From Candidatus Altimarinota bacterium (lineage in GTDB: Bacteria > Patescibacteriota > Gracilibacteria > Absconditabacterales > Absconditicoccaceae): 50,860 nt of DNA. Below are positions 1-50,860 of the stretch, in pieces. Each line of letters begins with the position of its first letter. Positions within the stretch are counted from its first letter, which is position 1. The DNA lies in assembly GCA_027046965.1 (NCBI GenBank), contig JALTWR010000011.1, forward strand, positions 1 through 50,860, read 5' to 3'. The notes under the pieces were generated by a model that was not told the DNA's origin, did not search any database, and was given only the letters and a program-made list of their open reading frames with translations. A program made the position numbers and the translations under genes.

Positions 1-974
1 ATAAGTGTGGATGGAGGTTCTCAAACTTGACGTCTGTCAAAATAACGAGAATAATTTTCAATTCCATTAACATATCACGTCTCTTTTATCATCTTCACAT
101 CATATTCTGTTCTCTTTTGTATCCTCTGAGCCTCAAGCTCTTTGCCCTGACTTTTTAATTCCTGAACACGTTCACGCATCTCTTGCAAAATCTCCTCTAA
201 AATCTGGTCCAACCCTTCCATATCTTGCAAAAATTGAGTAGCTGGCCAAATTCTGATATGAGAAACAAAGCCAACGTCTTTCCAAGTTAGAGGATCCTTA
301 AGTTGAATTCTCTCGAGCACATCTTCATCAAAAATTAGCCTGTAAATTACATTTTCAACACTTGAATAAATATCCAGAAGTTCTCATCTAAAATCAAAAG
401 TTCAAGGCTCTATCTTTGAATAAGCAGGTTGATATTGGATATCTAATAACTTTTTTTTGATTTGTCCAAAATCATATTTTTTACCTACCTCAAAAAGTAT
501 AGAAGATTGCTCAAAAACTTGTTTAGAGCCCAAACCATAAAGAGCTGAAACACTGCTTACCACAACCACATCTTCACGGGAAAGCAAAGATGAAAGAGTT
601 GCCAAGCGATACATTTCAATTTCTTGATTTATGCTTGAGTCTTTTTCAATATACATATCTTTGTGAGGCAAATAAGCTTCCGGCTGATAATAATCAAAAT
701 ACGAGACAAAGTAATGAACCGCATTATTAGGAAAAAAATACTTAAACTCCGTCGCAAGCTGAGCCGCTAAAGTTTTGTTATGAGAAATTACTAAAGTTGG
801 ACGCCCTAGCTTTTGAATGACGTTCGCCATTGTAAAAGTTTTTCAGGTTCAAGTAGCACCAAGTAATGTAATTTTAGAGGCTTGCTCCCTGATAAATCAG
901 TTAATAATTTCTTTTATAGCTTTAGGCTGGTCTCCCTGAGGTTGATAATCTGCCTTTAATTCAAATTTTTTCAT
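1..974 (-). CDS. uvrB: UvrABC system protein B (N-terminal part; cut by window edge)
   Basis: UvrB is the helicase-like damage-verification subunit of nucleotide excision repair in the cytoplasm; it receives DNA from UvrA and recruits UvrC. The visible 324 residues begin at an ATG at 974 and run off the left edge. The Walker A motif GATGTGKT lies at residues 39-46, and two of its glycines (codons at 849-851 and 843-845) are UGA. Further on are the YQPEAYLP beta-hairpin region and the motifs [11 protein letters not shown] and RRQVGEPP, all typical of UvrB. In the standard code this gene would be three fragments. The next gene upstream, gmk, ends 17 nt before it on the same strand, so the two are probably cotranscribed. 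Family assignment is very secure; only the C-terminal half is unseen. Confidence 0.97.
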
Positions 975-991
975 TAACTATTTTGCAAATG

Positions 992-1570
992 TTATTTGGT
1001 TAAATAGGGTTGAATAATTTTTAAAACTTCCTCCAACACCTTCTCTGGAGAGACAGAGGCATCTATCATAAAATCCACAAGTTTTTGACCAAGAACTTTT
1101 TCCTCCATTCAGCTTTGAACTCTGCTTTCAAGTTCTTCCATAGCTATATGTGGTTGCCTTTGCAAAATACGATTTTTAATCTCTTTAATAGGTAAATCCA
1201 AAAAGATAGTTTTAAATTTGTCAGGAATTTCATTTTTTTGCAAAAGCCAAAGCAATCACTTCATATCAAGCTCTTTTATCACCACTTTCCCTTCCTTCAA
1301 CGGATTTAAAACGCTATCTCTATCAGTCCCATAAAAATGTTTTCCATGAACTACTGCCCACTCTAGGAAATCTCAATTTTCTATCTTTCTCTTAAATTCT
1401 TCTTTAGTGATAAAAAAATAAGGGTCTCATTGTTTTTCTCACTCCCTCATCTCACGAGTGCTAAAAGATGGTACAAACACTATACGCTCATCTCAATCAA
1501 AATATTTTTTCAAGTTTTTAATCAAAGTCGACTTCCCAGCACCAGAAACTCCAACGATGAAAAAGATCAT
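992..1570 (-). CDS. gmk: guanylate kinase
   Basis: Guanylate kinase phosphorylates GMP or dGMP to the diphosphate with ATP in purine salvage. The 192-residue product has the usual family length. A P-loop GVSGAGKST is at residues 7-15, followed by the STRE GMP-binding segment, the YFFITKEEF segment, and NGDFLEWAVVHG, where the first glycine is UGA. It starts at an ATG directly abutting the TAA stop of tyrS (TAAATG), so translation is probably coupled, and it ends with TAA. Every interrupting TGA falls where other guanylate kinases have glycine. Family assignment is secure. Confidence 0.95.
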
Positions 1571-2860
1571 TTAATTTCTTTTTAATATTTTAAACTTCTT
1601 TTTTCATCTCCTTAAAAACACCAAACCATCTCATACCATATCTTTTTCTGTTATCACAAAGTTTTCATCACTAATTTTTTCATCATTAACAAACACACTT
1701 CATTGAGCGATAGCACGTCTAGCATCAGACTTGGAAGAAGCAAGTCAGCTGGCAACAAGAGCTTCTAAAATATGAATAGGGGGATCAATTTTTGCTCCTC
1801 CAAGCTCATCAAACACGGCTTCTGCTTGTTCAGGTTTTAGCGATTTTAAAAGTTGGGTTTTAGAATCAGTATAGAACACTAGCTCAGAAATTTTTTGGGC
1901 AATTTCTGCTGCTTCTTCTCCAAAAAGGAATCTAACTACTTCATAAGCTAAACGTCTTTGAGCATATCTTTTTTCTGGAGATTGATTATGTTTAAAGAGG
2001 ATTTCTTCAATCGTCTCAAGAGGTAGTAATGTTAGAACCTTTAAAAACTTACCTACATCCTCATCGGTGGCGTTGACAAAATACTGATACACAAAATATG
2101 GAGAGTTTTTATTAGCATCAATCCATATAGCATTACCTTCAGATTTTCCAAATTTTTTCCCATCAGATGTAGTCAAAAGAGGAACCGTAAAGCCTCGTGC
2201 ATCAGATTTACCCAAAGCTTTGCCTATCAATTCAATTCACGTAAGAATGTTTCACCATTGATCTGATCCTCCAAGTTGTAAGCGAACCCCTTTATCTTGA
2301 TACAAACGCAAATAATCATACCCTTGCAAAAGCATATAAGAAAACTCCGTATAAGAAATGCTCTTATCTGGATCTTCAATCCTTCTTTTAACTGTTTCTT
2401 TAGTTATCATTTGATTAACAGTAATATATTTCCCCACATTCCTAAGGAAATCAAGTATATTCATATCCTTGTAAAAATCATAATTATTGACAACCTCAAA
2501 TTCTAACTTTTGCCCTGCAAGTTCCTCTAATCTACGAAGTATGTTTTGAAGTTGTTTTTTTATCTTTTCGCCATTAGCACGTATTTCCTCTATGGACTTT
2601 AGCTGCCTTTCTGTGTCTTTCCCACCAGGATCTCAAATCATTCAAGTGGCTCCCCCCAGTATTAAGACCAATTTATTGCCTCTCTTCATAAAATTAACAG
2701 CCCCCATTATAGGAATTAAATTTCCTAACTGCAAACTATCTGCTGTAGGATCAACACCAATGTAAAGCCTTTGTCAGCCCTTTTCATACACCTCAAAAAC
2801 TTTCTCATCTGTATATTGGTAAATTAAATTTCTTTTTTGTAATTCCTGTTTAAGTTCCAT
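1571..2860 (-). CDS. tyrS: tyrosyl-tRNA synthetase
   Basis: This enzyme charges tRNA-Tyr with tyrosine. The 429-residue product is of normal bacterial length. The class I signatures are visible: GVDPTADSLQLGNL (HIGH region) near residue 35, GGATGMIGDPGG, GGSDQWGNILTGIEL, and the KMSKS equivalent KFGKS. A C-terminal S4-like RNA-binding domain ends LRRGKKKF. Several of the glycines, including the one in DQWGN, are UGA codons. It starts at the ATG at 2860 and ends with TAA touching gmk. Upstream, about 95 nt away, is the terminator of an unidentified structured RNA (see 2957-3231); I see no T-box consensus there. Confidence 0.97.
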
Positions 2861-2955
2861 TGAGCTTAATCAAGTTATAAGCTAAACCTATGAAAACTAA
2901 TTTATGTATAGTTATTTTATATCCTAAGCCAAGAACAAATAAACATATTTTTTTC

Positions 2956-2987
2956 AAAAAGAAAAGGCCCCTGGAATGCCAGGAACC
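2956..2987 (-). terminator. intrinsic terminator of the structured RNA
   Basis: Read on the minus strand, a 9-bp stem GGTTCCTGG / CCAGGGGCC (two G-U pairs, loop CATT) is followed by TTTTCTTTTT. It closes the RNA transcribed from about 3231 and separates it from tyrS. Confidence 0.8.
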
Positions 2988-3231
2988 TGCCTTTCAAGCT
3001 GGGGAGGCAGGAATTCCCGGCGAGATTTTATACAGCCACAGGCTTCCATAGCTATATAGAATCTCGCCGTTGCCTCCCCAGCCCATTTTGAGTGGTTTTG
3101 CTTGTTGCCTTACCCCCTGGTGGAGGTTAGGTCAACCAACCACCCCTTGTCCAATATATTGGGCTAGGTGGTGCGGTTGGGCTTTAACGCCCGACGTGCT
3201 GGAATACCAGCATCTTTTGTTTTTATTTACA
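2957..3231 (-). ncRNA. unidentified structured non-coding RNA, about 275 nt
   Basis: There is no credible reading frame here, but the stretch is GC-rich and highly foldable in an AT-rich genome. In transcript order I see a TGCTGG/CCAGCA hairpin, a GGGC/GCCC hairpin, a stem ACCACC/GGTGGT enclosing the palindrome CCAATATATTGG, a CCTCC/GGGGG hairpin, and then a long rod. The rod has a 12-bp perfect outer helix (2998-3009 with 3071-3082) and an inner helix GGCGAGAT/ATCTCGCC (3019-3026 with 3061-3068). A terminator follows. A TTGAAA-16 nt-TATAAG promoter precedes it. I find no RNase P, SRP, tmRNA, 6S or T-box signature, so the identity is open. It could be a very divergent housekeeping RNA or a lineage-specific one. 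Confidence 0.7.
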
Positions 3232-3237
3232 ATTTAA

Positions 3238-3265
3238 CTTATAGTCAATTATCCTGTATTTTCAA
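3238..3265 (-). promoter_or_regulatory. promoter of the structured RNA
   Basis: On the minus strand, TTGAAA (3260-3265), a 16-nt spacer and TATAAG (3238-3243) would start transcription near 3231, just where the folded RNA begins. The -35 box lies 30 nt beyond the stop of the upstream gene. Confidence 0.55.
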
Positions 3266-3295
3266 CAATTTTTTGACATTAAAAGATGGTTTTTG

Positions 3296-4105
3296 TTATT
3301 TTTGCTTTTTAAGATATTGACTATTTGTCAAAAACAAAATAGGTATAGACGCCCTCCACCAATATTTTGGGAAGTAAAAATAAATATTATTAGGCACAAA
3401 GTCAAAACAATCGTTAACTTTCTCATTGAACTTGTGCATATCTAAGCCTTTTTTATCCACAACATTTCATAAATAAATATAACACACTTTATTTTTATCA
3501 AACGTATTTATCAATCCGCTTAATGGATCCGTTTTCTTGTCAATTCCTGCCCCGAGATAAACTAGTATATCTCAACTACCTAGTAAGTCTTTATAAGGAG
3601 TTATAACCAATTTGTACTTTCCAAAATCTAGCATTTTTACATCTATCTTATCAGCGTCTAGAGAAGGCAATTTTACGTGTTTGATTTCTGTCTCTTTAAC
3701 AGTTATTTTGGTAGCAAAATCAAATGGATTGACAAAACTAACAAGATTCAATCATTTTTTACGAGCCAATAGTGTAATCAGGGCAGCTTCTGCCATACTT
3801 CAATCATCTGTGATCCCCACCCTAAAGTTTAAGTTAGGGAAAATTTTTTCTCACTTGCCCTCCAAAATTAACTGTTTAACTAGATTGAAATCAATCACTT
3901 TTGAAGTCTGATTAGGGACCCTCCGCTCACCTAAAATAGGATCCGGTGAGCCAACAAATCGTAACTCATCCCATCAGCTTTGAACTACTAAAGGTTTATT
4001 TATATATGATGGATGGTATAAATATCCCCTTTCTTGAATAATCCAGGCAATTAACAAGATTAACAAAGATCAAATAACACTCAATAAAAATATATACTTT
4101 CTCAT
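3296..4105 (-). CDS. membrane-anchored protein, possibly LytR_C-like
   Basis: The 269-residue product starts with a single hydrophobic segment at about residues 4-21 (YIFLLSVIGSLLILLIAWII) and is otherwise predicted to lie outside the cytoplasm. The middle, with RVGITDDGSMAEAALITLL followed by a KITVKETEIK stretch and a GDILVYLGAG segment near the end, has the general pattern of the LytR C-terminal domain found in LytR-CpsA-Psr wall-polymer ligases. That resemblance is weak and the catalytic LCP domain is absent. Several UGA codons are read as Gly. It stops with TAA. It lies directly downstream of the S-layer gene, with a strong terminator between them. Function unknown. Confidence 0.75.
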
Positions 4106-4177
4106 TTCAAAAAATTTTTATTATAGTCAAAATAAAACAATAGGAACTTTAATCAAAGATATATAAATTGCAAATTT

Positions 4178-4209
4178 AAAAAAGCCTGGCCAGGTGGCCA
4201 GGCTTTTAA
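4178..4209 (-). terminator. terminator of the S-layer gene
   Basis: A perfect 12-bp hairpin AAAAGCCTGGCC - AGGT - GGCCAGGCTTTT. The A and T flanks make it functional in either direction. It lies 17 nt after the S-layer stop codon. Confidence 0.85.
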
Positions 4210-4225
4210 GATATTCCTCAGCATC

Positions 4226-7200
4226 CTAGTAGTTCAATGTCCATGTTCCTGCTGGTAATCCAGGAACTTCTGCATCTGTGAACCAATCTACTTCTGTTAG
4301 AGAAGCATCACCATCTGCATTATCAGACCAAATAACTGCAGTTGGTGCTGGTACACCTGTATAAACATACACTCCTAGATCAGAAGATTTTTGATCTAGT
4401 TTTACACTCATTGTTGCTGTATCAGCAGTATATCCACCAAGTTCAGCTTTTAATCTGAAGTTCTCAGTAGATCCTGCTGTGATATCATATCCGTCAACAT
4501 AAGCACCTGTAAATTCAACAACTAGAGTGTTACCTACTAATGTATAAGTAACATCATTGTTATCAAATGCAGACTCAGTTGTACCTACAGTATACAATTC
4601 CCATCCTGTAGCTGTAGCTCCACCACCAGTTGTAACGTCAAATACCAACTGTTTTAGAGCCACATCTTCTCCATTTGCTGCTGTTACAGAGAACTCATAG
4701 ATAGCTCTAACACCATTTCTTACATCAGAAACAGTGTTATCAGATGCAGCAAATGTTGGGATTGTTGCTCTCATATATTGTGGATAACCAATTGTTTCAA
4801 ATGTATTTACAGTAACATCTTCATTATTTGCAGTAGATACTATCTTTGTAACAAATGTATTAATTTCTTCTCCTGGTTTAAGAACACCAAATCTTACATA
4901 TTTATTTGTTTTGGTTACATCATTCACATTAGCCTTAACCTTAACGATGAATGTTTCTTTCTCATCTTTTGTAAGTGTGTATGGTGTAGGCAATGCAAAG
5001 TATGCAACACCATCAACCAATCCTGCTCATGCTTCTGCTATAAAGTTTCCATTAGAGTCATACAACTTAACAGCTGTAACTACATTATCTGCTCCAGTGT
5101 ATTTAGATACACCTCCTGTAACTTCTACACCTGTAAATGCCTTATCTACATTAACCAATGTCAACTCTTCCAATCTAGCATCAGCATCTTTAGCTTCCAA
5201 TTGGAATCTCAATACTTCAATCCGTGTATCACCATCTGCAGCAACTATACTTGTTCTAGGTGTGTTGGTGTTATCAAGAGTGCCATTGATTGAAGAGCTA
5301 TCTTTAACAGTGAATATAGCTCCTGCTACTCCCATATTGTATTCAACATCAACACCTTCAGTATCTTGTCCTTTGAATCCTGTTACAGTAGCTTGTAAGC
5401 TTCCTGTATAGTCAGCATCAATATCAGCTACTAATTCAAATTCTGCAGCACCACCCCTTGGAATTATAACATCTATACTAGACACTCTACCATTGTTTCC
5501 ATTTAGTGTAACATTTCCTACTTCATTACCATTGTACATCAATCTTACAGCATCAACAGAATCATCACCACTACTTACAGTGAAGTCAAAGCTTCTCAAT
5601 TCAACATCTCTAATATTGTTAACTGCAACTTTGAACTTCAACAATTGAGCACTTTGTTGACCAGCTATCAACACATCACCATTTGTAGCGTCATCTGTTC
5701 TAGACACAGCCACAATAGCTGGTTTTTTAATTGTATATGTTGGACCATCTGCACTACCATCAATTACAACTGTGTTATCAGAATTTACATATTCAGAATC
5801 ATTTTCCAAAGCAGTTACATCAATGCTAGCTTTAACAGTATTGTTTTCTGTCGCATTTTCATCAACATCAACATATACATACAATTTGTGTGCTCCTTTA
5901 GTAACAACATCTTCATAGTCAAATGGAACGCTCGCAGCAAAATCTTCTTCACCAATAACAACATCATCTAACCTAAACCTTACAGATGTTATATCTGTAG
6001 ATGTTGCTGTTCCAGCAAAGTTCACTGTAAATGTATCAACATTCATATCATCTTCAACATTGAAGTTTGCAACCAATACTAATGCATTGTCTGTCTTAAC
6101 TGGAATATAGCTAGATGCAGGTGTTTCATCAGATTTAGATATATAGTTCTTTGGAGCTGTAATTTTATTAGCCTCCAAATATTTATTGCCACCATCTACA
6201 ACAACTGTAGCAGCAATATTTGTATCTTTTTCAAATGCAACTATATCTTTTTCATCTCTAAGATAGAATTGGATATAGTCACCTTCATCACCACCAACAA
6301 CATCTGCATAAATCTCAAATGTTATAGTATCATTGTCTTCCATTGCATAACCTTCTCCAGGGAAGGTAAATGTAATATATCTACCATCAATTACAATGTC
6401 TGCACCAGAAGCAACTACTACACCATCTTCATCTTCCAATCTTACATTATCAATTACACCATCAATAGTACTAATAGCTTTAAGTTTTACAGATTTTAAC
6501 CAAGCATCTCTTCCACTAGGAGTATCAATCTTGAAGTCAAAATCTCCAAGCATAACATTTGTATCTCCAACTTCTACCTCATCAGGTGTTCCAGCAAAAG
6601 TTGGATCTGTTGCTTTAACAGCATAATCTCCATAAAAGGTTCCTGTTACACTTCCGTAACTAACTACTTGAACAGTAGCGAACCTCAATGGGAATGCTCC
6701 TTGAACCTGAGTATCTCCTGCTACTTCAACATTTTTCAAAGTAACATCAAATACTCTATTTGAAGCTCCATCATAATCTACAGCCACATAGTAAGATTTA
6801 ACAGTGTTTGCAGGAACTACATCATCCTCATTGAAGAAAACAGTAGCTTCAAATGTTGTATCATCAAAAGATCTTTGTGTAGTAACAACTTCCTCATTTT
6901 CATTTAGAAGATACACCTTATCCACATCATTTGAACCAACCAAACCTTCTAATTTGAATGTAGCCCTTTCAAGATTAACATCAGCATCTCCTGCTTGGAA
7001 GTCTACTTTACCAACAATTAATCTGTCAGCCACATTAGGAGCGTAAACTTCTGCTGGAGAATCTGGAGAAACAGAAACATCCAACACATCTGCTCCTGCT
7101 ACCATATCTTCACCTCACATATCACCAGTCATATCTTCACCTCACATATCAGTACCTTCATCTGTTGTACCTTCATCTGTACCACCTAAGATATCATCTA

Positions 7201-7810
7201 GAAGATCTGCCAAGTCACCTCCTTGATCTTGAGCAGCTCTATAAAGCATAACCATTGTCTCAATCCTGTATGCAGGCTTTTGAGCAACTTGGTCCATGCT
7301 ATCATTTGTAATTCCTAGCTCTGCCGCTCTCTCATAATAATTTCTCCACCAAGGAGTTGCATTTTCATCTTTTTGTCCCTCCAAAGCTCTTACAATAAGA
7401 ACCAATGCAACAGCCTTTGATAGCTGTTGATGAGGGTTAAAGTTTCCATCTGCATCACCATTGAACAATCCTAATTGGCAAGCCTTAACAACATAAGGCC
7501 TCAAAACTGGAGTAATTTGATCTGCATCATTAAACTCGCAGTTTCTTGTTGTGTCTGGAGTTTTGCCTAGAACATCTTCAGCCCAAACACCAAAAAACTT
7601 TGCAGCCTGTTCCCTGTTCAACACCCCGTAAGGCATGAACTCATCAAAGGTGTTGTAAGAGGTTAATCCGTTTTCATAACCCCATTGCAACGCCTCTTGA
7701 AACTCTTGTGGATAGCCAGCTTCAGCTGCTTGAGCTACGCCAAAAAGGCCTTGTGTAGCCACCACAGCTCCTGCCGCCAATCCAGCAAGAACCTTCTTAA
7801 ATTTGACCAT
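4226..7810 (-). CDS. SLH-domain surface-layer protein
   Basis: A 1194-residue exported protein, probably the main S-layer subunit. The ATG at 7810 gives a signal peptide (MVKFKKVLAGLAAGAVVATQ... ending AQA); an upstream in-frame ATG at 7876 would add a non-signal extension and is rejected. Residues of about 30-215 contain up to three SLH-like units, the clearest being FNDADQITPVLRPYVVKACQ with GLFNGDADGNFNP and VLIVRALEG. An acidic, Gly/Thr/Met-rich linker follows (DEGTTDEGTDMGGEDM), then about 950 residues of Thr/Val/Asp-rich beta-sandwich sequence without recognised domains. It has only three UGA codons (two in the linker, one near residue 929), unlike its neighbours, which fits strong expression. 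SLH domains in other bacteria bind pyruvylated wall polymers; a pyruvyl transferase gene lies about 1.5 kb away. Stop TAG. Confidence 0.88.
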
Positions 7811-7892
7811 TTGTTTTTGTGGTAATAAGATATAAAAATAAACCACGGGTTTTAAAGATATAAAACCGCACCGCACCTAGCGGTTACAAACT

Positions 7893-7920
7893 AAATTAAC
7901 AAAAAGCACCTCAATTTCAA
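7893..7920 (-). promoter_or_regulatory. putative S-layer promoter
   Basis: Minus strand TTGAAA (7915-7920), 16-nt spacer, TAATTT (7893-7898). The roughly 80-nt leader between it and the ATG contains an AACCGC/GCGGTT hairpin that could stabilise the mRNA. No Shine-Dalgarno sequence is evident. Confidence 0.5.
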
Positions 7921-8038
7921 GTCCTTTGCACCATCTTTTGTTGACAAACTTTCTCTTTTTTATTTTACAAATACATCTTCCCACTTGTTATGACGACAAA
8001 AAAACAAATTTGTGACAAACTATTTAAAAAATTTATCC

Positions 8039-8066
8039 TTGATTATAAGCTTACATTTAATATATT
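8039..8066 (+). promoter_or_regulatory. promoter of tRNA-Arg
   Basis: TTGATT (8039-8044), 16-nt spacer, TATATT (8061-8066), ending 19 nt before the tRNA. Confidence 0.6.
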
Positions 8067-8085
8067 ATTTACCACTTGAAATTAT

Positions 8086-8159
8086 AAGGGGGTAGTTCGA
8101 ATTGGTTAGAATACCGGTCTCCGAAGCCGGTGATCCAGGTTCGAGTCCTGGCCCCCTTG
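8086..8159 (+). tRNA. tRNA-Arg (anticodon CCG)
   Basis: Full cloverleaf: acceptor AAGGGGG/CCCCCTT, D arm, anticodon arm CCGGT-CTCCGAA-GCCGG with anticodon CCG (reads CGG), and T arm CCAGG-TTCGAGT-CCTGG. Discriminator G; CCA is not encoded. It stands alone, flanked by its own promoter and terminator. Confidence 0.95.
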
Positions 8160-8167
8160 AATTACAA

Positions 8168-8193
8168 AGCTCCCGCACAAGGGGAGTTTTTGT
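8168..8193 (+). terminator. terminator of tRNA-Arg
   Basis: Hairpin CTCCC ... GGGAG followed by TTTTTG, nine bases after the tRNA. Confidence 0.75.
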
Positions 8194-8210
8194 TTAAATT
8201 TACAAAAATT

Positions 8211-9248
8211 TTAAAACTCCTTTTCATAAAGCTCTAACAAGCGTTTACTAATGATTCATTGAGAATACCTTTCAACCCATTTTGCCATCTCTTGGGAATG
8301 GGGCAGTTCGCTAATCTTTTTAATTCCTAAAGCTATACTAGAAACACTATAAGGATTAACGTTAACTCACCACTTTCAAAAAACCTCTTTTACAGGCTCA
8401 TCATTACCTATCAAAATAGGAACTCCCAAACTTGCTGCCTCCAAAGAAGAAAGCCCAGGCGTTTCTAAAAAAGATGGCAAAAGGTGGGCTTTAGCAAATC
8501 TCAAGATAGAAACAAATTCTTTACTTCCATGCTCTAGACCATCTATATGGGCAATCTGGTCTGGATGTTTTTTTATAAACTCTTGTACTTTCCCAAAGAA
8601 CCCTCAAAATCCTCCCCTCATCCTACCAACCAGCAGCAATTTATAGCCTGGTTTTTCTCTACTGAACTCCAAAAAGGCTTTGATCAAGTTTAGAGTGTTT
8701 TTTCTAGGTTCAATATGAGATATACTTACAAAATATTTATAGGGCTGTACGCTTCGTTTTTCCAATATAGATTCATCAGCAATAGACAAATCCACCCCAG
8801 GGACCCAATTATATATAACTTCAATTTTACCAGCAGGACGACCAAAAATACTTAGTAGTTGTTTTTTTTCAGCCACAGAATTTGGAAGGATCAAATCAGC
8901 ATTATCTCGCAAAATCTTCCACGCTTTAAATTGAGTATAAGGAAGCTTAACAAGAATTTTTAAAACACTTGGCCTCCTAAAATCCAAAAGGTTTTTTGGT
9001 CTAATATAAAAAACAGGGGAAAAAACAATCTTCACTCATTTTGCTTTAAGGTTTGAGAAAAAATATTGCCCCAAAGGTAAACGATGACCGACTATGTGCA
9101 ATATGTCAAAATCTATTTCATTTCGCTTAAGAAAATCTACATCATATTTGGAAGACAAACTCTCCAAATATCCCTGAGCCTGCCTTTCCAATCCCCCAAA
9201 ACCAGCTATCAGAGGCATATGGGTCAAAAATCTAACTTTTTTCATCAT
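8211..9248 (-). CDS. GT4-family glycosyltransferase
   Basis: A 345-residue retaining glycosyltransferase of the GT4 family (GT-B fold), probably cytoplasmic and acting on a surface polysaccharide or glycolipid. The N-terminus MKKVRFLTHMPLIAGFGG is the acceptor-side loop. The C-terminal half has SISHIEPRKNTLNLIKAF, KLLLVGR, and the E-x7-E nucleotide-sugar motif in LETPGLSSLEAASLGVPI. Two adjacent ATGs (9248, 9245) can start it. Stop TAA. It is divergent from the pyruvyl transferase gene, with 79 nt between them. Donor and acceptor sugars cannot be told from sequence. Confidence 0.9.
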
Positions 9249-9327
9249 AAATAGTCTTGAATTAAAGTTTGAGCTCGGCATACTTATTTTTAAGATTAAC
9301 TTTTTGTGATTCAAAAAAAAGTGAAAA

Positions 9328-10341
9328 ATGAATTTACAGCAGGAGCTTAGAAACCAAGCCATACAACATCTACAAAAATATCTGATTTCCCATGAACCAA
9401 TTTTACTTATAGGAAATCGGGGGAACAAGAACTTATGAGATGAGTTAATTTTAGTGGGCCTAATAAAACTTCTTCTACAAATAGGCTTTGAGCCCAGCAA
9501 CATCATTGTCCCATCGGGCAATGTTGCTTTTTCAAAAACATTTTTAAAACAATTTTTAAAAGAGCTTCCTGTAATAATTCCTGAGTTTCCCAAAGGGATC
9601 AGATCTTCTATTAAATATGCCTCAAAAGGATTTAGTTGACTTAAAACATATATCTTACCTAACCAAATAATTCTTGGGGGATGAGAAATTCTTACTCCAG
9701 AGACCAAAGGGAGCTTTCGATATTGGCGATGGTCCCTCCTACCCATATTTAAGACAAGCAAAGCCAAAATCGTGGTAATGGGTGGAGTAAGCCCTCCAAA
9801 CACATCCAAAGACAAATTCTATTTCAACATCATTTTGCGTCACTCTTTAGCTTGTCTTTGTAGAGATTTTGAGAGCATTCAAAAGGTCAAAAAATATGGT
9901 TTTGAAAACGCATATTTTGTCATGGACTCTAGCTTTTTTGCATTAGATAACCGAGCCAACTTTAAGACGAACACTCCTCAAGAAAAATACACAATTAACA
10001 TACACCAATTTAGCCATCAATTTATGAATGATCTATTGCAATCTTTACATAGAGACAACCCAAATCAAATAGAATTTGTACCTGCTGGCTTGGGCAAATT
10101 CGACAAAGACTTAAAATATGTATCTTTTATTGAACAAGAGCTCCGCAGACCAATATCTATAAATTCCTGGGACAAGGACTTTCATAAGTTTTTAAAAGTA
10201 TTAGGGACTAGTAAAAAAGTTTTAAGTGCTAGATTGCACTTATTTTTGATAGCCAAATATATGGGATTGCCTGTCCAATTTTTTGCTTATCAAACAAAAC
10301 TTACCAAAATGGATAAAGTTTTATCAGCACTGAATATCTAA
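9328..10341 (+). CDS. polysaccharide pyruvyl transferase family protein
   Basis: A 337-residue member of the polysaccharide pyruvyl transferase family (CsaB/WcaK type), which moves pyruvate from phosphoenolpyruvate onto a sugar as a ketal. The glycine-rich N-terminal motif LLIGNRGNKNLGDELIL has its catalytic-loop glycine encoded by UGA. ILGGGEILTPE and VVMGGVSPPN follow, and a C-terminal SARLHLFLIAKYMGLPVQF segment carries the family His. It starts at the ATG at 9328 and stops with TAA three bases before the next gene. In SLH bacteria, CsaB pyruvylates the wall polymer that SLH domains hold, so this gene probably serves the S-layer encoded at 4226-7810; that link is inference. Confidence 0.88.
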
Positions 10342-10344
10342 AAA

Positions 10345-11178
10345 ATGAAGAAAAATCCAAGTATATCTATAGGAATACCTTCCAGATCTCCCAATCCTAA
10401 GCTAAAAGATTTGCTCAAAAGTATATCCAAACAGACAGTCAAACCTAATGAAGTTATCATATTATTTGATCAAATTGACAATTTTGATTTCCCACAGGAG
10501 TTAAATGTAAAATATGACAAATGTGTACAAAATGTGGCAGGCAAAAGAAATGAACTGATTAATAGAGCATCCAGCGAGTTTTTACTTTTAATCGATGATG
10601 ACAACTTACTTCCCCAACAGGATCGATTAGAAAAACTTCTTAGTTTTTATTTTGAGATCAAAAAGGTTACTAGCAAGCCTATAATAATTGCTCCTTTTTC
10701 TCGGCATCAGGAAAAATGAAAAATCCAAACAGCAGGGTTAAAATTTAACTATCTGTTCTCCAAGATGTATTATATTAAAACTCCTGCCCAAAGATTTTCG
10801 AAAGCACGAGCTTTAGGAGGAATTGCTCTTTTTGGCAAAACTAATGATTTTAAACTCGCCAAATACGACTCATCAATAGGCTTTTTGCGGGAGGATGTAG
10901 ATTTCGACCGTAGCTTCATAGACAATGGTGGAGAACTCTATACTATTAACCTACCAATACTACACAGAGAAAGAGATAAAACCCGAGCTGAACAAGGATG
11001 ATATTGAAACTTTAAAACATTGATTAAAAAAATCAAAAATAGAAATCAATTTGTAAAAAAACATGCAACCCAATATGAAAAATTACAATTTTATTTGATC
11101 GGTTACCGATTTATGCCTTTGGGTGCCATTATAAAGCTTTTCATAACGATAATATGGCAAAAACTTCCAAAAAAGTAG
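10345..11178 (+). CDS. GT2-family glycosyltransferase
   Basis: A 277-residue inverting glycosyltransferase of GT2 (GT-A) type. It opens with ISIGIPSRSPNPKLKDLLKS, then SISKQTVKPNEVIILFD, and has the metal-binding DxD motif in LLLIDDDNLLP near residue 85. GFLREDVDFDRSF matches the catalytic ED region. The tail is basic, with a hydrophobic stretch FMPLGAIIKLFITIIW that may touch the membrane. It starts three bases after the pyruvyl transferase stop, so the two form an operon. Its 3' end overlaps the convergent comEC by 96 bp. Stop TAG. Confidence 0.87.
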
Positions 11179-12540
11179 ATAAGCAGAATACAGCCATAAT
11201 ATACTTAAGAACAAAAGTCACATCACTCGTCGACCATATTTAGGAGCTTGAAGCCATACTCCATATTCCAATCCCCATCTATTAATAATCAACAAGATAT
11301 CAATCATTCTCTCTACCACAAAAGCAATTCATGGCACCAACAATGAGAAAATCCCCCCTATCATAATAATTGGGAGTAATGGCAAAATTAAAATATTTAG
11401 AGCCCAACTCAGCAAGTTGACTTCTCAAACAAAAAACAATAGAACAGGCAATATCCCCAAAAAAGCCCCAATTGGTACGAAAATTATCCCAACTAATTTC
11501 TGGAAATGCCTATTTTTCACAAATTCATTAATAAGACTGAGAAAAAGTACAATTCCTCCAACCGCTGCAAACGACAAAAGAAAACCTATATCATAAGTTA
11601 AGAACCGAGGGTTGTATATTAACATTATAATCCATACCATTCACAGCACTCTCCATATCAGAACCTCTCTTCCTACAGCTACAAAAAACAAATACAGACT
11701 CATCAATAACCAAGCACGTAATATACTAGGATCTACACCAACCAACAACATATAAAAGCTACTCAACAAAAAAATTAAAATAAGCCTCAGATAAAAAGGA
11801 GTCCACATTAACAGCGCCCCCAAAGCTCAAGCTATCAAACCCAAGTGAGCTCCGCTGATTACCACAATGTGGACAAGACCTGTGTCTATAAGTTGTCTAT
11901 ATTGTCTACTATCCAGATCTTCCTTGTTCCCTAGCAAAATAGCTTTCAAAATTCATTTATATGGATTGGGATAGTTTATATCAATTTTGTGAGAAATGAG
12001 CTTTTTACTTTTGTCCAAAAGACCTTTTAAAGTTGTTTTTCTTTCATAATAAGAAGTCTGCATTGGCAAAAAAGACTTCAAATACATCACTCATCAAAAT
12101 CACCTCATAAAAAGTCGATGAGAATACCAGTCTATATCATCACTAAATTTAAAAAAAGTTATCCCTCCAGGAATAGCTTTTTTAAAAATTCATCATCACA
12201 AAAATCATCATTCATAATGAGAAGAAATCAAGTTTTGCTCATCACGTATCAAAATTAAGCCAGAACCCACTCTAGCTATATATCTATTTTCATTCTCTTG
12301 ATTTATAATCTCACCACTAAAAAGGGAGCTATCTACATTTAATCCATAAATCCTATTTTGGTGAAAAAACATACTCAAAAAAAGCATTAGAATCAATACG
12401 ACAACCACAGATAGTTTTTTAAGACCACCAAAAGCCAATACGATACCCAATATGATAGCTAAAAAAATATAAGATGGCATCCCCTTAAAAACGGTTAAAT
12501 CAACTACAACAAGAGAAAAACTCAATAAAATTAAGGTCAT
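11083..12540 (-). CDS. comEC: ComEC/Rec2 family DNA-uptake channel
   Basis: A 485-residue polytopic inner-membrane protein with the ComEC/Rec2 competence domain that passes single-stranded DNA into the cytoplasm. The core motif DTGLVHIVVISGAHLGLIA is followed by about seven membrane segments, including LLVGVDPSILRAWLLMSLYL and YNPRFLTYDIGFLLSFAAVG, which are characteristic. It is shorter than the usual 700-800 residues and I see no C-terminal metallo-beta-lactamase domain. The ATG at 12540 is preferred over a TTG at 12549; it overlaps the end of the upstream gene by 10 nt. Stop TAA at 11083-11085 lies inside the convergent GT2 gene. A TGTCTA repeat cluster sits inside it at 11881-11912. Confidence 0.93.
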
Positions 12541-14819
12541 GTATATCAAACTAGGTAATTTAAAGGCTTTAGTATATTTCTCATTACCTTCCTTTTTGTG
12601 CTTTCAAATGCAAAAATGAAAGAGGGAGTGTAATAAACCTGAAAATAACTCTTAATTTCCCATGGTTTTAATGTCTGGTTTTTAAGAACTATTTGCTCCT
12701 TGCCCTGAGCAATTATCCTATCAAGCTTTGATAAAATCTCATATTTTGTCGACATATCATATTCCTTCCACAAAGGATACCATTCGGTTTTGAAAAGATC
12801 TTTCACATATTTATTCCATTCCTTATAAAGTCTAATTCTTTGAGAAAGTGTCTTGATTTTTTGGTTCTTGGTGCGAGTAGCAGACAAATATTTGTAATAA
12901 TTATTTTTTGATTTTTGTTTATAGGTATTGTATAACCTTTTGTATCTAGCAGCCTTTTTCTTTAATGATGCTATTTTAGCCAGCAGAGTTGCTTCTTTTT
13001 TTAAAAACCTATTCCTATTTTTTGTAATTTGCTTTGTCAACTTTGAAATTTCTTTTTCCAATTTCTTTTTTTGGCGCACAAGATCTTCATATTGTTGATA
13101 AGTATACTTCAAAGGTTCACATTTAATCTCATTTTGATGATATACTAGACACGCCTTGTCTTTTTTTATCTTTATTTTAGAAATAGATAAGGACTTTAAA
13201 ATATGACTTTCAATATTCAATTGAGATAGCAATTTTTCTCAACTTAATATTTTTCATTCAGGTGCCGTCAAATAACAAACTTTTTGAAGGATAAAATCTC
13301 CGCTTCCCAACTCTATACATCCTCCGTAATTTGTTAACTTTAGGTTTCATTGAATATCAAATAGCTTTCAAGTCCCAAAAACCCCATGAAGTCGAGTTTT
13401 TTTACCATTGATCTTTACAAAATATCCCTCTAACGAAAGTTCCTTGTTTGTCTTGAACCGAATTTTTTCTTTTCCATCATCCTTACCATAAGGATTTGGC
13501 AAAATCTTTTCTATAGAAATAGGAGAAGCACCACTTGAAGACTTCCCTGATTTAAACTGGTGTTGTCTACATTGTCTAGACATCTCTATATCTTCATGAT
13601 ACTTTTCTTTTCGATGCAAATACAAATTCTGATAATACTTTTCCTTACAAGAAGGCGTCGTCGGTTTAGATGGTAAGTTAAGATAGGAAAAAGTTTCACA
13701 AAATACACCTGAGTCAAGTTTTTTAATGGTCAGCTTTATTTTGAACAGCCCACTTCACAGATTAGAGATGTAAGAAGGATTACATTTGTCTATTTTTTGT
13801 CCATTTGGAAGCGTCCATTCACACTCAAATTTAGTGTTTTGGTTGGACAAATCCTCGTCCCCCCACAAAGCAATCAGATTTAAACTATTGTGGCCATAAA
13901 TAGGGTTTGTATGCTGCCATTTAATTCCACACTTAACTCCTGAAAAATTAGTGGAGGAAGATGTTTTTAGAGACTTAAAAAATTGCAAATCTAAAGCTGG
14001 AGATGGTATATCTACTCTATCGAATACTTGTAAGTCTCACTCCTGAAAACCAAAATAAAAACTTTTATCATCTTTAGCAGCCGGGAAACTCAACTTGGCT
14101 GTAAGGTCGCCATTTAAATAAAGCTCTAGTTCCTCTCAGCTATCTTTCAATGACAGCCCGGGAATGTAGACAACCTGGACACCCTCTTGTCTATGTTGTC
14201 TAGACAACCGCTGAGGAGTGTCTACCAAAATCAATCTATTCCCGCTCCATAAGAGAATTTCCACACTTTTGGAGGCTTTTCATCTTCACAATCCCTTTAC
14301 CTCCAATCTTCATTTCACATTGCCATACGCCACCAACTCAATATATTGAACATTCCCTCTAGGATGGATTTCTTCTATTTTTAAATTCCCACCGAAAATA
14401 TCTTCATCTTTATTACAATCATTCTTGTTTTCTTCATCTGGCGTAAAATCTTCTACATCATCGCCCCATTCTTGAAAATCTGTTTTGACTCAATTAAGCC
14501 AAATTTCTACAATACCCCCCTTTGAAGATAATCTTAGAGAAGGGGAAAGTTTTATTTTATTCTCTCCTGTCTCATTTCCCAAAATGAGCGAACCTCAACC
14601 TTTTAACACAAATTCGTTTACAACTCTCTTACCAAAAGAAGTAGAAGAATAAACATTTCATGAAATTTCAAGATCTCAACTACACTCACTTTCATTATTG
14701 TTTACAACTTGTATCCGATCTTCATCAATATTCAACTGTGAAATACGAAGATCACAAGCAAAAGTTAATGAAACAACAAAAAAATATAGCCCAAACAAAA
14801 CTTTTAATAGTTTTATCAT
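12531..14819 (-). CDS. secreted coiled-coil protein, possibly with lamin-tail-like domain
   Basis: A 762-residue exported protein. The signal peptide is at residues 1-23 (MIKLLKVLFGLYFFVVSLTF, then AC), with a Cys that might be a lipoprotein site. Beta-rich segments follow, including a WGDEDL...CEWTLPNGQKID stretch that looks PKD/Ig-like. A C-terminal GYFVKINGKKTRLHGVFG ... NLKLTNYGGCIELGSGD block has the look of a lamin-tail (LTD) domain; both resemblances are tentative. Residues of about 560-700 are strongly basic coiled coil (KKKLEKEISKLTKQITKNRN and similar). The last residues are NYLVGYTGP, with two of the glycines UGA. Stop TAA. It sits between comEC and comM, so a competence-related envelope role is possible but unproven. 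Confidence 0.8.
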
Positions 14820-14855
14820 TTAGACCTTGTTAAATTTAAATCAAATTTCATAAAC

Positions 14856-16397
14856 TTATATTTCTACAAACATCTCTTTTGATCTATACTGCAAAACTTC
14901 TGCTATAAAAGAAAGCTCAAGATCTCATTCAAATCATTCAAAATCAGCTAAAGTCCTAGCAACTTTTAAAATCCTATGAATCACTCTTGGTGATAATATT
15001 AACTGCTTAGAAGCCTGTTTCAAAAATTCCTCAGCTTGGTTGTTAAGTTTAATATATTTTTTAATTGCTTGAGGCGTAAGTTGAGAATTTCTATTAAAAA
15101 CTTCGTTTGAATATCTCCTATGTTGAACTTCCCAAGCTTGAGCAACCTTCTCTTTTATCTTTTCCGTGGACAATTCCGGCTCTCACGATCACAAAAGAGT
15201 ATCAACCGACTCTCTGTGAACCTCCAAAAGTAAATCAAATCTATCCAATAAAGGTCAAGAAATTTTTGACTGATATCTTTTTATTTCATTCATAGAACAT
15301 CTACAAGCTTTTTCTTTATCCCCAAAATATCAGCATTTACAGGGGTTCATTGCCGCTACAAACATAAATGAGGCAGGATATCTAACACTACCATGGGCAC
15401 GAGAAATAGTGACAAAACCATCTTCCAAAGGTTGACGCAAAACTTCTAGCACCTCTCTAGGAAACTCTGGAAGTTCATCAAAAAATAAAACTCCATTGTG
15501 AGCTAAACTAACTTCTCCAGGGAAAAGAGCGCTTCCTCATCATATTATGGAAACCTTTGAAGCTGTATGATGGACATGCCTAAATGGTCTGTTCACAACT
15601 AAAGGCTTCTCAGGACCGAGATCTCATATAATAGAATAAAGTTGAGATACTTCTAAAATCTCCTCAAAAGACATTGGAGGCAAAATAGAAGCAAGAGATT
15701 TAAGTAGCAAACTTTTCCCGCTACCTGGAGGGCCAACCAACAACACATTGTGCAAACCAGCAGCAGCAATGCTTAGAGCTCTTTTAACAAACTGCTGCCC
15801 CTTAATGTCCTCAAAAGTCAAAGTATCTTTCTGCGTAAATTCAACAATATCATTATAAGTATATGAAAAAGTTTTACCACTAGCAGTTGACATTATTTGA
15901 TCTAAGGCTTCTTGCAAGTTTTCAATAGGATAAACTTCAATATCATTTATAAACTTAATCTCTTCCAAGTTATCTTTGGGGATAAAAAATTTTCTCCGTC
16001 AGTTTTTAAAGGCATGAATTACGCTAGGAAGGATCCCATTAATTTTTCTTAAAGAACCGTCCAATCCTAATTCTCCCAAAAATATTGCCTCTTTCAAAAG
16101 CGGAAGTTCTGACTCCTCATTTAGCAAAGCCCATATTGCAATAGCCATAGGAAAGTCAAATCTACTTCAAACTTTTTTAACATTAGATGGAGCTAGATTT
16201 AAGACAATTCTACGCGGAGGTAAAGAAATATTTAAGTTTCTAAAAGCGCTTTTTATCCTCTCTTTTGCTTCTTTTACAGCGGAATCCGGCAGCCCCACTA
16301 TCTCTATACCAGGCAAAGAACGCGACATATCTGCTTCTACCACCACAAAATAATTTTCCAATCCAATATTTGCTATAGTGGTAATTTTTGTAGTCAT
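14856..16397 (-). CDS. comM: ComM/YifB family Mg-chelatase-like AAA+ ATPase
   Basis: A 513-residue YifB/ComM protein. ComM is a ring helicase that extends branch migration during integration of transformed DNA. The N-terminal Lon-protease-like domain has [20 protein letters not shown] and [15 protein letters not shown]. The AAA+ domain has Walker [17 protein letters not shown], Walker [17 protein letters not shown], and the [11 protein letters not shown] sensor. A C4 cluster of the YifB family ([12 protein letters not shown]...CRCS) is present. The C-terminal helices end [18 protein letters not shown]. The length is normal. It is the third gene of a run with the secreted protein and comEC. 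Stop TAA. Confidence 0.94.
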
Positions 16398-16443
16398 TTT
16401 AAAATCCTAAAACAAATGTAGTATATATCTTTTAAGTAAACAT

Positions 16444-17478
16444 TTATCAAATTTTTTCAAGCAGAAATTTCCAGATGATTTCCTTGGGAGTGTCTATTTC
16501 ATTTTTAAGAGATGTCTTAGAATAAGTACGATTCTTTTTAAATCCACGCATATTCAACAAGGCTTGCATCAATTCTTCTTCCCACAAAACCCCCTCTTCT
16601 ATCAAAACATCTCACTCATTTTGAGAAAAATATAGTGCATTAAAAAATTGATGGTTCTGAGAAGCAAAAGGCAAAGGGACTATTATTTTTTTGATATTAA
16701 AAAGCATCTGTTCAAAGAGAGAATTAGCTCCTCCACGAGTGATACTAATATCAGCCCAATCATAAATCCTTCCCATTTCCGATTGAGATAAAAACTGATA
16801 AGTTTGAACATTCGAAAAACCATCAAACATCTTTGCAAGACTCACGTTGGCCGTTCAGAGCACTATTTTAAAATTAAAAGCATTTTTAATATTTGCATCA
16901 GGCAAGATCTTTGCTATTCCTTCAAAAATTCTCCTAGCTCCCTGAGAACCGCCAACAACAACTACATTCGTTTTAGACAAGTTGGTGTCTACATTGTCTA
17001 CAACCCGTCTATTTGAAAGTCATTTTATAAGTTCTTCATTTAGCAAAGGACCTATTTTCATACATCATTTATTAACCCCCTCAAAAGAACAAAACAACTC
17101 TCCACCTAATTTATAAACCCATCTTGAAACTCTACCTACCACAGCATCAGACTCATGCCCTACAAATGGAATTCTTAGCAACTTAGCTGCTATTAAAGCT
17201 GGGAAAGAAACAAAACCCCCCTTAACAAAAACTCCGCTTATCTTTTCTCTTTGAAAAATTTTCACAGCTTTAACAACAGAAGCCGCTATTGATAGCTTAT
17301 TGGTTACAGAAATGTCTACTGAAACAAAGGGAATACCATATTCCTGTGCCACTTGTTCCTCTAAACTGGAGGCATTTCACATCCACACAACTTTAACATT
17401 AGATGGTTTCTTTTGAAGCCATGAAACAATAGGGAAAACATGTCCCCCCGTCTTCCCTCATGAAACAACGATTTTCAT
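16444..17478 (-). CDS. murG: MurG-type UDP-GlcNAc transferase (lipid II synthesis)
   Basis: MurG transfers GlcNAc to lipid I on the inner face of the membrane to form lipid II for peptidoglycan. The 344-residue product begins MKIVVSGGKTGGHVFP, where the first glycine of the G-loop is UGA. VKGGFVSFPALIAAKLLRIP and HESDAVVGRVSR follow in the N domain, VVVVGGSQGARR opens the C domain, and ITRGGANSLFEQ with PLPFASQNHQFFNA binds UDP-GlcNAc. The inter-domain linker carries an RRVVDNVDTN insert made by a TGTCTA repeat (16985-17003). It ends UGA-UAA, so the last residue is a recoded glycine. The rest of the wall pathway is not in the window. Confidence 0.95.
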
Positions 17479-17564
17479 TACTTGCTTTAAGATATTTAAA
17501 TTGATTTTTCAAATATAAATATTACAAACTAATTTAAAAGAGCTTTAGCTAAAATTTGTAAATA

Positions 17565-18011
17565 ATGATCAAAATAATAGTAGTTGCAAATAAATTCAAA
17601 CATTTCACACCGGCAAAAGAATTTTTTGAAAAGTTATTAAAAAACAAAAAAGTCAAAATTGAAATGCTTTTCCCCTCCAAAAAACCGTTTCCCTCCAACA
17701 TTCAGGAAGAGTCTGCAAAAATCATAAAAATACTTCAAAAACATCCTTTTTATTTTAAAATTTTATTGAGTGAAGAAGGGTCTCAATTTACTTCTGTCCA
17801 ATTTGCATCTCAAGTTATAGACAAACATCAAGATATTGTCTTTGTCGTATGAGGAGCACGAGGAGTAGATCAAGAAATGCTAAGAGAGCACATTAATCTT
17901 AAGTTATCTTTGTCTACATTAACCTTTAATCATATTTTAGCTACTATCGTTTTGTTAGAACAAATTTATAGATCCTTCAACATATTGAAAGGATGATCTT
18001 ATCATCATTAA
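17565..18011 (+). CDS. rlmH: 23S rRNA pseudouridine-1915 N3-methyltransferase
   Basis: RlmH is a SPOUT-family methyltransferase that methylates pseudouridine 1915 of helix 69 in assembled 70S ribosomes. The product is 148 residues, close to the normal 155. The SAM knot is visible as FVVGGARGVDQEML (first Gly = UGA), then KLSLSTLTFNHILA and LLEQIYRSFNILKGGSYHH, which match the family C-terminus closely, with the final Y-H-K-like motif nearly intact. It overlaps comF by 19 nt. Stop TAA. Confidence 0.94.
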
Positions 18012-18682
18012 TCCCACCACCTTCGTGTATAATTTGTGGTAAAACAAAAGATCGGATATGTCCTGAGTGCAAAAGATTCCTCAAGGCTCATGAAGATATT
18101 TGCCCTTTGTGCCATCATTATAGTCCCAATGGAAAGGTTTGCCCAGACTGCCAAATAAAATACTCGCCTTATTTTGAGGGAGTAAGTATAGTTTTCAAAG
18201 CAACACCACCTATTCGCAAGCTTTTAATAAAACTTAAATACAAACATCAAAAGGATATAAGCAGATTTTTTGCTAAATTTTTATTATTGGAAATCCAAAG
18301 GAACCCTTTTTTGAAAAATAAAAATTTAGGAATAACTTTCGTTCCCTCTCATCGAGTAAAAACAATCTTTAAAAGGTGATATTCCCAATCATACCGGCTT
18401 GCATACCATCTCGCAAATACAATGTGACAAAAGCCTATAAAAGTCTGTGAAAAAGCTAAAAACACTGTTTCCCAACTTACTTTAAACAAATATCAAAGAG
18501 AAAAAAATGTTTTAGGGGCTTTCAGGCCAGTCCAAGTAGTTAGCCTAAAAAAGCTAGACTATCTTATCTTAATAGACGACATTTTAACTACTGGAGCCAC
18601 TCTTCAAGAAGTTAGTAAATGCATCAAAAATACATACCCTTACTTAAAAATCTGGGGAGTTGTCGTAGGAAGATATGCCTAA
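17993..18682 (+). CDS. comF: ComF family protein (zinc finger plus phosphoribosyltransferase fold)
   Basis: A 229-residue ComF protein, needed for transformation in other bacteria, where it links DNA uptake to cytoplasmic processing. The N-terminus has two zinc-binding clusters (CIICG...CPEC and CPLC...CPDC). The C-terminal half is a type I phosphoribosyltransferase fold with VPSHRVKTIFKRGYSQS and the PRPP loop LILIDDILTTGATL. It begins inside rlmH and ends TAA within the 3' end of the convergent glycosylase gene (39-bp overlap). With comEC, comM and a PilT-type ATPase it completes a recognisable competence set. Confidence 0.93.
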
Positions 18683-19369
18683 GCGGGATTCAAGCAATTG
18701 AAAAAGATCTTCCAATGTGTTAACTGACTCACGCCCAATAATAGGCCAAACAATTCAGTCTATATGTAAAGGGGCTATATTTAGTTTTACAGATATTCTA
18801 TCAATATGCTGTTGCATAAGTTTTTTGTCTTCAATCCCCAATCCCTTAAAAAATCTACTCCAACGTGAATCCACAGGAATCTTTATAGCAAAAGGAAACA
18901 TATCAACCTTCCCAAAAATCCTTAACCGCCGTCACCAAATTTTAGTAGCGAAAACAATAGTTTTAGCGTCCAAAGATTGGTTCATAAGGGAGCTCAACCA
19001 CCTGTTGAATAATTCTAGATCCTCTAAAACATTTATATTTTCAAAAAAAAATGACTCTCACTGCAAAAAACGCTGTAATCTTTTAATTTTCATATTTTGT
19101 AAACGTTTGTTATACAATGAATTTTTTAATATAGTTTTCCAGCCTGCAAAAAAACAATGGCTTTTTATTTTCTCTTCCAGTTGCTGACTCAATAAAGACA
19201 CCTCCTTTCGCCACAACTCACCAACTCAACTGAGCTGATAAGAAATGAGGGCTATCCCTATTACAAAGAAACCTCCCTCAGCTTTTGGGAGAAATTTGGA
19301 TAAATTCTTAAGTGCCTGATATTGGGTATCATCAGCTTCAATTTCAAAAACCCTTGTCTTCAAATCCAT
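18644..19369 (-). CDS. AGOG-type N-glycosylase/DNA lyase (8-oxoguanine repair)
   Basis: A 241-residue enzyme resembling the archaeal GO glycosylase (AGOG), an HhH-superfamily base-excision enzyme that removes 8-oxoguanine and nicks the backbone. Family landmarks are present: ALISYQLSGVGELW near residue 45, DAKTIVFATKIW (containing the Schiff-base Lys region), FAIKIPVDSRWSRFFKG (catalytic Asp in IPVD), and NIAPLHIDGIVWPIIGRE. UGA supplies the Gly in SGVG and DGIVW. The assignment is from remembered motifs, not a search. It ends inside comF on the other strand and lies downstream of the Sua5 gene. Stop TAA. Confidence 0.82.
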
Positions 19370-19380
19370 AAAATATATTT

Positions 19381-19998
19381 TTATGTCCTTAAAATGGGTG
19401 AAAAGTTTTTTTGTGCGTCTAATATTACAGAAGGAACGTTTCCAAGCTCTCCTCAGTCAACTATCCAATCTACTTGAGATTTCAGCGACAAAGGCAAATC
19501 TTGCACAGCCTTAATTACAGGCTCTCCTGCCAAATTAGCTGACGTAGTAATAAACATTTCTCCTAATTCTGCAAAAAATTGTTGAATAGGATGATTTAAA
19601 ACTCTTATCCCTAGACGTAGATTATAAGCTTGCTCAAATTCACTATCCCACAAAGGAACTTTTAGCGGCAAAACAAAAGTTACTCACTGACCTTGTGACC
19701 AGTAACTAGACAGCAATGTAGACAGCTTAGACACAAGCCTGTCTGCGTTGTCTACATTGTCTACTTTAGAAAAATCTATCGGTAACTTATAAACAAAATC
19801 AATAGAAGGAACTATCACCGAAACAGGCTTTAAAAAGGACCTTTTTTTAACTTCATAAACCTTCCTTAAAGCTCAAGGGAAGATCCCTCCTATACCATAA
19901 ACAGTATCTGTAGGATATATTAGAATTTTTTGCTCCAAAATCTCCTGTTTAAAAATCTGTATTTTATTTAAAAACCTCTCAAGAGTTATTATTTTCAA
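19381..19998 (-). CDS. Sua5/YciO/YrdC family threonylcarbamoyl-AMP synthase
   Basis: A 205-residue YrdC-fold protein, the likely first enzyme of tRNA t6A37 synthesis (L-threonine, bicarbonate and ATP to threonylcarbamoyl-AMP). Visible motifs are ILIYPTDTVYGIGG near residue 27, KKRSFLKPVSVIV, VTFVLPLK and FITTSANLAGEP. No ATG is available; TTG at 19998 is the best start. An insert around KVDNVDNADRLVSK in the middle is built from the TGTCTA repeat (19709-19763) and is longer than the usual loop. It follows tmRNA, tRNA-Thr and tRNA-Val on the same strand and may share their transcript. Stop TAA. Confidence 0.88.
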
Positions 19999-20021
19999 TG
20001 TTTTATTTATTGGGGTTAAAA

Positions 20022-20096
20022 TGGCCGGTAGAGGACTCGAACCTCTGACCTCTACGATGTCAACGTAGCGCTCTCACCAGACTGAGCTAACCGGCC
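20022..20096 (-). tRNA. tRNA-Val (anticodon GAC)
   Basis: Acceptor GGCCGGT/ACCGGCC, anticodon arm CTACG-TTGACAT-CGTAG with anticodon GAC, and a T arm with TTCGAGT. Discriminator A, no encoded CCA. It lies just upstream of the Sua5 start, in the same direction. Confidence 0.95.
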
Positions 20097-20101
20097 TCAA
20101 T

Positions 20102-20174
20102 AGCCAGGAACGGGATTTGAACCCGCAACCCCACCCTTACCATGGGTGTGCTCTACCTACTGAGCTATCCTGGC
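20102..20174 (-). tRNA. tRNA-Thr (anticodon GGT)
   Basis: Acceptor GCCAGGA/TCCTGGC, anticodon arm CACCC-ATGGTAA-GGGTG with anticodon GGT, and T loop TTCAAAT. Discriminator T. It lies three bases from tmRNA. Confidence 0.95.
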
Positions 20175-20177
20175 ATA

Positions 20178-20478
20178 TGGTGGAGATGAGGGGATTCGAA
20201 CCCCTGTCTGGAGGAGGCGGCTAAAGACATTTACTCCCATAGCCAGTGTTTCTTCCCTAAGGCGAGGTGTGCCCACTGGCAGGCTGCCCTCCTTTTGATC
20301 AAGATGTTTTTAATTGTCCCCTTTGGGACGTCCTATGCAGCAAAAGCAGGAGCGTAAGCTCTAGCTGCTGCCAATCTCATGTTGTTTGCACTTTTTGATG
20401 GCAGATTTACCGGATGCCAGCCGGAGGAGAAGTCTCTAGCCACCTGTTGTCCTCCATCGAATCCAGTTAACCATCCCC
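20178..20478 (-). ncRNA. ssrA: tmRNA (transfer-messenger RNA)
   Basis: This one-piece tmRNA rescues stalled ribosomes and tags the peptide. The tRNA-like ends pair as GGGGATG/CATCTCC, with T loop TTCGAATCCCC and encoded CCA (20178-20180). The 5' part GGTTAACTGGATTCGATGG is the tmRNA signature. The resume codon GCA follows AAAAGT, giving an 18-residue tag ANNMRLAAARAYAPAFAA ended by TAG, longer than the usual 8-15 residues but with the normal small hydrophobic end. The stop is UAG, as expected where UGA is sense. The promoter lies just upstream; tRNA-Thr and tRNA-Val follow. Confidence 0.96.
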
Positions 20479-20496
20479 TAGCTTGGAGGCTTTAGG

Positions 20497-20524
20497 ATAA
20501 TATATAATTTTGTGCAAATATCAA
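20497..20524 (-). promoter_or_regulatory. promoter of tmRNA
   Basis: Minus strand TTGATA (20519-20524), 16-nt spacer, TATTAT (20497-20502), 18 nt before the tmRNA 5' end. The -35 box begins four bases past the stop codon of the upstream gene. Confidence 0.65.
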
Positions 20525-20527
20525 CCT

Positions 20528-21901
20528 TTAGTGAGCAACAGGAAATCCTGCTTGAAGCCGAGCAGAGAATCATCAAATCAAGTAAAGAACATTTTTAAAA
20601 CCGTTATCCTTCATCCACTTATAGGTCTCTATAGCAACTCCTCCATTTTTATCATAGATTGCATAAAGTCATTCCTTAGGGAACTGAGACAATCTATAGA
20701 TGTCCTCTACTTTTTGTACATCTATATTTTCCACTGTTCCTGGAATTCGTCCAGCTAGAATTCTTTCCTGTTCATTTCTAAGATCCAAAACAATTAATCC
20801 TGGAGATCCTATTATATGATAAAATTGAGCTGCATTAAGTCCAGAATAAGTATCAAAGATATACATTAATTCTTCCAATGTTAAATTTCATACCTGTGTA
20901 GACACAAAAATTGGGTCAACACTGTCTTGTTGCGTTGTTGTGTCTCATGTCAGTGTTGTGTCTCATGTCAGTGTTGTATCTCATGTCAGTGTTGTGTCTC
21001 ATGTTAGTGTTGTGTCTCATGTTAGCGTTGTATCTCATGTCAGCGTTGTATCTCATGTCAGTGTTGTGTCTCATGTTAGCGTTGTATCTCATGTCAGCGT
21101 TGTGTCTCATGTTAGCGTTGTATCTCATGTCAGCGTTGTGTCTCATGTTAGCGTTGTATCTCATGTCAGCGTTGTGTCTCATGTTAGCGTTGTATCTCAT
21201 GTCAGCGTTGTGTCTCATGTCAGCGTTGTGTCTCATGTTAGTGTTGTGTCTCATGTCAGTGTTGTGTCTCATGTCAGCGTTGTGTCTCACGTCAGTGTTG
21301 TATCTCATGTCAGCGTTGTGTCTTGCTGGACTTCCGGATCAACTAATGGTTCCGATTGCTGTATTTCTTCTTGTCTTTGCTGAACTTCCTCCTGAAGCTG
21401 TTGTATTTCTTCCTGAACTTCCTCTTCCAATTCCATAATATCTTGAACCTCCTCTTCTAATTTCTGAACTTCTTCTACTACCTCGCCACTCAAGACACCT
21501 TCTTGAATCAATTGTTTTATCTCTTCTATTTGCTGTTGTAAATTTCCTGTTAGCATTATTCCCGTTCCTAAAACATTTTCTATTCTCTCCGATAGTTGCT
21601 GAACTTTTTTTTGAGCTTGTTTTTTCTTTATCTTAGCAGCTACCACCTTTTTTCTAAGTTGGGGCTTTTGATTTATTAGCGCAGTTAACTTTTCTTGCTC
21701 CTCTTGCTGAGAAATAACCTCCTCTAAAATAGGTTGTAAGCTTTCTCAAGAAGCTTGTTTGTTTTCTGTTTTAACAACCAATACCTTTTTGGGCTGCAAA
21801 ACAATAGGAGAGCTTGTTTGCTTATAATTGCTAATTAAAAAATATGCTCCCCCTCACACCACTAATCCTCCTCAGATAAAAATCAACATTTTGATATTCA
21901 T
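20528..21901 (-). CDS. membrane-anchored protein: coiled coil, (GDTTLT)n repeat, rhodanese-like domain
   Basis: A 457-residue protein in four parts. (1) A membrane anchor at about residues 4-22, with UGA glycines in FIGGGLVVGGGAYF. (2) A Glu/Gln-rich coiled coil to about residue 194 (QLQEEVQQRQEEIQQ and similar). (3) 21 copies of the hexapeptide GDTTLT, every Gly being UGA. (4) A C-terminal rhodanese-like domain (LEELMYIFDTYSGLNAAQFY, GLIVLDLRNEQER, YLIGGFSARLQAGFPVAH). The rhodanese active-site loop reads AIYDKNGGVA and has no Cys, so sulfur-transfer activity is unlikely and a binding role more probable. The topology cannot be told from sequence. Stop TAA. In the standard code it is at least three unrelated-looking ORFs. 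Confidence 0.85.
20942..21319 (-). repeat. 18-nt tandem repeat, 21 copies
   Basis: Units of 18 nt (plus strand GTCTCATGTCAGTGTTGT and close variants) encode TTLTGD on the minus strand. Variation is confined mostly to four silent positions. Units 8-15 alternate strictly between two variants, giving a 36-nt higher-order unit, a sign of recent expansion. All 21 units keep the TGA codon. Confidence 0.95.
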
Positions 21902-21938
21902 CTAAAAACAATTAATAAATAAACTTTTTATTACATTT

Positions 21939-21967
21939 ATTATACTCTTCAAGACCAATAAAAACAA
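21939..21967 (-). promoter_or_regulatory. putative promoter of the repeat/rhodanese gene
   Basis: Minus strand TTGTTT (21962-21967), 17-nt spacer, TATAAT (21939-21944), about 38 nt before the ATG. Confidence 0.45.
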
Positions 21968-21996
21968 AAAAGTCAAAGACAAAAAATTTTTTCCCA

Positions 21997-22024
21997 TTGA
22001 TAAGAAAAAGTTTTAATATATAAT
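21997..22024 (+). promoter_or_regulatory. promoter of the peroxiredoxin gene
   Basis: TTGATA (21997-22002), 16-nt spacer, perfect -10 box TATAAT (22019-22024), 44 nt before the ATG. Confidence 0.65.
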
Positions 22025-22068
22025 AAGCATGCCATTATGGCAAATATTTATATGCTAAAAACACAACA

Positions 22069-22740
22069 ATGAATGAAATATTTTTGGAAGAAAATGAATT
22101 GAACATTCCTCTAATTGGAGAGGAGGCTCCTGCTTTCAAAGCACCATCAACAAAGGGGATTATAAACTTCCCTAATGACTACAAGGGAAAATGGGTTGTT
22201 TTTTTCTCCCACCCTGCAGATTTTACTCCTGTATGTACAACTGAATTTATAGCCTTTCAGGATAATATAGAGGAATTCCGCAAGAGAAATACAGAACTAA
22301 TTGGATACTCAGTAGATGGACTATATTCTCACATCGAATGGGTAAAAAACATTAAGAAAAATTTTGGTGTAGACATCGAGTTCCCAATCGTAGCTGATCC
22401 CAAAATAGCCTATCTTTATGGAATGCTTCATCCTAGTGCAGATAGCTCACACACAGTAAGGGCTGTATTCATAATAAACCCTGAGGGCAAAATTGCTGCT
22501 TTGCTCTACTATCCTCTTACAAATGGTAGAAATATTAAAGAAATATTAAGACTGCTTGATGCTCTCCAATTAACCTATAATCACGGAAGGGCTACCCCAG
22601 CAGACTGGCCAAATAACACAAGATTTGAGGACAAAGTAATAGTTCCTCCAGCTGGATCATTAGAAGAAGCTGAAAAAAATACAAGTAGATATGATTGTAA
22701 AGATTGGTACATATGCTTTGATAAAAACCCTCAACAATAA
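22069..22740 (+). CDS. peroxiredoxin (archaeal/Prx6-type)
   Basis: A 223-residue thiol peroxidase that reduces hydrogen peroxide and organic hydroperoxides. The peroxidatic Cys56 lies in HPADFTPVCTTEF; the Arg of the active site is in SHTVRAVFIINPEGKI. The C-terminal part, VIVPPAGSLEEAEKN followed by YDCKDWYICF with two Cys, matches the long archaeal Prx6-like enzymes that form decamers. It has no UGA codon at all and reads in the standard code, like a highly expressed gene. It is a single-gene unit with a strong promoter and terminator. Stop TAA. Confidence 0.95.
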   Translation: MNEIFLEENELNIPLIGEEAPAFKAPSTKGIINFPNDYKGKWVVFFSHPADFTPVCTTEFIAFQDNIEEFRKRNTELIGYSVDGLYSHIEWVKNIKKNFGVDIEFPIVADPKIAYLYGMLHPSADSSHTVRAVFIINPEGKIAALLYYPLTNGRNIKEILRLLDALQLTYNHGRATPADWPNNTRFEDKVIVPPAGSLEEAEKNTSRYDCKDWYICFDKNPQQ

Positions 22741-22764
22741 AGAATAAAATAGTTACAATTTTAA

Positions 22765-22802
22765 AAAGACCGACGGATTAAAGCTGTCGGTCTTTATTTT
22801 TT
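22765..22802 (+). terminator. terminator of the peroxiredoxin gene
   Basis: Ten-bp stem AAAGACCGAC/GTCGGTCTTT followed by ATTTTTT. It overlaps the last codons of the convergent gene, so it may work in both directions. Confidence 0.85.
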
Positions 22803-23453
22803 AAATAATTTTTCTCTGCTTATGGCCTCCTGGTGAATGAGATCCCAAGCTTTTTTTATAAATTCTTCCGACAATCAAAATTTTTGAGCTAGAGCAACCC
22901 TAGAAGAAAGTACTTGTTCCCATCTCTGGGGTTGAAACAATTGTTCTCATTTTAATTTCTTAAATTTTCAGATCCTGTAAACCCACTTAAATCTTTCACT
23001 CAACCTTTTTAGAAGTTGCTCATCTATCTGATCAATACGTTCTCTTGGTAAATATAGGCCAAAATATTGAAAAAGTTTTTCTCTAAAATCATCAAATCCG
23101 TTAAATAAAATTTTTTCGCCAATAACATCTATTAATCTATACCACGACTCTACTTCCTCATTTATGAAATTAACTACAGGTTTGCCCATAGCATACGCCA
23201 TTCCCAATTCTAGTAATTCCCCCTCAGACCTCTCTGCATAGTTGACAAAAGATAAAACCAAATCAGATGATTTTATTTGTTGTTGCATAATTTCAATAAC
23301 CTCTTGGGGATCAAAAGTTTTCCCTTTCATATCATACCAGAAAACAAAACTGTCGTACTCCAAATAATCCAAAACACTTCTAATCTCTCAAATCCATTTC
23401 GATAGCTCTTGTTCTGCAAGACCTGTTTCTTTGTAAGATACGAAAACCCTCAT
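22794..23453 (-). CDS. nucleoside deoxyribosyltransferase-like / chorismate mutase (AroQ-type) fusion
   Basis: A 219-residue two-domain protein. Residues 1 to about 125 resemble the nucleoside 2-deoxyribosyltransferase family: MRVFVSYKETG, then SSDLVLSFVNYAERSEGELL followed by ELGMAYAMGKPVVNF, which carries the E and GKPV motifs. Residues of about 140-219 look like an all-helical AroQ chorismate mutase: RERIDQIDEQLLKRLSERF, IGKFKK, LFQPQRWEQVL, EEFIKKAWDLIHQEAISRE. Compared with E. coli AroQ the counterparts of Arg11, Arg28, Lys39 and Arg51 are present, but the residue after Arg51 is Trp, not Glu. I know of no shikimate gene in this window, so the CM domain may act on another substrate or bind one. 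Stop TAA inside the peroxiredoxin terminator. Confidence 0.75.
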
Positions 23454-23520
23454 TTGTTAATAATTTAAGTTTTAAAGACACACTTTTTTTCTGTTGTCTA
23501 AAATCATGTCTACAACCTGT

Positions 23521-24192
23521 CTACATTCACTCAAATCCCAACACAAACTCTCACATTTGGGGAATCGCACCATTGTCTATTTTGTCTAAAATCATGTCTA
23601 TTTGTCCACATTCTTTTTGCTCAAATTTTTTTGTTAATTCTCTTGCCAAAAATACTTTTCTATTGAATCAAGCCTTCTTTATCTTTCTTAAAGTAGAAGA
23701 CACTCTATGTACACTCTCATAAACAAATACTGGAATTGGAGAAGTTACTATTTCGTTTATTTTTTTTGTAAGCCCCTTTTTAGATGGCAAAAAGCCTTTA
23801 AAAACAAATTTGCTTGTATCAAAACACGCCGCAACTACTGCAGGAATTAAAGCATTTGCACCTGGCAAAATCTCAAAAGGAGTTTTATACTCATAAGCCC
23901 ATTTAATAATTTCTTTACCTGGATCTGAAAGCCCTGGGGTTCAAGCTTCAGATACAACCACAACATCTTCCTTTAACCCTCTATGAGCAATTTTTGCCGC
24001 CATATTAGAGGAAGAGTAAGCATGGAAAGGGGAAATTTCCTTTCATTTCAAAGAAATTTTGTACACATTTAAAAGTTTTTTAAAGTTTCTCGTATCCTCA
24101 CAAAAAAACACAGAACGAGTTTCAAACAACTCCAGAGCTCTCAAAGTAATATCCTTTAGATTACCTATAGGCGTCGGAACAAAATAAAGCAT
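23521..24192 (-). CDS. rsmI: 16S rRNA 2'-O-ribose C1402 methyltransferase
   Basis: RsmI methylates the 2'-OH of C1402 in the decoding centre. It is a tetrapyrrole-methylase-fold enzyme. The 223-residue product shows MLYFVPTPIGNLKDITLRAL, FCEDTRNFKKLL, SEAGTPGLSDPGK (Gly = UGA), PGANALIPAVVAA and YESVHRVSSTL, all diagnostic. The C-terminus is divergent: GQIDMILDKIDNGAIPQM is encoded by a TGTCTA repeat cluster (23573-23610), then GEFVLGFEGM and TAG. The ATG overlaps the TAA of the upstream nucleotidyltransferase (TAATG), so translation is probably coupled. Confidence 0.94.
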
Positions 24193-25379
24193 TATTTAAC
24201 TATCTCTCAAGGTAAAGTTGTTTGCCCTGCAGCAATTTGCCTGCCAGGATAAATTAATGTATTGACTCCTAATTTAGCTCCATCTCAAATAACACAACCA
24301 AACTTCCTAAGACCCGTATCTGTCAATTTACCCTTTACTAAATAAAAGACGTTTTTTTCATCATGCCTAAGATTGGCAACAATACTGCCTCATCATATAT
24401 TAACATTGTCTCATATTATAGAGTCCCCTAAATAAGAAAGATGAGGAACCTTTGTGTTGTCTCCTATCACTACATTTTTTAGTTCTACACTAAAACCTAT
24501 CATAGAATTGTTTCACACTACCACGTTGTCTCTTATAAATGAATTAGGCCCGACATTTGCGCCTCTTCACAAAAACAAGTTTCAGGCAATAACCGATCCT
24601 TTTTTAATCCTACTTCCTTGAGAAAGAATAACAACTGCTCCAGGATGAATTTGAACTCAATCCTCAATATCTCAGTTCCCATAAATACCTGCTTCATATT
24701 TAGTAAAAAAATATGTATTAGCCTTAAGGATATGCCACGGAAAACCTATATCCAAAAACACTCCTCATAAAGGTATAGCTTTTATCTCATACATAGAAAA
24801 TAAGATATTTAATGCGTCTGTAATTTCATATTCCCCTCTGGGGGAGATGGGTATCTCATGAACATATTTTAGAATGTCTGCAGGCAATTTATAGGCCCCT
24901 ATATTAGCCAATTTTGATGGTGGGTTAGAGGGTTTTTCAATAACTCTTTTAATGAGTCCCTGCTGGTCTATTTCGAAGACCCCGTACAAACTAGGTGATT
25001 CTACTTCTTTTGCTAAAATACCATATCCCTTATGAGCGATTAGATTTTTAATATCCTGAGAAGAATAAATAGTGTCTCCATTTAAGATTACTAAGTCTTC
25101 TTCGACCATTACATTTCGTAAAGCCGCCCCTGTCCCCTTTTCGTCTCATTGAACAACATATTGAATAGGGGTTCATTTAAAAGCTTTTCAAAAATTATCA
25201 ATAATGGCTTCTTTGTGATGTTTTACAACAATTATTATTTTGTTTACAAAAGGCTGTATAGTTTCTAGAACATGTTCTAAGATAGGCTTACCAAAGACCT
25301 TAACCATAGGTTTTGGTTTGGTTTGAGTCAAGGGCATTAATCTTTCTCATTTTCAAGCAGCCAAAATTACAGCTTCCAT
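24192..25379 (-). CDS. GlmU-like bifunctional sugar-1-phosphate nucleotidyltransferase/acyltransferase
   Basis: A 395-residue two-domain enzyme. The N-terminal nucleotidyltransferase has MEAVILAAGKGERLMPLTQT with both motif glycines UGA, KPKPMVKVFGKPI, LVILNGDTIY and RVIEKPSNPPS. The C-terminal part is a left-handed beta-helix of hexapeptide repeats (DNVNIGGGSIVANL, GCVIGDGAKLGVNT, IYPGRQIAAG). The layout and the LRHDEKN...KGKLTDTGLRKFG stretch resemble archaeal-type bifunctional enzymes that make UDP-GlcNAc or dTDP-sugars. Probable product is an activated amino sugar for peptidoglycan or surface glycans; the exact sugar is uncertain. Stop TAA overlaps the rsmI ATG. Confidence 0.87.
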
Positions 25380-25438
25380 ATTGATAAATACAATGTTAAA
25401 TTTAAGCTAATAGTAGCTATTACCTTTACCCTTTCAAG

Positions 25439-25466
25439 TTGAAAAAGAATTTAAAAAATCTATACT
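25439..25466 (+). promoter_or_regulatory. promoter of tRNA-Cys/tRNA-Gly
   Basis: TTGAAA (25439-25444), 16-nt spacer, TATACT (25461-25466), 11 nt before tRNA-Cys. It probably also serves tRNA-Gly and ppa. Confidence 0.6.
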
Positions 25467-25477
25467 TGTGCTGCTAC

Positions 25478-25551
25478 GGCACCGTGGCGGAGTGGTCTAA
25501 CGCAAGGGCCTGCAAAGCCCTCTATCACGGGTTCGAATCCCGTCGGTGCCT
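25478..25551 (+). tRNA. tRNA-Cys (anticodon GCA)
   Basis: Acceptor GGCACCG/CGGTGCC, anticodon arm AGGGC-CTGCAAA-GCCCT with anticodon GCA, T arm ACGGG-TTCGAAT-CCCGT. Discriminator T, CCA not encoded. Confidence 0.95.
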
Positions 25552-25623
25552 TTTTGCAAATTATTATTGCTTTTTAAAGGCATTTGACTATATATTATAT
25601 CTGCAAGCAGATCAGCCATAAAT

Positions 25624-25697
25624 GCGGGCGTAGCTCAGTTGGCTAGAGCGTCTGCTTGCCATGCAGAAGGCCGCGGGTTCAAGTCCCGTCGCCCGCT
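25624..25697 (+). tRNA. tRNA-Gly (anticodon GCC)
   Basis: Acceptor GCGGGCG/CGCCCGC, anticodon arm TCTGC-TTGCCAT-GCAGA with anticodon GCC, T arm with TTCAAGT. This is an ordinary glycine tRNA for GGC/GGU. The UCA-anticodon tRNA needed to read UGA as Gly is not in this window. Confidence 0.95.
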
Positions 25698-25721
25698 TAT
25701 TTACAATAAAATATATCAACT

Positions 25722-26252
25722 ATGAACTTATATCAAGATCTTCCTCTATGGGCTGATAGGGAAAAAGGAATTGTTAATGTTATAATAGAGATCCCTCAAG
25801 GAAGTATGGTAAAATATGAGTTTAACAAAAAGTTTAATACAATCGAGGTCGATAGGTTTTTTACAGCACCAATGCCTATGCCATACAACTATGGGTTACT
25901 TCCCCAATCCTTCAACGAAGAAGATGGAGATCCCTTGGATATAATCGTGCCCTCAATATATGCTATTCAAGCAGGAAGTATTTTACAAGCTAAAGTGATT
26001 GGTGTGCTTCATATGATAGATAGCTGAGAATCCGATGATAAAATTATTGGAATTCCACTTAAAGAACCTTTTTTGGGGGATATCGAAGATATCCAAGACT
26101 TTCCCAAAAATCTTAAAGCTCAGTATGAATTTTTCCTCTCAACATACAAAAACATTGATGGGAAGAAAACGAGTGTAACCGGTTGGTCTGACAGACAAAA
26201 GGCAATAGAAATAATTAACAAATCTGCTGAGTCTTTTATTAAAAAGCAATAA
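25722..26252 (+). CDS. ppa: inorganic pyrophosphatase (family I)
   Basis: Family I soluble pyrophosphatase, a Mg-dependent enzyme that hydrolyses PPi and pulls biosynthetic reactions forward. The 176-residue product is of standard length. It shows VIIEIPQGSMVKYEFNK, the YNYGLLPQSF loop, and the metal-binding signature DGDPLDIIV near residue 66. Later DIQDFPK and VTGWSDRQKAIEII are the usual C-terminal features. One UGA (Gly after HMIDS) would break it in the standard code. It starts 25 nt after tRNA-Gly. Stop TAA, two bases from the end of the convergent gene. Confidence 0.96.
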
Positions 26253-26254
26253 AA

Positions 26255-26548
26255 TTATCCTGCGAAATTTACAATAAGTTTTACTAAAGCCCCAGCAAAA
26301 ATAGCTACAAGAATTCCTATAAGGCCAAATACAAGCAACATATTGGCCTTTTTTAATTTAGCTTCATCTCATTGAGCAGAGATAAGAAGAAAGCCCCCAT
26401 ATACGATCATACCCAAAGTAATTCCCACTAAAAAAAATCGTAAATAATCATTTATCAATGCAAATTTTTGTTGCCATAAATCTCCATTTGCATTAATAGG
26501 ATTCATTCATCCATCAGTAACTATATTTACATTTAAACCATCTGCCAT
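26255..26548 (-). CDS. small T4SS-pilin-like membrane protein (VirB2/TrbC-like)
   Basis: A 97-residue protein with two hydrophobic segments, FFLVGITLGMIVYGGFLLI and MLLVFGLIGILVAIFAGALV, joined by a short polar loop SAQGDEAKLKKAN. That hairpin plan, with the loop pattern G-D-E-A-K, is shared with the next gene upstream and is typical of small pilin-like subunits of type IV secretion systems in CPR genomes. I see no clear signal peptide. Last gene of the pilus/secretion cluster. Stop TAA. The family call is by topology and neighbour, not by a sequence search. Confidence 0.65.
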
Positions 26549-26563
26549 TATGCTTTAATTTAT

Positions 26564-26914
26564 TTATAAACTTTGTGCTGTTTGTTGTGCCAGTTGCAAT
26601 AAAAAATATGCAGCCATGGCAACAGACAGGCCGATTCCCACAAAAGTAAGGCTTTTAGTTGCCTTTGTTGCTTTAGCCTCATCCCCAGCAGCTAAAATAT
26701 ATTGAATACCTGCCCAAATAGTAAAAGAAACACTCAAAGCAATCGCTATTTTTAAAAACAATGTAATAGCATTAGCTCACATGGTATCTAAATCTTCTCC
26801 GTTTTTCTTTAAAATATTGTTATTGCTATTTGTAATTTTCTCTAACAACTCTTGTGCAAAGCCCAAGCCCCAAATTAATGATGTTCATAGGATAGCAAAC
26901 CATATCTTTTTCAT
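26564..26914 (-). CDS. small T4SS-pilin-like protein with signal peptide (VirB2/TrbC-like)
   Basis: A 116-residue protein. The signal peptide MKKIWFAILGTSLIWGLGFAQ is followed by two membrane segments (LKIAIALSVSFTIWAGIQYI and SLTFVGIGLSVAMAAYFLL) around a polar loop AAGDEAKATKATK. It closely mirrors the 97-residue neighbour, so the two are probably paralogous subunits. A VirB2/TrbC-like pilin is the likeliest role. It lies 15 nt upstream of that neighbour and 8 nt downstream of the preceding gene's stop. Stop TAA. Confidence 0.7.
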
Positions 26915-26922
26915 GCTCGCTA

Positions 26923-27339
26923 TTATAAATTTTCTAAAAGTTTCTCTGCTTCCGTTTCGTCCTTTTGTTTTTCTTGCTGTTCTTCTTCCCTTAATTTAGA
27001 TGTCTGAGAAATATATCCTAACTGTTGCCATTTTAATAGATATTTCTTTTTAATTTCATTCTTTTTGCTTGCATATTTCTCTTCTATCTCCTGAAGTTTT
27101 TGTCTTTCTTTTTTTAATATATTTCTCAATTTTTCTAACTGAGCATCTGTCATTATTGGCAAAAGATTAAACCAATTTTGTTTTTCCTCCTGAGAATCAA
27201 TTGCCCTTGAAGAAAGGATCAATTCAATTAATTCAGCGTCTGTCTTCAAAAACTCTTCAGGAATATCATATCTCCTTGCTTCTGTCCAATACCTAGAGCT
27301 TAAATATTTTTTTATCAAGTGTAGACTAGTGCTCATCAT
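26923..27339 (-). CDS. conserved-looking soluble helical protein in pilus cluster
   Basis: A 138-residue highly charged protein with no signal or membrane segment. The middle (LEKLRNILKKERQKLQEIEE and beyond) is predicted coiled coil; the first 60 residues (MMSTSLHLIKKYLSSRYWTE) may be a small helical domain. It has no UGA codon. It starts with two ATGs in a row and lies between a 64-residue protein and the pilin-like genes, so it may serve pilus or secretion assembly. I do not recognise the family. Stop TAA. Confidence 0.7.
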   Translation of the reverse strand: MMSTSLHLIKKYLSSRYWTEARRYDIPEEFLKTDAELIELILSSRAIDSQEEKQNWFNLLPIMTDAQLEKLRNILKKERQKLQEIEEKYASKKNEIKKKYLLKWQQLGYISQTSKLREEEQQEKQKDETEAEKLLENL

Positions 27340-27345
27340 AGATTC

Positions 27346-27540
27346 TTAATCAAATAAATTTTTATTTTTATTTAAGATTTCTTCTGCTTCTTGTACCGCT
27401 TTTTGTTGCTGTATTTTTGCATAGTTATTTATTAAATCCACTTTTTTATAAGAATTTTTGAGCCTTTTCATAAGTTTTTTACGTTGTTCTGAAGATAAAT
27501 AAGAGCGTCATCTTGTTGGAGGGGCCTTGTCTACCACCAT
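27346..27540 (-). CDS. small basic helical protein in pilus cluster
   Basis: A 64-residue basic protein (MVVDKAPPTRGRSYLSSEQR, then KKLMKRLKNSYKKVDLINNY and a Gln/Glu-rich helix). One UGA gives the Gly in TRGRS, so the standard code hides this gene. It fits snugly between the PilT-type ATPase (14 nt) and the 138-residue protein (6 nt), which supports it being real. Function unknown. Stop TAA. Confidence 0.6.
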
Positions 27541-27554
27541 TACATTTTTTTAAA

Positions 27555-28634
27555 TTAAATAGAATATCTTAATACCTTCTCCTCTGGGATTATGCCGGAC
27601 TCAGCGAGTCTTTTGGCATACTGATCCAATTTAATCATTCACTGCTTAATTCCTGTCTCTATTATAGAGTCTATTTGAGAAATTTGCCTCTTTTTGATAT
27701 TATTTTTAACAGCTGGGGTATTTATCATTATTTCAAAAATCCCAACTCTTCCTTTTTTATCCTTCCTTTTTTCTAATCTCTGAGACTGAATTCCCAAAAG
27801 CACATCAGCTAGTCTATCTGCAATGCTATCTTGGATTTCTGGAGCAAAAAATGATATATACCTATTGATAGTACCAGCTGCAGAACCTGTGTGCAAGGTA
27901 GAAAAAACTAGATGCCCCGTCTCTGCCAATGACAAAACTGCTTCTGCAGTCTCCTTGTCTCTAATCTCTCAAACAAAAATCACATCAGGGTCTTCACGCA
28001 TAGCCGCTCTTAAAGCATTCATAAAAGCCCACGTATCATGCCCAACCTCTCTTTGAGATATTATAGCCTTTTTGGGTTCAAAAATAAATTCTACAGGATC
28101 TTCGATCGTTAAAATATGTTCTGATCTACGAGAATTGATGTAATCAATCATTGCTACAATAGATGTTGATTTCCCGGACCCGGTAGGACCTGTTACCAAA
28201 AATAATCACTGATCTTTGTCCAAAACCTTTTCCTTTATAACTTCTGCAAACTCAGGCAGCATAAGTTCTTCCAACTTCCTAGCAACAGCATTAATTTTTC
28301 TTAAAACTATCCCTATCTTCCCTAGCTTAAAAAAAGCATTAACCCTATAAGGCGTACCATCCATGCTTATATACGAGAAATCAGCTTCTCTATCAGACAA
28401 AAATTGAGAAAAAGCTTTTTGATTTCATCTCATAAGCTGTTTAAGAATTATCTCCATTGCTTCATCTGTGAGCTTCGGTTGATCTGTTAACTTTTTGATC
28501 TCTCAATTTATCCTCAAAGCTACATACTCATCTGCGGCTAAATGAATATCAGAAATTACTTCCTTATCAGAAATCTGAGATAAGATCGAATCTATATTGA
28601 TCGTGCCGGTCATAGCTGCTACAGGTTGATTCAT
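27555..28634 (-). CDS. pilT: PilT-type secretion/twitching ATPase
   Basis: A 359-residue hexameric ATPase of the PilT/VirB11 superfamily, which in other bacteria powers type IV pilus retraction on the cytoplasmic side. The Walker A is VTGPTGSGKSTSIVAMIDYI, the Asp box is ILTIEDPVEFI, the Walker B is EDPDVIFVGEIRDKETAEAV (Gly = UGA), and the His box is TGHLVFSTLHTGSA. The N-terminal PAS-like part has SDIHLAADEYVALRINGEI. Length matches PilT. It heads an operon with two small soluble proteins and two T4SS-pilin-like genes, an unusual neighbour set. Stop TAA. Confidence 0.93.
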
Positions 28635-28709
28635 TATATTGTATAGATATAAAAATAAAGATTCATTTCTTTATAAAGTATACTCTAGTTAATTTTCATT
28701 GTCAACTTT

Positions 28710-29183
28710 TTAGCAATATACATAGACCCCTTTAATTATTCTCTTTTTAACGACCAAAAATACTCCCATCGTCAAAATAACAAGCAATACTTCTACAAAT
28801 TTTTTAACTTTACATAGTTTTTCCAATATTTTTAATAACTGATCTATTTGTGTTTCATCTACAAAGGGTTTTTCTTGCAGTAGCTCTGATAAAAAAATTT
28901 GTTGTTGTTTTGCTGTCTCCCATCATCTTCTCAAAGAAATTAAATTATAAGGAGGTGTGTACAGTTGTTTCTTTTCTTCTTCTAATATGCTAATGGTCTT
29001 TTGAAAATCTATAATCTTGTCCTGATTAGAAATTGCTTTTTGAATAATACTCAAAAAAACAAAATCAATCGTCTCTATTAGTCATTTGTTTAAACTAAGT
29101 ATCTGCTTCACTAATGCCTTGTAAAGATATATAAAGAACATTAAAGATATTACCCACATAGCTATAATTACATAAACTTTCAT
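28710..29183 (-). CDS. membrane protein of unknown function
   Basis: A 157-residue protein with a hydrophobic N-terminal segment (VIIAMWVISLMFFIYLYK), a long helical and partly coiled-coil middle (KTISILEEEKKQLY and neighbours), and a second hydrophobic segment near the end (VEVLLVILTMGVFLVV) followed by basic residues. A clear Shine-Dalgarno AAGGAG lies 5 nt before the ATG, inside the end of tilS, and the two genes overlap by 16 nt. I do not recognise the family. Stop TAA. Confidence 0.7.
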
Positions 29184-30370
29184 AATTTCTCCTTTAATAT
29201 ATAAATACCCTCTTTTTTTCTCTCTACAGGCAAAATATTTCTAAGGAATATTGGTATTTTATTTTTTTTAATCCACTTTGAAACAGATAATCACGAAGCC
29301 AGCATTTCTCCGCCGTGCGGAGGCAAACAAGTAACTCCATACATTTTTTCCATATCTTGAGGTGTTGCTCAATTATGCCAAAACTTGTAGGGCCCTTTTA
29401 TTAAGTATAATATTTGATCGTGTTTTATCAAATTTCGTCCTTTAAAGTATTTTGTCCCTCTTTTTGTTGCAATGATAAATACTAATAACTCTCTCAAAAG
29501 GTTTTGAGTAATATCTTGATATGCCTCTATATTTTTTAAAAGATTTTGCAGCCTCCCAACATCAAACTCCAAAGGATCTATAATAGCCTTAAATCATAAA
29601 TATTTTTTGCCTCCAATCCAAATATCTGGTAAAGGAATTAAATCTACTGGAAAACTTCCTTCAATTTTTTGCTCTAATTCTTTGTAAACTTGTTTCCAAG
29701 AATGATAAAAAAGGTCCTTTTTAAAAGCATACTTGTCAAAAAATTGCATCATATATTCTCTCACTAAATTTCTTTTAGAAACGGTAATATCTTTATTTGT
29801 GCTATCTTCAAAAAAACTAATTCAATAGTCTTTTAAAAAAACTCTAATCTCTTCCCTCGATATATCAAGCAGAGGTCTAATTACTGCTTTTATTTTCTTA
29901 TCATCTGGTTGATAATCGATTTTTTTCATGTTCAAAAATCATTTTATTCCTGTGCCTCTTAAAATATTTAAAATGGTCGTTTCTATCCTATCTGTAAGGT
30001 TGTGTCACAAAAACAATAAAGAAGGCTGAACCTGTTCTTGAGCTATGCTTTCAAAGAACCTCTGCCTTTCATTTCTCATTTCATCCTCAGAAAGCTTACC
30101 TTTGTTCAATTTATGTACACGCACATCAAAAACCTTGCCCCATTTTTTTTGTATCTGTCGTTGCTCATAACTAGCCTCCTTCCTTTGGCCATGATCAACA
30201 TTTGCCAATATAATTTTCGAAGGAGAAATTATTTTTTTTTCTAATAAATTTTCAATTATCCATGCCAAAAGAGTACTATCTCCTCAGCCTGAAATTCCTA
30301 AAATTCGTACATGGTCGGGAAATTTTGCTTCCACTGCTGTCAAAAAGCCTTCAATTTTGCCTAATTCCAT
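29168..30370 (-). CDS. tilS: tRNA(Ile)-lysidine synthetase
   Basis: TilS converts C34 of tRNA-Ile(CAU) to lysidine with ATP and lysine. The 400-residue product has the PP-loop ILGISGGGDSTLLAW (normally SGGxDS; one Gly is UGA), VDHGQRKEASYE, HNLTDRIETTILNILRGTGI (family HHxxDQxET with changes), and PLLDISREEI. The C-terminal half is less conserved and ends with a PPHGGE...VSKWIKKNKIP block matching the TilS C-terminal domain. The gene uses many UGA codons. It overlaps the downstream gene by 16 nt. Stop TAA. Confidence 0.93.
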
Positions 30371-30453
30371 TGTTGCATATTTAGTAATATTGAATTGATG
30401 TATTTTTTTAGTAAACTTATCTTTTGTTAATTTTATAAGTATTTGAAGGCAAA

Positions 30454-30951
30454 ATGAAAGATTTTGGCTATATTATTAAAATATCTGATTTGCTATTAAA
30501 TCCCGGAAAAAAAGATATTATAAAATTTGACAACAAATTTACAAAAAAGATTCCAAACTTAACAAATAAAGGCATCAAAGGAGAAGTACATTTAGAATGA
30601 TTAAACTCTGGAGAGATAAAAGTGACGTTGAAAAATATTCATGCCTCTTTAAAAGATACTTGTGGAACTTGCTGAGAAGGTTTTGAAAGAGAAGTAATAG
30701 TTCCCTTCTTTGATACAAAGTTTGTTCTTCCCTCTAGGCACCACAATATTACTGAACAAATCCATGACGAAGAATTTATAATAAATACCAAAAACGAAAC
30801 TATAGACATAGAAGATTTAGTGGTGCAAAGCATCTTACTACAAGAACCTTTGGTATCTCGTTGTCCTACCCATTTTCAATGTTCAGATGAAATTGAGTTA
30901 GAGCAAGAAGAAACAAATTTTGGAGGCACAATAGTGTTTAAAAAATGATAA
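30454..30951 (+). CDS. DUF177/YceD family protein
   Basis: A 165-residue protein resembling the YceD/DUF177 family, which is linked to 23S rRNA accumulation and often precedes rpmF. The key segment is DTCGTCGEGFEREVIVPF, with the C-x2-C followed by the aromatic and basic pattern of the family, and a second Cys pair in SRCPTHFQCSDE may complete a metal site. No rpmF follows here. It ends UGA-UAA: the UGA would be the stop in the standard code but is read as a last Gly. The family call is by motif only. Confidence 0.7.
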
Positions 30952-31149
30952 AATGTTGAAAAAAAGTTTATTTATCTGCATTTTTTCTACAGATTATTAA
31001 CAAATTAACATCCTTTTGAAAAAATAAATATATGATCACATGCCAAATTAACCCTTTATTAATAAAACTGAAGAAACTTTTTAAACAATTCTTTATTATT
31101 ATTGTTATTTTATTATATTAGTTTATATTTTATATAGTCTAAATACATA
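30952..31149. other. AT-rich intergenic stretch
   Basis: About 200 nt, very AT-rich. It holds short T and A runs and a TATATAGTCTAAATACA stretch just before the next ATG that may include a promoter, but I see no clear -35 box, hairpin or reading frame. Confidence 0.5.
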
Positions 31150-32124
31150 ATGTGGAATATTTTATTTATTTTATTGGGATTAGGGCTAAGCATAAGTGGA
31201 TATTGATTTCCATATTCTACTCTTGTATGTGTGTTTGCTTGATTGGGAATAATTTTACCTTTAATCTTAAGAGTTAATATTTGGGAAATTTTAAAAAATG
31301 TAAAATCTTACAAAAAGGAAATATTTTTTTCTATTTTAATAAATTTTGCTATTCGACCATTAATAGCTTTTGTAATAGGTAGTTATTTATTTGATCTTTC
31401 TGCCTTTCAATTAAAGTGATTAATTTTACTTTCAATATTGCCAGGAGGAGGCCTTTTGCTTTATTGGGTTAAAAAAAGTGGATGAGATATTAGAGAAGCC
31501 TTTTTACTATTTTTGATTAATTTTGTATTTTTTTCGTTAATATATTATTTTAGCATTAATTTTTGGAGCTTTGGTAGTGCTCAAAGTCTCTACATTTGTG
31601 CATTTGAGGAGGTGGGTATTGATTCTATTTCATGTTTTGCTCCTGACGGTAAAATCAACCCAATAGCTCCTTTAATGGTATTAATTATTGTGCCTTTATT
31701 TTTAGCTTTTTTCATTGAATATTTTTTTGGCAATTCATTAAAAGGTAAAGAAAAGATATTGGCCAATATATCAAAAATATCTACGAGCTTAGTTCTTTTT
31801 TATATTTTTGGACTTAAGGACGTGGGAGTTTATCTTAAACAACATTTTTGGGAATCCTTGACATTGTTTTGGCCAGTGTTAGTTCTCTATCTGGTAATGC
31901 TATGAGTAGCTAAATATTTTAGTACTTTCTTTGAGGGGAATAAGAGGATTTCTGTGTTTTGGATTAGTGTTACCCGCTTTATAATGTTAGGCGTATTTTT
32001 TGTAGTTCCTTGGATTTGAGTTGGTTGAGAAAAAGTTTTACCCTTGTTTTTATGGGCATTTGTTGTACAAATCTTGATTAATTTATTAGTTTCTCATCTT
32101 GAATATAAATGAAAATCTGGTTAG
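31150..32124 (+). CDS. polytopic membrane transporter, BASS/ACR3-like
   Basis: A 324-residue protein with about nine or ten hydrophobic segments. INFAIRPLIAFVIGSYLF and LILLSILPGGGLLLYWV followed by KKSGGD have the pattern of the bile acid:sodium symporter/arsenite permease (BASS/ACR3) fold, where a glycine-rich P-G-G loop lies in the crossover helix. A hydrophilic, Cys-containing loop (CAFEEVGIDSISCFAPDGK) is predicted outside. Substrate unknown. UGA codons give eight or so glycines. Its last 16 nt overlap trmD. Stop TAG. Confidence 0.55.
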
Positions 32125-32813
32125 TTAGCATTTTCCCTCAAATATATAAGTCTTTTTTGGATACTTCTTTGGTACATAAGGCAATTCAAAGGTGATCAGT
32201 GGAAATATTTTTAACTAATCCAAGAGATTTTTGTAAAGATAAACACAAGCAGATAGATGATTATCCATATGGAGGATGATCTGGGATGGTTTTGAAAGCG
32301 AAACCTTTTATTGATGCAGTTGAAGATATAATCGGTAAATACATTAAAACTGAAAACTTTAAAATAGTATATCTGTCCCCCTCAAAGGCATTCTTTTCTC
32401 AAAAAAGAGCTCATCAATATGCTAAATTAGAAAGTCTCATATTGATTAGTGGTAGATATGAGGGAATAGATTTTCGTTTTGAGCAATATTTATCACAAAA
32501 ATACTCTAAAAAATTTGAAAAAGTCTCAATAGGGCCTTATATTACTATGGGTGGAGAGGTGCCTTCTATGGTTGTCGTGGAAAGTGTCATTAGGCTTTTA
32601 GATGGAGTGATAGGGGATCAAAATAGTGTAGTTGAGGAAAGCTATTCAGATTCTAAGCATACCTATTTAGAATATCCTCAGTACACTAGACCTGTTGAAG
32701 TATACGGCTTAAAAGTCCCTTCTGTATTATTGGGCGGGAATCATAGCCAAATAAAAAAATGGAGAGAAGAAAACTCTTCTCAAATAGATGTAGACAAAGG
32801 CCTGTCTACATAG
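32109..32813 (+). CDS. trmD: tRNA (guanine-37-N1) methyltransferase
   Basis: TrmD is the SPOUT methyltransferase making m1G37, which prevents +1 frameshifting. The 234-residue product opens MKIWLVSIFPQIYKSF. IDDYPYGGGSGMVLKAKP has its third Gly from UGA, and the SAM knot is seen in YLSPSKAFFSQKRAHQ, LILISGRYEGIDFRF and SIGPYITMGGEVPSMVVVES. VVEESYSDSKHTYLEYPQYT, VPSVLLGGNHSQIKKWR are standard C-terminal motifs. The last residues, QIDVDKGLST, are encoded by a TGTCTA repeat cluster. It overlaps the transporter gene by 16 nt. Stop TAG. Confidence 0.96.
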
Positions 32814-32825
32814 TGTCTATGTTGT

Positions 32826-33536
32826 CTAGTATTTTTCAAAAACAATGTTTTGCTTGGGTGTTTTGTAGTCGTTAATTAGTTTAGAAGTGATGTCCTCTAC
32901 CATTTGTGGTTTACCGCACAAATAGGTTTTGAAATTTGTCCCTAAAAATTTTATAGCAGAATCTAGTCCTTGTTGGATATATCCTTTTTGGAAGCCTTCT
33001 TTGTTTTCTCTAGATAGAAAAAATTGATTATAAATCTTTGTGGATTCAAAAGATTTTATCTTATTTATCACTTGTGGAACTAAAAAGTCAGATGTTCTTT
33101 CTCAATATAAAAAGGCAATTTTTTGAAAGTTGTTTTTTTCTATTAGTGCTTGATAGATGGAAAATATGGGGGAGAGCCCACTTCCAATGGCTATAAGCAA
33201 TAAGTTTTGAGCGTTTTCATCTAGTTTCATATGACCGAGAGGGCCTATGGCTTTTAGATTATCTTTGGGTTGGATTTTCTTTACTAAGTAATTTGACATT
33301 CCATTTTCTGAAACACGCTTCACGATAGTTCCTATAACCCCTTCTTTTTGTAATTGAGATCTTGTTGTGGCGATACTATAGGCTCTTTTTATAGGCTTGG
33401 AGTCGATATCCTTTTCTAGAAGCAGGAATTGACCTTCTGCAAAGTCAATAAATTCAGATGGTTTGAATAGAATATATGCCACTTCTTTGTTCGGCGAAAA
33501 GAAAGAATAATAATGCGTTAATGTAAATTTTTTCAC
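32826..33536 (-). CDS. ferredoxin-NADP reductase-like flavoprotein
   Basis: A 236-residue protein of the ferredoxin-NADP(H) reductase superfamily. The FAD domain has FAEGQFLLLEKD and RAYSIATTRSQ (R-x-Y-S motif), then KAIGPLGHMKLDE. The NAD(P) domain has LLLIAIGSGLSPIFSIYQAL, AFLYGERTSDFL (Gly = UGA) and YLCGKPQMVEDI, ending IVFEKY with the usual terminal Tyr. No iron-sulfur domain is attached, so a separate electron carrier is needed. GTG at 33536 is the best start, since an open frame further upstream would run through tRNA-Ser. It is 24 nt downstream of that tRNA on the same strand. Stop TAG. Confidence 0.88.
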
Positions 33537-33560
33537 TTTACTAATATTTGTTTGTAAATC

Positions 33561-33648
33561 CGGTGAGGGGGGGATTCGAACCCCCGTCCCGCAAAAAGCG
33601 GGAACACGCTCTCCAGGCGTGCGCCTTAAACCGCTCGGCCACCTCACC
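33561..33648 (-). tRNA. tRNA-Ser (anticodon GGA)
   Basis: Acceptor GGTGAGG/CCTCACC, anticodon arm CACGC-CTGGAGA-GCGTG with anticodon GGA, long class II variable arm (CCCGC-TTTTT-GCGGG), T loop TTCGAAT. Discriminator G; CCA not encoded. It probably shares a transcript with the reductase gene. Confidence 0.95.
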
Positions 33649-33660
33649 TGATGCCTAAAT

Positions 33661-33688
33661 ACCATAATAAAAATATTCAAAAATGCAA
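33661..33688 (-). promoter_or_regulatory. promoter of tRNA-Ser
   Basis: Minus strand TTGCAT (33683-33688), 16-nt spacer, TATGGT (33661-33666), ending 12 nt before the tRNA. Confidence 0.5.
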
Positions 33689-33718
33689 TACTAAACCTGT
33701 TGATTTAGTGCTTGAATC

Positions 33719-33747
33719 TTGCAAAAAATAGGGAAATAAAGTAATAT
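33719..33747 (+). promoter_or_regulatory. putative promoter of the giant-protein operon
   Basis: TTGCAA (33719-33724), 17-nt spacer, TAATAT (33742-33747), 55 nt before the ATG. A TATAAT also occurs three bases later but with too long a spacer. Weak but the only candidate in this gap. Confidence 0.35.
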
Positions 33748-33802
33748 AATTAAGTAATATCTTAAAGGACCATATTCACTTGGTAATAACAAATATGATT
33801 GG

Positions 33803-36800
33803 ATGAGTTGGAGGAAAATAAAAATTGTGGCCTTATTGACCCTAGCGATATTTGTAATCCATCAATTTTTGGGAGGAGGTTTTTGGTTTTTTGATGATTT
33901 GATTAAAAAGACTTATGCGGAGGAACAACTTGACAAGCAAGATATTGTTTTGGTACTTGTCGACAACAATCTTTATGGGGATCTAAAAGAAGAGCTGACC
34001 CGATATGGTGTAGACTACATTCAGACACAAAATCCTAATACAATAGCTTTGATTTTACCGATAGATCCTAAAGAACCAGCGATAGAGATATTAAAAATTA
34101 TCCAAAATCTTTATTTTGCTGGTATTGAGAGTCAACCGTCTTCTTTAAAAGGGATTGTATTAATTGGGGAGCTGCCCTTACCTGTTGTTAATGATGAAGG
34201 TGTGATATTTCCCACCATATGGCCTTATGTTGATTTAAAAAATGCAGAATTTGTGTATCAAAAGTCGAATAGATATTTTGTCCCTACTCATCAATGAGAC
34301 AAAAAAGCGGAAATTTGGCATGGACGGATTTTGATGGAAAATATTCAAGATTATAAAAATTATTTTTTGAAATTAAAAAGTTCCAAAGAGTCGGCCAATT
34401 TTGTAAATGATAAAATATGGTATGATAACTTTTTGTTGGATAGCAACACTTTTAATCCCCAAAATTTCAAACTGTATTTGCTGGGACAGATATTTGCCCA
34501 AGATAGGGCCTACCATAGATATTCAGACAAGTTATTAACACTGCTCCAAAATCTATTTTCTAAAGATGTTGCGAAAAAATTAGACGATGTGACATCTGAT
34601 ATCACGCATTATATTTCTCAGGAAGATGACATTGTTCAGACAGCTGATGAATATATGAATAGATATGTAGATAAGTCTAAAGAAGCCTTATCCAGGATAA
34701 AGGATTATGCCAATACCACATTAACACAACTTGAAAAATATATTTCTCAGGATGTTCAAATAAATGTTCCTACTTATCAAGAATTTTTATTTGCAGAAAA
34801 AAACTATTTTAAATCTTTTAATGAAAGCTTTGGTTCATCAAGGAATGATAATTTGGTAAGAGATCTTGAGGCATTATGATATAATGATTTTTGAAAAGTT
34901 GATAGTACAGCTAAGTTTATGGATATAAACTGGGCCAAAATACTGAATTTGTATAATCAACAATTAGAGGAAAGTATCAAAGAGCAAGCTTATGAATATG
35001 CTTTGAAGGATTTGGTGCCAAGAGGATATGTTCATCGGGAATGAAAATCGTTAAGATGTGTTTATGATACAGAAAGAGATATTGAAAGAACTAGCAGAAA
35101 TCTTGCATTATATCAGGAATATTCTGGGTATTACTTTGGGGCTTCTGTAAAAAATCTTACTACACCACTGCCCTTTTATTTTGGAGATTTCTGGAGTGGA
35201 AATATTGAGGAGACTAATTATGGGTTTGGAGGAGAGTCTGTAGGGGCATTAAAATGGTTTTTAGCTCAACAGGTCGAAGCTAATAGGTGATATAACCTCC
35301 TTAATATTGAAAAAGATCAAAAAGATGCAGAGGCAGCTATGGAAAACAATTGTTTGTCTAAACGAATATTAACTGCTCGGGGAGGGGCTACGCCTTTGAA
35401 CCTGGATGATGACCAGACCTTGAAAGACTTTTTACCAAATTTGATGTTTTCAGACATATTTGATAGAGGAGGTATGAAGGTGAGCACAAATGAACATCTT
35501 AATGATTTTAGAGGATTCAAAGATTATATATATCTTAATTTTGTAAGGAATCGTCCTGGAGGCTCTTTTGTTTTTGAACGTGATCCATGTGCTCGCAATA
35601 CATCTAATCCTTATAAAAGAGCCAAAGATGTTGATTTTTTTGTAGAAGCGGTAAAAAAGTATGAGCAAGATGCGACTTCAGACGATTCTAGTACGCGTAT
35701 AAATATTTTTAGTTGAGATAAGTTAGTTGCTAGTCGGTGGACAGGGGCAATAATTTCTTATGGATGTTCAGATATTGATGTTGTCGAGAAATATTCTGAA
35801 AAGTACTCACAGTATGATTACAAAATATTCCCTACTGTAATTTTGCACGATCATCCTACTCAAAAAGACATAGCAGAGATTAATCCTGTAACTTTGGATA
35901 GAGGGATAGACGAAAAAAGAGGGGTGTCTTTTAAAGGCGTTGGAGGGGATTTTTTAAGATGGGATTTCCCTAATCTTTTGGAGGTGCAGGTCTTTACAGG
36001 GGGACAAGGTGTGTATGTTCTAAAGGATCCTAAACAGATAGAAGAATCAATCAAAAAATATTTGCGTCACAAAACGGCAGAATACAATCGTTACTTACAA
36101 GAGCAACTTAATAAAAAAGAAGATTATATTGCTTTGTACAAAACTTGATTTAGTTTGTTAGCTTCTGTGGATCCAAAGCTGGTGCCTTTTGACTATGAGT
36201 TGTTGCCGGAAGAATTTTTGATAAAAACACTAGGAGAGGAAAAAATAAAAGAAATTGCACATATTTTGTGGCTGCAAAACCAATGATGGGATAGTTTAAA
36301 TGTCTCTGGAAGCACTGTGAATGATATAATAAACAGTTTCCTCGCACAATACAATATAGAAAAAAAGGTTTTAAGTTTAATACAAACTTACTTGTATTTT
36401 GATAAAGAAAGTTATTTACCAGCTTATCAACGCTGATGATATCAAATTGGAGTATGGGTAGGCGAACCAAATTATTGGCAAGATGTAACTGATTTTAGTC
36501 AAGACAAAAATTATAGTTTCTTGGAAAAATTGATAAAAGACAACAAAGATAAAGACCTGTCTTCTTATACGTCACCTGCAAACATTTCAGAGTTATTGCA
36601 GACACAAACAAACTTGGCTGATGATGCCTGCGGCATCCCTCCAGATGGTAAAGTTTCTATATGGGAATGGATGGGCAAAATTTCTTGTCGGCTTAATCAA
36701 ATTTCATCTTTTTCATCAGAGGATGTAATAAAGATAACGCCAAATCAATGTAAAATAAAAGTAGGGGGAGCTACATCAGGAGTTTATAAGAACTTTGAAA

Positions 36801-39800
36801 AATTAAAAGAATTAGGAGTTGAGGAATTATTGGTAGATGAGCAACCTTTAAATTGAAAGTGAAAAATAGTTTTAACTACCTCTAAACCAGTAGTTTTTAA
36901 GATTGTTTCTAGTTGATGATGTGTAGAAATTCAAAATGTTAATAGTTGTGATCAACAAATTGAAATTAAGCTAAATGGGCAGGAGCAGGTTCCCTTTACA
37001 GTGATTTCTACACCAAATGGAGCAGTAACTCTTCAAATGAATTTATGCGATGATAACAATGATAATTGCATAGACATAAACAAAAAGATAATTATCCCTG
37101 CTTCTCCGCACGCTTTGGCTTTAGAAGTGTCGCCTTCTGTCGTTCCTCTTTGAGGGCAAGCACAAGTATATGTGAAGCTTTTGGATGACAATGGCAATCA
37201 AATTAGGTATTTGGTTCAACCAATTAAATTGCAAACATCTTTAGGAGATTTAATTTCTTGGTTGGGAGAAAAGGGTGATAATATAGAGATATACGATGTA
37301 GAGAAACCAATAATTGTAGACTTTAGTAAATTATGAGCTTCAACTCCAGGGGAAACTGTAGTTTTAAAAGCCAGCTATTGAGATCTACAAATTCAAAAAC
37401 AAATAAAAATTAGTGATATTGATGCTTCTTTGAAGTCGCTTGAAATTGTGTCAGGGAATTATCAACAATCAGATATGCAACTTTGGAAGGGGAAAATATA
37501 TTTAAATATATGAAGCTCGCCATATTCTTATTTTGTAAAACTCTCTTCCAAGGAAGGGAGAGTTGTTCCAGGTGTTTTGAGCGGACAAAATTTCATCCCT
37601 CAAGAAATTTTTGCAATTCCAGAGCAAGGGAAAGAGATAGCTATTTTGCGTATTCCCTATGAGGACACTGAAGAATTAGTTGTTGATATCGCAGGACAAA
37701 AAAAAGTTTTGCAAAAGTTTGATCCCTTAATATGACCACCTTTTAAAGTCGTATTAAGTGGTCCAACTCAGCTAAAGCAAAAAAACAATTTTAATGTAGA
37801 GATAGTTGACAGACGAGGAAATAAAGTAAGAGACAAAACTGTGTTAGAAGTATATGGCTCTTCTAACCTGTCTTTCCCAGCAACGGTGGTGGCTGTAGAT
37901 GGAAAGGCGACAATTCCTGTGCTGCCTAGGGGTGTAGGCAAAGCTTGGCTAGGGGTTAAGATAAGATGAGATGATGAAACACTTCCTGCCATCAAACAGC
38001 TACAAATTTTAGATGATTCATATATAGATTTTTGACGTTTAAATATTGCTTATTTTAATCGGTTTGGTGTGGGGGGAGGTAATATATGGGGGTATTTGGA
38101 TAAAAAGTATAAAGCTCCTATGGAGTTTTTGGGCAAGTCTGATAAAGGAATTGCGTTTACAACCATGCTAGTTTCTCCTAGCAACTTAAAGAAAAGTGCG
38201 GTTATATTGAGTGATACACAGGTGTTAACTAGGCAAAAAGTGATTTTGCAGGGATGAAACAAAACAATGCTTTTGTGAAAATGATGGAAACTACCGGTTA
38301 GAATAAAAATGTTTGATGCATATTTGAGCAGTGTAGGAAAGGCTATGTGATTGTCAGAAGAAGCCAATAGCATATTAAAATGACAAGAAAAAATAATATC
38401 TTATAAAGATGGAAATTTGGATATATGAGAAGGTGTGAAACTAGAAATTAGAAACAATAAGGGTTATATAATTTATCAATGACGTGAAATATGAGGATTC
38501 AGTGTAAAATTTGATAATATTTTGCAAAATGAACCTATTGTTTTGACTCAACATCTTACTGCTATAATAGGTCGGGCTGAAGGAACCACAAATTGAGAAA
38601 AATGATGGGTTATCTTGGATGACACAGTTCCTTATCAAAAGCTTTATTCCAAGGGAGTTGAAGGAGTTTCCAAAGAAAATCCATATCCTGTAGGTTTTAG
38701 AGAGTGATTCAAAAATATATCATATTTTGTGTGAGGAAATTCTATTTGAGAGGCTACTAAGCCATTTCAAACACCATTTTTGATAAACTTTTGAGATCCA
38801 TTATTTAAAAATAATTTTGATAAGTCATTGGTCAGCAATACTAGATATAGTAGGGCTTTATGACAAAACGTGTTTTTTGATGAAGAAAACATAGCATCTG
38901 TGGATGTAGGAGACTTTAATAATGATGGTCTTGATGATCTGTTTGTGTTCAAAATGAACGGTGAGGTTAAACTTCTTAAAAATTATTGATGAAAAAGTCC
39001 ACAGGCATTTGAAGAGTTGTGAAATCTCATAAAGCTTCCAATGCCTATTGTAAAGTGATGGGTTGGTAGTGTGGATGGAGATTGATTTGAGGATATTATA
39101 ATAAAAACTAAAGAATGAGATTTATTTGTTTTCTTTAATCATAGAGGAATCATAGAGATTGATCCATATCCTTTGTGTTTTGGAGAGGATAAAACCAACA
39201 TTTCCCAACTTTTTGTGGATGATTTTGATGGAGATTGATTTGAGGATGTTTTGATAAATAGCAAAGTTAATGGTATTAGATTGTTTTATGGCTGAAGAGA
39301 CACCCCCTTTGTTTCAGAGGATCCTAAAGAATGTAAAATAAAAAATAAAATTGATGTTAAGACTTTGAAAAGCTGGGAGATCTTGCTGGATAGCTCCATT
39401 AAAAAGGATCTTTCTATTATCCGTTGGCAATGACTTGAGACCCCAACCAAAGATTCTCCGGAAGAAGTTAAAAATATATTAAATTGAGGGATCGAAAATG
39501 CTCAAAATTTGTATGAACCTATAAATAGGTTAGGCTGGCCTTGGAAATTTATTTTACCACCAATTATGATCCCCTCTTTGTATAATTGATATATGAAGCA
39601 GACGCCTTCATTACCAGCTCAATTTACGGAAGATGTTTGGAAAGCTCAGGATATGAATTTATCTTATGGTGTTGAACAATTGAAATATACATTACTTCCA
39701 TCTAAGTTTGGATTTGAAGAAGACAAGCAACAGTGAGATGACGTAGCATTTGCGAATATTATTTATCTGACATGAACAGACCCTTTTGAAGTTTGGAAGT

Positions 39801-42800
39801 ATTTTGAGGGACCGAAAGTTTTAAAACCTGGAGATAGGGTAGAGGTTCATATTGTGTTTAGATGAGCATCACGTCCTGTTGTTTATTATGAAAAGCTGTT
39901 GGGACCATGGGAAGTGCCAACTCAAAATGGACAAATAGATTTTCGTTTTAGTGGAAATATAAAGTGAGATATTCTGCTTGGTAGTGAACATGTCCCTGCA
40001 TGATTTTTGTTTTGATTTAGTGGGCAAGTTGGAAATGGGCAAATTATATACTCGGTTATTTATAAAGGTTGAGTAGGGTACAAAGTAGAAACAGAAAAAG
40101 TTAACAAGGATCCACAGGGAAAATTAAAAAATACTCTACCCAATCTGATATTTTTACCTACAGATGGTTGTCAGAAAAAATATGAATATTGGACAAATGA
40201 AAATAATTTATGAGGAGATACTAGGAGTTATCAAAAAGAATTAATAGATGTAGCTGAATATGAACGTCAAAAACAGCAGGATCAGCAGCAAAGATTACAA
40301 GAGATCCAGCAAAACCTAAGCCTTGAAAGGCTAGATACTTTATTGCCTCCTGAGATAAATAGTTGCGATGGTGATCAAGTAACGGTTGATCAAGTTATAA
40401 GCGAAGATTTACTTTCCTTTTGAGAGAGTTTGTTGAATGGTAAGTGTGGTTGAGGAAGCGAGTGCGGTCTTCCAGTTCCTTTCAATATGGCTTTTTTCTC
40501 ACCAGGAATGTACAATATTTGGGGGCTCCCTATAGCTTTTGATCCAGGGTTGACAGTAACTCCTTGGACTTTCCCTTGGTTTAGGCTGTATCTTTCTCCT
40601 ACCTTAACAATGAACCTTGGAATAGCTGCTTGTTTTGGCCCGTACATGGTAGATATCCCTCCACCGTTTGGTGTGGTGGCCTGAAAATGTTTGGTGACTG
40701 CTATAGACTTGCCTTGTGATAATTCATGAACCCACACATGTTCAGCTGGCACTAATACTAATATCAACAGTAATTTTTCAGATGATGGAATGCCCCCTCA
40801 ACAAGCAATAGGTGGTATGCTGAGATGCAAAAATCCTTTACCAGGGGTAGATACATCTTTAATTTCTCCATTAGTTTTAAGTCAGGGAGGAGAGGGCTCT
40901 TATGTTGGAAATTATGACCAAGTAACCATAAAGGAAGAATTCAATATTACAATGGGAGCAGATGGACTGGCTAGTATCGAATGAATACAATTGCAACCAG
41001 GCTATGATGTTTGAGCATCTATTCAAGATGGTTTGATTGTTGGGCTAGTTGAATCTTTGATTAAGGGATGGTTGGATAAGCAAATAGAGTATATTATTAA
41101 CAACTTTACCCACTTTAGTATCTATGTAATTTTGCCTAAATTAGATGATTTGTGAAAAGGCTTTTCTTCTTTAGATTTTTCGCAACTTGCTAAGGCATTG
41201 AATGATGATGCTGAAACCTTTAATTGACCTGTTAAAGAGGCCTTTGGTGCATCTCAGCGTTTTACGCTTAATCCATTTGGAGAATTACAGAAAATGTTTG
41301 AAAATGTTCCGTTAATAGACATAAAAAAGAAAGATATAAATATACAGTATCCTGATGTTTCTAGTTCTTGATTTGTTGTTTTTGAGGCTCAATTGAATTC
41401 TTGGGCACAGGAGGTTGATTTGAGAATAAAACAGCGAGAAGAGGCTTTAGCTAATCTTGAAAATCTTCCAACAAAGGGGTTGACGACAACAGAACAACAA
41501 CTTAACAAGCAGAGGGAAGCTTTGATAAAAGATGTATTGCAAAAATTAAAACAAAATCAAGAAGTGCTAAAATACAATATTGAAATGATAAAGGCTTACC
41601 AACGTTTGCCATTAAAGTTATATGAGTACAAACATATTATTGATCAAGGGATAGATGCAATATTGTGTGTCTTAGAAGACTTCTTGGGGTCTATAAATCA
41701 ATGGCTAAGCGATAATGCAAATAGATTTGAGGCATGGGTTGATGCAATAGTGTTGGGACTTAATGCTATTGATACCTTTCAGGTGATAATAGACTTTACT
41801 GTTAATTGGAAGTCTAAATGTGGCAAATGTAGGGTAGACAATTATGATTTTCATTCTTTTATTACCTCTTTATTGTCTATAGATTTACCAATCATTCCTA
41901 TCCCTCCATTTAAACTTCCTGATATTTATATAGATTTGTCCAAGATTCAATTAGGAGCAACCATAGTTCTTCCAAACCTTAATTTTAAGCCTTATAAATT
42001 GGAACTGCCAAGATTGCCCACCATCCCTCCTCCTCCAGCAACATACCTTTCTATAGACCCTAAGCTTAAAATAGATATTCCTGTGATGCAAAAATTGCCA
42101 CCGCCTCCTGATTTACCTGAGATTTCTATAGGATTGCCTAAAATAGAATTAAATCTTCCTGTGCTTCCTCCTGCTCCAGAAGTTCCTGATCTGATGCCTT
42201 CACTAAAAGCTATAGTAGATGTAATGGATGTTTTAGGAAATATTGTATTTTGCTTGATCAAATGATGAATTGGTTTAGTAGCAGAGTGGAGCGTTAAGTC
42301 AAGGATAGAGCAACTCACACAAAGAAAGCAGAGATTGTTTCCATTTGACTATTTAAGGGTGAGAATTCCTCAACCACCATTAAAAGGGAAAGATTTATTG
42401 CTGGAAACACAAATTGGATTAGAAATAACGCTAGAGCCATTGTACAACCAGCTCAAAAGTTTTGCTGATTATCGAAATTCTCAACTGGATAGTACTTTAA
42501 GGCAATTTAAAACTCAACTGGAAAGCGTCACAAATCAGATAGATGAGGCACAAATTAATAACATTAATATTAATCTTCAACCTCAACTTGAATTACCTTC
42601 TCCGACACAAGGATATAATTTTATTTCTCCTCAACAAGCATTAAAACATATAGATACTTGGATAGCCACTATAGATAAAGCTTATTCTGTAGCAAACTTA
42701 TCTCAAAGGCAAAAGTTAGACAAAATAAAAAACAGATTAATCTTGTTAAAAAATCTTGAGATTACTCCAAACACAAAAGAGATAGATCAAATAAGTGCTG

Positions 42801-44650
42801 ATCTAAAAAATTATCTTGATTATTACAAAAAGCTTCAATTTCAAAAGATACAAAGAATTCAAACTCAACCATCTAGCTTATCTTTGGTAAATACATCAGA
42901 CATTTGAAACTTAACACTAAAAACTTCTCTTTTTAAAGCCAAACTATCTCCCTCTGTTGCTTTTGCTCAGCAACAATCTTTAAGTGTCCCTCCATCTATT
43001 TCACAGTGAGAGGTTGTGTCTGTAGATGGAGCTTTATGGGACAGATGAGATGATGAAAAATATTATAATGTAATGTGAGACACTAAACTGGCCCAGGAAG
43101 TTTACCAAAATAGGCAATATATCAAAAAAGATATAAACCATGATGGGGTTTTGGATATCTTGCGACGGGACAAAAACACAGCTAATATTAAATTTGGTAA
43201 AAACAATAGCTTTGTGTGATCTAAGGTTGTGAATTTTAACACTCAGTCCTATTTAGCACCTATTAGGCGAAAAGATAAGTTGCAGCAAGGCGTGTTAATC
43301 ATAAATTGACGTAGGTTTGTAATAAATAACAACGTATGAACTTCGCGGCTTAAGACAACCTTTCAAAGTTATAACAACGTCAAGCGGAGGTGGTATAATA
43401 TAGGTTGAGTAGATGAGTATGGATTAACTTTAAAGTTAAGGATTGATGATTTTGTTGACAAATGATATTGGTCTCAAAAATATAATTTAGATAGCCATAA
43501 ATTTAGCATTTCTCAAACAGAGCAGTTGGCTAAAAACATGATATTTGCTGATTTGAATGTTCCCTGGATAGATATTACTGTTGGAGAGCATCACGTGCCT
43601 CAGAGGAAGTGGCGATATGGTAAGGTAGATTATTCAGGAGGGGTATGAACCTATCTTGATGTTGGTGGTAGAAGCTTATTGTGAGATAAAGAACCGCCTG
43701 TTGTATGAGTTATCATCTCTAGGCCAGCAACAGATGAAAAAAGAGTGTGAACTGTTTTCAGGGGATTGATAAATACTCATTATTTGCTGACAATTACAGC
43801 AAATGATAATGTAGAAGTAACCGATCTGGCATTATTGAGTGAAACTGGAGTTATAGTTTCTAAGAGTAGTTGAGAAGACCTAAAAGTCGATTTGTTTTCT
43901 CTTCAACCAATGCAAAAAATATTTATGGTGGTTGCAAAAGATTGGAAATGAAATATTGCAACAGAGAAAATAAGCCTGGTTCTTGATCTTCCACAATTAA
44001 ATATTGATAGTGCGCTAAGCTCTTCTAATATGCTGGATTTGCAAGCACTTTTGTCTCAGGATGTTGATGAAGGAGTTGTGAAATTTCAAGTTTGTACAGA
44101 GGCTTTGAGTGGGAATTGTGTCTGGGAAGACATAAGGAATATCCCGGTTCAGCAACTTTATCTGTTCCCACAAAAGGATGAGGTGAAAGGAAGCATATGA
44201 TTTGATGGATGGATTAAAATAATCACATCAGATGGTCAGCAAATTGCTATGATAAATTTAAAAACACTGGAGGTTAAAAAATTATTGCCAGAGGTTAAGA
44301 CGGGCGTGAATTTTAAAAATTGACTAGCTCAACTGCATGTACAATATCAAGGTAAAATTATATATGAAATACCATTGGTTGGGAAAAGATTACAAGATGT
44401 TAAGGTTCTCTCTCCGCTTTATATGCTCAAAGAGCTTCCTCAGGGCTATTGTGTGGTACAATGATTAGATAATGAATGTAGGGCTTTGTTAAATTATTCT
44501 TGAAGTCTATTTGTTAGAGAGCCTTATAATGATTTGTGGCAATGAACTTATGGTTGGGATGATGAAACGGTTAAAATTACTGTTGAAGATGAGCAAAAGA
44601 GAGGAATAATAATTTATAAGTTTAACCCAGGTGTTTTGATATGAGATTAG
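33803..44650 (+). CDS. giant secreted multidomain protein (3615 aa) with Ig-like and FG-GAP repeats
   Basis: One uninterrupted frame of 3616 codons with about 87 UGA=Gly codons; I checked the joins and found no TAA/TAG before 44648. Order of parts: N-terminal signal/anchor (residues ~6-30). A region to ~200 with GIVLIGELPLPVV and AEIWHGRI, faintly like the core of C25 (gingipain-type) peptidases but with no visible catalytic His-Gly. Ig/invasin-like domains (~1103-1180, ~1313-1390). FG-GAP calcium repeats (~1695-1835) with DFNNDGLDD, DGDGFED twice, the DGDG glycines being UGA. A hydrophobic stretch (~2229-2295), coiled coil (~2531-2613), a proline-rich zone (~2690-2803, RLPTIPPPPATYL), another DINHDGVLDI calcium loop (~3108), and a C-terminal Ig-like domain. 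Heads the operon; likely adhesion or contact. Stop TAG. Confidence 0.88.
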
Positions 44651-45462
44651 GCAAGGTATGGGGAATGTTAGTAATGTTTTTATTGATAATGGGTGCAGTA
44701 AGCGCTCAAAGTGAATGTTTTTTGTTAAACTTTGATTTTTCTGATTGGAAAAAATATGCATCTTCTAGTTTGCAAAAAAATCAAATATTAAAGGAAGCAG
44801 AGCTAAAAAAAGCGTATGATCTGATGAATACTTATTATGCTGATAAGGATTTGTGTGAAGTCAATCAAGATTATATGCCAGATAAGAGCTATCCTAACTC
44901 ACCGTTTTTACTCGATTATTTGCTAAATATTGGTTTTAGAAAATTGGATGCTATAGAATCTCAACTGTATTTTGACTTAGAACCAGATCCAGTAGGTTTG
45001 GAGCGGAGGTCTAAGTTGGAGGATATGCTCAAAAAAAAGGATCCGTCTGTGACTCCTGGAGAGATAAAAAATCTTTATGATATGTATTGGAATGTAGAAA
45101 AGAGAGGCTTATTATTTGAAAGATATCAATTAGTTTGTACAGAAGCCTTTGCCATTTGGCAGGCCCTAGTGGCCCCTCAGAGACCTGATAGTTTTGAAAC
45201 TGAAACACAGTTGATAACTAATGCTTTTGTTCCTCGTTGTAAGCAGCTGGTTTTAAGGAGAGCACAGCAAGAACAAGCTTTTATAGAAGCTCAAATGCAA
45301 CAACAATGAGAATATGTGATAAATGAGCAAGTAGAAAGATACTTAGTAGAATATTTTGATCAACAAAGATTAGAAGAGCTTTTAAAAAAAGTTCACAAAA
45401 TTGTTGGAATATGGTGATATATTGTAAGAGTTGTGAAATGAACTTTATCTTGTAACTGATAA
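44641..45462 (+). CDS. exported protein of unknown family 1
   Basis: A 273-residue protein with a signal peptide (MRLGKVWGMLVMFLLIMGAV, cleaved near SAQ), then SECFLLNFDFSDWKKY. The rest is mostly helical with Cys residues (DLCEVNQ, LVCTEAF, PRCKQLV) that could pair outside the cell. A hydrophobic stretch (HKIVGIWGYIVRVVKG) is near the C-terminus. It overlaps the end of the giant gene by 10 nt, so their translation is probably coupled. It ends UGA-UAA. The mature start S-E-C is shared with the next protein, suggesting related partners. Confidence 0.78.
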
Positions 45463-45463
45463 A

Positions 45464-46825
45464 ATGTTGGCAAGGATCTTCTGGTGAGTGATTATTGTGA
45501 TAAGTGGCTTGATATCTTTGGGGTTGGCCCAAAGTGAATGTGCTGTGTGTGAAAACGCCCCATTTTTGGATAAATATTTTTCAAAATCTCAAAGAGCTGT
45601 GGATGAGATAAATTCTCAACTTAGAAGATATCCATTAGTTGCTTGGGAGAAGCCTAGGGCCGTAGAAAATCTTTTGTTCCCCGTTAAATATTCCTTTTCT
45701 AAACTTATGTGAGTTTTGGAGTGATGGAATATATATTTGGACTCTTCGAAAGTAATTTTTAGAGACATTAAAATTTTTGACAAAATAGATCAGGCAATAA
45801 GGTCAGGTGAGTTCAATATTTTAGGAACAAATGTTGTGTGGAACAAGGTACCAAAAGAGTTTTTGAATAAGTTTTTAGCAGGTTATCAAACTTTGGGAGT
45901 GATTAAAATTGAATACATCGGCTCTACAACCAACTGGGAAGATTTGTTCAATATGCTTTGGGCAATAAATTTTATAAATAGACATTATCGGGCAAAATCT
46001 GCTTTAGGAGAAGGTTATCAACCTATTTTAAGTGGTCAAGACTTAATAAACTTATTTAATCGAGCCTTGGGCGGGAAAATAAAGATATCTTTGTATCAAG
46101 CTAATATAAAACAACTTCAAGATGAATATAAATGCTTTGTCGAAGAGTATGGAGTTTGTGAAAAAAGTGCAAATGATCAAGACATACTACAGAGGGTTAA
46201 AAAAATTGTTGATTCCTTTTCAAAGCAGGGAGCTGGGACTATTGAAAAGTTTACAACTTCTTTCAATAGGTTAAAAGAAGCTTTACAAAAATTTGATTCT
46301 ACAGGGGGATTTTGGCACAGAAATTGGGTAACTTTAAATGCAAAACTAAAGGCAGATGGTGTTTCTTTGGTTGATCATAAAGTGATGGGGGGAAAATTAT
46401 TAGGTTTTAGTTGAGCAGAAGTAGCTAGTAAGGTCTTTGAAAAAACTCAACTGGAAAAATTGTTTGGAGATGCAATGGTTAACAATATGCCAGATAATCT
46501 AGATTTGTTAAGGGTGGTATATCTTTCTTGATCTGGTATAGAAGATAGTCTAAAAAGAGCTGAGAAGGAAAAACAGGTGACAATTCACCAGTCTTTAGAG
46601 AAATTGGATTTTGTTTTGAAAAAAGCAATAAAGCAGGATATTGCTATAGGAACCTCTTGGGAGCCACGCATGTATACTATAGAAATAGTAAATATTTCTG
46701 ATCAAATACACAAAGTATTGGAAATAATCGGTTCGAGGGATAAAGAAAATAGTTTGATCTGGCTTTTGGGAAATGCTTGTGAGTTGCAATGTGGGAATTT
46801 AGGAGGAAAGTGTTGGGCAGAATAG
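45464..46825 (+). CDS. exported protein of unknown family 2
   Basis: A 453-residue protein with a signal peptide (MLARIFWGVIIVISGLISLG, then LAQ) and mature start SECAVCENAPFLDKYF. The remainder is helix-rich, with Cys in YKCFVEEYGVCEK and near the C-terminus (LGNACELQCGNLGGKC), the last suggesting a disulfide knot. It starts one base after the preceding stop. Five UGA=Gly codons. I do not recognise the family; a role beside the giant protein is inferred from the operon. Stop TAG. Confidence 0.78.
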
Positions 46826-46848
46826 TTTAATTGTTCAAGATAAGATAG

Positions 46849-47895
46849 ATGAAAAAAGCAATTGTAATCTTGGCTATGATCTGGGTAATAAATCTGACAT
46901 TTGCGGCCTTGCCTTCAAGGCTTGTTTGAGAGGTGATCCAGGCTGATAGCAAAAAGGACCTTATATATAGATTTTGCAGCAGCGTGTTCGAGGAAGGTAA
47001 AACAAATGTTAAAGTCTATGCTTTGGAGCCTTCTTACAGCTTGTTTTTGTTTAATCTCTGTCAGCTAGGCGATTATCCAATAGAAAATTCAGCTGCAAAA
47101 AAGATAGCAAAAAACAGCTTTGAGCCAACCAATAAAAATTGCTACGTAGATAGTTCTTTGGCTAATGAATGTCCTCTAGCTCAAGAGACTGCACAGCTTT
47201 TTAAAGACATTATGGATGAATATTTTAACTTAAAAGAGATCAACATTTTAGGGGTGTGAGATACAGATGTTAGAAAGTCTATAAAAAAATTTTCAAAAAA
47301 ATATTTCCCTGCAGCTAATTGTGATCAGAAATGAAGTTTTTTGCTAGATAATCAAGGAGAAGGTATATGCTATCATCCTCAAACATATGAATATTTAAAG
47401 GAGGTAATTGAAAGTTTAAGTGAGGAGGTGAATAAAACCTATTTTATTGATTGATATAAACTTTTAAGTTCAGAAGACAAGTTTTATGCTCAGGGGTTCT
47501 CAAAGGCGACTCCTCAACTATCAGATGCAGATTGATTTAGGAACATTGTCTGGAATGAATTATATTTTTATTTATTGTGGATGGAATCTTACAAGCAGTG
47601 AATGTTGAACAATGAAAATCTTCTTCCCTTTTTGCCTCCATGAGGCGTTAAATTAAGAGAAAGTATTGTTCAAAAAGAAGTTGTCGTAGCTAACTCTGAG
47701 GTTACTTATGCTATTGATGCACTTCAAAAAGCTTTTGATATGCTCAAGCAGATACAAAAAACCTTTCCTATTCATGTATGACTCAAGATTTATTTAGAAG
47801 ACTTGAAAAAGTTTAGAGACAATTTGGCAAAAGTATATACTCCTTTACATCAGCTTTACTACAAAATAAGGAATGTTCAAAATATTCAAAGGTAG
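46849..47895 (+). CDS. exported protein of unknown family 3
   Basis: A 348-residue protein with a signal peptide (MKKAIVILAMIWVINLTFAA). Cys residues in YRFCSSVFEEG, LCQLGDYP, NCYVDSS and NECPLAQ occur in pairs typical of exported proteins. The C-terminal third is helical (YAIDALQKAFDMLKQIQKTF). UGA codons supply about eight glycines. Its last 23 nt overlap the next gene. No family recognised. Stop TAG. Confidence 0.77.
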
Positions 47896-49126
47896 CCTGC
47901 TTGGATTAGTACTGATATTGCTTACAGGTGTTGGAGCCCATGCTTCTGAGGTATTGGCTCCACTGCTGAAGGTCAAGTATGATTACTTGCAGAAAATGTC
48001 TATGGAAGATAAGCCTCCTGTAATTGACAATATTTTTTCTAATAGTTTTGAGCAAGTACAAAATTTATCCTTAGGTAGTGCTTTTTTTGCTGCTCAAAGG
48101 ACAGCAGAAAGTTTAGCGTGTGATTTGACTCCAGATGAGATTTTAAAAATTGTCGCAGTTTTACCATATGGAGATTTTATAAAGGATTATTTTTTTCAAA
48201 AAGGGTGAACATATGAGACGATAAGTAATGATATCCCAGCAATATGTTATAAACGGGCAAAATGTAAAAATCCAGAAGTGTGATTTGATGTAAGAGTCAT
48301 CGACCCTTGTCAAAAAGAAGTTTTGAATACTTTTAAGGTCTTAAACGAAGTGTACAAACAACAAAAAAATATGGCGTTGGAGCTTAAAAACAAAAATATA
48401 TTTAGTGATGGTGATTTGAGTAATTCTCCTTGGGATCTTTTGGTAGATGTACAAAGCATATCTAAAGTCCTATTTAAAGAGCCTGATGAGCCTTCGCAAG
48501 CATCTTTTGTAAAGAAAAATCCATCTTTTAACTTCCCAAGCTGATGAGAGTGCGATAATATGAATTTAGGGGGTATAGTAGCTTTTAAACTATGCTGGAT
48601 AGAAAGCCAATATAATCCTCCATCAAACGGAAAGACAGTATTGAGTATAGAGGAGATAGTTGATGAACTACTTTCAATACTTGAGGATGCTAAAAGGTCT
48701 GGAGCTTTGATGGAACATACTAAAACAGATGAGTGGTGGGAAACATCATTGCAAGGAGTGAAATTTAAAGATATTTTTAGTATAGATTTTGTGATAGGCG
48801 TAAAGCCGCTTTGGCAACAGAAAGCACCTCAACAAGTGGAAGAAATCAAGCAACAACAAAATCAACAGATATTTCAAAAAGCATTATGATGGGACGGAGA
48901 AGTGGATACATATTTTGAAAAAAATAAATATAATGTGCTAGCACCTTCTACCTTGGAGGTTGTTAGTATTGCTAAGGCCAGATCTTTTAATGAGTCTACA
49001 TATTGGCTTAATCCATGGAGAAGGTGGCTAGGGAGGAATGTAGACTTTTGGACAAATATGGTGGGGTTGTTTGATTTGTTCAATAATTATTCAAATTATT
49101 TTTATCAAAAGTTACAAAGCAGATAA
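47873..49126 (+). CDS. exported protein of unknown family 4
   Basis: A 417-residue protein with a signal peptide (MFKIFKGSLLGLVLILLTGV, then GAHA). Paired Cys (LACDLTPDEI, AICYKRAKCKNPEV, DPCQKE, GECDNMN, KLCWIES) suggest disulfides. The C-terminal part has a Gln-rich helix (QQVEEIKQQQNQQIFQ) and a Trp-rich end (YWLNPWRRWLGRNVDFW). It abuts the metallophosphoesterase (TAA directly followed by ATG). No family recognised. Confidence 0.78.
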
Positions 49127-50275
49127 ATGCTTTTAGTAGGAGATATACATATAGAGAATAGATTTAAAGATAAGCTTTTGAATCAACTTAAAGATAAAAT
49201 TTTATCATCCAAGGAAAAAAATGTGATTTTTTTAGGAGATTATGTATATCATTTTAGTTATGATAGAAGAGCTATTGTAGAGTTGTTCGAGTTGTTTGTG
49301 TTATTGGCTAAAGAGGGCAAAAAGCTATGGATAATGAGTGGTAATCATGATCGAATAGCAGAAAAATTTGTTTTTGAGGAGGCAGCGATTTTTGCTCAGC
49401 TTTCGGGATTTGAACAGATTAGATTTGTATTTGAACCTCAAGTAGCACAAATAGAAGATAAAAAGGTTTTATTTTTGCCTTTTAATCACAAAATTTGGCT
49501 AAATAGGTCAATAGATTTTCTTTCACCATATGCTTCTTTGCACAAAGAGCTACGAGAAAGCGAAAATCAAAATGAAAAAATATCTGCTAAGTTAAATGAG
49601 TGGCTAGCTCAAAATATGAAAGGGGTGGATTATGTTTTTCATCATTTTTACGTTGCTGGCACTAAGTTCCCTGGGCAACAAGCAAAATTTGGCTTTAAAG
49701 ATATAGCTCTGGCTCCTTGGACATTGGACCAATCTTTTAAAATGTTCTCTGGACATCTGCATTGAGCTTTTGGGTACAAAAACTATTTTTGCACATGAAG
49801 TGTGTGGGCTGTTAGTTTTAGTGAAATTAATGAGATTAAGCATATCTGGGAGCTTGTGGGTGGGGAATTGACCGCTATACCTATGGATATTAGGACTATT
49901 ATCCAAACTTCAACAGACCAGATCGCTGTAAAATTTTTGAATGAGTTTTATCAAAGCTGGCAGGAAAACTTTTTGGATGAATGGTCAGTTGTTTTTCCCA
50001 GCGAGATAGCTCTAGATTTTAAAAATATATATTTGTTTTTAGAGGGCAAGGATATTGATGATGTGCCGTCTGAATTGTTTGAAAAGTTTTGAACAGTGAA
50101 ACTTAAAAAGTACAAAATAAATGTTGAAATCCCGCAATTTTCTAATGTTGATTTTGAAAAGATGAAAGTTAGCTTTAGTGCTTGGAAGGAGATGCTCAAA
50201 GATTACCTTAAGCAAAAATATCCATCAGATTGGGAAAAATATATAAGTCAACTAAAAGAGTTAAAAATTCTCTAG
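49127..50275 (+). CDS. calcineurin-like metallophosphoesterase (SbcD/Mre11-like)
   Basis: A 382-residue cytoplasmic enzyme with the full metallophosphoesterase set: MLLVGDIHIENRF (D-x-H), VIFLGDYVYHF (GDxx), MSGNHDRIAEKF (GNHD), YVFHHFYVAGT (H), and FSGHLHGAFGY (GHxH, Gly = UGA). Two dimetal-binding domains of this type occur in DNA nucleases such as SbcD/Mre11 and in nucleotide phosphatases; no SbcC partner is in the window. The long C-terminal extension (about 150 residues) is unlike short phosphatases. Its place directly after four exported proteins is odd and may be hitch-hiking. Stop TAG. Confidence 0.85.
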
Positions 50276-50340
50276 CTGCTTTTTGCAAAATTTCTTGTAG
50301 GAGCTTATAATTAAAATAGTTTATTTTTACAAAGCGGTGA

Positions 50341-50860
50341 ATGAAAAAGCTCAAAAAGCTATTTATTGTAATTTTTGTGATGGCCGGCATTGGTTTGTCT
50401 TTTGCTCAATCCACTGTCTGATCAGATCTTTGAGAAATAGATGTTTTAAAGTTTCTTTCTTATTTGCAGCAAGTGGTATTTTTTATTCTATGGCCTTTTG
50501 TAAGTCTGGCTGGATTAGCTTTGTCCAATAAATTTGTTACAGGTGATGCAGTCGGGCTTTGAGAAGCTATATTTGCTTTTTGGGCATCAATGAAAACCTT
50601 TGCCTTTTTTGTGATAGGTTTCATGTTTGTATGAGGAATTTTGGCTTATATGGTGGGGATAGGGAAGGGAAAAACCTCGCCCAAAGACCTTATTGCCAAA
50701 TTAATTTTAGCTGTAATAGGGATCCCTTTGAGTTATTGGTTGTTTTTGCTTTTGCTTGATCTTTCGACAATATTAACAATTTCAGTAGGAGCATTGCCGC
50801 TTGAAATAGGTAGTGAAACTAATGTAAAAGTTCCTAATGTGGCCCCTCATGTTAAAATTA
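50341..50860 (+). CDS. polytopic membrane protein, possibly VirB6/TrbL-like (cut by window edge)
   Basis: At least 173 residues, running off the right edge. A signal peptide (MKKLKKLFIVIFVMAGIGLS, then FAQ) is followed by three or more membrane segments: VVFFILWPFVSLAGLAL, FAFFVIGFMFVGGILAYMVG and LILAVIGIPLSYWLFLLLLD. The pattern of a secreted N-terminus plus several long hydrophobic segments recalls VirB6/TrbL subunits of type IV secretion systems; that is a guess from topology. UGA codons give four glycines. It follows the metallophosphoesterase after a 65-nt gap. Confidence 0.55.

Follow-up and report, generated by a model that had tools for sequence, protein, structure and literature searches.

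A structured RNA upstream of tyrS in an Absconditabacterales bacterium as a candidate member of a new lineage-specific family with a conditional terminator

Which function might be served by a long, GC-rich and strongly folding stretch between a membrane-protein gene and tyrS in a tiny bacterium, as yet uncultured, whose TGA codons mean glycine instead of stop? Little is known about RNA regulation in Patescibacteria. In the collection of papers that was searched, nothing relevant turned up on T-box riboswitches or non-coding RNA of these bacteria, and a 2024 perspective discusses riboswitches in Patescibacteria only as possible genetic tools (PMC11665869). The window, i.e., the whole stretch of 50,860 nucleotides analysed here, is one contig (C11) of a draft genome of Candidatus Altimarinota bacterium, and the genome-wide scans took in all 854,813 bases of that genome. 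Long genes of the host stay open only if TGA encodes glycine (code 25), and the records in which its tyrS has homologues bear the label Absconditabacteria/SR1 or Gracilibacteria. The island is flanked by two minus-strand genes, a membrane-protein ORF (3296-4105; no Pfam match) and tyrS (1571-2860, TGA read as Gly; Pfam tRNA-synt_1b and S4). tyrS lies about 100 nt downstream of the terminator of the RNA and is directly followed by gmk (992-1570, minus strand; Pfam Guanylate_kin). Elsewhere, the window holds a tandem repeat gene with about 20 LTGDTT repeats under code 25 (20835-21438), and the end of contig C31 (L207:7800-8203) forms a long inverted repeat that takes in a portion of a tRNA gene and may be an artefact of assembly.

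First, we focus on the island itself. An earlier note, made from the letters alone, had described a GC-rich structured island at 2957-3231 with at least five stems, its own promoter and a strong terminator, and this description is confirmed. The stretch of about 275 nt has a shuffle z-score of -10.4 on the minus strand and -8.6 on the plus strand, and 0 of 200 shuffles were as stable on either strand. Its minus strand ranks first in a 120-nt stability scan of the whole genome (-71 kcal/mol), in which the rRNA and RNase P stretches are weaker, and BLAST finds its sequence only once in the genome. The note gave no strand; stability, promoter, terminator and homologues agree that the RNA is encoded on the minus strand, and a plus-strand transcript was rejected because its fold is less stable and promoter and homologues favour the minus strand. 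The promoter-like site, TTGAAA (-35 element, 3260-3265, minus) and TATAAG (-10 element, 3238-3243, minus) at a distance of 16 bases, matches at 11 of 12 positions and would place the transcription start near 3231. The spacing TTGAAA-N16-TATAA is enriched in the host genome (22 cases vs 3-8 at other spacings) and likewise in G004, a complete genome of another genus (71 vs 13-30). Promoters of the lineage, as seen in these two genomes, consist of TTGAAA or TTGACA, 16-17 bases and TATAAT, and their -35 boxes often overlap the end of the U-run of a preceding terminator. At the other end of the island, an intrinsic terminator hairpin (2965-2988, minus) is followed by UUUUCUUUUU at 2964-2955.

The minus-strand fold comprises six hairpins (all coordinates below refer to this strand). 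Hairpin H1 (3197-3212, UGCUGG-UAUU-CCAGCA) has a loop similar to that of the terminator, GG-CAUU-CC. In the host genome, the count of GG-UAUU-CC hairpins with at least 5 bp is only two, and a second such hairpin was read in an RNA upstream of pheT, described below. A small hairpin, GGGCGUUAAAGCCC (3179-3192), and the hairpin ACCACC..GGUGGU (3139-3172) are confined to the window copy, while the hairpin H2 with its ACCA loop (3103-3137, GUUGA..CCACCAGG..CAAC) is conserved and covaries in three genera. Then follows a long rod, whose outer 5' strand (segment 1, 3071-3082) forms with 2998-3009 the 12-bp perfect helix that had been noticed before. The inner helix enclosed by it is also present; it had been given as 8 bp and in fact spans 10 bp (3060-3069 with 3018-3027), within an inner part with further pairs and the apical loop (3018-3069). 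The 3' strand of the rod (segment 2, 2998-3011) has a second possible partner: its nucleotides 3005-3011 (CCUGCCU) can pair instead with 2986-2992 in segment 3 (AGGCAGGUUCC, 2982-2992), which either pairs with the rod 3' strand or provides the 5' arm of the terminator (segments 3:4). This alternative helix has 7 bp and continues past a UU bulge with 4 more (2982-2985 with 3014-3017).

The island was compared with the 4227 families of Rfam 15 by cmscan, at the gathering score and then at E<=10. At the gathering score the island has no match, and the window yields only tmRNA and tRNAs; at E<=10 only chance matches appear, of which the best, a microRNA family and wcaG, lie far below the cut-off and are not believable. 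BLASTN of the window RNA or its counterpart in record L069 against relatives retrieved no RNA homologue by DNA similarity. A similar island is located upstream of tyrS in G015 (record L069), which represents another genus and whose tyrS is 66% identical. The G015 and window RNAs share the order H1-H2-rod-terminator-UUUUCUUUU. The gene upstream of the G015 RNA is divergent, and therefore this RNA needs its own promoter. G004 has a homologue that is convergent with tyrS, at a distance of 50-60 nt from the 3' end of the gene. Common to the homologues beside tyrS are the covarying H2 hairpin, a long GC rod and a terminator, and the terminator tail UUUUCUU recurs.

Conservation was modelled in H2 alone, because MAFFT misaligns the whole RNAs. 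On a structure drawn by hand on the three orthologues, 5 of 11 H2 pairs are changed on both sides among the three sequences from three genera, 97% of the cells are paired, and 2 of 500 shuffles were as good. Run on 49 family genomes, a covariance model of H2 (R1) scores the three orthologues at 42-46 bits (window site, 42.7 bits) and leaves everything else at 19 bits or less; 3 of the genomes have a match at E<1e-6. Among 353 genomes of the class, a search pattern for H2 is present in 6, as compared to two for the reversed pattern; three of the six are the sources of the tyrS-linked RNAs, and of the other three, two were inspected and neither was taken as a member. The earlier note had named a strong Rfam hit and a lack of covariation among homologues as refuting results. 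As there is no Rfam match and compensatory changes are found in the homologues beside tyrS in two other genera, neither occurred, and its proposal of a new RNA class gains support. In a tyrS tree the window joins G015 and the position of G004 is not resolved; thus, one origin with later divergence is only a possibility.

Folding scans extend the set beyond tyrS. An RNA of the same look lies upstream of pheT in the host genome (L162:15960-16245, minus strand, contig C2); it is very stable, terminated and has CCACCAGG and GG-UAUU-CC hairpins like the window RNA. Another was found in G004 upstream of a 5'-3' exonuclease gene. Both are likely paralogues, so that we count three clear orthologues, two likely paralogues and one doubtful member (G004 28.8 kb, without H2). 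Several likely members lie 60-100 nt upstream of a same-strand gene. A descriptor that demands a rod 3' strand also pairing with the terminator arm was run on the host genome, G004 and L069 (about 2 Mb) and gave three matches and none in reversed sequence. Two of them, the L069 RNA and the G004 exonuclease copy, had been used in its design; the third, G004:410255 (minus), was new, and it lies beside tyrS and carries H2, neither of which is part of the descriptor. Among 17 CCACCAGG sites in the host genome and G004, a strong rod follows in each genome's two RNAs and in an unrelated hairpin pair at L209. Sites with CCACCAGG in G008, in G019 and at further places in G015 were rejected, having no strong rod nearby, and that in G008 is coding; weaker structures upstream of tyrS in G002 and of pheT in G021 showed none of the family's marks when read by eye. 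Three further observations concern other structured stretches. Strong GC-rich hairpins with CCACCAGG occupy short intergenic stretches of the host genome at L209:12820-12980 and L218:8310-8390. G004 has two near-identical strong folds near 77,520 and 971,000 (L249, L294), AAACCCTCCAC..GCAAGCGG..CCCCCTGATAAGGGGG. At L172:3560-3700 (plus strand), a structured stretch of about 130 nt with no Rfam match is located directly 5' of an atpB-like gene.

The feature that might link these RNAs mechanistically is the dual complementarity of the rod 3' strand, which in most members matches both the rod 5' strand and the start of the terminator. Contiguous 2:3 pairs number 13 in G015, 14 in the tyrS-linked copy of G004, 11 each in the G004 exonuclease and 28.8 kb copies, 7 in the window (plus the 4 across the bulge) and 7-9 in the pheT copy. 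The alternative helix is kept although the sequences of the RNAs are unrelated. When the rod 3' strands of six RNAs were assigned to terminator arms, the pairing of each with its own arm came first of 720 assignments (-149 kcal/mol vs a mean of -88, sd 14), with the qualification that the tyrS-linked copy of G004, as opposed to the other five, had been found by this very complementarity. The pheT copy, in which the alternative helix is weak, is the sole RNA failing its row in this test. For three RNAs, those of the window, of G015 and of the G004 exonuclease locus, rod and anti-terminator differ by no more than about 3.5 kcal/mol as long as the terminator is incomplete, and the minimum-energy state is rod plus terminator; in the tyrS-linked copy of G004, the two states are within 1 kcal/mol. 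Furthermore, the 100 nt before tyrS in the window hold no convincing same-strand promoter (best score 8/12), so that RNA polymerase starting at the promoter of the RNA probably reads through to tyrS-gmk. Promoter-like sites lie right behind the terminator for the gene downstream of the G015 RNA and for the pheT and exonuclease copies.

At the level of sequence, then, the RNA has a promoter-like site and a terminator, H2 with its ACCA loop covaries, and the 3' strand of the long rod has two pairing options. We give an even chance to the reading that the island belongs to a family, new and specific to this lineage, whose RNAs are transcribed separately and end in a conditional terminator, a two-state switch. 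With the rod (1:2) formed, the terminator (3:4) would form and transcription would stop. A signal that opens the rod or favours 2:3 would block the terminator, and RNA polymerase would read on, in the window into tyrS-gmk. Candidate signals are a tRNA, TyrRS, a small molecule or the nascent ribosome. From this arrangement we infer a two-state conditional terminator, which in the window probably attenuates tyrS-gmk, with termination as the putative control point. Copies with no same-strand gene behind them, such as that by tyrS in G004, would have to act in another way, via the RNA itself or via antisense read-through into tyrS. Since that copy is convergent, tyrS attenuation cannot be the universal role, and the RNA must be more than a leader of tyrS. 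The promoter-like sites behind the other copies likewise speak against a pure leader role. The genes downstream of the copies share no obvious pathway beyond the two synthetases, which counts against the switch, as do the weak alternative helix of the pheT copy, the lack of H2 in the 28.8 kb RNA of G004 and the small number of clear orthologues. A more elaborate proposal, which we regard as speculative and rather improbable as a whole, is a new RNA class in which the ACCA-loop hairpin senses the signal (e.g., a tRNA or an aminoacyl-tRNA synthetase) and shifts the strand between rod and anti-terminator, acting on synthetase genes in cis and, in the convergent copy, in trans or antisense.

Which other readings would account for the same RNA? 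The most serious, a real contender albeit short of an even chance, is a small RNA that acts in trans, be it as a regulator or in housekeeping, and has a promoter and terminator to itself; the complementarity of rod and terminator would then serve the refolding of the RNA or stem from repeated rod sequence, and the neighbours would be incidental. The convergent orientation in G004, the divergent upstream gene in G015, the separate promoter-like sites of several downstream genes and the fact that H2 and not the switch is the best conserved part all speak for it. Against it count tyrS as the neighbour in three genera, the position of several likely members upstream of a same-strand gene, the absence of an evident tyrS promoter in the window and an alternative helix kept without sequence conservation. 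Attenuation by a leader peptide, where a ribosome stalled at Tyr codons of an ORF in the rod opens 1:2 so that 2:3 forms and tyrS is transcribed, seems unlikely. The layout of mutually exclusive helices 1:2, 2:3 and 3:4, with 3:4 as intrinsic terminator, is exactly that of the trp, his and phe attenuators, the window RNA precedes a synthetase gene, and a minus-strand ORF through its rod has three Tyr codons within 12 codons (..EILYSYGSLWLYK..), a number reached by 5 of 200 shuffles. Yet there is no Tyr codon excess in G015 or G004 and no Phe excess in the pheT copy, the small ORFs are not conserved among the homologues, and the family, unlike these attenuators, has no conserved leader peptide rich in cognate codons, carries the extra conserved H2 and includes the G004 copy with no gene directly downstream on its strand.

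The remaining readings invoke known RNAs or mobile DNA. A diverged T-box leader sensing tRNA-Tyr would explain a structured, terminated RNA 5' of tyrS and pheT with alternative terminator and anti-terminator; it is very unlikely, as RF00230 matches neither the window (E<=10) nor the homologues (E<=1), the T-box sequence AGGGUGGNACCGCG is absent before the terminator, no specifier stem was recognised by eye, the parts come in a different order and the G004 copy is convergent. That the island is an SRP, 6S or RNase P RNA in highly diverged form is less probable still. The earlier note had considered an extreme RNase P RNA, which is refuted by the RNase P RNA of this genome on contig C9 (RF00010, 126 bits), or an extreme SRP RNA, which finds no support. 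SRP RNA also has a long rod and, expected in bacteria, was not found here: RF00169 and RF01854 have no match in the host genome at E<=10, and in a search of 49 family genomes with the model of small bacterial SRP RNA, none was recognised at E<=1. The island, however, matches no SRP model and differs in having no GGAAGCAG core of conserved tetraloop and internal loop, and a simple motif search for the Ffh/FtsY P-loop found none in the host genome or G004. SRP may be missing from the lineage or strongly diverged in it. With 6S RNA the island shares its own transcription unit, a long rod and a 3' strand able to refold into a downstream hairpin, but RF00013 does not match, the rod is internal, between other hairpins and the terminator, and instead of a large conserved central bubble there is a bulge that varies in side and size between copies. 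Equally improbable is the remnant of a mobile element flanked by palindromes: the loops of H1 and of the terminator agree in both the window and the G015 copy, whereas the sequence is single-copy, the tyrS neighbourhood is common to three genera and H2 covaries.

These comparisons show that strongly structured RNA genes of this lineage escape Rfam. If the two-state switch is true, a synthetase-linked RNA that has kept the change from rod to anti-terminator would be a concrete, testable regulator for host-dependent cells.
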